Shown: positions 1 to 64,000 of the stretch, piece by piece
Layout: each line of letters opens with the position of its first letter
Position numbering within the stretch: the stretch's first letter is position 1
From: Chytriomyces cf. hyalinus JEL632
Taxonomy: Eukaryota > Chytridiomycota > Chytridiomycetes > Chytridiales > Chytriomycetaceae
DNA length: 64,000 nt
Assembly (NCBI GenBank): GCA_025435555.1
Contig: JAIWWG010000090.1
Location: forward strand, 54,883 to 118,882
Reading direction: 5' to 3'
Notes under the pieces: model-generated
Seen by the model: the letters and a program-made list of their open reading frames with translations, nothing else
Databases searched by the model: none
Told to the model about the DNA's origin: nothing
Translations under genes and position numbers: made by a program

Positions 1-2514
1 CGTCAGTCAGCGGACCTGTTGGCACTGGCGGGTCAAGAGACGAAGATTTCTGTTCCGTCGCGACCATTGCTGAAGAGCTGGAAACAGCTTTCTTCCTCGT
101 TTTGGACGTTGTTGCAGCTTTACTCTCTGCTAAATAGGGAAAATGGTACAGTTAGGGCATGGTTTTCTGACGTCATAAATGAACCAATAACGTTCCCAAC
201 CAATCAGTTTTTGGTCTTCTGATGTCGATTCTCCCAGATCCAGAATAGGATAATAGTTTGGCGCTTTTTCAGCGGTCAAGACTGATATCCGCTTTGATGT
301 GCGTCGCCGACCTTCACATGGTCCATCCTCATTCGGTGGATTGACAACATCCGATGCGTTTACTGATGATAGCGAGCTTCCAGTTTTCAGTTTCGTTTTG
401 AAGAATGGATGAACAAACTGCAAATCCCGGTTTTCAACGTTTACAGAATCTGTTGCTTCTGTACCAGCTGATTGGAAAGCTTGCAACACTTCGCAGCGGG
501 GAGGTTCTGATACGGAAACATTCGGTTTCAGAGAATCGTCACCCGATTGAGCAAGGATAGCGCTTGTGCTCTCATTTGCGCAATCAATGGCGACATTTGC
601 ACTTCGATTCGTTTCATCTACAATGCAATCTGGCACAAAAGCGATTTCGATTGATTTCATGGTGACTTCTGCGGTCGTTGATTCGTCCATTGAAAGACCT
701 GGAGCATCGCAGGTTTCAGTTTCCACGCGTGCATTTGGCTGTTCGGAATTCGATGGCACTGGTGGATTCAAAGGATCTCCTTCTGAGACAGATTCTTTTT
801 AGTTTGCGAAAATGTGACAAAACATTGTTCCACTCACCAGCTTCATGAGAATTATGTTCGGTTTCTTTTTGAGCGCCAATATTGGGTAAATTTGGATCCA
901 GTTCGGTTGCAGTGGTCAAACTGGTCAAACGGCCGGCACACGCGTCAAAATCCCCAGTCTGCGCGCCAAACTTTTCTTGAGATGAAATCACTTCAGGCGA
1001 CGCCTCTTCTACAGTTGTTACGTCGATTACAATTTCCGGTTCCGAATTCGTCTTGTCCTTGATGTCGGTTCCGCTTTTAACGTCGATTTGAACAAATCCG
1101 TGTTCCTCAGCCCTGGCGATGATTGTTGCACTGAAAAGAGCCGAACTTTGATCGTCCGCTATTTTCGTAACGATTCCAGTCTCCACTTCAGTTGTCATCA
1201 TTTGGGTTTCAGGAACTCTTTGCGTCACTTCGAGCTGCAAACCGGCTTCCTGTTTCGCCGGAAGGGTACTTTCTCCGCTTCCTTGAATTGCAATAGGCGC
1301 CTCCTTCTTATTTGCGCCAGCTGGTTTTTTTCGATTTTTGTCCAACGGGTTTTTGGGTTTTGAAGTCTTTAAACTCGGCGGCACAGAGCCTGTTGCAGAG
1401 GCATCCGCCCCAAGTTCCTCATCCAACATTATATCGACATCATTCGAGCTTTTGACTGGCGTTTCAGCTATGACTGCCTTTTTCGCTCGCTTTCGTTTTT
1501 TAGCTGTCGGTGGCACAAAAGGATCGCTCGTCAATGGATTATCCGGCAGCGTCTGACGCACACCTTCATCCGTTTGACTTGTTGCAGATGTTTGGCTTTG
1601 AACTTGCGCTTTCGATTGGGTATTCTTGGCTGCGCAACGGGGACAACAGTTGAAACAAAGGCTCAAGTTGAGGAAAAAGCAACAAGAGAACAAACATTTG
1701 CGCTTTTTGACTTCCTTGGGCTTTATAGTTGATTCCTGACAGATTTCAGGATCATCCGTGGTTGCCTGGGCGATTTGCTTCGTCCAAGTTTTGCGGTTGA
1801 ACAGCGGATGGACTGACTTTGCTGAAGCAGGTGTTTCAGACACAATGTCCGCAGACTCTTGTGCCACTTCAGTCGGATTCGATATGAGAGGTTGTGATGG
1901 AGGATCTGGCGGGGTTGAGCTCTGCTGGTCCCACGCCAGAACCAAGGGCGGAACTTCTATCTGAGGTTGAGACGGGAGATTCTGTGACATGTCCATTCCA
2001 GTTCCAGTTGCAGATTCTAATAGTTCGGTGGAATCAATTTCGCATTGCTGTGGAATGGGGTCAGGTTGAAGGTGTTGCGGCGCGTCAAGGTTTTCCTTTT
2101 CCTTTTCCGACTGAATTTCTGTGCCAGAACTTGGGAGAGGGACTGGTGGACCTTTAGTGGACGAAGAGAGATTATTAACTGAGAGAGTTTATGTATTGGG
2201 CGGGGATTGCAACCGTGCAAACCCACGCAAGGTGATATCGACAGAAGGGATATGGCCAAGAACCCAGATGAACAAGAGAAGTAAAATGATACACAATAGG
2301 CGAGGGAACAAGAGTCCAAATGAATGAATAAGAATGCAGGATGCAGGATGCGCAGTGAAGGGAATAAGCAGTAACCTTTCGGTTGAAAGAAAGCGCGAAT
2401 GGACTTTGACTGCGACTGGCTCTGCTTCATCTTGTCGCCCTTCTTCGTCTTTGGCGCCGCGACAGCCCCGTCGCCGGCGTCAGTTGCCTCGTGTTTGGCG
2501 CCGGGTTTCTCCAT
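1..2514 (-). CDS. Disordered PIP-box protein, 3' end off window
   Basis: This is the N-terminal part of a large, mostly disordered protein. The first ATG is at 2514. Exon 1 (2514-2376) ends in SKSIRAFFQPK, which resembles a PCNA-interacting peptide, although the usual first Gln is Ser. A GT-AG intron joins it in frame to exon 2 (2118-838), exon 3 starts at 782, and a last exon (129-1) leaves the window still open. A Cys-rich stretch near 1690-1630 is probably a further intron. Two similar short motifs recur, HPLFNRKTW and HPFFKTKLK, among Lys/Ser/Thr/Pro-rich sequence. PIP boxes at the N-terminus occur in DNA ligase I, MSH6 and other replication or repair proteins. An Elg1/ATAD5-like or other replication protein is possible, but no catalytic domain lies inside the window, so the identity is open. 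Confidence 0.6.
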
Positions 2515-2594
2515 GGACTTCAAAGCGCAATTTTGTTGGTTTCGGACTCGTATTTTACCAACAGGTATTGTTTTATTTTTACCAACAATTTAAC

Positions 2595-4923
2595 TCAAAG
2601 TTCGTCGCGCTCTGGGCTGTTCATCATTCGCTGATGCGCAGTCTCGATTGTGTCGCCCATCAGTTTCATTTGCGCTTTCGTGATCTTGGAGTACGACCCG
2701 TAATAATGCGCGCCAGGGATGTCACTCAACACGTAGCTCACTCCATCCATCGCAGCAACAAGATGGCTGAAACTATCGAAACAAAGAAAACAATAAACCA
2801 TAATCCCATCGTTTGTGTGTCGAAAACATGCAGTAAATAAACAGAACTCTCACCAAAACTCGACATGTGGATCCATCGGAACAAACACCATCGCAGCTTT
2901 TCCCGCCTGTGTAAACACATAATTTGCAAGCCCAGCTCCATGATTTCCCACAACAACCCGCGCTTTCGCAAAGATTGCAACTTGTTCCAAAAGCGCTTCA
3001 TTCCCGCGATGCACAACAACTCGTGTTTCTCCAAACCGCTGTTTCAAATACCGAAGCAAATCGTCTTCGTTTGGGAATCCGCGCAGTTTGCCTTGTCGGC
3101 TGACATAGACGATACTCCCAGTGTCTGCGTCATCCAAAAGGATCGGGAAAGTACCTCTTTGTTTTAATGCGTCATGGAAAAATGCGCGCACGCGATGTAG
3201 AGCTTCTCGCGGTGGCCAATATGCGCCCCACAAGTTATCGGCTAAACTACCGTGTGTATCTTCTGCTGGATGCATCCAATCAACAACATGTAATCCGTTC
3301 ATGAACTGGTATCTTGTCGCTTGGTTAGCGCCTGTGCGTTGCTGGTATCGAATGTATTTGTGGGACACGTTTATGAATTCGGGCATGTCCAAAGTTTCGT
3401 CGATTGCTCGGCTTATTCCATGTTCAGGGACAAGGATTTTTGTAAACTCGTGGTCTTTCGTTTGTAGATTTAGATGCAGAGTATCGAGAAGAAACAGCAG
3501 CTTCGGGACCGCTTCCAGTATCCAGTGGTAATAATTTCGGGTTTGATGTTGGATTATGGAAACTGTTGGATCGTGTACTGGAATTATCGAAGCAGTATCG
3601 TCTGTTGGAAACGTTTGCAAATCGACGTTGGCGTGGTGTGATCCTGACAACATCGCCGGTGAATTCAATGATAATCAAGCACCAGAGTCCATGAAATTTG
3701 CTAACCTGCATAAACCACACAGTCAGAGTGAATAATGCCAGGGTGCCCACTCATGAAAGCATTTTTCAAGTGGACAAGGTAAATGTACCTCTCGTGATAT
3801 AGAAATGGTTGCTCAGGAAGCGATTTACCAACAAGAATCGGATCATCCAGTCTCCCATACGTGTTGTAAGCCGTTTCGGGATTTAGTAGTTGCACCGTGA
3901 GTCGGTCGGGATGCAACTGAGCTTCGTCAGAGTAATTGAGTGCCAGACGCCATGCACCGATACCTTCAGGACATAAGCGTTTATCCATAATATGAAATTC
4001 GGAGACTAAGCCTTGGGTACTTTCTAGTTTTAAGCGGGCGCCCATTTTGTCCATGGGCCATCCTATGGATCGGACGTATGCGACGGAAGAAACGTGTCTG
4101 GGACTTGGGTCCGCATCCATGACTTCTTTATAGATGTTGTAACTTTGGAGAGTATTTCCTGCCCGCAGATGCGTTGCTGCAAGATTTGATTTGGCCTGAA
4201 ACAAAATGTGGATGCAAGATTGATAAACGAATCGAGGAAGGCTTTCTCAAGCAATCAGTACCTTCAGTGTTTCTTGCGCGTTCAAATGTCCAAACTTTTC
4301 AATCCACGTTTCGAACACGCTGATTGCAGATGAGTATTCAGAAATCAGAGTCAGCGTGGCGGCAACGCTTTGCAGATTTACGGCATTTTCGGGATCGAGC
4401 TCGACAGATCTCATGCATGCTGAAATGACTTTTTGCAGACTGGGAACTCTCTTTGGCGTGTTTGGGAAATCGTTGGGTCTGTTGAAATATTCTGCGACAG
4501 TGCTACACAGCCTTGCCGGGAGACTCGCATCAGAAGGAAGCAAAGCGACTGTAGTTCAGCTGTCGTCAGGGAATCCATATGGGCTCCGGGTGCAGTTGTT
4601 GGGAAAACTCACTTCCGTCCCTCAAGACATCGAACGCTTGGTCCGCATCGCCAGCCGCCATATGCACAACAGCAATGTTTGCGTAAATATCCGGCCTATT
4701 ATTCAACAGCATAAATTAAGTTTTCGCGCGCCAAGGCTTTGGAAAGTATGGGTCACCATTGCGGCAGAATGGTTCTCAGTTCGCCGAATTTGATCAGCGC
4801 CGATTTGAAGTCGCCGTGCGCGTAAGAGTCTTTACCCGATGCGTAGAGTAACTCGAGGTGGCTGCGAGTGTCGGCGTAGGTCGTGCATGCAAGAGCCAGG
4901 AGCGTCCAGAAGCGCAACTGCAT
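2595..4923 (-). CDS. GT61-family (DUF563) glycosyltransferase with TPR-like N-terminus
   Basis: Six exons join in frame: 4923-~4757, ~4701-4619, ~4550-4261, ~4200-3711, ~3650-2852 and ~2780-2595. The start at 4923 gives a clear signal sequence (MQLRFWTLLALACTTYA). TPR-like helical repeats follow (segments PDIYANIAVVHMAAGDA, NLAATHLRAGNTLQSYNIY). The C-terminal half is a glycosyltransferase family 61 domain. It has the NYYHWILEAVPKLLFLL motif and the hallmark NHGAGLAN, followed by a stretch on the last exon where the EOGT/DUF563 fold closes. GT61 enzymes move xylose or GlcNAc in the ER/Golgi or secretory pathway. The acceptor here cannot be predicted. The TPR-GT61 fusion behind a signal peptide suggests a lumenal protein. 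Family assignment is confident; the exact edges of exons 2 and 6 are less so. Confidence 0.85.
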
Positions 4924-5014
4924 TTTTGTCTGTTTATTATTTTGTGAATATTCGTGCGAACCGTTCGCGTTTATTCTCGACGGACGTGAGCAACTTGCAT
5001 ACACCCCCACCCAC

Positions 5015-5497
5015 TCATTTCAAATCCGACAGATCCACAATCAGCGTGTAACCTTCATGCGCTCGCTTCCTGCTGGTTGACTGCTTTCCGACTCTCCCCA
5101 AGTCAGAACTGCAACACAAGCTGGAATGCACATGAGGATTGAGTTCGGCTTTGAGGGCATCCACCTTACAATCCAAGGCAACTACCCTATCTTTGGCCAG
5201 TATAAGTTGAAGTGCGCAGATATCCACCTTGCGCTTCAAAGTGCTCAGTTGTTCATTCGCTTCCTCTTTCCAGCGTCGGAGGGATTCCACCTCTCTTCTC
5301 AATCCAGTCATTTGAGCTCGAAAACCAGCCATTTCACAGTGGAAGGTCATCTTGTTGTCGTCGCAAGGTGGTGGTGGTGGATTTGGTGGTGAATAATTGA
5401 TCCCAGGGATTGGATTTATTTGCTGAGGCAGTTGTTGTTCTTGTGGCTGCGGTGGTGTTATCTCTGGCTGTAGCTGTAGCTGTTGCGATGTACTCAT
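5015..5497 (-). CDS. Small coiled-coil protein, unknown function
   Basis: A single-exon gene of 160 codons starts with ATG at 5497. It has a Gln/Pro-rich low-complexity N-terminus (residues ~1-45), then about 75 residues of heptad-like sequence with regular Leu/Val and charged positions (MTGLRREVESLRRWKEEANE), typical of a coiled coil. A basic stretch (SRKRAHEG) follows, with an acidic tail at the end. No enzyme motif, signal peptide or membrane segment is seen. It sits 92 bp upstream of the glycosyltransferase start on the same strand. I do not recognise the family. It may be an adaptor or a lineage-specific protein, and some doubt remains that it is a real gene. Confidence 0.5.
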   Translation of the reverse strand: MSTSQQLQLQPEITPPQPQEQQLPQQINPIPGINYSPPNPPPPPCDDNKMTFHCEMAGFRAQMTGLRREVESLRRWKEEANEQLSTLKRKVDICALQLILAKDRVVALDCKVDALKAELNPHVHSSLCCSSDLGRVGKQSTSRKRAHEGYTLIVDLSDLK

Positions 5498-6160
5498 TTT
5501 TGCTACTCAGATGAGTGGATGTGGTGAAGTGAGTCATCTTTTTATTCGATCTTGTGTTTCTGCTCCTTGCCAGGATCCGTTCTCAAACCAATAAAGTGGC
5601 ACAATCAAAACCCGTGCTACCCCCTTCTGTTCCGTTTCCTTTCCATCTGTCCGAAGACGCTGTTCAGAAGTCTCCAGTGCTGGAGCCGTTTGAGTGACCG
5701 TCTGCGGTAGCTGTCGTCAATGAAGTCTCTTGCAGGCCGTTTGAATATATTCGCAATTGCAATCATGAGCAAACTGCGCGTGCTTCTGACGCTGGTGTTG
5801 GAATCCCCGGGCTGAGAGCCACCGCTCATGAGATTATCGTGAGGCACTTGGGTGGTTCATGAGATTGTTTTTGTACCGTTCAGGCGCCACAATTTCTTTT
5901 TTACATCGGACTTAAGTTTAAGTATTTAAGATGGCATATTCGGACAAATAAACATAACTCTCTCTCAAATCTCAACAGCTGGTAATATCAGGTCTTCATA
6001 TTCCACGCGTTTAATGGCTTATCTAACTACCCACTCAGTGGTTGTCCGTGGAGGGTCCTCTTAGAGAGTCCATGGAAACGCAGTTGTAAGAATAAAACCA
6101 AAAAAAAGAATCCGTCACGTCCTTCTTCCTTGTTTACTTGTAAAATCTATTTTTACCGGC
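5498..6160. other. Intergenic stretch, no supported gene
   Basis: This lies between the coiled-coil gene and the 3' end of the TIR-LRR gene. One minus-strand reading frame (5829-5617) encodes about 70 basic residues and starts with ATG, but it has no homology I recognise and no second exon. AT-rich sequence around 5920-6120 probably belongs to untranslated or spacer DNA. No tRNA fold was found. Confidence 0.5.
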
Positions 6161-9100
6161 TCACTCGTCGTTGACAGTCTCTTCCACAGAATTCAAATAG
6201 AACTGAACAGTTTCAAGTTCTGAGACAAAAAACTCCCACTTTTTGTACCATTCAGCCGAAACGGGAATTTCTAAAGAAACGCGTGTAAATCTCAGTGACC
6301 ATTGTTTCAGAAACACTGGCGCGATTTCCTTTTACCTTGACAGTAGATGGTAAACTTGTCACGTGGGTACTCGTACGGTCCTTCAAGCCGAATTTGGTCC
6401 AAGTGCTTTAATGCTTGGAGCATTTTCTCGAGGCCGCGTTCAGTCAGGTGGTTTCCTGTGCATTTTCTTTTAAGAGATGCCCGACTTGCGAAAAAAATTT
6501 GCAGAATTACCGTTCAAGACGATATGTCCTGCGAGTTTCAAAGGATTGATGGCGAGACGTTCAAGGAGGACATCAATGACGGTGTCGTCCAAACCGCAAT
6601 CTAATCGTGAAGTTGCAAGTTTTGTAAAAAAGATCAGACTGGCGAATGGATAACCCTGCTCACTTGTCAGCTCAATGATCGGGAATGCCCAGTCAGGGAT
6701 GCACGCAAACAGAGCCGCTGCTTGTTCAGTATCCATTTGGCAATCTGCCGAGGTGTCAGACTGCAAAATAATCCCATAGTTCATCAGTGAGCACCCCTTA
6801 CCGTTAAACTCCAAGTACGAAAATGGTTCAATAGCAGTTTCTCCATGCATATCTTTCTTGGTCAGTGGAACCTCAACCGCCTCATCCCCCTCAGCAACCT
6901 CAGTAACCTCTTTAGTAGTTTCCCCAGATTCTTGTCCCGCTGTTGGTTCTTTGCAGTGCTTGTCCCACGCTTCGTCAATGACTTTTGTCCACTCGTCGTA
7001 TTTCTGGCGTCCCATTGTTGCAAGCGCTTCAGCAGTTTTCTTGAAAAACTCGAGCGACATTTTGTCATCTGGAATTGAGGATACGTTGTTTGGTTGCGTT
7101 GGTTCAGGAGTTAAGGGGAGGAGGAGGGAGTTACCTTGAATTCGCCATCGCGAAATATCGCCCGCCAGAATTTTGTTGCAAAACACTTCTGTAAACTGTG
7201 AGTCTCCTGTAACGCCATTGGCTTTAAAGCAGCGTGTGTATATGTGTGTTAAGATCAATTGAGCAGTTGCATACACACTCACATAACATGTCAATCAAGA
7301 AATCTTTGGAGGACAAATTCAAAATCTTGGCGGCTGACGCGTCCCCAAGCTGGCATCGCGATACGTCCAAATTTTCCAATGTGCGGTCTTCCGGATTTTT
7401 CAACGCCTCGACAAATGCATCGACTGATTCTGCGTCCATTGGCATGTCTGTTTGAAAGTTGAAAAGCGTGAGTACCGCAAGCATTTCCAATCTTCTTCTT
7501 CAAGAAAAACTTACCAGACAACGTCAAAGTCTTGAGACTTTTATTGCTGTTGAGCCCGGGCGCCAGTGCAACAAATCCATTGCTCGTAAAATCGTTTTCT
7601 GGGAAAGATAGGAAGTGAATATTGAACGCAAAACTGAGCATTACCAGCGACTTACTGGACAAGTCAAGCATATCCAATGCAGAGAGCTCTTCAATCGCAG
7701 TTGAAATAGCTCTTGCCGCGTTATCAGCAATGTTTGTTTCTGTTAAAAAAAAAACGCGGGTATGAGCGAGCGAAGGCTGTATATTTGCTGACCGAAATCA
7801 CACTCACGCTGCAAACTCAATCTCTCAATAGTAGGTTTCTCATTCAACGCAAGTCCCTCAAACAGCATTTTCACAGCAGCGTCGCCAAGTGGATTTCCTG
7901 GTCGTAACAGCTTGTGAGTATTCTGTTTGAGCAGTCAAGTTCAACTCACTTGCAAGGTACAGGCCCGACAATCCAGTTGCTTCACGGGCAAACTTGTGCA
8001 GGTCCTTTGCACAGCCAGGACCAATATTGTTTCCATCCAGACTCAAACCGTCCACGGTGCAAGCGTTTGTAAATACTTTGAGGAGTGACGAGAATCCAAC
8101 GGCACTGATTTCATTTTCTGAATTTGCAACGCAGACGTTGAGGTTTTTTTTAAGTCATAAACCCAAATTCCATTCATGTTTTACCGTCCATGATCAGGTA
8201 ACCAAGGCCGTTTTTCATCTTGCGGAACGCGTTGGCAAGGAGACTCACATCCTGATCCGTGAGTCCAAGGTCTGCGAAATAAAAAAAAATATTACGAAAA
8301 AACTCAAAAAAGGCGCGGGAAAATGCGGTGGGTAGCGTACTGTTAAACGTCAGGGACAACTTGTGATCCTCAATAATGTTGTTGTCTTCACTGCCACACT
8401 CATCATCACTCTCCTCTTCCCCTTCCTCAGCCTCCTCCAGCTTTACTTGCTCCACGCTTTCAGTGAGCGAAATTTCATGCTCAGATGTCGCGCCATGTTC
8501 ATGTTCAGCAGCCGCTGCATTCCGTACCTCCGCCTCAGCGGCAGCAGTTTTCAATGCAGCCTGTTTCGCAAGTTCCTTCCCACGGCAAACTAAAGCGTCA
8601 CAAAGCGGCTTCATCCACGGTTGCGATTGCTTCTTTTCAATCTTGTTGCTCCCAGAATCCTTTGCCTTCCCTCCAGCAGCAGTGCCACTCTTTTTCTTTG
8701 TTGCTGGTTTGGCAGTCTCGGACAATGCAATTGTAATTTCAGTGATCGAGGCACTGTTCACGATGCATGTCGTCAGTGCTCCGATAAGCGCCTCAGACTG
8801 GATTTCGATTGTCTTTAATCCAGGCAGTTTTCCCAGTAGCAGGCCAAGACTGTCTGGTACATCTTCTTCCTTCACGTTGATGTTTATGTAAGAGAATACA
8901 ATCAGTTCCAAGTCTGGTTTGCCGTATTCCCACAACTCTGTCAAGAGTAAAAGCGAGGCTGCGTCCATATCCAGGTAGTAGGTGCTTGGCTGGATTCCGT
9001 CTCTGAGTAAACTTGTCGATTCAAACCCGAAATTGGAGCCCACTCTGCACGAGGTGATGCTGTTGTGGTTTTTGATGGCTTTGTACAGGTCATGAAGTCC

Positions 9101-11399
9101 CGTCAGGTCATTGTCGGTCAGGTTCAATGTCTCCAACTGGTCATTTACTTTCAAAGCTGCTGTCAGAAGGTTCCATGTCTGCTTGTCGGCCAGGTTGGCA
9201 CCTGAGTTGACCGAGTCAGACGTAAGATGGAGAGACACAAATTAGAGGAAATACTGTTACCACTGAGGTTGATATTTTTCAAGAATGAGTAGTTTTGTTT
9301 CAGACCGTGCGTGAGAATTTCCATCGAATTCCTTGACATCCTCGGATTGGCTGTTGGTTTAAATCAGTGATGCGATCAAGTGAATGAGATGAACAATCCA
9401 CGATAGACAGTTACTTCTGAAAGACACGGACAAATTCTTCAACGACTTGCGATATTCAAGAATCCCATGTTTCTTTTCCTTCTCGGACCCAAAGAGCTCC
9501 TTCAGATCAAAACTGGACAAGAACTTGATATCAAACTCAGTGCTATCAAAAGAAGTATCCGGAAACTGTTGAAAAAAGGACGCTTCCGTCGCGCACTGAT
9601 TCGCCGCCGCCTTCATCTGCAATGGAGCGTACGTTTGCAAAGCCTTGATCAAGTCGGGGATTGACCAAGACACTTCGTTCACGTCCAGCTGGACTCCTTG
9701 TATTTGTTTGACTTCGTACAGCGTTTTTGACGCGGCCCATTTGTGCGCGTCAGGTTTGTTTGGACGCAATTTCGGACAATTTTCGGACTTGAGGAATTTG
9801 CTTGCGTCGTCCAAGCCTTTAATACCTTTCAGATTGTCATTGATGAAGACTTTTTTTGGGTTGGAACGTGCTGTTAGAAATAAAGAAAAACGGGGCAGTT
9901 GTTGAGTGGATTACCTGGTTGAGGCACGCAAATATTTTTCTGGCCGGCCATGACGGCGGTTTCCCATTCCAACAAAACATTGTCAGCATTTTCATTCGAC
10001 CAAACCATCGGCTCTGCTGCGCCGCCAGACACAAGCATCAGAATACACCTCGAGTTTTTCAGACCTTGCACGAACCCGTCGCGCCAGTCCTATTTTCAGT
10101 AATACCCCTTCAGGAAACACATAGACGCAGCCAAAAATTAAGAAGCTGTTAACCTGTCCCTTTTTAAGACACTCCTTGTCCCAGAACACGGTCACTTGCC
10201 TGGAATTACCTCTTTCATCCATGATTCTTTGGCCCTTTAATCGAAAGTACAATTCCATTGCTACGCGTGCCTCAGATGAAACGCGGTACGAAATGAAAAA
10301 GTCATATGTTTCCTTTTCTTGAAACCAACCCCCGCATGCGCCAGGAGATGCTTGAAGATCCGTCGGGATTGATTTTGGTGGGGAACGCGGATCCATGACC
10401 GCCAGAGTATAAATGTCTTTTGATTCGGTTGTGATGGTGGTGGTGGTGGTAGTGGGGACGGGGGTGGCAGTGGGTGCAGAGGCAGCAGTCGAAAAGAAAC
10501 CAGAACCCCGGCGAATCGTGTTGAAAATTCCAGAAACATTGAGCGCGGATGCGGCAACTGGAGACAGTTTTTCTAGGCTTGGCTTTGGCACGAGGCTTGG
10601 AATCAAAATCTTTTGCTCCTTCAAGTTGTTCAGTTGTTCGTGCAGGTCTGACAGCTCCTTTTCCTTCATGGCCAGCGTTGCTTTCAACTCCCGAATTTCA
10701 ATTTGCGCGTCCAGCAGCGAAGAGTACTCTTCGTGATGTTTACTGGCATCGTTCGGTGATTGGGCCATGTGTCGCAGAATTGTTTCGATATGACGAAGCG
10801 CGGCCATTTTGACGGGGAGACCTTTCTGTGCCTTGTACAAGTCTGTGAAGGCCTCCAATGACTTCACAATGGCCTTGTTTTGAATCGTTGGCGCCTTGAT
10901 GTCCGAAATTTGCTTGTTGTCCAGAGTGGAAAAGAAACGGTTGACGCTCTTTTTGGTCTCAGCTTTGCGCAGGTTTCGGTCTTTGGCCATTTCAAACGCA
11001 AACACTTTCAAGTCCTTTCGCAGTTCTTCCTTTTCACGTGAAGAGAGATTTCAGTACGTGGAGTAGACATTTGACATGTGTCTCATTGCCCTTCTTGTTG
11101 TTCTCACCACAAAGTTTGCCAGAGATGCCGGCGACAAGTCCATCTCGTCCTCCTCCATGATTTCGCCTTCAGGCTCTGATTCTTCCTCAGCGGCATCGGC
11201 CAACGTGTCGTCCACCTTGTTTTGGTCGAGTAAACGGGCTGGGCTCCAGACTGCCGCTGGCTTCGGTGGGTTTGTGGCGACCCAGATAATGGGGTGGTCT
11301 TTGCCTGTGTCTGTGAGGGAGTCAGGATAGGTAGAGCATTGGGGGTGGGTGGGAAGGAAGGGCGGGCATACCCGCTGTGTCGGGTGTCCCAGCAATCAT
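6161..11399 (-). CDS. TIR-domain plus leucine-rich-repeat protein (many exons)
   Basis: A long gene reads right to left. A short first exon (ATG at 11399) is joined through GTATGC...CACAG to a segment with an acidic tail. Next come a helical/coiled-coil region (about residues 80-230), a Ser/Thr-rich linker, then a TIR domain at about residues 315-460. TIR landmarks are YDFFISYRV (strand A), VFWDKECLKKGQ (BB-loop region), DWRDGFVQGLKNSRC, and NADNVLLEWETAV, where Glu sits at the position of the catalytic Glu of TIR NADases. A linker of about 170 residues shows no P-loop. RNI-type LRRs follow (QLETLNLTDNDLTG, MDGLSLDGNNIGPGCA, SLKTLTLSG), interrupted by an acidic, Ala/Glu-rich insertion (~8650-8390). 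The last exons, through GNHLTERGLEKML, end at TGA 6161. Exons ARSNPKKVF..., NHLTERGLE... and EIPVSAEW... join in phase, so this is one gene of roughly 1,250 residues. It is likely a cytosolic immune or cell-death type receptor or scaffold; that role is inferred. Confidence 0.8.
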
Positions 11400-12165
11400 T
11401 TTTGGTGGCTCAATGTCGACTCAAGCCGAACAATTTATTTGTTTCTGCCAAGGCCGCCCGTGCAATCACGAGCCCCAATCCGAGAAAGCGCAGCGGACTC
11501 GGCCGTGTAGGACGCGGCATCCTACCTCGGCAATTGAGTGCCCACAAAGCATTACAGCACTCCAACCCAAGAAGACATCAAACTTGCCAACCACCCCGCC
11601 TCAATTTGCATCTCCACCTCCCACGAACAGAAAATTACTCGATTAACAGAGGGGAAGAAGCCAGCCACGATCATCCCCAACCAGATACCTGCGGACATAT
11701 ATATCTCGACGCATGGTTACTGCTACTGGTAATTCCGTTGGCTTCTATTGGACAATTGCCCGTGGAAATGCTTACAACAATCGCACTGCTCGTACTGCCG
11801 CCATTTATGCTTCCGTTTCGCTTGACTGGGCAAAGCGAGGTTTCTGTCAGCCATGAAAGCGATCATGCGATGCCCCCCTTGTATGAATGGAAATTTTTTG
11901 GTCCATCGCCGAATTTCGTTCATTCTTGTGCACAAGTCTAGCTACCGTCCATGCCCTCTCCGACAGCAATACATCGGAATCACCGAAAAGAGCCTTGATA
12001 CGGTTTCAGCTGTTGAACAAAATACCGCTGGTTGGTTCCACTGACAGCATGATACTGTCAACTGCTCCCAACAAACCAATTTCTGTCAGTGTTATGAGTG
12101 AAGTATAAAACGCGGATGCCCGCATTGATCAGACGATTGTGAATGATTGCATTTGACGGCTTTAT
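11400..12165. other. Gene-free flank left of the composite transposon
   Basis: This stretch lies between the TIR-LRR start codon and the left end of the transposon. Open frames exist on both strands (for example 11294-11941 on plus), but they overlap the TIR-LRR exon, lack recognisable motifs and show no convincing splice partners. It probably contains the promoter of the TIR-LRR gene (right next to 11399) and decayed sequence. Confidence 0.45.
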
Positions 12166-12167
12166 TA

Positions 12168-12213
12168 CTGCTGATTTCATATCTTTTGCGTTTTTCCAAA
12201 AATTGTGAAATAT
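12168..12213 (+). repeat. Left terminal inverted repeat (46 bp)
   Basis: It is identical as a reverse complement to 18060-18105. It begins CTGCTGATTTCATATCTTTT and ends AAATAT. A TA dinucleotide precedes it. The start codon of ORF1 lies 34 bp inside the repeat. Confidence 0.92.
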
Positions 12214-12246
12214 CAAAAACGAATATCGCACCCGACATTTTCCAAA

Positions 12247-14076
12247 ATGTCGCAAGAGATCACGCATTCCTGCATGTATTCTGACGACGAGGACACTGAG
12301 AACAACGTACACGACAGGGGCGAATCTGAGAACGATGACGAAAGCGCAGCCGAGTTGATCATGTCCTTCAGCAACAGTGCTGACGCTCAAGGTCCTGTTG
12401 ACGCTGTATGTGTTCATTGCGGCGTCATTCTGCACCACGAGTCCATGGTCAAGACAAAAGTCAGCCCCCACCTGATGGCCTACCTTGCCATTAAGGAGAA
12501 AACTTGTCCATCCCTTGATACCACGGTGACCATGTGCAAGATGCCGCCACGACGGGAATGCTACAAAGGGTACGAAAAGTGGAAAAAAACTACGGCAGGA
12601 AAGGCAGCTGCAAAAGCAGTCATTGCCACTCTTGCAATAAGCGAGAAGAAGGCAAGAACCATTGAAGATTGCGATGGAACTGATGATGAAGGTAAGATCA
12701 TAGAATTTTATGTTCTGGTGATTATTGCAAGTTGTTTAACATGTACAACACTTTAGACATCCAACCTCACACGAAGAAGGAGAAAAAGAATTCCGTCGTA
12801 AAGAGCAGAGAAATGTCCCCACAGATTGTTGCTGGTGAGTTGAACACAGTTTGACTAAGTGCAGAAGTTCTGACATACAATCGCAGTCAAAATCCGTGTC
12901 GCACTTCACTCACCAAGCAATCTGAAAGGTGTATATGAAGTGCTTAAGTGCACTGAAGTTCTGCTTCCAGATTCAATCGATTCATTGGTGGCATTGCGAT
13001 ACCATCTGGAAGATGAGCTCGAAGCGTGGGCTCCCTCAGAATGGGACGACGGGATCTATTATCAGGCTGGAATCAAAAAAGCAGAGGGAGCTGTCATGGA
13101 TATCCTGAACTTTAAGCGATACGAATCAATTTTGCTTTCCATTGTCAAGCAAAAGCAGACGCCAGTTATTGTCCTTAAACAACGCAAAAGCGAGGCGAAA
13201 GGAAGTGGTCATGGAACACGTATCGGTGGAACAGGTTCGGGGGGCCGTAATGACCGTGCTCAAGAATATGCAGCAAACAGTAAACGGCTTGAAGCTTTAG
13301 TCATGGATCATTGTAACATCAACAAGTCCGGCTGCTTTCACAAAATGTTTCATGGTGTCACCAAGCATTTGAAACTGTCCATGCCTATGATTGCAAACTG
13401 GGCTCGGCACATCAACTTGGGTACTCCTGGAGTTTCTTTCACTTCTCCTCCTGATCTTCCTACCTTTGACGATGACAATTTCACGTTTGACTGTGGTACT
13501 CCTTCGAAAGCTCTGGACAATATTCCAAAAGCTCCATTCAGTTCATTTGCGCAGAACCAACAGAATCAGCAACCGCCTCAGTTCTCTAATCAGCATTTCT
13601 TCCAAACACCTGCAACGTGCTTCTATTCGAATCCTGGGCCGCAGCAGCACTATACCAACAGTCCAACAACACCAGTTCAGCAGCACTATATGAACAGTCC
13701 AACAACACCAACAGTTCAGCCACGCCACCCAATGCATATTGTGCAACCTGCTCAAACACCCCCCAATGCACAGACATCCCTGCAGGCTCATTCTATTCAG
13801 CCAATGCCGTGTAACACCATTCGCTTTTTTCGCGAGCTAAATGGCACATTCCTTCCATTGACTGGGACAATACCATACAGTGACAGTGATACTCTTATCA
13901 CTGTAATGGAGATGGCAAGGCTGCCCACTGCTAAAAAAGGCAAAATTCTGACTGCGTGGGACAAGAAAAGAAGCGGGATGCAAGTGATGTTTGGTTTGGA
14001 GATTTCCTGTTCCTTCGAAAGCGGGAATGCAGAAGTAATCATAAGATCCATAGATGAAGTGGACATTGAGTATTAG
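12247..14076 (+). CDS. Transposon accessory protein ORF1 (unknown, zinc-finger-like N-terminus)
   Basis: Three exons: 12247-12691, 12757-12834 and 12887-14076, with GT-AG junctions that keep frame. The protein has about 570 residues. An acidic N-terminus leads into a Cys-containing module (VCVHCGVILHH ... MCKMP ... ECYKGYEKWKK), then a conserved block (LLPDSIDSL ... GAVMDILNFKRYES), a Gln/Pro/Asn/Thr-rich variable middle, and a conserved C-terminus (NTIRFFRELNGTFLPLTG ... GKILTAWDKK ... NAEVIIRS). A homologue with introns at the same three-exon positions lies at 61184-62881 in the second element. I recognise no known family. Its position facing the transposase suggests a transposition accessory or DNA-binding role, but this is inference only. 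Confidence 0.8.
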
Positions 14077-14154
14077 TTTTTAGAAGGTTGCATGGGATTT
14101 TGTTTGTTTGGCGTATGCAACATTTGCGAAATACACAGCAACTTTATTGTTTTA

Positions 14155-15333
14155 TCAGACATAATTTGAGTGTGCGAAACATGAATTTGCTGCGCGGTGT
14201 TGAATGACCATACATGCTTCAGCAATGGCGTCTTCCTGATCAATCGTCTTTAAATGTTCGTTGAAACGCCGCAAATAACTTTTCACCAGGTAGAAGCTTT
14301 GCTCAATCTGTATAAGATACATGTAAGCAAAACGAACCCATAATTGCGCTTGTTTACCGGATTCAAATCAGGTGAATATGGCGGGAGGAATACAAGCAGC
14401 ACTCCAGCATCAAGACAGGCAGCAGCAATTCGAGGGTCTTTGTGAATGGGGCAGTTATCCATTACCAGAACACTGTTTGGAAGAGGGTGAGGATTCATAG
14501 AAGGTAGCTGTGGGTAATAACAATTTATCAGACATGCGACACAACTGTTGGCTCTAAAACTTACCAAATGGTCTGTAAGCCAGTCAATAAAATCCTCTGA
14601 CTTCACTGATCCTTCTTTTATCAGATACGAAAGATAACCGTCTATGCAAAGTGCTGCCAGCAGTGAATGCCCCGTGCCACGAACGAAGGGTGCAGAATGG
14701 TGAGCCCGGAAGCCAATGTGAGAGTACCCACAAGTTCGCTCCAGAGTTTTTCGATTGATCGCTGATTCATCCGCAAACACAAGCTGCTCCGCAGAAAATT
14801 GCCCGATGAAGAATCGAAAGTTCGTTCGTTCCAATTCATTGCGCTCTGATGCTGCAACTGAAAGCTGAAGAAAATTATGCATAACAGAAGCAAAACAGCG
14901 GGGATCCAACAATTTTTACTGTACCTGCTTGTGAGTGTACCCGCATCGACACAAGCATCTCCACACTGTCGCAATAGACACTTTGATGTTCGCAGCCTTA
15001 TGCACTTCCTCCACCAGCTCGTCTATGTACCAATCTTTTCTCAGGGTCAAAAGGGCTTCGATGTGCTGGCAATAACAGCAACGTATCAATTTGGATGATA
15101 CAGGGAACCAACGTCAATAGATCACTCACCGTTTTCACAATTATCCGCTTTCTTCCGCCTGTACATACGAATGGGTTTCGAAGTGTGCCATATGTCTGGA
15201 AATATAGGCGGGTACGGCGCACGAGGTCTGGCTTCAGGAATAGTCGATCGCAGGTCTTGCTCACACTGTCCCCTTCCATCTGGGAATAGATGATCTGCCA
15301 TAGGACTACGTCGGGATACTGTTTGTGGCCCAT
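14155..15333 (-). CDS. DDE transposase 1, IS630/Tc1-like
   Basis: A spliced gene converges on ORF1. From the right: exon with MGHKQYPDVVLWQII ... GTLRNPFVC (ATG at 15333; an HTH-type N-terminus), exon with HIEALLTLRKDWYIDELVEE (from ~15071), then the catalytic exons. The DDE triad is visible: Asp in LVFADESAINRKTLER, Asp in SVLVMDNCPIHKDP, and Glu in IEQSFYLVKSYLRR after the PPYSPDLNP signature. Introns fall at ~14940-14860, ~14575-14510 and ~14360-14300. It stops with TGA at 14155. A related copy at 62.9-64 kb shares the same exon layout. The enzyme would cut and join the TA-flanked ends; no inactivating lesion was seen. Confidence 0.85.
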
Positions 15334-15385
15334 TCGATTGCTCCAGTCGTCCAGGATGTCGTGTTTTCTGCGACCAGCGCGATAT

Positions 15386-15445
15386 TGTCGGGTGCGATAT
15401 TCGTTTTTTGATATTGTGCGTCTTGTCCAAAAATGGATTTTTGCG
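15386..15445. repeat. Internal relic of fused transposon ends
   Basis: Positions 15386-15415 match, in reverse complement, the sequence just inside the left terminal repeat (about 12209-12238) with one inserted T. Immediately rightward, from 15411, ATATTGTGCGT.TT.CC.AAAAATGGA matches the sequence just inside the right terminal repeat read inward (18063 down to ~18034). The 46-bp repeats themselves are missing here. This lies between the start codons of the two transposases and probably serves as their shared upstream region. Confidence 0.75.
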
Positions 15446-15638
15446 AGGATTTTTGGCACCAATAAAAGTCTGTGCGAGGAAGCGAACAAGTGACGGCCAG
15501 ACAGTTTGACCATCAGGCTGATAAGTATAATCACTCGGTAAGCCCAGTGTCTTATTGGATGTCCCATATTCAGTGGATGCAGCTCGCCCACTCACAGAAT
15601 CATTTCCACATGCTTTCAGATCCAGACGAACCAGGCGA

Positions 15639-16697
15639 ATGAACATCCTCGGCACCGTATCTGGACATGCCGAACCCCAAGTCAAGGCTTACTGCATGTA
15701 CATGCATTTTTACGTTGGTCTCAGTAAAGCTAAATTGGCTGTTCTGTTTCGCAAGACGCCATCATGCATAGCTGACTGGATTGCTGCATACGAACGGGGC
15801 GATGACATGACTCGAAAGGTGAAAGAGGTGACACACAGGAAGTTTGGAGTTGAACGGCGCAAGTGGCTTGTGGATCTGTACAAAGCGAAGCCAGTGCTGC
15901 TGTTGGAGGAGGCCAAAAGACATTTCGAAACTCAGTTCGGTGGTTCAATCAGTGCTCAGCATATCAGTGTTATCCTTCGCGAGTCTGGGCTCTCATGGAA
16001 AGTGCTTGAACGACGCGCAATTCAAATCAATCAGGAGGACGTAATTCGATTCGCAAATGATCTGGCAGTCACTCCATTTCTGTTGGAAAGCCTCGTATTC
16101 TTGGACGAAGTATCCTTCGATAATCGCGCAATGCTCCGATCAAAAGGGTGGGGGGTTCGCGGTGAAAAGCTGTACTTTCGTGGAGAGTTCACAAGGAAGC
16201 CAAGGGTTTCCCTGCTCTGCTGGATAGGCGTCAATGGACTGTTGGAGGCATCAATGACAGAGGGGACGTTTGACCGCACGAAATTTGCGTATTACTACAA
16301 AGAGTTCTGCACCAGCTCGGGCCATGTCTATCAGTATCCAGGGCCACACAGCGTGCACATTCTTGACGGGGCGAAGATCCATTGCAGTGCTGAGCTGATT
16401 TGTTTTCTGCGGGATCTTGGAATCATCCCAATATTTCTTCCCGCATACAGCCCATTCTTCAACCCCATCGAAATTGTTTTCGGACTTGTAAAGAAGTCGC
16501 TTCAGCGCCAATATGTCGAAAATAGTAAACGGGACCTGGCTGAGTTCATCTCGGATGTCTTGCAAATGTATACAAACTGCTCCTTCCACAAAATTTTTGC
16601 AAGCTGTGGTTATTCAGTTTCTGGTTTTAATCCTGGTGTGGCCTTCAATGTACCTCTGGCTGAGTTTGGTTTTGACCCGCAAGAAACTTCTCAATAA
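15639..16697 (+). CDS. DDE transposase 2, IS630/Tc1-like, single exon
   Basis: An intronless gene of about 350 codons; the first ATG in frame is 15639. The N-terminus carries a helix-turn-helix pair (LSKAKLAVLFRKTPSCIADW, then a second HTH with GSISAQHISVILRESGLSWK). The DDE_3 catalytic core has Asp in LESLVFLDEVSFDNR, Asp in SVHILDGAKIHCS, and Glu in FLPAYSPFFNPIEIVFGL. The tail (FHKIFASCGY) follows. It diverges from transposase 1 across the relic junction and converges on ORF4. Its low similarity to transposase 1 and different gene structure fit an origin in a separate element. All three catalytic residues are present, so it is probably functional. Confidence 0.88.
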   Translation: MNILGTVSGHAEPQVKAYCMYMHFYVGLSKAKLAVLFRKTPSCIADWIAAYERGDDMTRKVKEVTHRKFGVERRKWLVDLYKAKPVLLLEEAKRHFETQFGGSISAQHISVILRESGLSWKVLERRAIQINQEDVIRFANDLAVTPFLLESLVFLDEVSFDNRAMLRSKGWGVRGEKLYFRGEFTRKPRVSLLCWIGVNGLLEASMTEGTFDRTKFAYYYKEFCTSSGHVYQYPGPHSVHILDGAKIHCSAELICFLRDLGIIPIFLPAYSPFFNPIEIVFGLVKKSLQRQYVENSKRDLAEFISDVLQMYTNCSFHKIFASCGYSVSGFNPGVAFNVPLAEFGFDPQETSQ

Positions 16698-16726
16698 AAG
16701 CTTTATTGGTTGACATGCAAATCAAA

Positions 16727-17817
16727 TTACTGGTGATCAACATCCTCTTGATTCTCAACTTGGTCAAGAAGACCTGCGCTGTATCCAGTCATTTGTACTG
16801 GCATAGAATCCTGAATTGCAGTGAGCATCTCCTCGCGTGACCTGATATCCTCCTGAATTGCATGAAGCCTGGCTTCAAAAATTTCCGTTGCATCTTCCAG
16901 AGCATTTCCAAATGCTTGTTCCATTGATCGTTTGACACCACAATATGTTTCCATGAGTTTATTTATCTGAATTGCAAATCTGCCATTTGATTCCAGCGCA
17001 ACACGGTTTCCACGAGCAAGGCTTCTGTTAACAACTGCGTGATTAGTGTCTGCAGCCGCAAACAGATGGAACATGTGGCGAGGTGGAGCAGCAAGGAAGC
17101 GTTCCTCTTGGAAACTCGCATCTCCAGCCAACACATAATTGGCCCACATCCTCCAGTTTATATCCAGTGATTGGTAGTCTGCGCGATGGTGTTCCTTCAA
17201 CCGAGCAAGCATTGCCAGTTGTTCAGATTGGGCTGCTGCCCCAGATCGATCAGAGACAGCTGGGTCAAGAAGTTTCTTCTTGACAAGTTTGAACATGTTG
17301 GCATTGACAACTGTGTCAGAGTATTGAAATACCCAGAGTCCGTGTGCACTGTTATGCATATTCTGAATCTTGGATGAGTTCAAGGTTGATATCAGAATGC
17401 TTCGGTTTCCTGACAAACTGCGAACCAAAGCATAATTACTGTCAACTCATGTTTTTGCATAGGCGCCCATGCACAGGAATCTCCTTGAATTATAACACCG
17501 CGTTTGATGTGCGGCAATATAGCTGTCCAAAGCTGCTGGATGAAATAGTCCACATCATCTGCAGTGATGATTATGTCTATGGTCTGCTGAGGTTGCTGGT
17601 TTCTGAATTCCTTTATGTGCATGTGGAATGGGACTCTGAACAGGGTCTGCTCGGCAGAAATTGCTTCAATGCGTTTGGTTGGTTGTGATAAGGGTGTTTC
17701 TGGTGGTGTGTTGGTCTGAAACAGTGTTGGATGTTAAGAAATGATCACATACAAGCTTGATCAAGTTACCATCGGTGTGGTGACAGTTTGTGCGGTACGG
17801 AGAGGGGTCGGAGTCAT
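16727..17817 (-). CDS. Transposon accessory protein ORF4 (unknown)
   Basis: The gene converges on transposase 2 with a gap of 29 bp. Exon 1 (17817-17770, MTPTPLRTAQTVTTPM) splices in phase to an exon at 17715 (TNTPPETPLSQPTKRIEAI ... YFIQQLWTAILPHIKRG). After one more intron somewhere between ~17450 and ~17340 the frame continues to the stop at 16727. The C-terminal part (VNRSLARGNRVALESNGRFA ... FGNALEDATEIFEARLH) is predicted to be helical and coiled-coil-like. No known domain was recognised. The junction near 17.4 kb could not be fixed by eye and a frameshift there cannot be excluded. By analogy with ORF1 it fills the accessory slot of the right-hand unit. Confidence 0.6.
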
Positions 17818-17987
17818 TGGCGCGCAGGAGATGGATCGCGAGAGAAGTGGAAGTGGTCGTCTGAGTTGGTCGGTCAGTGCCTTTTATAATATTGTAGTGT
17901 CCGTGATTGAAATTATAACTGACCTCCTGCTAATACATGTATTGAATTCATTGAGTTTATTGGTTGATATTAATTAAGTGGTTTTGC

Positions 17988-18033
17988 GAGGAGTCGTGCG
18001 AGGATTTTTTTTGCGAGGACCTTCATTTCGCAG
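17988..18033 (+). repeat. Subterminal TGCGAGGA repeats
   Basis: Three copies of TGCGAGGA occur in the same orientation close inside the right terminal repeat. Two further copies occur at the internal relic region (about 15443 and 15474). Clustered direct motifs near the ends of Tc1-like elements often bind transposase, so this is a candidate binding array for transposase 2. Confidence 0.5.
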
Positions 18034-18059
18034 GACTCCATTTTTGTGGAATACGCACA

Positions 18060-18105
18060 ATATTTCACAATTTTTGGAAAAACGCAAAAGATATGAAATC
18101 AGCAG
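18060..18105 (-). repeat. Right terminal inverted repeat (46 bp)
   Basis: This is the perfect inverted match of 12168-12213. It is followed by TA (18106-18107). Beyond it starts ordinary AT-rich flank without repeat identity. Confidence 0.92.
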
Positions 18106-18107
18106 TA

Positions 18108-18539
18108 AGAAAAAGAACGCGTTTTTGGTTGATTCAGTGTTCGCCAAGAGTGGCGTAAGGCCTTCACTCTTGTTTCCAGTGGGAGCGACGTGGATGCCCT
18201 GAATCATATTGCAAGAAAAAAAGGGTCGTCCAATAGATTGCAGTGGCGCAGACTAGGAACTAAAACTCTCGGATTTATTTTGACTGCGTCTGAAGTGAAA
18301 GAAGCGACCGATTTTTGCGACGCTCCTCGTTTTTTATTTTTCAACAGACAATCCGTCGCTCTCAAGGCATTCGCGTTACTCGTGCCATCCATGTTCCAAA
18401 ACCCATCATTATTCCTTCTGAATAACCGGATTTTATTATAACTGATGGAAACTACTGACAAAGTGTCTGGATGCCCTTTACCCCCTAACAAAGTATATGG
18501 ATGATGAGAAAAAAAAATGCGACAACAGTAAACAAAGTT
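18108..18539. other. Intergenic flank right of the composite transposon
   Basis: Between the transposon and the 3' end of the MFS gene. A 95-codon minus frame and an 83-codon plus frame overlap here without any recognisable motif. I see no gene; it probably holds the transporter 3' untranslated region. Confidence 0.5.
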
Positions 18540-20394
18540 CTAGAGAGCAGCCACGCCTCGAGTTTCAATTGGCAAAAATGCCGAAAAGACTCCCATCAAC
18601 GCAAACAGTCCAGCGGAAAGGTACAAGGCATAGTTTGGGTTCACAGCAATCAATGCTCCACTCAAGAAGGGAGCAGATACTCCGACAATCCGGCCCAAGC
18701 ATGAAGCAAGACCTACACCGGTTCCGCGTACTGTGTTCAAGAGATGGATGTGAGTGAAGGAAAAATCAAATTGCTGATATAGTCGGAGCATACCATTCGT
18801 TGCAAACACTTCAGGAGTGTATGCGTAAATCACACCATACACCAGATTCGACAAGAAAGACGCGATACAGTTGAAAACGAGTTGGGTCCATGAGTCTCTT
18901 GAAATTGTAAACAAAAACAACGAGATTCCGATCCCAATTGAACCGGCAGTCATCGTTCCCTTGCGACCAATTCTGGAGTCAATCATGTACGTTCCTGCAA
19001 TGGATCCGGGGATACCAAATGCAGTTTGGATAAAGTAGTTGCGGTACACTTCATTGAGTGTGAGTGGGGTTCCTGTGTTGCTTGACGCGAGGAACTTTGG
19101 CAGGAATCCGTAGAACATGGTGTCTGAATATCAAAGGAGCCTGTCAGCAACTTGACGGGCAAAAGCGACAGCGGAAAAATCTTCTCACATGCAACAGAGA
19201 TGGTCATCCACACAAGACAAATCAAGACTGTGGTAATAATCATTTTCCCGACAAACAATGCCTTGATATCGCGCGTGAACCGCTTGACACTTTCCGCCAT
19301 GGTTTCGCGTTCAACGTCGGGAAACTCGTCCACCGAGACTGTGAGTGTCTTTCCATTCATTTCAGCGAGTGTTTTGAGCGTGGCAATGGCTTCCTCCTTC
19401 CGTCCAGCTGTGATTAGCCATTTGGGAGACTCGTACATTTTGATGAAAAAGACGCGGAATAGAAGCATAGCGAATGTCAGTAGTCCCATTGCGGCGATGG
19501 TGTATCTCCAGCCACGGTTTGACGCGGGATCACAGTATCCGGCGGCAGTAACAACGCAAGAGTACGACGGAATCAGCCACCAGGAGAACAGAGCTCCGAT
19601 GGCGCCTCCCACCGGCCAGAACAGTGAGAGCATCATGAGCAGGCTCTGACGCTCCTTTGGGATAAATTCGAGGAAGAGCGAGCCTGTGAATGTTGGGACA
19701 TTCAGTCGCGGAATTTTTTTTTACAAAATGTGGCGTGTCCTCAAAATCACTTGGCACATGGGGCCCACCATTAAGGGACGAGACACTCACCGTCCACAGG
19801 AAGGTTCCCGCCAACACCCACGCCCATTAGTCCGAGCAGGAGACAGTAGGCGAGGAAGTTGGGTGCAAAGGCGGCCGCGGTTCCAAAGATGCCTCCCAGC
19901 GTGAGAGTCAGGATGAACGCCGGTCTGCGTCCCACGATGTCTGAAATAACTCCCCATCCAAGACTTCCAAACTGGTTTTCGAAGAAGGAAAGCAAGAGCG
20001 TGATTTGTTAGTGTTGTGTCGCGGTTATGTGTGTGTGGGGGTCGGTCTTACAATCATTCCGATAAACACGCACGACGTTCCCAGTCCACTTGTGGCATCA
20101 GGGACATTGAATTCAGCCTGCACTTGCGGCAAGACGGATGCGAGAATCTGGAGCCACATGTTGTCGGCTGAGCAACGGAAGCGTCCCAGTAAGTGAATGC
20201 AGCAAACGGGCAAAGCGGCACAGGGGGTCATAGCTACCGATCCAACCCATTCCGCAAAGCGCAAACATTTTCCATTGGTACGTTCCCATGCCAATCTCTG
20301 AGAGCAGCTCGTTGAGTCTGTGGAACTTGGCGTGACTGTCGTCGGTGTCGACCACGACAGAGACCTCCTTCTTGGCGTCGGAGTCGGCGGACAT
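18540..20394 (-). CDS. MFS transporter, SVOP/SV2-like
   Basis: A multi-exon gene starts at ATG 20394 and stops at TAG 18540. Exons, in order, carry the acidic N-terminus with IGMGTYQWKMFALCGMGWI, DNMWLQILASVLPQVQAEF, GSLGWGVISDIVGRRPAF (the MFS GxxxD..GRR/K loop motif between TM2 and TM3), LLMMLSLFWPVGGAIGALFSW, YESPKWLITAGRKEEAI (the PESPRWL-like motif after TM6), then TM7-12 with IDSRIGRKGTM and PEVFATNG / VRGTGVGLASCLGRIV. About 12 membrane segments are expected. The GTYQWK...GWxADNxWLQ opening is typical of fungal SVOP-like carriers (sugar/organic ion type), usually in the plasma membrane. The substrate cannot be told from sequence. It is complete, with short introns of ~50-90 bp. Confidence 0.88.
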
Positions 20395-20614
20395 GATTTC
20401 TTTCTTTTTTCTTTCTTTTGTTTTTTGGGGGAAAGCAGCGATTTGGAGTTTGTGCGGCGTTTTTGCGAGATTCGTAATGCACTTTTTGTAAATTGGGCAA
20501 GCTTTTTTATTTTATTTATTTATTTTATTCTTCCTTTATTTGTTTATTCTCATTTTCCTTCAGAATATTCCACGGTCCTCTGCTGGCACTTTCGACGTGT
20601 TCTGAAACGGTATT

Positions 20615-22804
20615 TCAAAACACGGACCCCAACGCATCGAACCACTGAAGATACGAGCTATCTTGCCGTGCTGCCCTCTCAAACTCAGCAAACGTCAGTG
20701 CATTCAAGTTGCTTGCATCACCCGCTCGGAATCTGGTCGAATCCCACAATCAGTTTTAAACACACATTTTTTCTGCCCAGTTGTCAAAACGAAATAAACT
20801 CACATGCCGTCCACCATTTCATCCACCACATCCTGGCTCATAGCTTCAGTCACTGGAATCTCAAATGTACCACCGCTACCACCACCGCCTACAAACATTT
20901 TGTCAAGGCTTCCAAGCGGTGACCCGACTTCTTCTGTTGGGCTGCGCGAGGTTACCAGCGACGCGCGGCTCTTGTTACGCACGGCTTGAATCTCTTGTAC
21001 ACTTTTTTCGCTCAATACTGCAGTGAGTCTGGTGGGAGAGGTGCTATCGGGCGGTGTTTGGCTCTCTGTGAGCGACTTTGAAGAATCAAATTCTTTCGAG
21101 TATTGCTGCACAAGTTGCATGGATAGTTGGTAGTATGCTTTAAACATGCGTTGAAGTTCGACGCGTGATAGGACCCCGTCGCCGTTCAAATCGTAGCCAT
21201 TGAAAGCATCTTGTTTGAAACATCTCAATCAGATGAAAAACAAGCACAAAGAGATGTACAAACAAACATTGAATACGCTCCTCCAAAGATCCTTTCGTCA
21301 AGATCCCGAGACTTGAAACAAATTCTGGAAAGCTGATTACCCCGTCTCCATCTCGGTCGTAGAATTTGAAGATGCGGTCATTGATCAGGTTCTGGTCTTT
21401 TCCTAACACGCCGATGCATGCGTCAAATGTGGCTCTTGTGATTCCGCCGGGGGTTGAAGGCGATTTGGGTGTTGTTGCAAGTGTGAGGAATTGCTGGAAA
21501 AGGGCTTTGATTTCTTCCTCTTCAACTGTTGAATAAAACAAATAAAGAAAGACGCGCTTAGATGCGAGACAGAGAACGCGTTTAAACAGAATAAAAAAAT
21601 TACAGTGACAAGATCGATCCAATTTCGTAGCTTCTTCGGCCAAATTCCATCCATTCAGCACCGTGCCAGGATACAAACTTGGGATCCCGAACCCACGCAA
21701 TTCCGTATGCGGTGCCAATGGGTACCGAATCTTGACCATAACATGTGTGATTGTGTGGACATCTCCTAAACGCTCGCATGCTTGACACAGCGAGTAATCA
21801 GTGCAGTTTAAACAGTTGTACCGCACCCCGCGGATTTGAGATTGGCAATGGTTGCATTGAATGCTTCGATGGACTAACGCGTCTGTGTGCATGAAAAAAG
21901 CGGGTGGTTGAGATTTTGTAATGTTTTGGGGTGGGTGTGTGAGCCACCTGTCTGATCATCTTGTTGCGAAAATGAATCGAGCAAATTCACGAGTCGTTTT
22001 ACTTGGTTCACGTGGTGCTTTGTAAAAGCTTCTTCACTCATCCCGGCTTCTTCATCATCGTCCAGCTCGCTTGAACAGTATTCACCCAGAATTTCGTCCA
22101 TACTGAAGGGAAGCTGTGTCGCCGCCTTTTTTAAATTCGCGACTTCCTCAAAACCGGCTGCATCCTCAGCCAACGTACTCGCTGTATATGACAACGGGCT
22201 ACTCTGCGACACGGCGCTCTTTCTCGACAAGTGAGAAAACCGCGTCGTGACGGAAGAAGGCGAGCTGGGAGAAACTTGCGACCGCGTCTGTGATACTGCT
22301 GACGATGGTTGACTGATTGCGGAAGTTGGAGAGTTTCCGTGGACCCGCGTAGCCGGAATAAACACTCCTAAACGCGTGTGTGACCAAGGCGGTGGTGGGG
22401 ATGAAGATGCGGATGATGATGCCAGCGAGATTGGGCTGATGATCAGGGGTTCGTTGCTTGCGACAGCGGTTTCCAAGTCTTTGATGTGAGTTTCGAGGTG
22501 TTGCAGTGTTTGGTGTAGGATTTCTTGTTTTGTGGTGGGTTTGCTGGTTGGGCTGGGTTAGGGGCGGCTTTTTGTGAGTTGTTTTGAATTGCGGTTGTGC
22601 GAGGGATATCGAAGCTTACGTGTCGTCTGTTTTGAAGCTGAATGTTGGAATGTTTGTGCTCTTTGCTCCTGGCTCGGTTGGTCTGTCGGCATACGCGCTT
22701 GCAGTTTTTGTTTTGGCTGCCCGTGAGTTGTAAGCCAAGATGACGTAACCTCCGAGAATGCCCACAACGAGGCTGATAACTTCGGATAACGTAAAACCCG
22801 GCAT
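20615..22804 (-). CDS. Membrane-anchored ZZ zinc-finger and EF-hand protein
   Basis: Exon 1 starts at ATG 22804 and encodes one N-terminal membrane segment (SLVVGILGGYVILAY). It splices in phase, through GTAAGC...CTAACCCAG, to a coiled segment (QEILHQTLQHLETHIKDLE) and a long Ser/Pro-rich linker. A later exon holds a ZZ-type zinc finger (CNHCQSQIRGVRYNC, CTDYSLCQAC, then His residues). EF-hand region: DRDGDGVISFPEF and DLNGDGVLSRVEL both keep the canonical calcium ligands, and the final exon (LTFAEFERAARQDSSYLQWF) resembles the exit helix of calcineurin-B/NCS-type proteins. It stops at 20615. The protein probably sits on a membrane and senses calcium in the cytosol; the ZZ finger suggests a protein partner. 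I know of no characterised homologue with this order. Confidence 0.8.
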
Positions 22805-22948
22805 GACGATTGTCTATAACGGAGTTAAGCTCGGTTGGGTCGCGTTTGTTTTGATTCGACTTTTTTACATAAACACAACAAAAATTACTGTTCTACTCAA
22901 AGCAGTATTGCGCACTTGACAACACACAAATCACTCCCCCTCACTCTT

Positions 22949-24827
22949 TTAAAATAAAGGAACAAGCTGCTTCTTGTTCACTTTCCCCATCGCATTCCGC
23001 GGAATCTCCCTGCAAAAACGCCACAACGTGGGAACCTCATACTTTGCCACCGCATCTTTCAACTGCAACGCCAGCTGTGCCTCCATTGCTTTTGCATCTT
23101 GAACATCCTCTTGCATCGCCACAACGGCTGCAACACGTTCTCCCCAGACTTCATCTGGAATCCCCAACACAGCCACGTCTGTCACACCTTTTAATGACAG
23201 CAACTCGCGTTCAATCGTCAAGGCTGACAGTTTGAAGCCTCCAGATTTGATAATGTCCATTGACGCGCGACCGAGGATTTGAAAGTAGGAGTGAGGTTGT
23301 GTGATGGTGACAATGTCGCCGGTTAGAAACCATTCGCCGTTGAAGGATTTCTTGGTTGCTTTTGGGTTGTTCCAGTATCTGATTGTTCAATTGAGAGGGG
23401 TTTAGTTGAATGATGATGCAAAAACCATGCTTACAGATCCAACTCAACTCTTTAAACACCTGAGGACCGCGAATCAACAGTTCGCCCGTCGATCCCGGCA
23501 CCAAAGTCACATCCTCTCCATTCTCATCTTGAATTCGCGCCTCAACACCTTGAAACGGAACCCCGACTTTCCCAGGAAGCCTGGGCCCTTCATACCGATT
23601 CCCCAACGCCATTCCAATTTCAGTCATACCATATCTTTCTAGCAACCGGTGTCCACTCACTCGTTCCCATTTATCAAACACTGGAGAAGGCAGTGCCGCG
23701 CTTCCAGACACCATTAACCGAAACTGTGCGCATGCGGACGTCATGGACGATTGTTGGTCGATTGGGACGGAATCAAAGTGTTCTAAAAGTCGTGCGTAGA
23801 TGGTTGGAACTGCCATGAAGAGGGTTAGGTCGCGAGATGGGGATGTGAAGCGAGACCAGGTTTGTTTTGGGGATAGTTTTTCTGGTGCCATTTCGAGGGT
23901 CGCGCCTGCTGAGAGTGCGCATGTGACAACGTTGATTACACCCTATTTTTTGTTTTTGTTTTGTTTGTTTTTGGTTTAGATTGATGTGAACTGCAGTTTT
24001 TGATGCATGAACGCACATGAACGTGATGCAAGGGCAAGACCAACAAAATCTTGTCGCTTTCGACCCACTTCCACGCAGTCAGAAGTGAAGAAACCTGCGC
24101 CTCGATATTTGCAAACGTCGTCAACACGCCTTTTGGTTTTCCCGTTGTCCCAGAAGTATAAATGATCATTGCGCCCTGGTCCTTGTCCATCTCGCGAAAC
24201 TCCGCCACTGAAACTTGTTCAATATTGTTTGAAGTGACTATGGGTTCCAAGTCTGAATCCGTGACAACTGTTGTGCGTACGTTTAAACTCTGAAGGCGAT
24301 CATCCAGCAACGCGTCTTTCAAAGCATTTGTAAACGTGGGGTGGTGCAGTACAATGGATGACTGAGAGTCGCTGATGACGTGGGCCAGTTCGTTTGCGGG
24401 ATGGGCCGTGCAAAGTGGGACGGCAATACATTCCTGAATACGATTTGAGTTTTGGATGCATGTTTTGGGCAAACGAAAAACTACTCACTTTCGCCCAAAT
24501 GGCCCACTGTACAGCCACGTACGAGTATTGGCGGGGAAATAGGAACGCGACTCGGGATCCTTTTCGACTGCGGTTTTTTTTTGGAGAGGAGTGGCAGTGA
24601 GATTGGGGACCGAATGACAGTCGAAGACTCAAACAAGGGTAACAGGATTCGTACATGTCTGCTAAGGGACCTCGTCCAAGCCGGTCGGCGTCTCGCAGGA
24701 GTTGTGCGTATGTAAACGAGCCTCGCACGTCCACCACGGCCACCTTGTTCTGCAATTGCTTCGTGGCAGCGTTGCGGAACACGCTGAACCGGGGCAGTTG
24801 GATCGCTTTTGATGTGATCCTGTCCAT
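22949..24827 (-). CDS. AMP-forming acyl-CoA synthetase, ACSF3/malonyl-CoA synthetase-like
   Basis: The gene starts at ATG 24827 and is split by several short introns. Adenylate-forming signatures appear in order: IIYTSGTTGKPKGVLTT (P-loop A3), VPTIYARL, RYGMTEIGMALGNRYEGP (A5, with the RYGMTE of the ACSF3 group), GEWFLTGDIV (A7), ILGRASMDIIKSGGFKL (A8 hinge), and GKVNKKQLV at the end (A10 with the catalytic Lys). It would activate a short dicarboxylic or fatty acid to the CoA thioester. Malonate or methylmalonate is likeliest given the RYGMTE and SGGFKLSALEIE-like signatures, and a mitochondrial role is possible. The N-terminus (LPRFSVFRNAATKQ) is mildly basic, but no clear targeting peptide was proven. 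The stop at 22949 is just upstream of the ZZ/EF-hand start. Confidence 0.87.
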
Positions 24828-24962
24828 ATGTTCGTTGAGTCCGCTTAAATTATTTGAACAGTAAATAAAGACGGTAACTTGTTCTTTTTAACCCCTCCAA
24901 AAAAAACAACTTGGACGCTCGCAAACTTTTTATAACAAACAGAATGCGTGTGTGTGTTTTCA

Positions 24963-26044
24963 CTACTCCTCCGTCAGCAAATCATCCAAAATGGGCGCGC
25001 CATTCGCGTCGACATCCACCAATCTGAACTCAACAATCGCCAACGGCACATTCTTGGACCCAGACTTGAAAATGATTGTGTGCGGCTGATTGTGCGTGTA
25101 CTTGAGCATGTTGAACGTCATTCCCTGCGATTTGCGCGCAACTGCGTAAGCAGAGGAAAGTAAAAGGGAATAAAAAATAGCACTCACCATCATCAAATCA
25201 AACGTGTTGAAATCCACAAACGGCGAATACACCTCAAAACTATACACTTTATCCGTCGTCAATGTCACTGCCTCTCGATTCACTTTCTTTTGGAAAAACT
25301 TGCGCCGCGGTTCACAAGCATCTTTCGCAAATGGAAGCCCTTTTGCCGCAGATGTCTGAAGTAAGCTCGAGTCCTCCTTCAACTCATTCCGACCTCCCCA
25401 CGTCCATTTCCCTACAACAGATTCGGATTGCGCTTTCGTGATGGGGCCTTGTGGAAGCGGTCCTGGGGCTGGGTCGACTCGGAATAAATTTTGCGAGGAT
25501 AGAGCGGTGGAGTATGTCCATGGGCTTTGGGCGTATAAATCGTGCGAGAATGTGGAGTCGACCATCGTGGCTGGGTAAACAAATAAAAAATTCAGCCGTG
25601 TTCAAAAAAACCAATTTGCCCAAGCTTTCCCTTCTGGGAGAGCGCAGCAGCAACACACAAAAACAAAAACAGTCCGCGGGCGTACTCACCAATCTTGAGA
25701 ACAACGCTAGATCCAAACGGAACTTTGACAGGCCGATGCCAAATGGTGCCCTGAACAAAGTCATCGCCATTCATGTCCTCCTTAAACCTCCCTTGCAACT
25801 GCAGTGAAAACAGTCTCTTTCGCTCTCCACTGAAATAATCGGATGATGGAATGGAAGGGCTGTTGTCGGTTGTTACGCCGTTGGTGTTGTTCTTGACCCG
25901 CATGACAACGTTGCCGCAAAAGAGGGGGCCGTCTACGAATGCGGGATTTGCATCGTCGTTTGTGTTGTAGATTTGCAGGTTGGAGTATGTGGAGCCGATT
26001 CGCACGAGCAGCTTCTTCTTGGGGGCAGATGTTGTGGTGGCCAT
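24963..26044 (-). CDS. DUF1769 (Duc1-like) fungal protein
   Basis: Three main exons start at ATG 26044. The first holds LLVRIGSTYSNLQIYNTND, FVDGPLFCGNVVMRVKN and FSLQLQGRFKED ... DDFVQGTIWHRPVKVPFG. This order (a G-x-V-x-V-R strand, the S-x-Q-x-Q-G-R-F motif, then a DD...G...RP segment) is the signature of the DUF1769 family. The second exon has the W-S-P-W-like and cysteine-poor middle, and the last exon ends with IIFKSGSKNVPLAIVEFRL. The family is fungal; Duc1 of fission yeast is a plasma-membrane-associated phosphoinositide-binding member. The gene diverges from the phytochelatin synthase gene with 210 bp between start codons. Confidence 0.8.
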
Positions 26045-26254
26045 TTTCCGTGACTTTTTTTTTTTTTTTCGGGATTTTGGGATTTTGGGACTTATGGATT
26101 TCTTTAAATTTAGCAAACTGGGCGAATTATTTTCCGAATATTTCGAGCATTTATTTGCTGAATTATTGGGCGCAATAAAGGCTGTCTGGATGGCTGTTAC
26201 TGTCTGACGTGCTGTCAATCTTGTCGCTGATGCGTTGAATTTTTTCATTCGAGA
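26045..26254. promoter_or_regulatory. Shared divergent promoter (DUF1769 / phytochelatin synthase)
   Basis: Only 210 bp separate the two start codons, so both core promoters must lie here. A poly-T/A run at about 26057-26068 is next to the DUF1769 start. No metal-response element could be named with confidence. Confidence 0.5.
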
Positions 26255-29200
26255 ATGCCAGCCCCGCCCGTGCCACAAATCTTCCACGCGATGCAAGACC
26301 ACCAGACACAGACTCGCCTGGCTCTCAGGGAGCCACCACCCCCATCCTTTCTCCAACGCGATCCAGACACATCTCCTCGGAATACGAAATCGCAGTACAA
26401 AATCTTCAAAAGCGTGTCAGAGTCGCAGCTGTTTTCCTCAGAAATGGCCATGTTTAAGAAATCCTTGTTCTCAGCGGAGTCCTCGTCTGGCAGCAGCTGC
26501 GCCGAAGAGAACGATGCAAGGGAGTCTGCTGATGCTCCCACGCGCAACAACAACACCAGCAACACTCAACATCCCCGCACGTCCATTCGGTTTTCAAAAT
26601 CTCCATTACATTCAACTGCAATTTCTTTCGGCCAAATGAGTCCAGAGATCCTGCTGTCAAACAGCGATGATACCGGCTTCTCTAGCTTCCCAGCCTCCTC
26701 GCATCATGGCTATCTCCAACACAGTAGTACCGCCAGATTCCAGCAACAGCTACCAACACTGTCGCAACGCAAACCGACAACCATACCCACAGCCTCAGCC
26801 ACAACTTCCACTCCGCCAGCAGTAACACCTTCAAAGCGGCCCGCAAGCGGTTCCAGCCAACGATCCACCTTTCTCCGCCAGCAAGTCACCCAGCCTACAA
26901 CCAGCTTCTACAAGCGCAACCTCCCGACCACTTGCACATCCTTCCAAAGCCGTGAAGGCCGAGCCATCTTTGCGCAAGCATTGCAAGGCGCTTACATGGA
27001 GTGCTACTATAACCTCGCGATGCACTATACGACTCAGAGTGAGCCTGCGTACTGTGGGCTCAGCACGCTTGTCATGTCACTCAATGCGCTGGGGGTTGAT
27101 CCGTTGCGGCAGTGGAAAGGCGTGTGGCGGTGGTTTGACGAGAGTACGATTGAGACTGTGAGGGATCTGAAGGAGATTCAGGTGGACGGGATCACGCTGT
27201 GCGAGTTTGAGTGTATTGCCCGTATGAACGGGCTTGCGGCCGAGAGTAAGCGGGCGGATGCTGTGTGAGTAGTTCTTTCTCTCTTTCTTCTGCTGCTGCT
27301 GCTGCTGAGTTCATGAGCTGAAGGGCTAGCGTGGACAGCAAGGCAAGGCAAGGGTGTAGGAGGGAGTGTGGCCCACGTCGGTGTAACCGCCTCGTTGGCA
27401 CAACACGTGTTCAAAAAAATTTGAGCAACACACTGACACGTGATTTTTCGTTACGGCAGAACCAAAGACGCGTTCCTGCGGGACCTCAAACGCGCCTGTG
27501 CGTCTCAGTCGGAAGTGCTCGCTGTCTCTTACCACAGAGGTACTCTTAACCAGACTGGCACGGGTCACTTTAGTCCAGTTGGCGGGTAATATCTTTCCCT
27601 TATCTGTTTACTGGATCGCTTAAGCCCCTTTATCTGACAGGTTCAACGAGGAGAGCAACCAGGTTCTTGTCTTTGATGTTGCGCGATTCAAGTACACTGC
27701 ATACTGGGTCTCACTGGATTTGTTGTGGTGAGCTGTCCCTTTGAATACCTGTTGCCCTGCTAACCCTGCTTGACGCTGGAAACAGGGAATCCATGCTGCC
27801 AATTGACGAAAGCACTGGAAAACCGAGGTAAAGATGCCATTATCCGAGATTTAAACAAATGGTATGCCCAACCCCAAGTCTTCCACCCAAAAAACAGAGG
27901 ATACTGCCTGCTCTCGAAAGGAAAACGTGGTCTCATCCACTCGGCCATTGGCAAAATCTCGGAATCATACACACAACCATGGCCCATCGCCGTCAAACGC
28001 CTTGTCAAGGATCTCATTGTTTCAAAACCGCTCCTCGAAACATTCCCCAATGCTGCGCAGGAAAAGTCGTTCCATCGAGCATCCGAATCGTTGTTGAGTT
28101 TTGAAAGCCAGACAGAGTTGTATGAGTCGTTGCCGTTGCTGGGTGGTCGAACTACGGAAAAGAGGAATTCGTTGGAGCAGGTTGTGGATACGGTCCTTAA
28201 AAAGATTCCGGCAGATTTCTTTGCAATGTCAGAGAATGCGCTTTTTGCGCCGCCGTTGGATGAAAGTCTTATGGAGGTTTGTGTGTGTGTGTGTGTGTGT
28301 GCTTGTATTTTTGATGTCATACTCACCCAATTTCTTGGAACAACAAACACAGCCCTTCAGCAAACATGAAAAAACATCGCCTTATTTTCCTGACGACATG
28401 CGACTCCACCTCTCCCAAACACACTTATACAATCTCGTTCGAAAAGCGCTTTACAAACGCCAACAACTGACACGCAAATCGCAACACGCCGCGTCCATCG
28501 CTGCGGCCAACAAGTCACGTGGATACCCCTATTTTTCCGAGGTGCCAACTCTTGGCTCTTCAAATTGTCTAAATAACCCGACATCTCTCAGTCCGTCTTC
28601 ACCTGGTGCTGATGCAACTCATTCACGCAGTATCAGCGAGAATGCACCCGCGTTCCCGAGGTTTACTCATGTGAATAGTACAAGTTTACCTTCGTGTGCC
28701 ACGTCGGCGTTTTCCTCTGCGCCGGCAGTGACAACAAGCACTGCAGCAGCAGCCAACAGCAACAATACAATCATACCAAACAACAGCAGCACCATTCCAA
28801 CTGGAAACAAGAACTCTGCAAACAGTGCGAACCCGCACTGCAGTAAAACACACGCTGTCTGTGAATGCGATTCGTACATCCACGGCGACTACTTTTCGCG
28901 GTGTAAACGCCATGTGCATGGGTATACTGATTTTGTCGCGTTTTTAACGCTGTGTGTGGCGGCGATTGTGAGTGCCGGGCAGGTTGTTGCGCAGAAACAG
29001 AATGTTAGTACTGTGAGGCAACAATTGAAGCGGCAGGCGTCTGTTCCTTCTTCGGCTGTTGAAGGTCATGTTGCTGGTGGTGGTAGTTCTTGTGAGAATG
29101 CTGGCGTTGCAGGGGCGCATGCGGAAGACGGGTTTGACGTTGACTGCATGTGTCGGTTGTTTTTTGCAGTGCCTGGTGCAGAGAGCCCTGATATGTGTGC

Positions 29201-29297
29201 AAATGTTGTTTCTGGGTGTTTTGGGAACAGGGTTGTTGAGAGAGAGGTGTCGTTGTTGAGGGATAGTTTTTTGGCAATCAGTCTTGTTGTCAAGTAG
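26255..29297 (+). CDS. Phytochelatin synthase with long N-terminal and Cys-rich C-terminal extensions
   Basis: Six exons: 26255-~27265, ~27460-27588, ~27641-27728, ~27786-27829, ~27897-28276 and ~28353-29297, about 865 residues. Phytochelatin synthases are papain-like gamma-Glu-Cys dipeptidyl transpeptidases that build metal-binding (gamma-EC)n-G peptides from glutathione. The catalytic triad is visible: Cys in PAYCGLSTLVMSLNALGVDP, His in GTGHFSPVGGFN, Asp in VLVFDVARFKYTAYW. The catalytic domain starts around residue 220, after a Ser/Thr/Pro-rich extension unusual for the family, where 400-500 residues are common. The C-terminal region has clustered Cys (HAVCECDSYIHGD, DCMCRLFF) as in other family sensors of metal. 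The intron at ~28277 starts with a (GT)n run. It is probably cytosolic. Assignment of the catalytic part is firm. Confidence 0.9.
28277..28302 (+). repeat. (GT)n microsatellite in intron
   Basis: A GT dinucleotide run immediately follows the splice donor of the fifth phytochelatin synthase intron. It may vary in length between strains. Confidence 0.8.
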
Positions 29298-29507
29298 TTT
29301 CCTTCGTGTGCGGACTTTTATATTTTTGGTTTTGGGGGACTTTTTATTTACTTTCTTATTTCTCTCCTTTTTAAGTACTATTTTGGTGTGTATTTATTTC
29401 TTCCTTTTTCTGTCGAAGCAGCCAAGTAAAGAAGCCTTTCATCAAATTGATGCTGACACGTTCTTCAAAAAAAACGGTTTTTGGGCCAAAAAGAAATAGA
29501 AGACACA

Positions 29508-31095
29508 TCAAAACGCGCCTTCATCCAACAACTTGAGCACACTCGCAAAACTCAACGCAACCTGAAACGCAAACGTACTACTCCCTCCATCACGAAACGA
29601 CGCCCCGCCGCCACCCGCCGCCGCACCGCCGCCATGGTTATACCCAGAAGACTGTGCAACACTCTGCTTCACATTTGCAACTTGTCGCGTTGCAGTCTCC
29701 ATTGCGCGCTTCGCGGCTGCTTGCAGGTTGGCTCCCATCCCCGCGACTACGCTTGAACTTGATGATGGTCTTGGTCCTGCGTCGTCATTTCCTGTGGGAG
29801 CTGCTGCAGGTGTTGTTTCTGTGTCTTGTGGGGTACTGGATGGGGCGTCACGGTCAACGTTGCTTCGTGGCTTTCTCACGTCTCCAAGAACAACCACATT
29901 TGTCCAGTACATGTCAAATGGACTCACAGATACGACTGCGTTTGCGTTGATTGCCACTTGAGCGTGTGGAGTGTTTTGTGGAGCCGGTGAAGTTGAGTTG
30001 ATGTTGCTGTTTTTACGCAACGCATCCGTCACAAGCGGCACGACAATAAAATAGGGCGGCAACCTCTGCGCAAGGAGCGGGAACGATTCAAGCGCATTCG
30101 GAAGACGCAAGTACGAATTCAGAGGGCTTGGTACTTGTTTTGTCAAAATCACGCGTGTTTCCGTTTTTGACGTGTTTAAACTTGGTTTATGGATCAGGCA
30201 AGAGATTTGGGCAATGTTGATAAAGAGAAGTGTTCCAGATGGGTCCAAGTTGGGAACGTCTAGAATTGTTGAAGGGTGGTCTGCGGTGTTGTGGAGGTCT
30301 GTGCCTGCAATTCGTGACGTGATGGACGAGATTTGTGCCGCCATTTTGTGGGGTTGCAGGATTGGTTGTTTGACTTGTTCGACAGTTACAAACTTGACAA
30401 ACGACCTGTTTTCCGTGTTTCCCAGGTATCCCGTAAAGAAATTCGCCGGTAGCTCCGACAGCACAGCTCTATTGTGTTTGTACAAAAACCCTTAAGTACC
30501 ACAACAGTTGTCGACGAAAAAACAAAGATATCGGCATTTACCTGTTGAATGCTCGCGCCTCTGCGTCTAGAAGCGCTTGTTTCTCTGATATCGCGCCCAT
30601 TCTCTTTGTCACGCTGTGTGCCAGTGCACTTCCAAAGTTTCCTGTTGCCGCAGGTTTGCCTGGTGCGTCTCGTGGCGGCAACGGCGGTGGGGACTGAGAC
30701 GGAGTATGTTGCGGATGCACAGGTGGGAAAGGGGACTTAAAGTCGTCGTTGTAGTCGTCCGAAGAAGCGATCGATGGGGTGTACTCTGGTAGCTGTGGCT
30801 TTGGGCGGAGTGGGGGGACGTCGTGCCTTGCTGCTTCTGCTGCCTTGTCACTGCTAAAGATTGGGGAATGGACTTCTATGATCGGTTCTGGAGTGGAGAC
30901 TGGAGTAAAGGTGGGTTTTGTGGTCAGGTCCAAGAAACAGTCATCACATCCGCAACACTCACAGTCGGACTCGATCGCACTGAACCGCGACATCCCGTCC
31001 GCGCCGATTGCGACATCATCGAGCGCATTGGCCCACACGAGCTGCGAGTCTTCAAAGCCTTCTTGGTCGTGATCGTTCATGGGTGTGCCTTTCAT
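29508..31095 (-). CDS. Hypothetical Pro/Ser-rich protein, Gly-rich C-terminus
   Basis: Two exons: 31095-~30542 and ~30472-29508, joined through GTAAAT...CAATAG so that ...ARAFN runs in frame into RAVLSELPANFF. About 505 residues. The first exon is acidic with a Cys cluster (CECCGCDDC) and then a PPLPPR-containing Pro-rich region that could bind SH3 domains. The second exon has a folded-looking part (FTGYLGNTENRSFVKFVTVEQ ... SGTLLFINIAQISCLIHK ... YFIVVPLVTDALR) and ends in a low-complexity GGGAAAGGGG stretch and an amphipathic helix. I recognise no family. Splice and frame continuity make it a convincing gene, but no function is proposed. Confidence 0.65.
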
Positions 31096-31637
31096 GTGTG
31101 CGTGCTTTTGGGGGGTGTCTTATTTTAAAAGTTCAACAACAGCATCCACGAATTCAAACGCATTACGCACATACAGCAAGAGCAAGCTTTCTTTCACATC
31201 AGACTGACGAAAGCACAAGAGTTTCTTAGACGCAAGAGGAAAGAGACAACGGGAACTCTCTGCCCATCGTGCTCCTCCTCATCCTCATCGTTGGGAGAGC
31301 CAGACGACGCAACAGCGGAGATTTTTCTTCCGTTGGATCCGTCCAGAGTCCTTCTTGGCAAGGAGCTCAGCAAGCTCATCTCAGATGGGGGCAAGCTTCT
31401 TGGGCGTGGGATCCAAACTTGGTGGCTCAATGAAGACAAAAGCAACCTTTCCTTTACTTGGCAACTCGAATTTTCATTGGTTGGAATTTTGCCACCCAGA
31501 CAAAGCACGCGTCACAGACCCCTCCCCCATCTCAACCAGCCCCTCCCCAGCTGCAGCCGCATAAATCCCCCGAAAATAGCAACACAATAATTGAAAAAAA
31601 AAAAGCAGAGAAATCCCATGTTTGTTTCAAGTCTCTC
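31096..31637. other. Intergenic, no gene seen
   Basis: Lies between the 5' end of the hypothetical gene and the 3' end of the CWF19-like gene. Plus- and minus-strand frames of 70-150 codons overlap but lack motifs, and the longest plus frame runs antisense into the CWF19-like last exon. A run of ten A's at 31593-31602 is the only simple feature. Confidence 0.5.
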
Positions 31638-34373
31638 TCAGAATTTCAAAAACTTTTTCATGCTTGTCGCAAACGCCCCTTCTTCCTCTTGGGACACTAC
31701 ACACCGCTTCCAATTTGCCTTGTCAGGGAACCCAAGCGCGTCTGCCAGAACGCGTCTACCATTCACCAAAAAATTGAAGAAAAATACTTGAGTAACAAAA
31801 AAGGGTACACATTGCATTTTGGATGTTTTTACCGTGCAAACTGCTGGTTGAAATATGTCCGCGGATCTCCATTCACCGGAAGAGTCAAAACAAGAACTTG
31901 ACCTTTATCTGGCAGCTCAATTCGGACATACGGCGTTGATGGGTCGGCCGGGATGGCTCCCTCAGGCATTGCCACGAGAGAGTCTCGCGTAGCTGCTTGT
32001 AAAAAGAGGTCCCGGATTTTATATTGCATTGCGGCTGGGATAGGTACAGCCTGTTCCATGCGCAAAATGAGCAAGAAGCAACAAATGGGGGGAAAAACAA
32101 TGTTCAACTCTCACCTGAACGTGCATATGATGCATTCGTCCAGACCCGCCAGGATACACTTCAAAAAAGACGGCCACGTCGCCCGTTTGCTCTTCTACAG
32201 CCTTGGAAATCGTATCGCGAGATGCATCCATCTCCTTCAATACCTCGGGGCTTTTGTCCATGATGTCTGCACGGCTCCCGAAATGACCCACAGGAACAAT
32301 CAGCAGATGCCCACCCCATGGACTTAGCCCGCCTTTAGCGCATGCAATATACGTTTCTTCTTGGATTGTCACAAGGAGGTGCTTTTCGAGATTGGGTGAA
32401 CTGAGGCAAAACCAGCATGCACCGGCTGTGAAAAAAAAAATTCGTCTTGGTTTCAGCAAAGGAGTGAACATGAAAAAAAAACCCTAAAATACTCAACGGT
32501 CTCTGTCAGAGGCTCTCACAGACGTTGTCCGCATTGCCTTTTCTGGACAAACAGTAATGTAGTGGCCACCCTGACCGCAGATTTTACACACGTATTCGGG
32601 GGGCGGCCGTTCGTAGTCCCTGGATCCAGGCGGCGGAAGGTTAGGGTTTACCGGACCGCTCGGCTTGTTATTGCCGCGCTGCGCACAGTCGGTGATCCAG
32701 TGGCCTGGTTGCTGGCAAATACGGCAAACGTATGTGTCGGGCGGGGCAGAGACTGATGGAAAATCAAATTAGCTGTTCAGTTTTTTTTTCCATCACAATA
32801 CATTTCTCACCTTTATGTGACTTGCCGCCGCGGTTATCGCCGGCATAAAAGTAGTTGCCGCCGTTATTTGCCTCCTGTTGCAAAAAAGACAGTCGCGAGT
32901 GAGATTTCATTCAGTTTCAACGACTGCTTTTTGTTTAACTTCACCTCCCCGACTCGCTTCCGTGCAGGATTCTGGCTGTGCGTGTTTGATGCGAACGGGC
33001 TTGATGTGACATTGGGAGGCATCTGGTACAATGTCTTTTCATCCAAAGTTGACATGGGTACAACATTGAAAGCGTAGAACCACTGTTGTTGGTGACAAGC
33101 GACATGTAAGAAAACATTGAGAATAAACGTCACTCCAAAAAAACTCACCCGCTCTTTTGATTTACTTTTACTTCCAGGGTACTTTGCCAGACCAATGAAT
33201 CGCGTAACGATCGCGTTCTTCTCCCCTTCACTGATTTCATTCATGTACGGCTCTCTCTCGAAAAACAAGCCCCCAGTTTTCTGCACATCATTCTCTTTCA
33301 CCACTGCAGCCGCATCCTTCTCCAATGCAGCTTTCTCGCTCTCCTGCTCAACCGCCACACCGTCTGCAGGAACCGCTTCCACCACCACACTTTCCCGTTC
33401 CAAAGAACACGAAGCCGCAAAATGATACCGCGGCCGCACACCCTTCACCAACGCTGCAACACCCGCAGACCCATCCGCAACTGTAACCCCTCTCGAACCG
33501 GCAACAAGACTCCTGCGCGCAACGCCATGCGCAAACTCGGTTGTGATGAGAACGTCTACTTGCGGTTGTTGCCCGCGTAATCCTGCCAATACTGTTTCAA
33601 TGGCGGCGTCGGTGAACTCGGATGAGGATGTGGGAGATGTTTCGTCGGTGGAGGTGGTGGTGGTGGTGGTGTGGAGGCCGGAGACGTAGGCGATTTTGAC
33701 GCCGTGGGTGGTTGTGTATAGACCGGTGGGGCCAAGGTGGTACAGGTTTGGGCAGAGTTCACCGCCGTTCATTTCAATGTGTGCTTGGACGGTTGAGGGG
33801 ATGGGGGTTTTGCCGGCAATAATGTAGGTTGTGGTTTGCACTATTTTTTTTTTTGTGGTGTTCGGGAGACGTCAGAACAAGACCAGCCAAACAACAAAGA
33901 GCAATTGAAGATAGAAGCAGTCAAAAGAAGGCAGCAACAAAATGAGAACTGGGAAGAAAAAAAAAAAAAGAAAGAAGAGAAAACACGATCATCCTGAACA
34001 AGAGGCGAACATCATCATACCTTCGATTTTGCCCGCGAGAAGCGATTCAGCCAACTGCGGGTATTGCGCAAGAGCAGCGTAAAAGTCGCCGACACAGAGC
34101 ATGAAACCAAACGGGCCGTGCTTTCCGTTGATGGAGGCAGTTTTCGAAAGGGCGGCCGAAAAGTCCGCTTCAGACTGGCATGCTGCGATGGAGAAGACCA
34201 GACTTGATACAACGAATTGTGTGCATGGGGTTGGGAGACGCAAGAGTTGAGCAGCGGTTCGAGAATACGGTTGCGTCGTTGGACAGATAGATGGGCGAGC
34301 AGCAAGAGTTAGAAAAGCGAGATCCGGGTTGCTTGTTTTCAAAGCGGAGAGGCCGAAAGACTCACACTTTCAT
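31638..34373 (-). CDS. CWF19-like protein 1 (Drn1/CwfJ family) with CCHC zinc knuckles
   Basis: The start is inferred at ATG 34373 in an exon of only 8 nt (ATGAAAGT), which splices to give MKVLVFSIAACQ, the first strand of the N-terminal metallophosphoesterase-like domain (then KHGPFGFMLCVGDFYA). Later exons hold ELCPNLYHLGPTGLYTT and IAYVSGLH, two zinc knuckles (CRICQQPGHWITDC, CKICGQGGHYITVC), the CwfJ_C_1 HIT-like domain (CWFCLSSPNLEKHL, PWGGHLLIVPVGHF, MHHMHVQ with the HxHxQ motif), and CwfJ_C_2, ending RRVLADALGFPDKANWKRC and EEE...F. It stops at TGA 31638. The family acts with the Dbr1 debranching enzyme on excised lariats and associates with late spliceosomes in the nucleus. All domains are present. 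The exon-1 junction is the least certain part. Confidence 0.88.
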
Positions 34374-34446
34374 CTGGCAACAAGCTCTGGTATTTTAAGC
34401 ACTTTCTTTGTGTTTTGATAAAATAAATATACCAAAAACCAACCCA
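34374..34446. promoter_or_regulatory. 73-bp divergent promoter
   Basis: The CWF19-like gene (minus, ATG 34373) and the small membrane-protein gene (plus, ATG 34447) start only 73 bp apart, so transcription start regions must overlap. The spacer is AT-rich (aaataaatataccaaaaacc). Confidence 0.55.
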
Positions 34447-35133
34447 ATGCGTGGGTCGTCGTGGCTGCTTCTTCTGGTTCTGGCTGGCATGGCCGCAGCT
34501 GCCGACATTACACTGTACTGCAAGTGTCTGTGTCCGCCCCACGAGAGCATCGTCCTGACCGTCCCCAAATGCACGCTGTGCACGAAAGCCTTCTGCATTG
34601 AAAACGGCGTATGCCCAAACATTACGCATCCTTCCACCGAGTCCACATCTTCCTCTTCAGTGTCGCTCACTTCTCTGTCATTGGCTACTGCTTCATCTGT
34701 TTCTTCAGCAGCATCATTATCATCGTCACTGTCATCAGCAGCTTCGGACGCCACAACCGCGACAGAGTCGCCCGAATCTTCCTCGCCAACTGCTACTTCC
34801 CAGTCTCCAACAAACCTCACGATTCAGAATCCCGAACACGCCCGTGGAATTTCTCATGAGGATGTGGAAGCCCACCTGCTGGATACCAGAGAAGAAGATG
34901 ATACTCTGTGGGTTGCAGAGTGTTTCCGTTGAGTGCCTGTTCTTGTGTCCTTTGATGTTTTTCGAATGTTGCGCTGACTACGCGAGTTTTGAACAGAACG
35001 CGGCTCGTACAAGGACGAAGTCATAATTTATATTTTCATCATTCTGGTATTGGGGCTGCTTGGATGGGCAGCGCTGCGACCGCATCTGGAGGGAATTCTG
35101 CAGAGATATGCGGGGTATTTGGAAATCAATTAA
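34447..35133 (+). CDS. Type I membrane protein, Cys-rich ectodomain and Ser/Thr stalk
   Basis: Exon 1 (34447-~34930) encodes a signal peptide (MRGSSWLLLLVLAGMAAAA), a short Cys module (LYCKCLCPPHESIVLTVPKC, CTLCTKAFCIENGVC) and a Ser/Thr-rich, probably O-glycosylated stalk. An intron (GTTGAG...GAACAG) leads to exon 2 (~34997-35133), which adds one membrane segment (VIIYIFIILVLGLLGWAAL) and a short tail. The splice keeps frame (CF-QRGSYKDEV), which supports the model. The CKCxCP...C..CT..FC pattern recurs in small fungal membrane proteins of unknown function. It is likely a surface or endomembrane protein. Confidence 0.75.
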
Positions 35134-35224
35134 GGAATACAGCTAAGAATCATGTAATGTATTATCGTATGCGCATGAACTTGCAGCAAGGAGGATGTGC
35201 AGCAACTGCCAGTGGGGAAGTGTA

Positions 35225-35733
35225 TCAAGATCTAGCAGGAAGGACTGACAGGATGGCTGGTTAGAGGCAGTGAAGGTGTAAGCTTGCAAAAAATGGCAAA
35301 ACTTACAGTGTTCATTCAAGTTTTCTGCGTGTTCAACGACGCTTTTCTTGCTCTTCTTATTCCGCCTCGCCAGCAACGCCACCACAGCCACCACAGCCAC
35401 CACCACCAAGCAAGCAGCACCTGCCCATCCAGCAGTCGAGGCGGTAGGGCCTACTCGTGCATCCACACCACCAATCGCCGAGATCTCAGGATTAACACTC
35501 TGTCCACTGGCGACCAGTGGATCTCCAGCCTCTTGTGAGCCAGCGCTGTTCTCTGAGCTCCCGCTAATCGGTGCTTGGGCAGGGGCGCTTGCCTTGACCG
35601 GGATGCACGCTGAAAGACTCAGCATGGAGAAGCACTTGGCGCCGTTCGTGCATTCGCTGTTTTGCGCGCAAAAGAGGCCACAGGTTGCGTTGGCGGCCTG
35701 CCAAGTGGGCCCACATCGGTTGGGAGACGACAT
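35225..35733 (-). CDS. Cys-module single-pass membrane protein
   Basis: Exon 1 runs from ATG 35733 and splices at ~35299 (GTAAGT...CTAACCAG) to a short exon ending SILSVLPARS with TGA at 35225. It opens with a compact Cys module (CGPTWQAANATCGLFCAQ, then ECTNGAKCFSMLSLSAC), of the C-G-x-x-W...C...C...G..CF...C type seen in many secreted fungal, oomycete and algal proteins. A Ser/Gly/Ala-rich spacer, one membrane segment (GAACLVVVAVVAVVALLA) and a basic stop-transfer (RRNKKSKK) follow. No signal peptide precedes the Cys module, so an upstream exon encoding one may be missing from this model; sequence at ~35880-35760 was examined without a firm choice. Confidence 0.65.
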
Positions 35734-37489
35734 TTTTTTTTCCGACTTTATTTTTTTGTGATGAGCAGTATTTATCTTGATTTTTTACCAGGCTCAAGTT
35801 GTGGTTGCATTCAGCTGGACATGACCATTCCGCCTGCAACCACAGCATGCATGCTCTGACTGCCTGCGTGAAGGACCGCACTTTGCGCTGGGGTGGGTGC
35901 TCACTCCATTGAAACGCGTCCATTCGGCATCTTTAACACTTGATCGCCGTGTTCAAGTGAGACCAAGTTGCACAAGCGGTCAGCTGAAGCTTTTGCCGCC
36001 TCCCGTTGCAGTAACCGTGATCTGTTTTAAGGAAACTGTGCCGCACTGCACTTCTTGTCGTGGTTTCTCCAGCCCTGTCGCTGTCTCGTTTGAAGCAAGT
36101 CTGATCGCTTGCATTCTGTATTTTCAAGCGGGGGAATACGACTCTTCAAAGGCCCCGAGTATCCCTTCCGCGCACTATGGTGCTCGTTGCCGTGTCATTT
36201 GGCGCATGATGAACCCTCAGAGTGTTTGGTAATCCGCAATTTTTTATTCCCAAACAGAATAACCCTAAAACCAATATATTTGCAAACACGCACCTTTCAC
36301 TGCCAACTGCCGTGGCTGGCTGATCTGAGCGTGTGCGTCGCGGACTCCCCATTTGCTCTTGGTTCTTCTATGGGGAGTGTGTACTATGCTTCCTGGGTGG
36401 TCGGACTCCACCGCCCGTCCTCAACCCCGTCAACCGAGGATGATCCTGCACCTTCTCCTGTCGATCATACTCCTCAGCATATTTTAGAGCCATAACCCGG
36501 AAAAAGGAGCACTGCTTGCAAGCGGCACGCGTCTGACGGTTCCGAAACATCCATGTCCGACTGCATCATCCAACTTGCAGGCAGGGAATGGAAATGGGAC
36601 CTGTGCTTGTGAAAACAGGCGCTTCTCTGGCTCTGTCCCCCGAATTTTCGTTAAACATTGGGATGACTCTTTCAGCGGAGCTTCAGCCGCGTTTCTGGCT
36701 GAATGCGAGCACAAATATTTTTGTTTTAATGGCAGGTGGTTCGAGCAGCAAAATCCGCTAATCACGCTTGCCAGACTTGCTGGATTTTTGTCGGTTTAGA
36801 TGATGGACGGATTGGGTCGGTGATGTTGGGGGTGGAATTTGACTCAAGTGATTTTCAATCGTTCTGTTTCAGCCATGTCTGTAAGGCACAAGTGGTAGTG
36901 CTGGTGTACCCATTGCGTCTGTTGCCTCCAGCATTTCATGTGTCAGTTCGCTGCAGCGTCTGCTGTTTCAGCCGCAGTAGCCGCTCGCGCTCTGTTGGTT
37001 GCGTCAGAACGCAGAGTCGCAGTGGTCCCCGACGCACAGACGCACCACCTTGTTCAGTGCATTTCCACGTCGAACTTCCGAACTTTCGAGCCACGTCCTT
37101 ACTAAGGATTTGGTTGTTTGGAAAGAAAGAACATTTCCAGCAACCCTCACCCAATAAAAACAAGACTCTGAAAACAAAACAAAAACGTGTGCCCTTGTCC
37201 CTCTCTCCAGCCCCCTCTCTTCCCTCTCTTCCCTTTCCCTCCCCTCCTTCCCTCCTGCTGTATATCCCCCCTCTTCTCCCTGCTGATCCCCTCCTCCGCA
37301 ACCGAAGCCCCCTTTCCCCTTCTGATACTGTCACACATGAAGTCTTCCCACGTTCAAGCGCATCATTCGAAACGATTCCGCATCAAACTCAGCGTCAAGC
37401 ACGCAGCTCGCATCTTACTCAGTCGGCGCATTGAAGTGTGCCTTAGCCTGCAGCGATGCGCGAGAGAGGATCTGAGACACCGGCGTAGA
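35734..37489. other. Long intergenic stretch; CT-rich promoter-like tract near its end
   Basis: No convincing gene was found in 1.7 kb. Several plus-strand frames (for example 36736-37434) are open but are built from pyrimidine-rich or low-complexity DNA. A strong CT-rich tract at about 37195-37330 (cccctctcttccctctcttc) precedes the GNAT gene and resembles fungal pyrimidine-rich core promoters. A longer N-terminal extension of the GNAT protein from ATG 37338 is possible. Confidence 0.5.
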
Positions 37490-39258
37490 ATGAACTCATG
37501 TATGTGCTTCACCACGTTTATTTTTTTTTTTCTTTAAAGACCTTGAAGTTCTGACGACTCTTTTGTCTTCCTTCACCTTTGCTGCTTTTCCTCTTTTTGT
37601 TTTTTTTTTTTTTTTTTTTTTTTTATGTCAGGCGTTGTGGTCGATAGCACCCCTGTCAAAAACAAACGCAGTCACACGCCTTCATCTGTTTATTCTGCAG
37701 CCACTTGCGTGTCTACTTCGAGGATTGCCGAACTGGGGCTATGGTGAGCATTACATCAAATCATTGCAGTGGTCCAGGCAGGCTAATACTCGTGCTTTCT
37801 TTTTTTTTTTTTTACTGTCTTTTCTCGTTACAGGACTCCTCCATCCAGCAGTTCCTTTTGCACTCCGAATGGACAGCAGCTATACTCCGACCATGGCGGC
37901 TCATTGTCTCCCGATTCACCCCAAACACTCGTCAATTTTCAGTTTGAAGAAACGACGGCTGTCCTGTTCAATCCAAAAACGCCATCAAAAACGTCCATTA
38001 TTGTATCTTCATCAGCTCTTTTCGATCACATGTCTTCGCACTCCTTCAGCAACAGCAGCACCAACACCAGCGTTAACAATACCCGCAGCATGCGTCGACG
38101 AAATTCAAAAGATTTTTCGGACCCATCTGTCCGGGAACCCTTTTCAAACATGTCCAGAAGCGCATCGGCACTCCCCGCGCTCAAAAAAATGCATTCATCT
38201 GTTCAATCATCTGTTTATCAAGTCTCGAGTCACTCTGATATGAGTTTGACTGGTTCGCAACCTGTTGTTGTCGACCATCTCCTCCCGCAACACCGAAAAG
38301 CGCAGCATGCAAAGTCTAAACAATTACTCACTTTGCGGGACTTGCGGTCTGACCGTGTGCGCAGCTTTTTCAGGCATGGCATGTTGAAGCATGATGAGCG
38401 CGTGTTTCAGAATCGGGGGTTGTGGCTGCCGCCACCAGTGTCCATGCAAATGGCTAGAGATGGGAAATGGAACCTTGGAAACATGTTACATAGTAAGTTT
38501 GATTTTGTTTGATTTTTGTTTATATTGGTGTGCCTTTCTTAAACCCAAACACTGTTCTCTGCACAGTTACTGACAAATATATACCCGATCTGGATATGGA
38601 CCTGGATCAAAGCATTCCCAGTCTAAATACATTGCAACCGTTCGTGTCACATGGATTCCAAACAAACCATAAACTTGGACGCGTGAGTCTGCACACTCTC
38701 CAAATGGCGACAGAAAAAATCACGACAAATCAATCGCATCCATTCGATCACGCCCTGTTTTCTGCCGCATCGAATCTCGTAACGCAGCAATTTGCCCAAA
38801 AAAACGTGAGCGCAGATTTGGACAGTGTTTTGGACGATTCGTTCAGCGTCGACATTGCCACGACCGGATTTACATCAGACACGGGAGGGTTAAACACTGT
38901 TCTCGGTGCCATTGAGTATGTGTTTATGCGTGGGTATTTATGGATTGAGGCGGTCGCTGTGCATGACCATGCGAGACGGTGTGGTGTCGGCCGTGAACTT
39001 GTTTCACGCGTAAAAGAGTATGCACGTGTTCGTGGGAAAAAGGTGCTTTGCTTTGGGTTGCTGGATGTATGTGGGTTTTATGAAAAGGAAGGGTTTCAAG
39101 TGAGTTCGGAATTTGCTGTTGAAGATTGGTGAGTTTTTGTATGTTTTTTGGGTTAGTTGGAGGTGTTTTATGTTAACTGATTGTGTTTTTTTTTTTGCAT
39201 GTATAGGCATATTGGTCGCTTTCTCGTTTGGAATCCGTTGCATGGTTATTCAGCTTGA
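37490..39258 (+). CDS. GNAT-domain protein with long disordered N-terminus
   Basis: Exons: 37490-37499, ~37630-37740, ~37836-38490, ~38565-39129 and ~39208-39258, joined in phase by GT-AG introns; two introns carry long T runs (37597-37624 and 37802-37813). The start may instead be ATG 37338 in the same frame, adding a basic segment. The N-terminal half is Ser/Asn-rich and disordered. The C-terminal part holds a GNAT acetyltransferase core: YLWIEAVAVHDHARRCGVGR (strand 4 and the acetyl-CoA pyrophosphate loop, R/Q-x-x-G-x-G/A variant), ELVSRVKEYARVRGKKVLC and GFYEKEGFQ (strand 5 to helix 4). The last exon gives HIGRFLVWNP. The acceptor substrate cannot be predicted. Total length is about 460 residues. 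Confidence 0.75.
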
Positions 39259-39893
39259 CAAAAGCGCGCTTTTTTTTTTTTTTTTTTTTTTAAATTTTAT
39301 TTTGGTGCATTGCCCGTGCCTGTTTTAAAAAAGACTTGTCTGTGCCTGTTCCCTTGTATCATTAACAAAAAACGTTTTTCGTCGTGTTCATTATTTACTG
39401 TTGCTCCTTTCTTTTTCTTTTTTCTTTTGCTTTCTCTCTTCTTTTTATTTTGGGTCCTGTCGCAAAAACAAACTGAATAAACTTGCTGTGTGTGCTGTCT
39501 CTGAATGGTTGCTCGTGAAGAAGACGCGCCCATTGTTGGACGCATGATGATGTGATTCGGACACTGTACTGCAAGGGGAGGCGGAAGGGTGAATGAGAAA
39601 GCGGCGCATATCCGAAATGTCGAGTTTCTGTTTTTTGTCTGGACTCCGCACGATGAGGGCCATACCGCGCGCGCGTATTCCAGAAATAGTGATTGTGGGG
39701 TTTGAAAGCTTGGCAGAAATTTTTTGAATTTTTTAAAATCTTGGTTGACTTGCCGTGTTTTGTTGACAGTGAGTTTAAATAAAACAATCCAAAAATATCG
39801 AAATGCATTTGTCACTTCCCTCGTCTAAATCGTACAACAATAGGACCCTTCGCATACTTGAAAATGATGTTTTTATTTTTGAAAGTGCAGGTT
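39259..39893. other. Spacer between convergent genes
   Basis: Holds the 3' ends of the GNAT and PHD-SET genes. It has a 22-nt T run (39269-39290) and a T-rich block at 39400-39450. Open frames here (for example 39815-39297 on minus) are AT-rich and without motifs. No gene is supported. Confidence 0.55.
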
Positions 39894-42800
39894 TCACCTC
39901 TGTCCTGGAGGCGGCGGTGGCGGCGGAAGCCGATAGTCTCCAGCCCCACCTCCACTGCTCCGTCTTGATTTGCCCGTCTGATCCCATTCTGCCCCGGCTT
40001 CCCCACCTTCAACACCATCTCGAGGCCCACTGCGTCCTCGCGCGCCTCCAGGTGCGCTGTTCACGGTTCGATCCATCCGCGCAAACTCGCTGCCCCTGCC
40101 TGAACCAGTTGCATTATTAAAGTCTCGAAATGCTCCACCACCACCACCACCACCACCACCGCCACTACTACCGCCACTACCACCGCCGCCGCTGGTTGTT
40201 CGATACCCACGGTCCCCCGTGAACCCACCGCCGCTGTTCATTCGGTCAGATCGATCCATGGGACCTCGCGAACCTCGGTAGGACGAGCCAGAATCGCGAA
40301 TGGGCATGTCGTTGGGCGCACCACTGCCTCGATATCGATTCCAACTATTACCAAACGAATCTGCATGCAGCATGAAAACAACGACAGGTTTAAATAAATG
40401 CGCACACAAAACAAATTCAGACAATTACCGTAGTTCCTCAAGGCTTCCTCGTTCCGATCCATAGGCGGATAATACCCTGACGGAGGGCTTTTCGGCCGCA
40501 GACTCAAAAACGGCTGACCTCGACCAGCACCGTCAGACCCTTTCAGCAAAGACCCGCCGCCACCGCCAAACCCGCCTACTCCACGAGAACCGGAAGATTC
40601 AGACGGAGCATAAGAAGACCCGGCACCACCAGCACCTGCACTGTATCGAGAGTCAAACTCATTGTATCCGCCATATTCCCGCGCTTCTCGAGACGACGCG
40701 TATCCATCACGCGGCAGTTTTTCAGATCCTCTTCCAGCTCCAACTCGGTGCTCCATACCACGATCCCGCATGCTAAAATCTCCCCCAACTCCAGCCACTT
40801 CATCGTTTTTAAAACGATCTCCTAAAGCGGCTGCACCACCTGATCCAAGCAAACTGGAACGGCCACCTTCCCGCTCGCCAGATAGACGTCCAGCTATACC
40901 CCCACTCCCTGCAATGCCTGCATCTAGCCGCTCTCGTTCCCGCGGGAACCCTACTCCACCAGGATTACTCGCGTCACCGCTGAAGGACCGATTTCGGAGC
41001 ATCGAAAACGTTCCTCCACCCGAGCCGGCAGGTGCCCCAGACACCCCACCAGTTGTAGAGGCAGCAACAGCAGCTGAAGAAGTGGATGCAGATCCGCCGT
41101 CCAATCCAATCCCACGAATCCGCGAACCCGCACTCAGCAAACTTCCGCCTGAACTCAGATACGCGCTGCGGCCACTGAAGCCCACATCTCTGTCTCTAAA
41201 CCGATACTCGGCTGATGTAGACAACAGACTATTGTCTGCATGGGGTGGAGTTATACGTCCTCCATTGCCGCCTCCACTACCGCCACTGCTCATGGGTACA
41301 CCTCCACCAGCACCTCCAGGATTTGTCGGTGCAGTTTTTGGCATTGAGGATGCTTCGCGGGCAGCGAAACCAGTTCCAGCTCTCTGTCCCTCGTTCATTG
41401 GAAGCGAAGGGGGACTGAAGCGACCCCCAACGGGAGAAGACGAGTAATCCATGCTACCGCGATGCTGAGGTTGTTGCTGATTGAAGTCCAAAGTGTCTCG
41501 GTCCATACCAGAAGTCCGCCTTGAATTTGGGTTCAAAACACTCACAGGACGCTCTCTAAAGGCCTGAATAGAGGTTTGCACTGGATGCTGCGATTGCTGT
41601 GATACGTTGTGGGTTGCCGATTGTTGCTGTTGATGTTCCCGAGATGATTGAATATGTGATGACGAGTGTGCATTGTCAGCATGAAATGCAGGCCGCGATG
41701 GTGGGTTTGATTGAATGGGTTGGCTTGGTCGTCGGATAGGGTCATTCTGAGGAAGTTGCGCTGATGGAGTGGATGATTGAACTGATTCCATTGGCTTCGC
41801 TGGCTGTGTGGGAACTTGAGAATGGACTGTGGATGGGGTATTTACATCTGGTTTCACAGGGTCGGATTTGAGGGGAGCAGAGGTATTCGTCATCTTAACA
41901 TCTGGTTTCGCAGACTCCAAAGTCGATGTGGAGGTGTTGACAACTGACGCCAACGCGAAAAGGATCAGTATTTTAAAAATTGGAATTTTTGGTTTGAAAA
42001 GTATGCGCTTACTTGGCGGGACCTGGGACTGCATTGATGACTGTTCCTCGACATCTGCTGGAACCGGAGCAGCAGAAGGGGCCAAAGAATCGATTGCAGC
42101 TCCGTCCGCAACGCCAGCGCCAAGACTTGTTGAGCTTTGCATGCGCTTGTTCATGAAATCTTTCAAAGTCAACTTGGTTTTCAAAGGTGGCTCTGTTGCC
42201 GTGATGGGTTCTGTTTCTCCTGATACTGGAGGAACGGACGAATCAATTTCCATGTTTGCTGGTTCACCAGCCCCGACGGCGGCCTCTTTTTTGGCTCGTT
42301 TTACAGCGGCTTCTGCTTCTGAAGTCTTGCGGGCTTCCTCAAAGTGAGCTTTTAGCCATGCTTTCTTCCCACCCGGGTTTGCAGAGGGCATGAAAAACTT
42401 GGCAGCCGCATCTGGATCTGCACAAAATGAAAAAAAATTAAATCAAACTGGTCAGTACGCGCGCCAACCCGTTTCTTACCTTTGAAAATTGAAACAGCGG
42501 ACAGGTCTCGTTTTAAAACATCTTTTGCGGGAGAAGATGTTTCAACGATCGCCGCAGGAACATCCGTGTCCACATCCATGGCATCCACATTATCAGGCAT
42601 TCCCCCGTTCAGTTCCGAATTGGAATTGTTCGACACTTGCATTTCATGGGCATCATTTTTCGGAGCTTCTTTGGTAACCACCGTCCCTTCACTCTCTACA
42701 ACAGGAGGACTCATTCCACCAACATCCATCCGTTCCTCTTCTTCAACCTGCTTCTTTCTTTCCTCCTCAAGAACTTTTAACCCAGCCGCCTCAAAGGCTT

Positions 42801-45063
42801 CCACACCCAAGTCAACAAGACACTCCTCAGCATCAACGTCACAGATGCATGGATATTGGACAATGGCGGGATCCCCTCTCCAAAGCACAATCTCTTCGCC
42901 AGGTGCAACATCACGTGTGGTAAAAATACACAGCCGCAGTCGCGATTCCTTCGCACACAATAGCAACTGATCCATTGTTTCTGGCTCAGCAGAAGGCGAA
43001 GAGGAAACAAGAACGCTCCGCAAAACGCCATTGCATGAATTGATGCGCTGAGCATCATCGCCTGCGCAGTAGCTACGAGCATACCGCCCCGGACTTTCAC
43101 AACCATCCTCTCGACTATCGACAAGCAGTGGCGCATCCATGTACCGCAGCTTTCTCGCCGGGTGCGCAAATACAAATGGAGGGTTTACGCGGGCAGAATG
43201 ACTGATTTCAAAAGGGTCGCTGCTCGGATTCGTGGGCACGCATTCAACGAGATTTGTGCGTGTTGCATATCCAGGGCTTTCCAGAAGCGATTGTCCGGAT
43301 TGTTGGTTATTTTGATGATGAAGGGGTGCATCGAAAAGGGGATGCCGTTGTGACTGAAAGCGAGTCTCGTAGATCCACTGCAGCGACACTTTCGACGGTC
43401 GGGAAAGTGTATTCAGCTGAGCTGGAGTGGTGAGGGTGCCAGTGATTTCGGCAATGAGCGCGTTTGTTGGAATCGATTTTGTTGCAAAGAGTCCAATGTG
43501 CCGTGTTTGTCGTTCTGGCGCGGAAGAGTCGGACGCAATTTCTTGCTGCACTACCTGTTTTATCGTTGACGTAGTATAAACAAAAAGGTCTGAAAACGTT
43601 AACGAAAACATAGTTACCACCACATCAGACAAATACTTGTGCAATTCCGACGGAGAGATGATGCATATGCGCTCTGTGGACCAGTCTGGAAAAACGCGAG
43701 TCGCTTCTTCAAGTAAAGAAGAATAGTCCCCAATGGAGGAGACATCCGGTACACGAATACTCGCAGTGTCGGTATTCGAAGTATTTTCGTTTACAGCCAG
43801 ATTCGCAGGCGCCGAGAATGAAGCGAGAGTATCCAAAACCGATTGCGGAATATGAATGGGTTTACAATTATGTTGAATCTTGTCGAGCAAATTAAAGTGT
43901 TGGGTATCTGCAATTGTTGCAACAGGGGCTGAAGTATCGATTGATTGAGGTGCTGACTGAGAATGTGATGCGTACAGTTGTTCGACGGCACCACTGGTCG
44001 TATTGACAAATTTATCCAAGTCTGACGAGGAAAAGGAGTTGAAGGAAGAAGACGTATACGAATACGCGTGAATACGATAGTCGGCTTCGAAAGCAGATAG
44101 CATGGTTGGACGCCTTCGTTGAGTCGAATTTGAGAACGACCCCGTATAAAAGTCCTGCTCTGGCTCAGGACTATCGCGGGTTATAGCTCGGTAGATATCT
44201 CGATCTGACAGTGCGTATTTGAGTTGCTGCTGATACCGTTCACGCTCCAAAAGTTTTTCTTTCTCCCGTTCTTTCTCCCGCGCGATTTCTCGATCTCGTT
44301 CTCTGGCGCTTGCTCGTGTTCCCTCTCTATCAAACAAAATCAGTGACTTCACAATAAACAAATTAAACTACTAACCTCTCTCTTTCCCTGTCGCGCCCCT
44401 CCTTTTCTCTCTCTCTTTCTCTGTCTCGATCCCTCTCAGCCAACAACTGATTCTGCTGTACATTTCTTCGCTCGGCTTTTTCCTTTTCTCGCTCTCGATC
44501 CCTCTCTCTATCTCTTCCATGAGTCCCATGCTTCCTGGGCGTCGGTTGCTTCACCTTGGGTCGTCCAGATTGCTTCTTCTGAAGATGACAGTGATAAACA
44601 AATCAAATAAATCCAGCAAACTATTCAACTTACTTTCGAAGTTTGAACGTGGGTTGCAGAGCATAGTTCGCACTCGTACTCGTCAGGCAGCTGGGCGGGG
44701 TCGTCGCCAAGGCCGAAACAGGCTGTGTGTTGCCATACCTGGCATCCGTCGCACTGGACCATTCTGAGTTCATACAAAAGAGACAGAGTGGGAGAGATGC
44801 CGGGGGAGGAGACGATGAGTAGGAGGATATCAACAGATGTTTTCGCGCATGAAAGTGTAAATATCTTACGTTGTGCCGTCGTCTTCATTCTGTCCGCAGA
44901 TGCATCGAATCACACCGTCTTCTTCCTCCTCTTCTCCTTCCCTCTCGCTGTTCTGGCCTTTGGGCATGGGGTGGTCTTGGGCGTCTTCGGGTGTTTGATG
45001 AGGGTATGATTTAGAACTGATTTCTTTATTTATGTTTCCTTTCAGGCAGTGAGATGGTCGCAT
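39894..45063 (-). CDS. Set3/MLL5-type PHD and SET domain protein
   Basis: A very large gene (~1,600 residues). Exons near 45063-44620 give an acidic start and a PHD finger (IRCICGQNEDDGTT, MVQCDGCQVWQHTACFGLG, YECELC). A charged Arg/Glu/Asp repeat (RERDREREKE) follows. The SET domain shows RHIGLFATKSIPTNALIAEI, GRYARSYCAGDDAQRI and RLCIFTTRDVAPGEEIVLW. The R-F/Y-R-R-S-C-x-P-N-A motif of Set3/SETD5/MLL5 is degenerate here and the NHxxxPN core is absent, as in catalytically inactive members. The C-terminal ~900 residues are Gln/Pro, then Gly/Ser/Arg-rich, ending in PPPPPPPG. It stops at 39894. Set3-type proteins scaffold histone deacetylase complexes and read H3K4 methylation through PHD. Start at 45063 is tentative; MPKGQNSEREG downstream is an alternative. 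A partial decayed copy lies at 52.2 kb. Confidence 0.85.
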
Positions 45064-45791
45064 GCCACAGTCAGCAGATTGTGGTCAGATCAGCTTTTAG
45101 TTTGTCTTGGACTGTCCTTCCATGTCCTCAGTTGCTTCCTGTTTTCGAGCGAGCACGTTTTTGAGTCCTTCTGGTGGCGTCAGCGCAGCACCACAACAGG
45201 CGACCCACCAGTCCAGCCAGTGTGCCTCAATGGCAATTTGAAACACCAAAGGTTGGACAGAAGAGCTGGACAGCTGGCGAGGTGAACATTCTGCTCTGAC
45301 ACGCTCACTTCAAACCAGCCAAGCTAATCCGTGCGTTGTTGAGTCCATGCACCGTCGCCAGATTACATGCCGACGGAGATTGGCTGGGTGGTTGTATATA
45401 GTGCCATACTGTCTCTGCTGGTTGCCCAAAGAAGGGATGTATCCATTTGATCGGGTATTGTTGGCGCAAGGTAGTGCAAATCTTGGCGTGTTGAGTCCAG
45501 CGCGGGACCAGTTGCGCCCCAACTTTGCTCAGATTGCGCAGCATGGCTGGTATTCAGATTCCTTCCGGATCCATCCTCTTGGACGCTTCGACTCTTCAGG
45601 TGATGGGGCGAGTCTGAGATGATCTGCAACGTTGCCTTGTTCAAAAGGGGCGACACAATGCGGCATTATGTCAGCGGAGTAAGCCCAACCACAAAGGATG
45701 CCAAACAAAGAATGGATCGAAAACGAAATAAAAAGAGGCCTCCTCCTATTGTGCATTCCTCCAAAAAAACAAGTCTCCTCTCAACCAAAAA
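45064..45791. other. Intergenic, no gene seen
   Basis: Lies between the divergent PHD-SET and lyase genes. Overlapping short frames on both strands lack motifs and splice continuity. It should contain both promoters; AAACAAGTCTCCTCTCAACC-like CT/A-rich sequence precedes the lyase ATG. Confidence 0.5.
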
Positions 45792-46745
45792 ATGATTGCC
45801 TCAACTGTTCTCTCCCTCGTCTTTTTCGCGGCTGGTGCCCAAGCAGTTCCCTTGGCCGCCGATTCCACCTCTTCAAGTGCTGTGGTCTTGGCGCCTTCGT
45901 CAAGCTCGTCATCCAGATCGTTCTCTGCTACTGCTGGCTTGGTTTCCTCTTCATCCTCATCCAAGGCCACTACAACCTCAAGCAGCGCGTCTCCATCCCC
46001 AACCGTGCTCACACCCGCCAAATTCCTCAACTTGACCAACTGGTCCGTGCAAATGCCAGTTGGAGCCACAGCCAACTCCACCACATTCCAGCAAGTGTAC
46101 CAGCCGGCGTTTGACAAGTTTACCAGTCCGCACTTTTACGTTAATGCCGCGCAAACAGCGGTCGTGTTCCACACGCCCAACACTGGAATCACAACGGGTG
46201 GTTCCACGTCTCCAAGAACAGAACTCCGTCAAATGCCCGATGTTGGGACAACGGGATGGAACGCGTACTCGTCCACTTGGCACAACTTGACTATTTCTGC
46301 CCAAGTGAGTTTTTCTTCAAATATTATCCACTGGGCCCGTGTCTGACGTTCTTGTTTTCAACAGATTGACCGCTACCCGCAAGGATACAACACCAGCTCA
46401 TTGGTCATCTTTGCTCAAATCTTGAGTCCTACTCAAGGCGCCGAAATCACGGTCCGTGCTCGTGACAAGAAGCTTATCGAAATGTGCACAAAGACGCTTG
46501 GCCCGTGCATCAACTTGGACACCAACTACTCGTTCGGAGAGCCGTTCACGTTCTCTTTCAGCGCGTCCAACAACGTGACGCTGGTGACGTACCGGAAAGG
46601 AACCGTGTCTGCGCTGGCGGTGGTTCCGCTTAGACAGTTTGGCGACTTTTGCTTCAAGACGGGAGCTTACTGCCTCATGACTCCGAGCACGTTCCCGGCC
46701 ACTGAGTACTGTCAAGTGACCATGACCTCGCTCAAGGTTGTTTAA
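45792..46745 (+). CDS. Secreted polysaccharide lyase, PL7/alginate-lyase-2-like
   Basis: Two exons: 45792-~46303 and ~46366-46745, about 300 residues. A signal peptide (MIASTVLSLVFFAAGAQA) is followed by a Ser/Thr-rich linker of ~55 residues and a jelly-roll domain. Key motifs of the alginate_lyase2 fold are present: LTNWSVQMPVG near its start, SPRTELRQM (the R-T-E-L-R catalytic strand), ISAQ-IDRYP (the Q-I-H strand; Asp replaces His here) and GDFCFKTGAYCLMTPS (the Y-F-K-x-G-x-Y-x-Q strand, with Met for Gln). Conserved Cys near the C-terminus may form disulphides. Such enzymes cleave uronic-acid polymers such as alginate or glucuronan. The two replaced active-site positions argue against a standard alginate specificity; a PL20-like glucuronan lyase is possible. 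Confidence 0.8.
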
Positions 46746-46953
46746 GCAGTAGCATTTCCCTGTCTCATGAAGGTGTCACACATTCTCGTGGCACTTCCGG
46801 CTGGGCCGTCTCTCTCTGTTGTTTTGTTTTCGTTTTACTGCTTTCCTTTTCCATACCCCCAATATTTAGCAGAACAACCTTGATACAAAAGACTACAAAA
46901 ATAAACGGTTTCTTTTTTTATTAATATCGTCTTCTGTTTCCTTTTCCAATCCA

Positions 46954-48341
<1,388 letters not shown>

Positions 48342-48766
48342 CGAAAGGTGCGTTGGTTGTTGTTTTAGACTTTTTTTTTTTTGGCGTTGTCGAAAATCGG
48401 ACACAGATATTTTGCGATAACTCTCGACTGGCATCGCAGTTTCGCGTTCCAAACAACCAAAACAACGCTTCAGAGCGATGGAAGAGTAAGCATGCGAAGG
48501 GCAGTGCAATCAGACACTGTCAGTACTCCTTCTGCGAGCGTTGAAGCTTTATTGGATGCACTGCCTCACAACAACCTCTGCTTGCCATGATCTGCGAGTG
48601 CGATCGAAGTTTTCGTAAAAAAAAGCAGTCAACGAATCGAAACAGAGCCTCGGTTCGACTGGACCTGGACGGCATTGTAAATATTTACGCACGGTTAAAA
48701 ATAAGAAATAATAAAAAAGGACGATCTCCACCCCGGAACAGAACAAGAAAAAATCACACCCAACAA
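48342..48766. promoter_or_regulatory. Divergent promoter of thymidylate synthase and CBS genes
   Basis: Both start codons face away from this 425-bp spacer. It contains A/T runs (for example around 48368-48381 and 48617-48628), but no named regulatory element was recognised. Confidence 0.45.
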
Positions 48767-50991
48767 ATGACCAACTTTGGTGAGCTTTCCTCGCTGCTGC
48801 TGCTGCATGTTGCCTGGCTGCCCACCACATGCGGATAAACTAACCCACCGCTCTTTCATCGTGTGCATGCACTATCTTCTCCCAGACCGCAACCGAATTC
48901 TCGACACTGTCCTTGACCACATTGGAGGAACGCCAGCTGTCCGTGTCAACAACATTCCCAAGTCCGAGGGTGTCCAGTGTGAAATCGGTATGTACGGACA
49001 GCCTTGTCTCTTCTCTCGCTCCTTCTGCTTCTGGATGTGGCTGTTGACGCCACATGCTCGCTGCAGTTGCCAAGTGCGAGTTCTTCAACGCCGGCGGCTC
49101 CGTCAAAGACCGGATCGGCAAGCGCATGATTCTCGAGGCCGAGAAGGCGGGTATCATCAAAAAGGGCGACACAATCATTGAGGTGAGTTGGTCAGAACCC
49201 TTTCTTGTATCCCGAAGACCCCCGATATTCGCGTCACATGATTGATTGTAAAAAAAAACAAAAAAAACTAAATCACCACCCACCAATTGCTTCCAGCCAA
49301 CTTCGGGAAACACCGGAATCGGTCTTGCCTTGACGGCTGCCGTGAAGGGATACAAGGCCGTCATCACGCTGCCAGAGAAAATGTCCCAGGAAAAGGTCGA
49401 TATTCTCAAGGGTCTTGGCGCTGAAATCATCCGGACACCCACCGAAGCTGCTTGGGACAGTCCTGAATCCCACATTGGAGTCGCAAAGCGATTGAATGCT
49501 GAAATCAAGGACTCTTGGATCCCCGACCAGTATGCCAACATCAACAACCCCATGGCCCACTACGAGGGTTGGTTTTCCATTGAACAAGTTTCGAATAACT
49601 TGTAATGGTTGCTTATTTTTTCCGATATGCAGGAACTGCTGCTGAAATCTGGTCCCAATGCGACGGCAAGATTGACATGTTCGTTGCCACCACCGGAACT
49701 GGAGGCACCATTGCGGGAATTGCCAAGTTCCTGAAGGAGAAGAACCCCAACATCATTGTAAGTCCCACCTTTGAGGTTCATCATTCCTGTTTTTCAAACC
49801 CGACCCTTCTTTTACAGATTGTTGGAGTCGACCCCAATGGTTCCATTCTTGCTCTGCCCGCATCGCTCAACCCAGAAGGTATCCACTCATACCAGGTAAA
49901 ACTTCGACACCTTGCTCTTCTTCCTCTACCGCCATTAAACCTCTTTTATCACCACAGGTTGAGGGTATCGGATACGATTTCATCCCTGAAGTTTTGGACC
50001 GCTCCAACATTGACCAATGGGTTAAGACCGACGACAAGGAATCATTCATTATGGCTCGTAGAATGATGCGTGAGGAGGGACTTTTGTGTGGTGAGGCGGG
50101 CTCGATCGTATTTCGTGTCTTCTCGCATCAATGTTAAATTATTTTTCCGTCGAAAACAGGTGGTTCTTGTGGAGCTGCAATGGTTGGTGCCTTGAAAGCT
50201 GCCAAGTCATTGAAGGCTGGACAAAGATGTGTCGTTCTGCTTGCTGACTCTATCAGAAACTACATGACCAAACATCTCAAGTAAGTTGGAGCGGTTTGGA
50301 TTTTTCGCGTACAACCAGGGATCTGATTTTTTGGCCACCGCTTGTTTCCTTTTACAGTGACGATTGGATGGCTGCCAACGGATTCTCTGATGAAGCCACG
50401 CGTAAGGTTAAGGAGGACAAGAAACTTCAATGGAACGGCGCTGCTGTCGGAGACTTGAAATTGACTGCTGCCGTCACTGTTCCAGAAACTGTAAGCACCT
50501 CTCTTTTGTATGCAAAAAGTTGGCTGCACGTGTTCACTTAACGTCTGACATTCTCATCGCGCAATTTTCAGACTTCTTGTGAGGCTGCCATCAAGATTAT
50601 GCAGGACAAGGGCTTTGACCAGCTTCCAGTTACCAAGAAAGATTCAAAGAAGCTCATTGGAATGATTACCCTGGGTATGTGTGTGTTATTTGGGGCATTC
50701 TGAAAACCTGCACTGCCTTAACCCGCCCGTTTCAATAACATAGGTGATGCCCTCTCGAAAATTGCATCTGGCCGTGCCACTCTTAAATCTGAAGTTGGCC
50801 CTTGCATGATCCACTTCCCCAAAAGCAAAAAGTTTGCTGAAGTCACTGTTGCAACCCCATTGGAATCCCTGGACTCCTTCTTCAACTCAAACTATGCTGC
50901 GATTGTCACGGAAAATGTGAAGGGAGAGAAACTTGTTCGTCACGTTGTCACCAAGGTGGATTTGCTGACATTTTTGGTTGCAAAGGCTTGA
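48767..50991 (+). CDS. Cystathionine beta-synthase
   Basis: About ten exons. Exon 1 is tiny (MTNF, ATG 48767) and splices through GTGAGC...TCCCAG to [20 protein letters not shown] enzyme motifs: [16 protein letters not shown] with the PLP-binding Lys, [47 protein letters not shown] (phosphate loop), [12 protein letters not shown]. The C-terminus carries a pair of CBS (Bateman) domains ([38 protein letters not shown]). The heme-binding N-terminal CxxH region of animal enzymes is absent, as in yeast. It condenses homocysteine with serine to cystathionine in the reverse trans-sulfuration route to cysteine, hence to glutathione. Complete, stop at 50991. Confidence 0.94.
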
Positions 50992-52186
50992 GTGGGGTGT
51001 TTTTTTTTGGTCTTATTTCTCTTTTGTTTTTTCAGTGGGTGTGGAAGTGGAAGGCATGGGGAGTCTCTTTTTTCCCAAAGATACATTTTTTTTGATTTTC
51101 AGTAAAAAGACTTTTGTTGGTTGCTTGGTTGGTGTGCATTTCTGTAAATTGTGTTGAAGAAAAAACCCTGCGGATGGATGTTGAAGCAGTGCAAGTGCAA
51201 ATTGCAGCCATCAACGTCAAGCTCAGTTGCTAGCTCGGAAGATGAAACATTGGGGGCCTGTCACCTTGGCAACTTTGGGACATTGGGTTGTATTTAAATT
51301 CCACTTGTATTTTGCACTGAACTGCTTGGCAGAAGCAGAGAGAGTATTGGCTACTGCAGTATTCTAAGTCCACAATTAGTCACAAGTTTTTTATTTGAAC
51401 TGGACCCATTCTAAACCAACCAACCACCTTGCAACTTTTTCAGGGTCCATTCTGACACAAATGTTCTGCTCCCACATACAGACATGCAGCCCACTATAAA
51501 AATGTCTACATTTCCTTCAACCAAAATCCAGACATCTTCAAAATGCTTCCTTCAAAGTGCAACCCTTCTGCACAGTCCTACAACCAAAAAGTGTCAGAAA
51601 TCCATCTCGATCCTACAACATAGAATAGTAGATGGTGCTGATTTGGACAGGAGAAACATCTGAACACTCAAGGTGGTCCAAAATCCTTGAGGAAGGTCTG
51701 AGGAATGGGTGGTTACATTCATTGGTGAATAAAATCAAGGTAGATATTGGAATCAATGCGTTTATCTAAGAGATCAAAGCAAACAAAACATGTGTAAAGT
51801 AAACAACATAAATAAAAACCGTCACGTGCCACTATGATTTTACTGCGTCGCGCTCTATGCTTTGCAGTGCACCGCCTTTTGAGAACTGGACAATTCCCAT
51901 CAAAGCACGGTTTGGTGAATACTATCTTCTTCCATCTTGGCGTCTGACCATCTTCCCCCAAGGGCTTTGCATTAGTAAGAGTTAACATAGCGTTATATAT
52001 CCTGAATTTTGGCCTGATTGTAAACCAATTTCACCCATGGTCAGTACTCTTCTTCCCTACACTGTTCCACCAGTAAGTATTTGTCCTCTGATAGTGTCAT
52101 AGTATCCTTGTCCTGCCTGCTACACCACAGGGGACGTAAATGGGATAGCCTCTGTTTTGGACAAACAGGAAAAGTAGCACAACACC
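50992..52186. other. Gene-free, CpG-poor spacer
   Basis: 1.2 kb after the CBS gene. Nothing longer than an 89-codon frame was found and no motif. Sequence composition changes here from CpG-containing gene DNA to the CpG-poor style that continues to the window end. It may hold old repeat fragments that cannot be named by eye. Confidence 0.5.
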
Positions 52187-53567
52187 TCAAAGTAAGTTGA
52201 ATAGTTTGCTGGATTTATTTGATTTGTTTATCACTGTCATCTTCAGAAGAAGCAATCTGGACAACCCAAGGTGAAGCAACCGATGCCCAGGAAGCATGGG
52301 ACTCATGGAAGAGATAGAGAGAGGGATCGAGAGCAAGAAAAGGAAAAGGCTGCTGAATTCTGGGGAAGATTCCACTGGATCCGATGCTGAACAACCGGTC
52401 GAAGTCTTGCAGAAGACATCAAAGTCGGTTAAACGAATCTGCACGGAGTATCTGGACGGAGACCGGATTTTGAATGGCATCGAAAAGAGGCTCAAACTGC
52501 CTGAGCCACTAGACATTCTCAAACACGCCCGAGCGAAGAAATGTACAGCAGAATCAGTTGTTGGCTGAGAGGGATCAAGACAGAGAAAGAGAGAGAGAAA
52601 AGGAGGGGCGCGACAGGGAAAGAGAGAGGTTAGTAGTTTAATTTGTTTATTGTGAAGTCACTGATTTTGTTTGATAGAGAGGGAACACGAGCAAGCGCCA
52701 GAGAACAAGATTGAGAAATCGCGCGGGAGAAAGAATGGGAGAAAGAAAAACTTTTGGAGCGTGAACGGTATCAGCAGCAACTCAAATACGCACTGTCAGA
52801 TCGAGATATATACTGAGCTATAACCCGCGATAGTCCTGAGCCAGAGCAGGACTTTTATACGGGGTCGTTCTCAAATTCGACTCAACGAAGGCGTCCAACC
52901 ATGCTATCTGCTTTCGAAGCCGACTATCATATTCACACGTATTTGTACACAGCTTCTTCCTTCAACTCCGTTTCCTCGTCAGACTTGGATAAATTTGTCA
53001 ATACGACCAGTGGTGCCGCCGAACAACTGTACGCATCGCATTCTCAATCAGCACCTCAATCAATCGATACTTCAGCCCCTGTTGCAACAATTGCAGATAC
53101 CCAACACTTTAATTTGCTTGACAAGATTCAACATAATTGTAAACCCATTCATATTCTGCAATTGGTTTTGGATACTCTCGCTTCATTCTCGGCGCCTGCG
53201 AATCTGGCTGTAAACGAAAATACTTCGAATACCGACGCTTCGAATATTCGTGTACCGGATGTCTCCTCCATTGGGGACTATTCTTCTTTACTTGAAGAAG
53301 CGACTCGAGTTTTTCCAGACTGGTCCACAGAGCGCATATGCATCATCTCTCCGTCGGAATTGCACAAGTGTTTGTCTGATGTGGTGGTAACTATGTTTTT
53401 GTTAAAGTTTTCAGACCTTTTAGTTTATACTACGTCAACGCAACTATAAAACAGGTAGTGCAGCAAGAAATTGCGTCTGACTCTTACGCGCCAGAACGGC
53501 AAACACGGCACATTGGACTCTTTGCAACAAAATCGATTCCAGCAAACATGCTGATTGTGGAAATCAA
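52187..53567 (+). pseudogene. Decayed inverted partial copy of the PHD-SET gene
   Basis: It matches the reverse complement of about 44642-43430, including introns. It starts at the splice donor after the PHD exons (aaagtaagttgaatag) and ends inside the SET domain after a stretch matching ATKSIPTNALIAEI. PHD finger and the long C-terminus are missing. Stops arise from single transitions (CGAGAT-CGAG to CAAGAT-TGAG, and TACCGAG to TACTGAG). About 185 bp of unrelated DNA (~52351-52535) interrupts the copy. The longest remaining open segment (52901-53449) still reads as the source protein with ~90% identity by eye. Confidence 0.88.
52351..52535. other. Insertion within the PHD-SET copy
   Basis: Relative to the source gene, extra sequence sits between matches to aaggaaaagg and cgagcgaagaaatgtacag. 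It is open in one plus frame (EDSTGSDAEQPVEVLQKTSK...), and has no visible inverted ends. Origin unknown. Confidence 0.6.
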
Positions 53568-54016
53568 TGGCGAATATCGAACTTACTCCAGTGGGATCAC
53601 AGTCTTACCTTGCGAATGCACGTTCATGTGTTGCTGATACTAGCGGCGCAATCTCTGAAAGCAACCACCAAGTGGCCCAGACTCATCCCATGACAATAAA
53701 CAACAGCTGACCGCGCCAATCCAAGCGCAATCCGTGAAGCATGCATTCCAGAATTGCGCGCACTTGTTGAAGGGGCCGGATCATCGTTTTAGGCAAAAAG
53801 CATCACTGGCTGTCGTGGCTGCTGACTCCAAATCTGTCACTGATTCCAATGTTTCCCAATACGCCGTACTTCCCTTCTGCTGTTGCAGGGCATTAGAAGA
53901 GAATTAAAGTTGTTCAAAGGCATCCTCTGGATCGCTCAGCCGTGGGGTCTGACAGATGACCACGTGATTTGCTTGTGGATATCGAATGCATTTTTGACTG
54001 CGAATTACAGCTAATA
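53568..54016. other. Spacer before the Harbinger-like element
   Basis: No gene or named repeat was recognised. At 54017 the sequence changes to GGGGGTTTCAAAGTTAAAAAAG, which could be the outer end of the next element. Confidence 0.4.
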
Positions 54017-54286
54017 GGGGGTTTCAAAGTTAAAAAAGTTTTTGATTTCCATTTATCTTGAAATCAATTTCTGCCTTCCCCAAAAATCGATTTCTGGACT
54101 TGAAACCAACCTCCGAATCACTTTTAAGAAAAGAAAACGATTCTAGAAACGATTTCTACACACTCAACACCAAAATGGCAAAGACAGCAGTCAAAAAGGC
54201 ACCTGTGCATCCAAGTACTATCCCCACTCCAAGTCGCAAGGCAAGCACAGCAGCTCAGGTTCCAAAGCAAGTGTCAGCTTAGGCAC

Positions 54287-54831
54287 TGTTGAGACACCAG
54301 TATTGGAGGTGTCATGAGGAGTGGAGATGAAGGAGGCAAGCTTGCAACTAGTGATTGGTGTGCAGCTTGTGATTGGAGGAGTGGGAAAATTGTTTTTAGT
54401 TCTGGAGAGAAATTTCGGATTTTTCATGACAATGGAAAACTGCTTCCATTGTTATGCTTCCAGGATGATTCTGATTGGTTTTCATTCTTCTACCTTTTCC
54501 TATTTAGTTGGACCATTTCTTTCTCTTTTCTGTTTGTGAACTTATAGTGCAAGTGAGCAGTGATACTGACATCACTGTTTAAGGTATTAAACTATTGGTG
54601 AACTTATAGTGCAAGTGAGCAGTGATACTGACATCACTGTTTAAGGTATTAAAGTATTGGTGAACTTATAGTGCAAGTGAGCAGTGATACTGACATCACT
54701 GTTTAAGGTATTAAAGTATTGGTGAACTTATAGTGCAAGTGAGCAGTGATACTGACATCACTGTTTAAGTTACCTGATCAGATTCTCTCTGGTCATAATC
54801 ATTGTGAACCCAAAAGAGTGTGGTTACAACA
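54287..54831 (+). repeat. Left LTR (545 bp)
   Basis: Starts TGTTGAGACACCAG and ends GTGGTTACAACA. Contains four tandem copies of a 62-bp unit. Confidence 0.92.
54538..54770 (+). repeat. 62-bp tandem repeat, about four copies
   Basis: The unit begins gtgaacttatagtgcaagtg and includes gatactgacatcactgttta. Copies are nearly identical (one has aaactattg where others have aaagtattg). The right LTR has three copies (59048-59218), which explains the whole length difference of 62 bp between the LTRs. Confidence 0.9.
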
Positions 54832-54844
54832 CGTTATCAGCACC
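54832..54844 (+). promoter_or_regulatory. Putative primer-binding site
   Basis: CGTTATCAGCACC directly follows the left LTR. Its complement, GGTGCTGATAACG, looks like the anticodon arm of an isoleucine tRNA (loop CTGATAAC), rather than a tRNA 3' end. Copia-class elements are known that prime from an internal half-tRNA, so this is plausible but inferred. Confidence 0.5.
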
Positions 54845-55610
54845 AATCTCTAAACGTGAGCACAGACGACTCTTTGTCTAAATCTATCCCAATCTTCACT
54901 GGAGCTGGAGACACTTGGGGAAATTTCTTCTTGCGCTTGAGAACTGCACTTGAGGCAAAAGAAATTAGCTATGTCCTGACTCACACTGAATCTCAGGCAC
55001 AAGCTTTGGAAAAATTCAAAACTCGGTCTTGGGCAAAAGATGATGCTGTGGCCAGATTTTTCATCCTTGGAAAGCTGGCAGATTCCAGTATGAATATTGT
55101 TGCTACCTGCAAGACAGCTTCAGAAGTCATTACCACTCTGAAGAAGAGATATGAGGAAAATTCTACCATGTCTCTTATTGGGAGGATTGATGCCCTGATT
55201 GACATGAAGTACAAGGAAGGGGAAAACCTGTCTGCACATATTGGTCAAGTGAAAAGACTGGCAGATCTTATCACAGAGAACAAAACAGCACTGACTTCAG
55301 AGAAACTCCAAATGGTGATCCTACTGAGAGGAATGCCACACACAGAGGAATGGAGAGCAGTAGTGGCTAGTTTGAAATCTCAACCTGAGTCTCAGTTGAA
55401 TATTGAGCAAGTCCAGACTACACTTCTGGAAATCAATAGATCAAACAAGTCAAGGCAGGTCAAAAGCAAAAGTGGAAAGGATCAAGCATTTGAGGCACAG
55501 AACAAGAGCTCAAATGAAAAAGACAAATCCAAGGTAGAGTGCTTCAGCTGTGGCAAGAAAGGTCATTACAGTAGAGACTGTAGATCTGCTCCCAAGAAGG
55601 ATTCAAGAGG
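54832..55610 (+). CDS. Copia gag with CCHC zinc knuckle (no ATG)
   Basis: An open frame starts inside the LTR end and includes KSIPIFTGAGDTWGNFFLRL (Copia gag N-terminal domain), a UBN2-like helical region (TASEVITTLKKRYEENSTMS, DALIDMKYKEGENLSAHI) and the zinc knuckle CFSCGKKGHYSRDC. No ATG lies upstream of the gag domain; a GTG at about 54854 (VSTDDS) sits where a start would be expected, suggesting a mutated ATG. The frame is lost after ~55605, where coding-like sequence continues in another frame. Function in the element: virus-like particle protein of an intracellular retrotransposon. Confidence 0.8.
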
Positions 55611-55679
55611 TCTGACAAGAAAGACAGTAACAAGAAGAATGATCAAGCATCATTTGCGTATCAGGCAGCAAACACCAAG

Positions 55680-58600
55680 ACAGCTCCTGGTACGTTGACA
55701 GTGGAGCATCCAAGACATACACCAAGGACAAGTGGGCCTTGGTAGACTGTACTGAGTTTGAGCAACCAGATAGTGTGACAGTGGGAGATGGCAAAGTGCT
55801 TCCTGTAGTTGGTAAAGGAAGAGTCCATTTCAATGCCAAGGTAGATGGGAAGGAACATGAGGTCTCCTTCAATGATGTCTACTATGTCCCTGACCTAGTC
55901 TCAAACCTGATGTCCATGGCAGCACTGGACAAACTTGGAGTGGAGAGCAGCTCAAAGAATGGGCGCAAGACTTACACTTACAAAGGAAAGAAAATGATGG
56001 AGTCTCAAGTCCTCAACAACAGATGGTTGATAAGCTTGGAGGCAAAGCCAGGAAATGCACAGGAATATGCAAATCTGGCAGGAACTGCAGAGCTGTCTTA
56101 TGAGCTCCTGCACAGAAGGACAGCACATATGTCACTGAAGACATTAGCCAAGAGGGTTGATGGGATTTCAGTTAAAATACCACAAGAGAACAAAGCTTGT
56201 GGGAACTGTATGAAGGGTAAAATGCCCAACAGGTCATTCAAAGCTACTGGGAACAACAGCATCAGGAAACCTCTAGAGCTACTACACTTGGATTGCATTG
56301 TGATCAATACAACTGGAGCAAGGGGAGAAAAGTACTGCCATGTTTTCACTGATGAGTACACTGGAGCTGTATTCACATTCCCGACTGCTACAAAGGGCGG
56401 ACCTGAGCTCAAGGCATGTTTTACAGACTGGCTACCATTTGTTGAAAGAATCAGTAGCAATAAGGTCATGGCCATTAGATCTGATAATGCTAAGGAATAC
56501 ACAGAAGGTGTGTTCAAGGCGTACCTGCGGGAAAGAGGAATTGAGCATCAAATGATAGCACCTTATGAGCATCAGCAAAATGGGACAGCTGAAAGAATGA
56601 ACAGGACTGTCATGGAAAGAGCAAGAACTATCCTCAGTGAGAGTGGCATCAGCAAAAATCACTGGACCTCTGCAGTTCAGACATCTGCTTTTATCATTAA
56701 CAGAACTTTTGAGTCAAGAGATTCCAAAACACCATAGGAGTTGTTGACTGGATCAAGACCAAACCTGTCCAAACTGATTGTGTTTGGTGCAAAAGGATGG
56801 GTGAAAGTCCCAATTGAGAAAAGCAAGTCCAAGCTTGATGAAAGAGCACAGGAATGCAGAATGGTTGGATATGCCAATCAAGGAACTGCTTACATAGTGG
56901 TATTGAAGAACCACAAGCTTATGGTCACAAGCAATGTGAAGTTTGATGAGACTTTCAAGCCTGAATCTGGGTCTGGATCACAAACACAAGTGTCAGATGC
57001 TGAAGAAGATGATGACAACTCTTGGAGTTCAGATGTTGAACAAGTTCAAGGGGAGACTACAAATGACATTCCCACAGTTGAAGGGGAGTCAGATGAGGAT
57101 TCAGTAAATGATCCAGAAGAAACTGAAGCTCAACCAGTTCAAGTCAGAAGATCAGAAAGAATTGCTAAGAGCAAGATACCAGTCTTCAAAATCAGAATCA
57201 ACAAAGGCGACAACATTGATTTTGCATTGCTGACCTACAAGCAAGCAAGAAACAGTCTTCTTTGGGAATCAAGGTACAAGATTGCCACTGATAAGGAAAT
57301 GAAGAACTTGGAAAAGTATGACACTTGGTCATGGGGGTATTTACCAAAGGGAGTCAAACCTCATCCAAGCTTGTGGGTCATAACAGACAAAGAGCTACCA
57401 GACAAAACTATAGGCAAAGGGAGACTTGTAGTTGATGGTTCAAAGCAGCAAGGTGTTCTGGAGGTGTTTGCTCCAGTAGCCAGAGCAACATCTATAAGAA
57501 TACTCATGACATTGGCAACTCACCTGGGAATGGACATTCACCAGAGTGATGTGGTGGCAGCCTATTTGAACAGTCTGCTTAAGCCAGGGGAAGAGATCTG
57601 GATGATTCCACCACAAGGCTATGAGAAGTATGATGAGCATGAAAGGCTTCTCTACTGCAAGCTCAAGAAGGCACTGTATGGTCTCAAACAAGCAGGAAGA
57701 AGATGGAGAGAGAGACTCAGCACCTTCCTGATAAAACAAGGGTTCAGGGTTCTACTGCAAGAGCTATGTATTTTTGTCAAAGGGAAGATCTCAGACAAGA
57801 CATTGACCATGATTGGAACAATTGTAGATGATCTACTCACAAGCTACTTTGCGGAAAACAGAAGCAACTTTATGCAACTGTGGGATGCCATTTTAAAAGA
57901 GTTTGAAGTGAAGGACATGGGCAAGATCAGCAGATATCTTGGGATCAACTTTGAGTACAACAAGAAAGAAGGCAAGCTGACCATGTCACAGCAAAAGATG
58001 GTGCAAGAGATTCTTGACACTTTTGACATGACTGACTGCAAGCCAAGACCAACCCCAATGACAGCCAGACTGCAGATTTACCCAGAGCAAGATAAGGCAG
58101 AGATGACACAGAAGCCTTACAGAAAGCTTGTGGGATGTCTGATGTACCCAACTATCTGGACAAGACCTGATATTGCATTCCATGTGGGAATGTTGGGCCA
58201 GTGCTCAAGTCAAGCAAATGACACTCACTGGAAAGCTGGAATGAAAGTCCTCAGATACCTGAAAGGAACCATGGGGACAAAACTTGTCTGCAAAAGATCA
58301 AGTACAGTTGATCTGGTTGGTTATGCAGATGCAGAGTTTGGAGGAGATGTAAGGAGTGCAAAGCCAGTATTTGGCTACATGTGGTTTCTGGGAGGATGCC
58401 TGGTGGATTGGAAATCCAAGAAAAGCCAAACAGTGGCAGCATCAACAACTGCAGCAGAGTTGGAGGGACTCTACCAATGTTACCAACAGAGTGCTTGGAT
58501 TGCAGAGATGTACTTAGAGATCACAGGCATTAGTCTTTACCCAATCAAGATTTACCAAGACAACAGAGCAGTCATACTATTGGTCAAATCTGAAGGAATA

Positions 58601-58804
58601 GTCGATCGCATGAAACATGAATTGGTCAGGATCCAGTATCTGAGAGAAAAGATACAACAGGGAAAGTTGATTGTCAGCAAAGTGGATACAACCAATATGC
58701 TCTCTGATGGAATGACCAAGTCACTTGGAAAGAACTTGCATAGAGTATACATGGAACAAGCAGGACTGGATTTTAACAGTTGCTTGCTTGAAGGGGAGTG
58801 TTGA
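55680..58804 (+). pseudogene. Copia pol (protease, integrase, RT, RNase H) with lesions
   Basis: Protease has WYVDSGASKTY. The integrase has the HHCC zinc region (LLHRRTAHMS ... CGNCMKGK), Asp in LLHLDCIVI and MAIRSDNAKEY, and Glu in QQNGTAERMNR. An in-frame TAG at about 56735-56737 (after RDSKTP) separates it from ELLTGSRPN and the rest. Reverse transcriptase shows MDIHQSDVVAAYLNSLL, LYCKLKKALYGLKQAG and GTIVDDLL (usual YVDDLL). RNase H has VGYADAEFGGD, QTVAASTTAAELEGLYQ and IYQDNRAVILL. The stop lies at 58804 inside the right LTR. Two single-base frame changes lie between gag and protease (~55605 and ~55680). Confidence 0.9.
58790..58798 (+). promoter_or_regulatory. Polypurine tract
   Basis: GAAGGGGAG abuts the right LTR and would prime plus-strand DNA synthesis. 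Confidence 0.85.
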
Positions 58805-59281
58805 GACACCAGTGTTGGAGGTGTCATGAGGAGTGGAGATGAAGGAGGCAAGCTTGCAACTAGTGATTGGTGTGCAGCTTGTGATTGGAGGAGTGGGAAA
58901 ATTGTTTTTAGTTCTGGAGAGAAATTTCGGATTTTTCATGACAATGGAAAACTGCTTCCATTGTTATGCTTCCAGGATGATTCTGATTGGTTTTCATTCT
59001 TCTACCTTTTCCTATTTAGTTGGACCATTTCTTTCTCTTTTCTGTTTGTGAACTTATAGTGCAAGTGAGCAGTGATACTGACATCACTGTTTAAGGTATT
59101 AAAGTATTGGTGAACTTATAGTGCAAGTGAGCAGTGATACTGACATCACTGTTTAAGGTATTAAAGTATTGGTGAACTTATAGTGCAAGTGAGCAGTGAT
59201 ACTGACATCACTGTTTAAGTTACCTGATCAGATTCTCTCTGGTCATAATCATTGTGAACCCAAAAGAGTGTGGTTACAACA
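58799..59281 (+). repeat. Right LTR (483 bp)
   Basis: Identical to the left LTR except for accagtgttgg versus accagtattgg, the single variant in the tandem repeat, and one 62-bp unit fewer. Confidence 0.92.
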
Positions 59282-59702
59282 GGCGCAAAAACAACGCCTG
59301 CTCAGTACACAGAGATCCTGGAATGGTTTGGCATGGAGGAGAACTTTGCCCTGATTAACGGGGCTGCAGGACATGAAAAAAGGATGGGTTCGGGAGTGAA
59401 GATGAAAATTGTCGATGGCTACTGCGCACTTGCAGACCACAAGTTCCACACAACTTGGGATCACCACACAGCAAAGAACCGATTCACAGCCTGGAAGTCT
59501 AAGTACTTGTCAACAAAGGCCAAGGCTGAGAGAACAGGATTTGGGCTCACTGAAAAGGAGATTGATTCTGGAATGACTCTGGATGACAAACTGGACAGCA
59601 AGTGTTTCATGTTTCATGACATGGATAAGTTGTTTGGTCATCGCGCAAATGTTGTCCCTATGGAAAAATTAAATTTTAATCTCCAAAATTTCCAAAATTT
59701 TT

Positions 59703-60050
59703 TCAAATCACCTCATCCATTTCTTGAAAGCAATCCATTGCCAACTTCACTTTCACACGCCAATTTGTTTCAGATGTGCTGAACTTCGATGCAGCAGTCG
59801 ACTCGGTTGGATAGACTTTGAGGAAGTAAAGGGCCCACAGAAAGCACTCCTTTTTTAAACAAACAGCCCCAAACAATTCATGAACAATTTCCCACACATC
59901 AACTGCTGAGTCCACACTCAGTCCAAAATGGGCAACGAAATGCCGTTTCCAAATGACTGGATGTCTGTTGAAAGTGTCGGCTGACTTGCCAATGATTGGC
60001 GCTGCTCTGACAATGATTGAGGCAAGTTCATGATCCCAACTGAACACCAT
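59703..60050 (-). pseudogene. Harbinger-type transposase, N-terminal fragment
   Basis: First ATG is 60050. Motifs: FGLSVDSAVDVWEIVHELF, FLWALYFLKVYPTE and KFSTSETNWRVKVK. These match the pre-catalytic region of PIF/Harbinger (DDE_Tnp_4) transposases, where L-W-A-L-x-F-L-K-x-Y precedes the TEx..S.F..S...W segment. The DDE core that should follow is absent, and the frame stops at 59703 next to the end of the Myb-like gene. It is therefore a truncated, inactive copy. Confidence 0.75.
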
Positions 60051-60059
60051 TTCATTCAA

Positions 60060-60750
60060 TTCTATTGAACATGAGCAAGCAGACTGTATTTCAAATGCAA
60101 CAAGTGCTTAATTGCAAATGACAAATAAATGATCCATGCCACTTTGTTGGGATTTAAGAATTTGCATTAAAAAAAAAGGGGGGACTTTATTTACACAAGC
60201 CCAAATCAAATGAGGAAATGTTTTGTTCCGGATTCAAACCGTTTCTTCCGAAATCAAACGAAAATTTTCAAAATCAAACGAAATTCAAAGAAATCAAACA
60301 AAATTCAACAAAATCAAACGGGGGAATCAAACAGATACACAGGATTTATCCTAACCCAATTCATTTGCTCTCAGTAAGGCACAGAGGCGAACCATTGCAG
60401 TGATACATATGCAGGGTGCGTGTCAACAACAGCATATTTAATTCAATAAAATCTGATTTTTTTCCAAGCGATGAACTTCAAAAAAGAGCGCACATGGTCA
60501 AATGGTGCCATGCCACAAAGCGCTGCGCGCTCACAGTGCTGCAAAGAAAACCACTGCCGATTCACTTAAATCGCATATTATTTTATTTGTTTGTTCATGG
60601 TTTTTGTTTTTCTCTGCCCAACAACCCTTCCCAACCATCTCTCCATGTGATTAAAAGAATTTTTTGAAATTGCTTGAATAATTATGCAAGGTGGCAAGCA
60701 ATTTATATAACAGATGCTCACCTCCCTGAGGAATAAAAACAGCCAACACA
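60060..60750. other. AT-rich spacer with short imperfect repeats
   Basis: At 60251-60332 the phrase AAATCAAACGAAATTCAA recurs about four times with changes. A run of nine A's followed by six G's lies near 60170-60184. No gene is seen. Confidence 0.55.
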
Positions 60751-60974
60751 ATGGCACCAAAGCAGATCAATGAAGTGGAAGCCAAGTCGTGGGGGAAGGA
60801 CCATGACATAGCAGTTTACAACTGGCTGCTTGAAAACGACGTTGAGGATGATGCAGGCAAGCTGCCAACTGGCAAGCACCTGCTTACTGATACCCCAGCA
60901 CTAAAATCATGGAGCTTGAGCACCCTGAACTCAAAGATGAAAACAATCAGAAGACGCATGAAGAAGAGAAAAGG
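60751..60974 (+). pseudogene. Orphan first exon cut off by the second IS630-like element
   Basis: An open exon starts at ATG 60751 (MAPKQINEVEAKSWGKDHD) and ends at a donor-like GGTGAGG near 60973. It encodes a Trp-anchored, Lys-rich helical segment (KSWSLSTLNSKMKTIRRRM) that could be a DNA-binding domain of Myb/SANT or homeodomain-like type. About 100 bp on, the second IS630-like element begins, so any next exon is displaced or lost. No family assigned. Confidence 0.45.
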
Positions 60975-61183
60975 TGAGGTTCTTGGCATTTGTGCTATTT
61001 ATTTTGTTCAAAACATTTTTCTAAAATTTTTCAATTTGGTGGGAAATTTCGCAATTTGCAGATTGGCATCCATTACAGCTAATTTCATAAGTTTTGCGTT
61101 TTCCCATTTTTCTGATTTTTGATCCGGGATGCCCAGGATCCGGGAATCCCGGGAATCCCGGGTTCATAATAAATCTGCCCACC

Positions 61184-62881
61184 ATGGCCAACTATGACCA
61201 CTACAGTGACGATGCCACAGACCATGAATCTGAAGGAGACGATGAAAACAAGGATGATCACATCCAGGCAGCCCATTCCATACTCGCCATCAGCTCCAGT
61301 GATCAAAAACTCAGCAGTCCATATGGTCAATGTGTTGCATGCAACAGACTTGGCAGCATGGAATCACTGACCAGAGCAAGAGCCACCGCACATCTGGTTG
61401 CATATTTGAGGCAGTTTGAAATCAGTCTTCCAGTTGACTGCATGGCAGTAATGCTGTGCAAGATGCCACTATTGTGCTACCGGGGCTTTAACAACTGGAA
61501 GAAAACAGATGGCAGCCGAGTCTTACATTTGCCCATTCAAGCGCATGCAGGTAAGGATGAGATGAAGACTCAAGAAGACACAAGAGAAAATGAAGGTATG
61601 ATATGATCAAGTATTATTTGAGAGCAGCACTGACAGTATTAAATTAGAGAATTTGAAGCTGGCGCAAAAGAAAGTGAAAGTAGAAACACCAAAGAAACCA
61701 AATGCAGATGCTGTTGTAGCTCCGTTAGGTAACTGTGTTCAGAGTTTCTTCTCATCAATGCTAATTTCGGTAAAACAGCCATCCAGGCTGCTTTGCATTC
61801 ACCCTCCACTGCAAAAGGCATATCTGAAGTGCTGAATAGTACTGAAATACCTTTGCCAGATTCCATCAGCAGTTTAACTGATCTCTGCATGCATTTAGAA
61901 AAAGAGTTGGAAGAATGGGAACCAAGCTTGTGGGCCAAAGGGGTATACTACCAGACTGGAGCAAAAAAGTCAGAGGGCGCAGTGATGGACATCCTGAACT
62001 TTACACGCTTTCAATCCATTGTGTACTCCATTGTCCATCAAAAGAAGACCCCCATTTTGGTCGTTAAACAGCAAAAAAAGGCATCAGAAACCGGCACAAG
62101 TGGATCTCGAACAGGGGCATCATTTTCTGCTGGTCACAACGCAAGAGTCGAACATTCTATGTCGAATTTCGAAAAACTGGAGCTATCATTGATGGGACAA
62201 TGCACCATAAATGCAGGAAGCTGCTATCACAAGGACTTCAATGGGGTCACAAAGCATTTGAAAGTAACAATGAAAATGATGTCTCTGTGGGCTCAGCAAA
62301 TCAATGCAGGGGTGCAAGGAGTCTCGACAACCTCTCCACCCAATTTGTCTGACTTTGATGAAGAAAACTTCAAGACACTGCATGAGTCGGTTCACACGTG
62401 CGAAAAATTAGCGTCCATGCCATTGACTTCTTATGCAAAAAACCTGTTGGATCAATCTGAGCGTGCTATCAAAGTTCCATTCAGTGCAACACCAGATCAA
62501 TTTTATTCAGGTGCTTTTGCAAAGCAACCAGATTTAAGCAACACAAGTGCTCCTCAGGGTCTCTCAATTTGTACCAATCAACTGTCACAGCCTGCCCATG
62601 ATCAGCCATCAGTCTTGAACACAATTCAATTTTTCCGTGAACACAACAACACGCATTTACCACTCACTGGGAAAATTCACTATGACGACACTGACACGCT
62701 TTTCAACATGATGCAGAGTGCCCATTTGCCAACATTGAAGGAAGGAAAAATTTTGATTGCATGGGACAAGAATAAGGCAGGAGTTCAGGTCCTGTTGACA
62801 TCCAAAATATCACGCGCTTTTAGTCAAGGAGATGCAGAGGTTATAATTAAGGCTGCTGATATACCGGTTTTTGATTATTAG
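61184..62881 (+). CDS. Transposon accessory protein ORF1' (homologue of ORF1)
   Basis: Exons 61184-61595, 61648-61728 and 61779-62881, same three-exon layout as ORF1 at 12247-14076. The ATG sits in a good context (caccATGGcc). Shared features: the Cys module (CVACNRLG ... MLCKMPLLCYRGFNNWKK), PLPDSISSLTDL, GAVMDILNFTRFQSIVYSIV, a variable middle, and NTIQFFREHNNTHLPLTG ... KEGKILIAWDKN ... GDAEVIIKA at the end. No stop or frameshift was found, although the transposase beside it has a stop. The retained frame suggests selection on this protein. Function unknown. Confidence 0.82.
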
Positions 62882-62937
62882 TTCATCCAATTTCTGAATC
62901 TTCTTTTTTCAAACTCTTTTATTCAATAAAGACAGAC

Positions 62938-64000
62938 TCAAATATATTTTGCATGTTCAAAACAAGCTTTAGCAGCTTGGCGCTGAATGCTCATACATGC
63001 TTCCTCAATGGCATCATGCTGAGGCATGAGCTTCAAGCGTTCCTTGAAACGTCGCAAATAGCTCTTGACCAGATAAAAGCTTTGCTCAATCTGTAAATAT
63101 GCAAGCAATTTTGAGCAAATTATAAAGTATGCAGTCCTGTTTGTACCAGGTTCATGTCGGGTGAATATGGTGGAAGAAAAACCAGCAATACTCCAGCTTG
63201 AACACATGCATCCCATATTTGTGGATCTTTATGAATGGCGGCATTATCCAACACAAGCACGCTTCGAGGGAGAGGAAATGGATTCATTGCAGGCAACTGG
63301 TGCAATAAACTGTTAACAAAACACTCAATCATTGATACAAACAAACTTACACACCAAATCATCAACCAGCCATCCCAAAAAGTCTGCTGCTTTAATTGAT
63401 CCAGTTTTGATAAGAAATGACAGGTATCCATCCAGGCAGAGTGCCGCAAGCAATGAATCTCCAGAGCCCCGCACAAATGGCGCTGAATGGTGTGCCTGAA
63501 ACCCGATGTGGGAATATCCAAATCTTCGCTCCAGGGTCTTTCGATTAACTGCAGATTCATCTGTGAATACAAGCTGAGCTGCTGAAAATTGCCCAATAAG
63601 GTAGTGAAAGCTTGTCCATTCAACTTCATTACGCTCTACTGCTGCGACTGCTAGCTGGTAATAATAATGGTCAGTATTGCACATGGTATTTATTTAAACT
63701 TGTGAGCAGAAACACCTGTTTACGAGAATATCCGGCACGGTGCAAACATCTCCAGAGAGTTGATATTGAAACCGTCAAGTTTGCTGCTTTTCGCACCTCT
63801 TCGACTAGTTCCTCAATATACCAGTCTTTTGGAATTGTCAGAAGCACTTTGATATGCTGTGAAAATGAGTCAGTGATGTCTGCAAAGTAAATAATGAATA
63901 ATGTTGCAACTGTTAGTACTCTCCTTTCTATGAGACGCGGACGACCTGTCACACATAGAAGAGGGTTTCGAAGAGTGCCCTATTCTTGGAAGTAGTTCCG
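62938..64000 (-). pseudogene. Transposase 1' with premature stop, 5' end off window
   Basis: Exon layout matches transposase 1. The triad is intact: Asp in LVFTDESAVNRKTLER, Asp in SVLVLDNAAIHKDP, Glu in IEQSFYLVKSYLRRF after PPYSPDMN. Near the window end the first exon reads FQE-stop-GTLRNPL (TAG at about 63980-63982), where the other copy reads FQTYGTLRNPF. This single stop would remove the catalytic domain. The start codon lies beyond the window edge. Ends at TGA 62938. Confidence 0.82.

Follow-up and report, generated by a model that had tools for sequence, protein, structure and literature searches.

A single gene encoding a TIR-LRR protein lies on the minus strand of the window, a stretch of 64,000 nucleotides from Chytriomyces cf. 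hyalinus JEL632, and extends from an ATG at 11399 to a TGA at 6161. The coordinates given by the initial annotation (6161..11399) thus carry a start and a stop codon at their two ends and were retained. Its exon model joined in frame without an internal stop, yet with 17 exons and 1413 aa it read through two introns. The corrected model has 19 exons and 1373 aa, with a coding sequence of 4122 nt including the stop. Both missed introns, revealed by comparison with two paralogues, are in phase 1 and in frame (multiples of three), and lie inside what had been the last large exon. Removal of positions 6745-6801 (57 nt) joins LEFN to DCQMDTEQ in one repeat, and removal of positions 6601-6663 (63 nt) joins IELT to NCGLDD in another; both repeats are matched in both paralogues. 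All 18 introns are GT-AG, and introns 4-18 are in phase 1. The least certain exon is exon 1, which contains the start codon (11372..11399, minus strand, as are all features below). Given its identity of 68-71 % to the paralogues, where GT-AG is absent at the corresponding site, intron 1 is uncertain.

In the protein, a helical N-terminus precedes a TIR domain (aa 316 to ~515), which is followed by some 12 ribonuclease-inhibitor-type (RNI-type) LRRs (~600-1340). Most of the helical region (aa 78-245; 10526..11029) is encoded within exon 3. Nothing convincing was found for this region in Pfam or the PDB, a heptad-like stretch is visible by eye near aa 175-215, and within this genome no locus other than the three TIR-LRR genes matches the region. 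In a defence library, PDC-S66 matches all three members of the family (best E 1.2e-5).

The first LRR is encoded by exon 6 (9261..9350). LRR block A comes from exon 7 (8341..9201), which also encodes a rapidly evolving acidic insert (aa ~771-886) and is interrupted by an extra intron in both paralogues. Block B is encoded by exons 8-14 (7135..8271), each phase 1-1 exon carrying one or two repeats of the RNI type, while exons 15-18 (6336..7068) encode a second acidic insert and block C, and exon 19 (6161..6270) the C-terminal tail and the stop. Exon lengths are 81-90 or 165-168 nt in ten of the thirteen exons 6-18. The repeats are assigned to the RNI type on the basis of LxxLxLxxN units of 27-30 aa and similarity to the RNI family. 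There are 11 occurrences of a loose LRR motif, where shuffled sequences contain 4.1 on average and 7 of 2000 shuffles reach that number; the strict form is found three times. The best PDB matches of the region are ribonuclease inhibitor (E 2e-15) and NLRP proteins; the match list also includes axonemal and Ran-related proteins, and DRC5, radial spoke protein 15 and LRRC34 are among the PDB relatives.

The first part of the TIR domain (aa 316-369, YDFFISYR to CLKKGQ) is encoded in exon 3 (10154..10315), and the second part (aa 370-427) in exon 4 (9915..10089). A putative C-terminal part (aa ~428-515) follows at 9608..9870, where we liken IQGVQLD...DLIKAL, by eye, to the last strand and helix of the SARM1 TIR; on this likeness, the segment is probably the end of the domain. 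Identity among the paralogues is 90-94 % over aa 428-580. The profile searches proposed initially gave a clear result for the LRRs (LRR_6, E 3e-10, above cut-off) and a less decisive one for the TIR: Pfam TIR_2 is matched by all three paralogues (best E 2.3e-6), yet the window copy, at 26.1 bits, falls just below the cut-off of 28. A profile built from other TIRs in the genome also matches the first half of the domain (probability 74 %, P 2.8e-5). A search of the PDB with a TIR profile gave 15 sequences at E<=1, of which 14 are SARM1, with a best E of only 0.027; the one exception, 4lzp_B, deposited as an uncharacterised protein, is presumably a Brucella TIR protein. The Glu of LLEWE had been placed at the NADase position, and in the PDB profile alignment the first Glu of this motif, Glu410 (codon at 9967..9969), falls in the column of the SARM1 Glu, which we take to be the catalytic residue. 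The three paralogues do not vary at Glu410 or in the residues around it.

As had been proposed, the protein has neither a nucleotide-binding module nor a membrane segment. A motif scan found no Walker A, and NACHT and NB-ARC are absent among all six Pfam families matched at E<=10. On the Kyte-Doolittle scale no 19-residue window exceeds 1.40, the maximum being reached within the LRRs, at aa 747, and the hydropathy scan found no hydrophobic N-terminus. Hence, identity as an NLR (STAND receptor) fails for want of Walker A, NACHT and NB-ARC, and identity as a Toll-like receptor fails because no membrane segment lies between LRR and TIR. Given that Pfam yielded no ARM or SAM match, identity as a SARM1 orthologue fails as well.

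The genome, of 37.8 Mb, contains two more intact copies with the same order at other places (C194 and C55); as these have common flanks, they may represent a segmental duplicate or haplotypes. Seventeen of the 18 junctions recur in these paralogues, with spliced reads free of stops, under an aligner that admits GT-AG only and penalises stops. In a plain DNA alignment without splice rules, the corresponding site shows GT...AG in most of the 16 introns compared, namely 15 in C194 and 14 in C55. From exon 2 onward, the exons of the window gene are 78-94 % identical to the copies and its introns 38-75 %, except for intron 4 at 82-88 %.

These observations bear on two ways in which the gene could be illusory. 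Since every exon join is predicted, a TIR gene and an adjoining LRR gene, or an assembly join, might have been taken for one gene; the two-gene case had been set out at the start as one that would overturn the interpretation. This reading is nearly refuted, and we consider it very improbable: the same order is repeated at two other loci, the junctions recur without stops, the alignment that knows no splice rules keeps the GT...AG sites, and exons 4-6, which lead from the TIR to the LRRs, are 88-92 % identical to both copies. That the family is a relic or a functionless pseudogene family is, if anything, harder still to credit. A rearranged extra copy does lie in pieces at C55 ~21.7-25.4 kb, but three full-length copies are free of stops and the whole-protein dN/dS of 0.11-0.17 indicates purifying selection. 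The two intact copies of the same order and the recurring junctions therefore lead us to reject both readings and confirm that the gene is real, with TIR and RNI-like LRRs in one gene as first described.

Selection differs along the protein. The TIR core presents a dN/dS of 0.03 (dS 0.44-0.46), the lowest among the 11 segments compared, and all LRR blocks remain below 1 (0.13-0.31, window against copies). Change counts differ between TIR and LRR when the window gene is compared with C194 (Fisher 0.010) or with C55 (Fisher 0.0017), and do not differ between C194 and C55 (Fisher 0.50). Within the same 11 repeats, five strand-exposed positions had 19 nonsynonymous and 10 synonymous changes, against 45 and 63 elsewhere (Fisher 0.035); a second test gave 23 and 11 against 40 and 55 (Fisher 0.016). 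The window branch is common to both tests, about half of the excess comes from one repeat position, C194 against C55 contributes only 5 nonsynonymous and 5 synonymous changes, and all selection comparisons are made on three intact copies. A constrained TIR together with changes on the exposed strand would fit an effector that stays fixed while the sensor face changes.

The description of the host as a basal fungus agrees with the genome, in which 14 matches to chitin synthase N-domains, which we take to be of the fungal type, occur together with radial-spoke genes; this gene content supports a flagellated fungus as the probable source. The genome contains a further 15 exon matches to TIR_2. 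A TIR exon adjoins a NACHT exon at four loci (C166 and C187 a-c, with Pfam domains read at C187a), and another precedes ankyrin repeats at C211. An LRR profile built from the TIR-LRR family matched only L021, L022 and L023 among 15 stretches at TIR loci, in a scan that left out L030, L031 and L056 and with a one-family profile that may miss other LRRs. A search of the genome for an EDS1-type EP domain, run without a positive control, gave no match. Narrow searches, with two short peptides each, for prokaryotic relatives of the TIR and for viral relatives gave 167 and 32 pattern matches, none of which was confirmed; this argues weakly against a prokaryotic or viral origin.

Plant TNLs are single cytosolic proteins in which a TIR effector precedes C-terminal LRRs. 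Like these (TIR-NB-ARC-LRR, e.g., ROQ1 and RPP1), the protein studied here has its TIR before the LRRs and is probably cytosolic; in contrast with them, it has no NB-ARC, its LRRs are of the RNI type and ~315 aa stand ahead of the TIR. Animal Toll-like receptors combine LRR and TIR without a nucleotide-binding domain, whereas here the TIR precedes the LRRs, with no hydrophobic N-terminus or membrane segment. SARM1/TIR-1, in which a TIR is tethered to repeats without a NOD, is the closest solved TIR by sequence, and its Glu column agrees. However, the present protein has a helical N-terminus and LRRs instead of ARM and SAM, and its TIR is central, while that of SARM1 is C-terminal. Compared with fungal TIR-NACHT and other fungal NLRs, TIR exons occur beside NACHT in this same genome; those loci have a P-loop NTPase, in the place of which the TIR-LRR family has LRRs.

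In the literature, the available part of PMC7145615 reports TIR-NB and TIR-LRR associations in the bacteria Chloroherpeton thalassium and Rhodopirellula baltica, which species has which being unstated there; the bacterial TIR-LRR proteins show a like association, by description and not by sequence. As far as the accessible portions go, the survey in PMC4986451 gives fungal NLR-like proteins WD, ANK or TPR and no LRR motifs, and PMC2939053 found no TIR, with the PF01582 model only, in fungal proteins of 49 species. The initial contrast with fungal NLRs, said mostly to use other effector domains, had to be corrected, since four TIR-NACHT loci exist in this same genome and a section of PMC9815663 already mentions TIR domains in chytridiomycete-phylum (Chytridiomycota) NLRs. 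The words TIR, leucine-rich, NLR, NACHT and ankyrin are absent from the available excerpt of a Synchytrium comparative-genomics paper. Among the open-licence matches listed (titles and beginnings of abstracts), we found no description of a fungal TIR-LRR, i.e., of an intact gene joining a TIR directly to LRRs without an ATP-driven switch.

With confidence slightly better than even, we infer that the protein is a cytosolic all-in-one receptor in which an LRR sensor is coupled to a NAD-cleaving TIR. The concave face of the RNI-type solenoid would sense a ligand, which may be non-self, a sign of damage or a self protein that has been modified. In the resting state, the LRRs and the helical N-terminal region would keep the TIR apart or inactive; ligand binding would free it, the helical or coiled-coil N-terminus may aid its self-association, and the assembled TIR would cleave NAD+ through Glu410, with NAD loss or a nucleotide signal leading to cell death or defence. 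Given there is no NACHT or NB-ARC, activation would have to work through proximity or allostery, with no ATP/ADP switch, and might thus be closer to that of SARM1 than to that of a plant TNL. The support for NAD cleavage, cell death and recognition is indirect, and the immune role is likewise a proposal. This reading is supported by three genes of the same order, the constraint on the TIR, the changes at exposed positions, the column of Glu410, the lack of Walker A and membrane segment, and the other TIR loci. It is weakened by the TIR_2 score below cut-off, the modest SARM1 E value, LRR dN/dS values below 1, tests that share a branch, the small number of copies, and the axonemal and Ran-related LRR matches.

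Some of the same evidence would suit a TIR that is a non-enzymatic scaffold, recruiting other TIR proteins of this genome while the LRRs serve as a docking platform. The constraint on the TIR could reflect a binding surface no less than an active site, the other TIR_2 exon matches offer possible partners, and according to the available part of the TIR survey in PMC7075850 the Glu is also frequent in some Toll-like receptor TIRs and need not accompany reported enzyme activity. Against this, Glu410 and its surroundings do not vary among the paralogues and nearly all PDB matches are the NADase SARM1, although a scaffold would be compatible with both; we regard it as an unlikely reading, if one of some weight. 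Less probable again is a flagellar or cytoskeletal house-keeping protein with structural RNI-type LRRs, a TIR serving as protein-binding module and no defence role. The organism has radial-spoke genes, and DRC5, radial spoke protein 15 and LRRC34 are among the LRR relatives, but the top matches are ribonuclease inhibitor and NLRP proteins, and the duplication, fast acidic inserts and exposed-strand changes are judged unusual for an axonemal part.

The family may, as a tentative suggestion to which we give somewhat less than an even chance, represent a eukaryotic immune receptor class in flagellated fungi, coupling LRR sensing to a NAD-cleaving TIR with no nucleotide switch or membrane passage, beside TIR-NACHT receptors of the same cell. 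A duplicated and constrained TIR-LRR family contradicts the simple form of the two surveys above, as far as their accessible text goes, that fungi have no LRR and no TIR in such proteins. If the suggestion is true, LRR sensing was used by fungi, and a NOD would be dispensable for a TIR-LRR receptor. The family offers a compact system for asking if LRR binding alone can switch a TIR, without the ATPase wheel of a resistosome, and the presence in one genome of TIR proteins with and without a NACHT neighbour bears on how TIR receptors came to be assembled.

The initial annotation gave a TIR-LRR gene, and its span is correct, running on the minus strand from an ATG at 11399 to a TGA at 6161. Spliced by hand, the first exon model yields 1413 aa in 17 exons, with a single, terminal stop. 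That model, which took 6511-7068 as one exon, had to be amended: comparison with paralogues places two more introns inside it, at 6745-6801 (57 nt) and 6601-6663 (63 nt), both on the minus strand, GT-AG and in phase 1, and because both are multiples of three, the frame stays open when they are read through. The refined gene has 19 exons and 18 introns and encodes 1373 aa, with the position of intron 1 and the first dozen residues uncertain. Fifteen consecutive introns, 4 to 18, are in phase 1 (chance of about 7e-8 by a hand sum assuming equal phase use), and ten of the thirteen exons from 6 to 18 measure 81-90 or 165-168 nt, i.e., one or two LRRs each. With such symmetric phase-1 exons, the number of repeats could rise or fall while the frame is kept.

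In the same genome (37.78 Mb, 242 contigs), contigs C194 and C55 each carry a further full-length copy. When the refined window protein is aligned to them with splicing, each gives 20 exons and zero stop codons, with GT-AG being imposed here, since the aligner permits GT-AG introns only and also penalises stops. As an independent check, an ordinary DNA alignment, blind to splicing, was inspected at the sites of the first model's 16 introns: both GT and AG are found at 15 of 16 sites in C194 and 14 of 16 in C55, the failing sites being intron 1 (both copies) and the intron 4 acceptor (C55). Of the 18 junctions of the refined window gene, 17 are shared with the copies, intron 4 within a few bases; the spliced aligner puts the intron 1 junction elsewhere in the copies, and both copies have one extra intron in window exon 7. 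From exon 2 onward, window and copies are 78-94% identical and the two copies 90-99%, whereas the introns of window and copies are 38-75% identical, except intron 4 (82-88%, about 40 aligned bases). Whole-protein dN/dS is 0.11-0.17.

Three other readings of the locus therefore fail. Against TIR and LRRs belonging to two genes stand the domain order and junctions recurring in both copies, together with the exon and intron identities, and the placement of both domains in one gene holds; against a mis-assembly stand the full-length copies on C194 and C55, and against a pseudogene the stop-free frames and the whole-protein dN/dS. C194 and C55 also have flanking DNA in common (about 88-90% identity) and could therefore represent either a segmental duplicate or two diverged haplotypes. 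Window locus and copies have almost the gene alone in common, plus 58 upstream bases with C55. The window gene is replicated at one locus at least and two at most. Directly 3' of the intact C55 copy, at about 21.7-25.4 kb, lies another copy with its pieces inverted and shuffled.

For the LRR domain, the PDB search matched ribonuclease inhibitors (4per_A, aa 928-1106, E 2e-15; 1dfj_I, aa 895-1109, E 1.2e-14), followed, among the best 60 of 80 matches, by the LRRs of NLRPs and by axonemal LRR proteins, DRC5, radial spoke protein 15 and LRRC34 among them. Within aa 581-1320, 11 instances of a loose LRR motif were counted, a number reached in 7 of 2000 shuffles (mean 4.1), and three of a strict one. 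LRR_6 exceeds its cut-off on aa 887-1171 (E 3e-10). Of the domain profiles that the initial annotation had called for, the LRR one was thus matched outright, and on the TIR side all three paralogues match TIR_2 over the 288-aa TIR-bearing piece (best E 2.3e-6), though the window copy, at 26.1 bits, stays just below the cut-off of 28. TIR_2 was also the best family for the 1413-aa model (E 1.2e-4), at 23 bits again below that cut-off.

A PDB search with a three-sequence profile of the TIR returned 15 distinct sequences at E<=1, namely 14 of SARM1 and 4lzp_B, with a best E of only 0.027. The latter, deposited as uncharacterised and presumably a Brucella TIR protein, was found again with a profile of other TIRs from the same genome. 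In the printed PDB-profile alignment, Glu410 (codon 9967-9969), the first Glu of LLEWE, falls in the column of the Glu of SARM1 DWVHKEIVTAL, which we take to be the catalytic Glu642; this agrees with the position proposed for the LLEWE Glu, and Glu412 lies two residues away. When the TIR profile is compared with a profile of four other TIRs from the genome, only the first half of the domain aligns (probability 74%, P 2.8e-5), leaving the Glu outside the aligned part. The domain probably continues to about aa 515, because by eye IQGVQLDVNEVSWSIPDLIKAL resembles the final strand and helix in SARM1; half of the roughly 170 residues between the end of the TIR core (aa 427) and the first LRR (about aa 600) would then probably be TIR.

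The absence of a P-loop and of a membrane segment, proposed for the part between TIR and LRRs, holds for the whole protein: it lacks a Walker A motif, its Pfam matches include neither NACHT nor NB-ARC, and neither a membrane segment nor a hydrophobic N-terminus was found. For the helical region at its N-terminus (about aa 66-245), neither Pfam nor the PDB gave a noteworthy relative, and in the same genome a protein search matches this region only in the three TIR-LRR genes.

Constraint differs along the gene. Between window and copies, dN/dS is 0.03 in the TIR core (dS 0.46 with C194, 0.44 with C55), 0.13-0.31 in LRR blocks and 0.18-0.48 in inserts; C194 and C55 differ in the TIR core by 13 synonymous and 0 nonsynonymous changes. 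The synonymous/nonsynonymous balance differs between TIR (aa 316-515) and LRRs for the window against C194 (Fisher 0.010) and C55 (0.0017), and shows no difference between the two copies (0.50). Compared with C194, the five strand-exposed positions of 11 regular LRRs have 19 nonsynonymous changes to 10 synonymous ones (other positions 45/63; Fisher 0.035; 19 reached in 62 of 5000 random position sets), and compared with C55 they have 23 to 11 (40/55; 0.016; 1 of 5000), two comparisons that are not independent, the window branch being common to both. The residue before the second leucine accounts for about half of the exposed nonsynonymous changes (10/19 and 11/23). Between C194 and C55, exposed positions show 5 of each kind. 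As the rate is under neutral in every block, this pattern is fast change at a putative binding face and therefore not proof of positive selection.

The genome has 14 matches to Chitin_synth_1N, presumably a fungal-type domain, and radial-spoke proteins, which points to a flagellated fungus. Elsewhere in it are 15 TIR_2 exon matches, 11 over cut-off. Each of the four NACHT matches at E<=0.001 is preceded, about 0.5 kb upstream, by a same-strand TIR exon: one locus at C166:5611-6740 and three in tandem, about 5.3 kb apart, at C187:82552-94313, all on the minus strand. At the first C187 locus, the one of the four read with Pfam, TIR_2 and NPHP3_N/NACHT fall in consecutive reads; by eye, a WD-repeat-like read lies upstream of that locus and a kinase-like read upstream of the third. 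On C211 (about 28.8-30.2 kb, minus strand), a TIR exon is followed by ankyrin repeats on the same strand. NB-ARC has no genome match over cut-off, and an LRR profile built from the TIR-LRR family, run on 15 stretches of the genome, matches only in copies of that family. TIR exons at C37:67998-68213, C46:6235-6450 and C204:209549-209764 lie in a block of at least about 8 kb that is 99.6-99.9% identical at the three places, with the contig ending some 6 kb away in each case, probably a subtelomeric duplication. A second TIR gene family (VMISYSW) occurs on C123 (in tandem copies), C184 and C68, its TIR flanked by membrane-like hydrophobic stretches, by eye.

Other plus-strand frames in the window include, by eye, a DDE-type (Tc1/mariner-like) transposase (15531-16694), Copia-type retroelement frames (54808-58801; zinc knuckle, integrase-like and reverse transcriptase-like) and a phytochelatin synthase-like frame (26231-27265). 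Two members of one protein family, at 12874-14073 and 61733-62878, have a C-terminal stretch in common (KGKILTAWDKKRSGMQV and EGKILIAWDKNKAGVQV, respectively).

Soanes and Talbot report no TIR (PF01582) in proteins of their 49 fungi and no fungal LRR combined with NACHT or NB-ARC (PMC2939053). Their LRR search used three models; LRR_6 is not among them, and the survey may for this reason have missed the TIR-LRR family. Dyrka and co-workers give 5,616 fungal NLR candidates, none with LRR motifs (PMC4986451), an absence restated in a 2025 review (PMC12881547); TIR is mentioned for NLRs of Chytridiomycota (2023 review PMC10197012; PMC9815663), and TIR-LRR association is on record in bacteria (PMC7145615). 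No fungal TIR-LRR was found in the literature covered, partly as best matches only and with all preprints and most subscription papers outside it.

The main rival for the function of the protein is that its TIR serves as a scaffold. We favour an LRR-gated, NAD-cleaving TIR, in which the LRR sensor would gate the enzyme directly, without an NTPase switch, and the helical N-terminus would mediate self-association. In domain order the protein is near the TNLs, whose NTPase switch is absent here; in logic the proposed mechanism is near SARM1. Under the favoured mechanism, a ligand would act through the LRRs on an autoinhibited protein, and clustering, NAD cleavage and cell death may follow.
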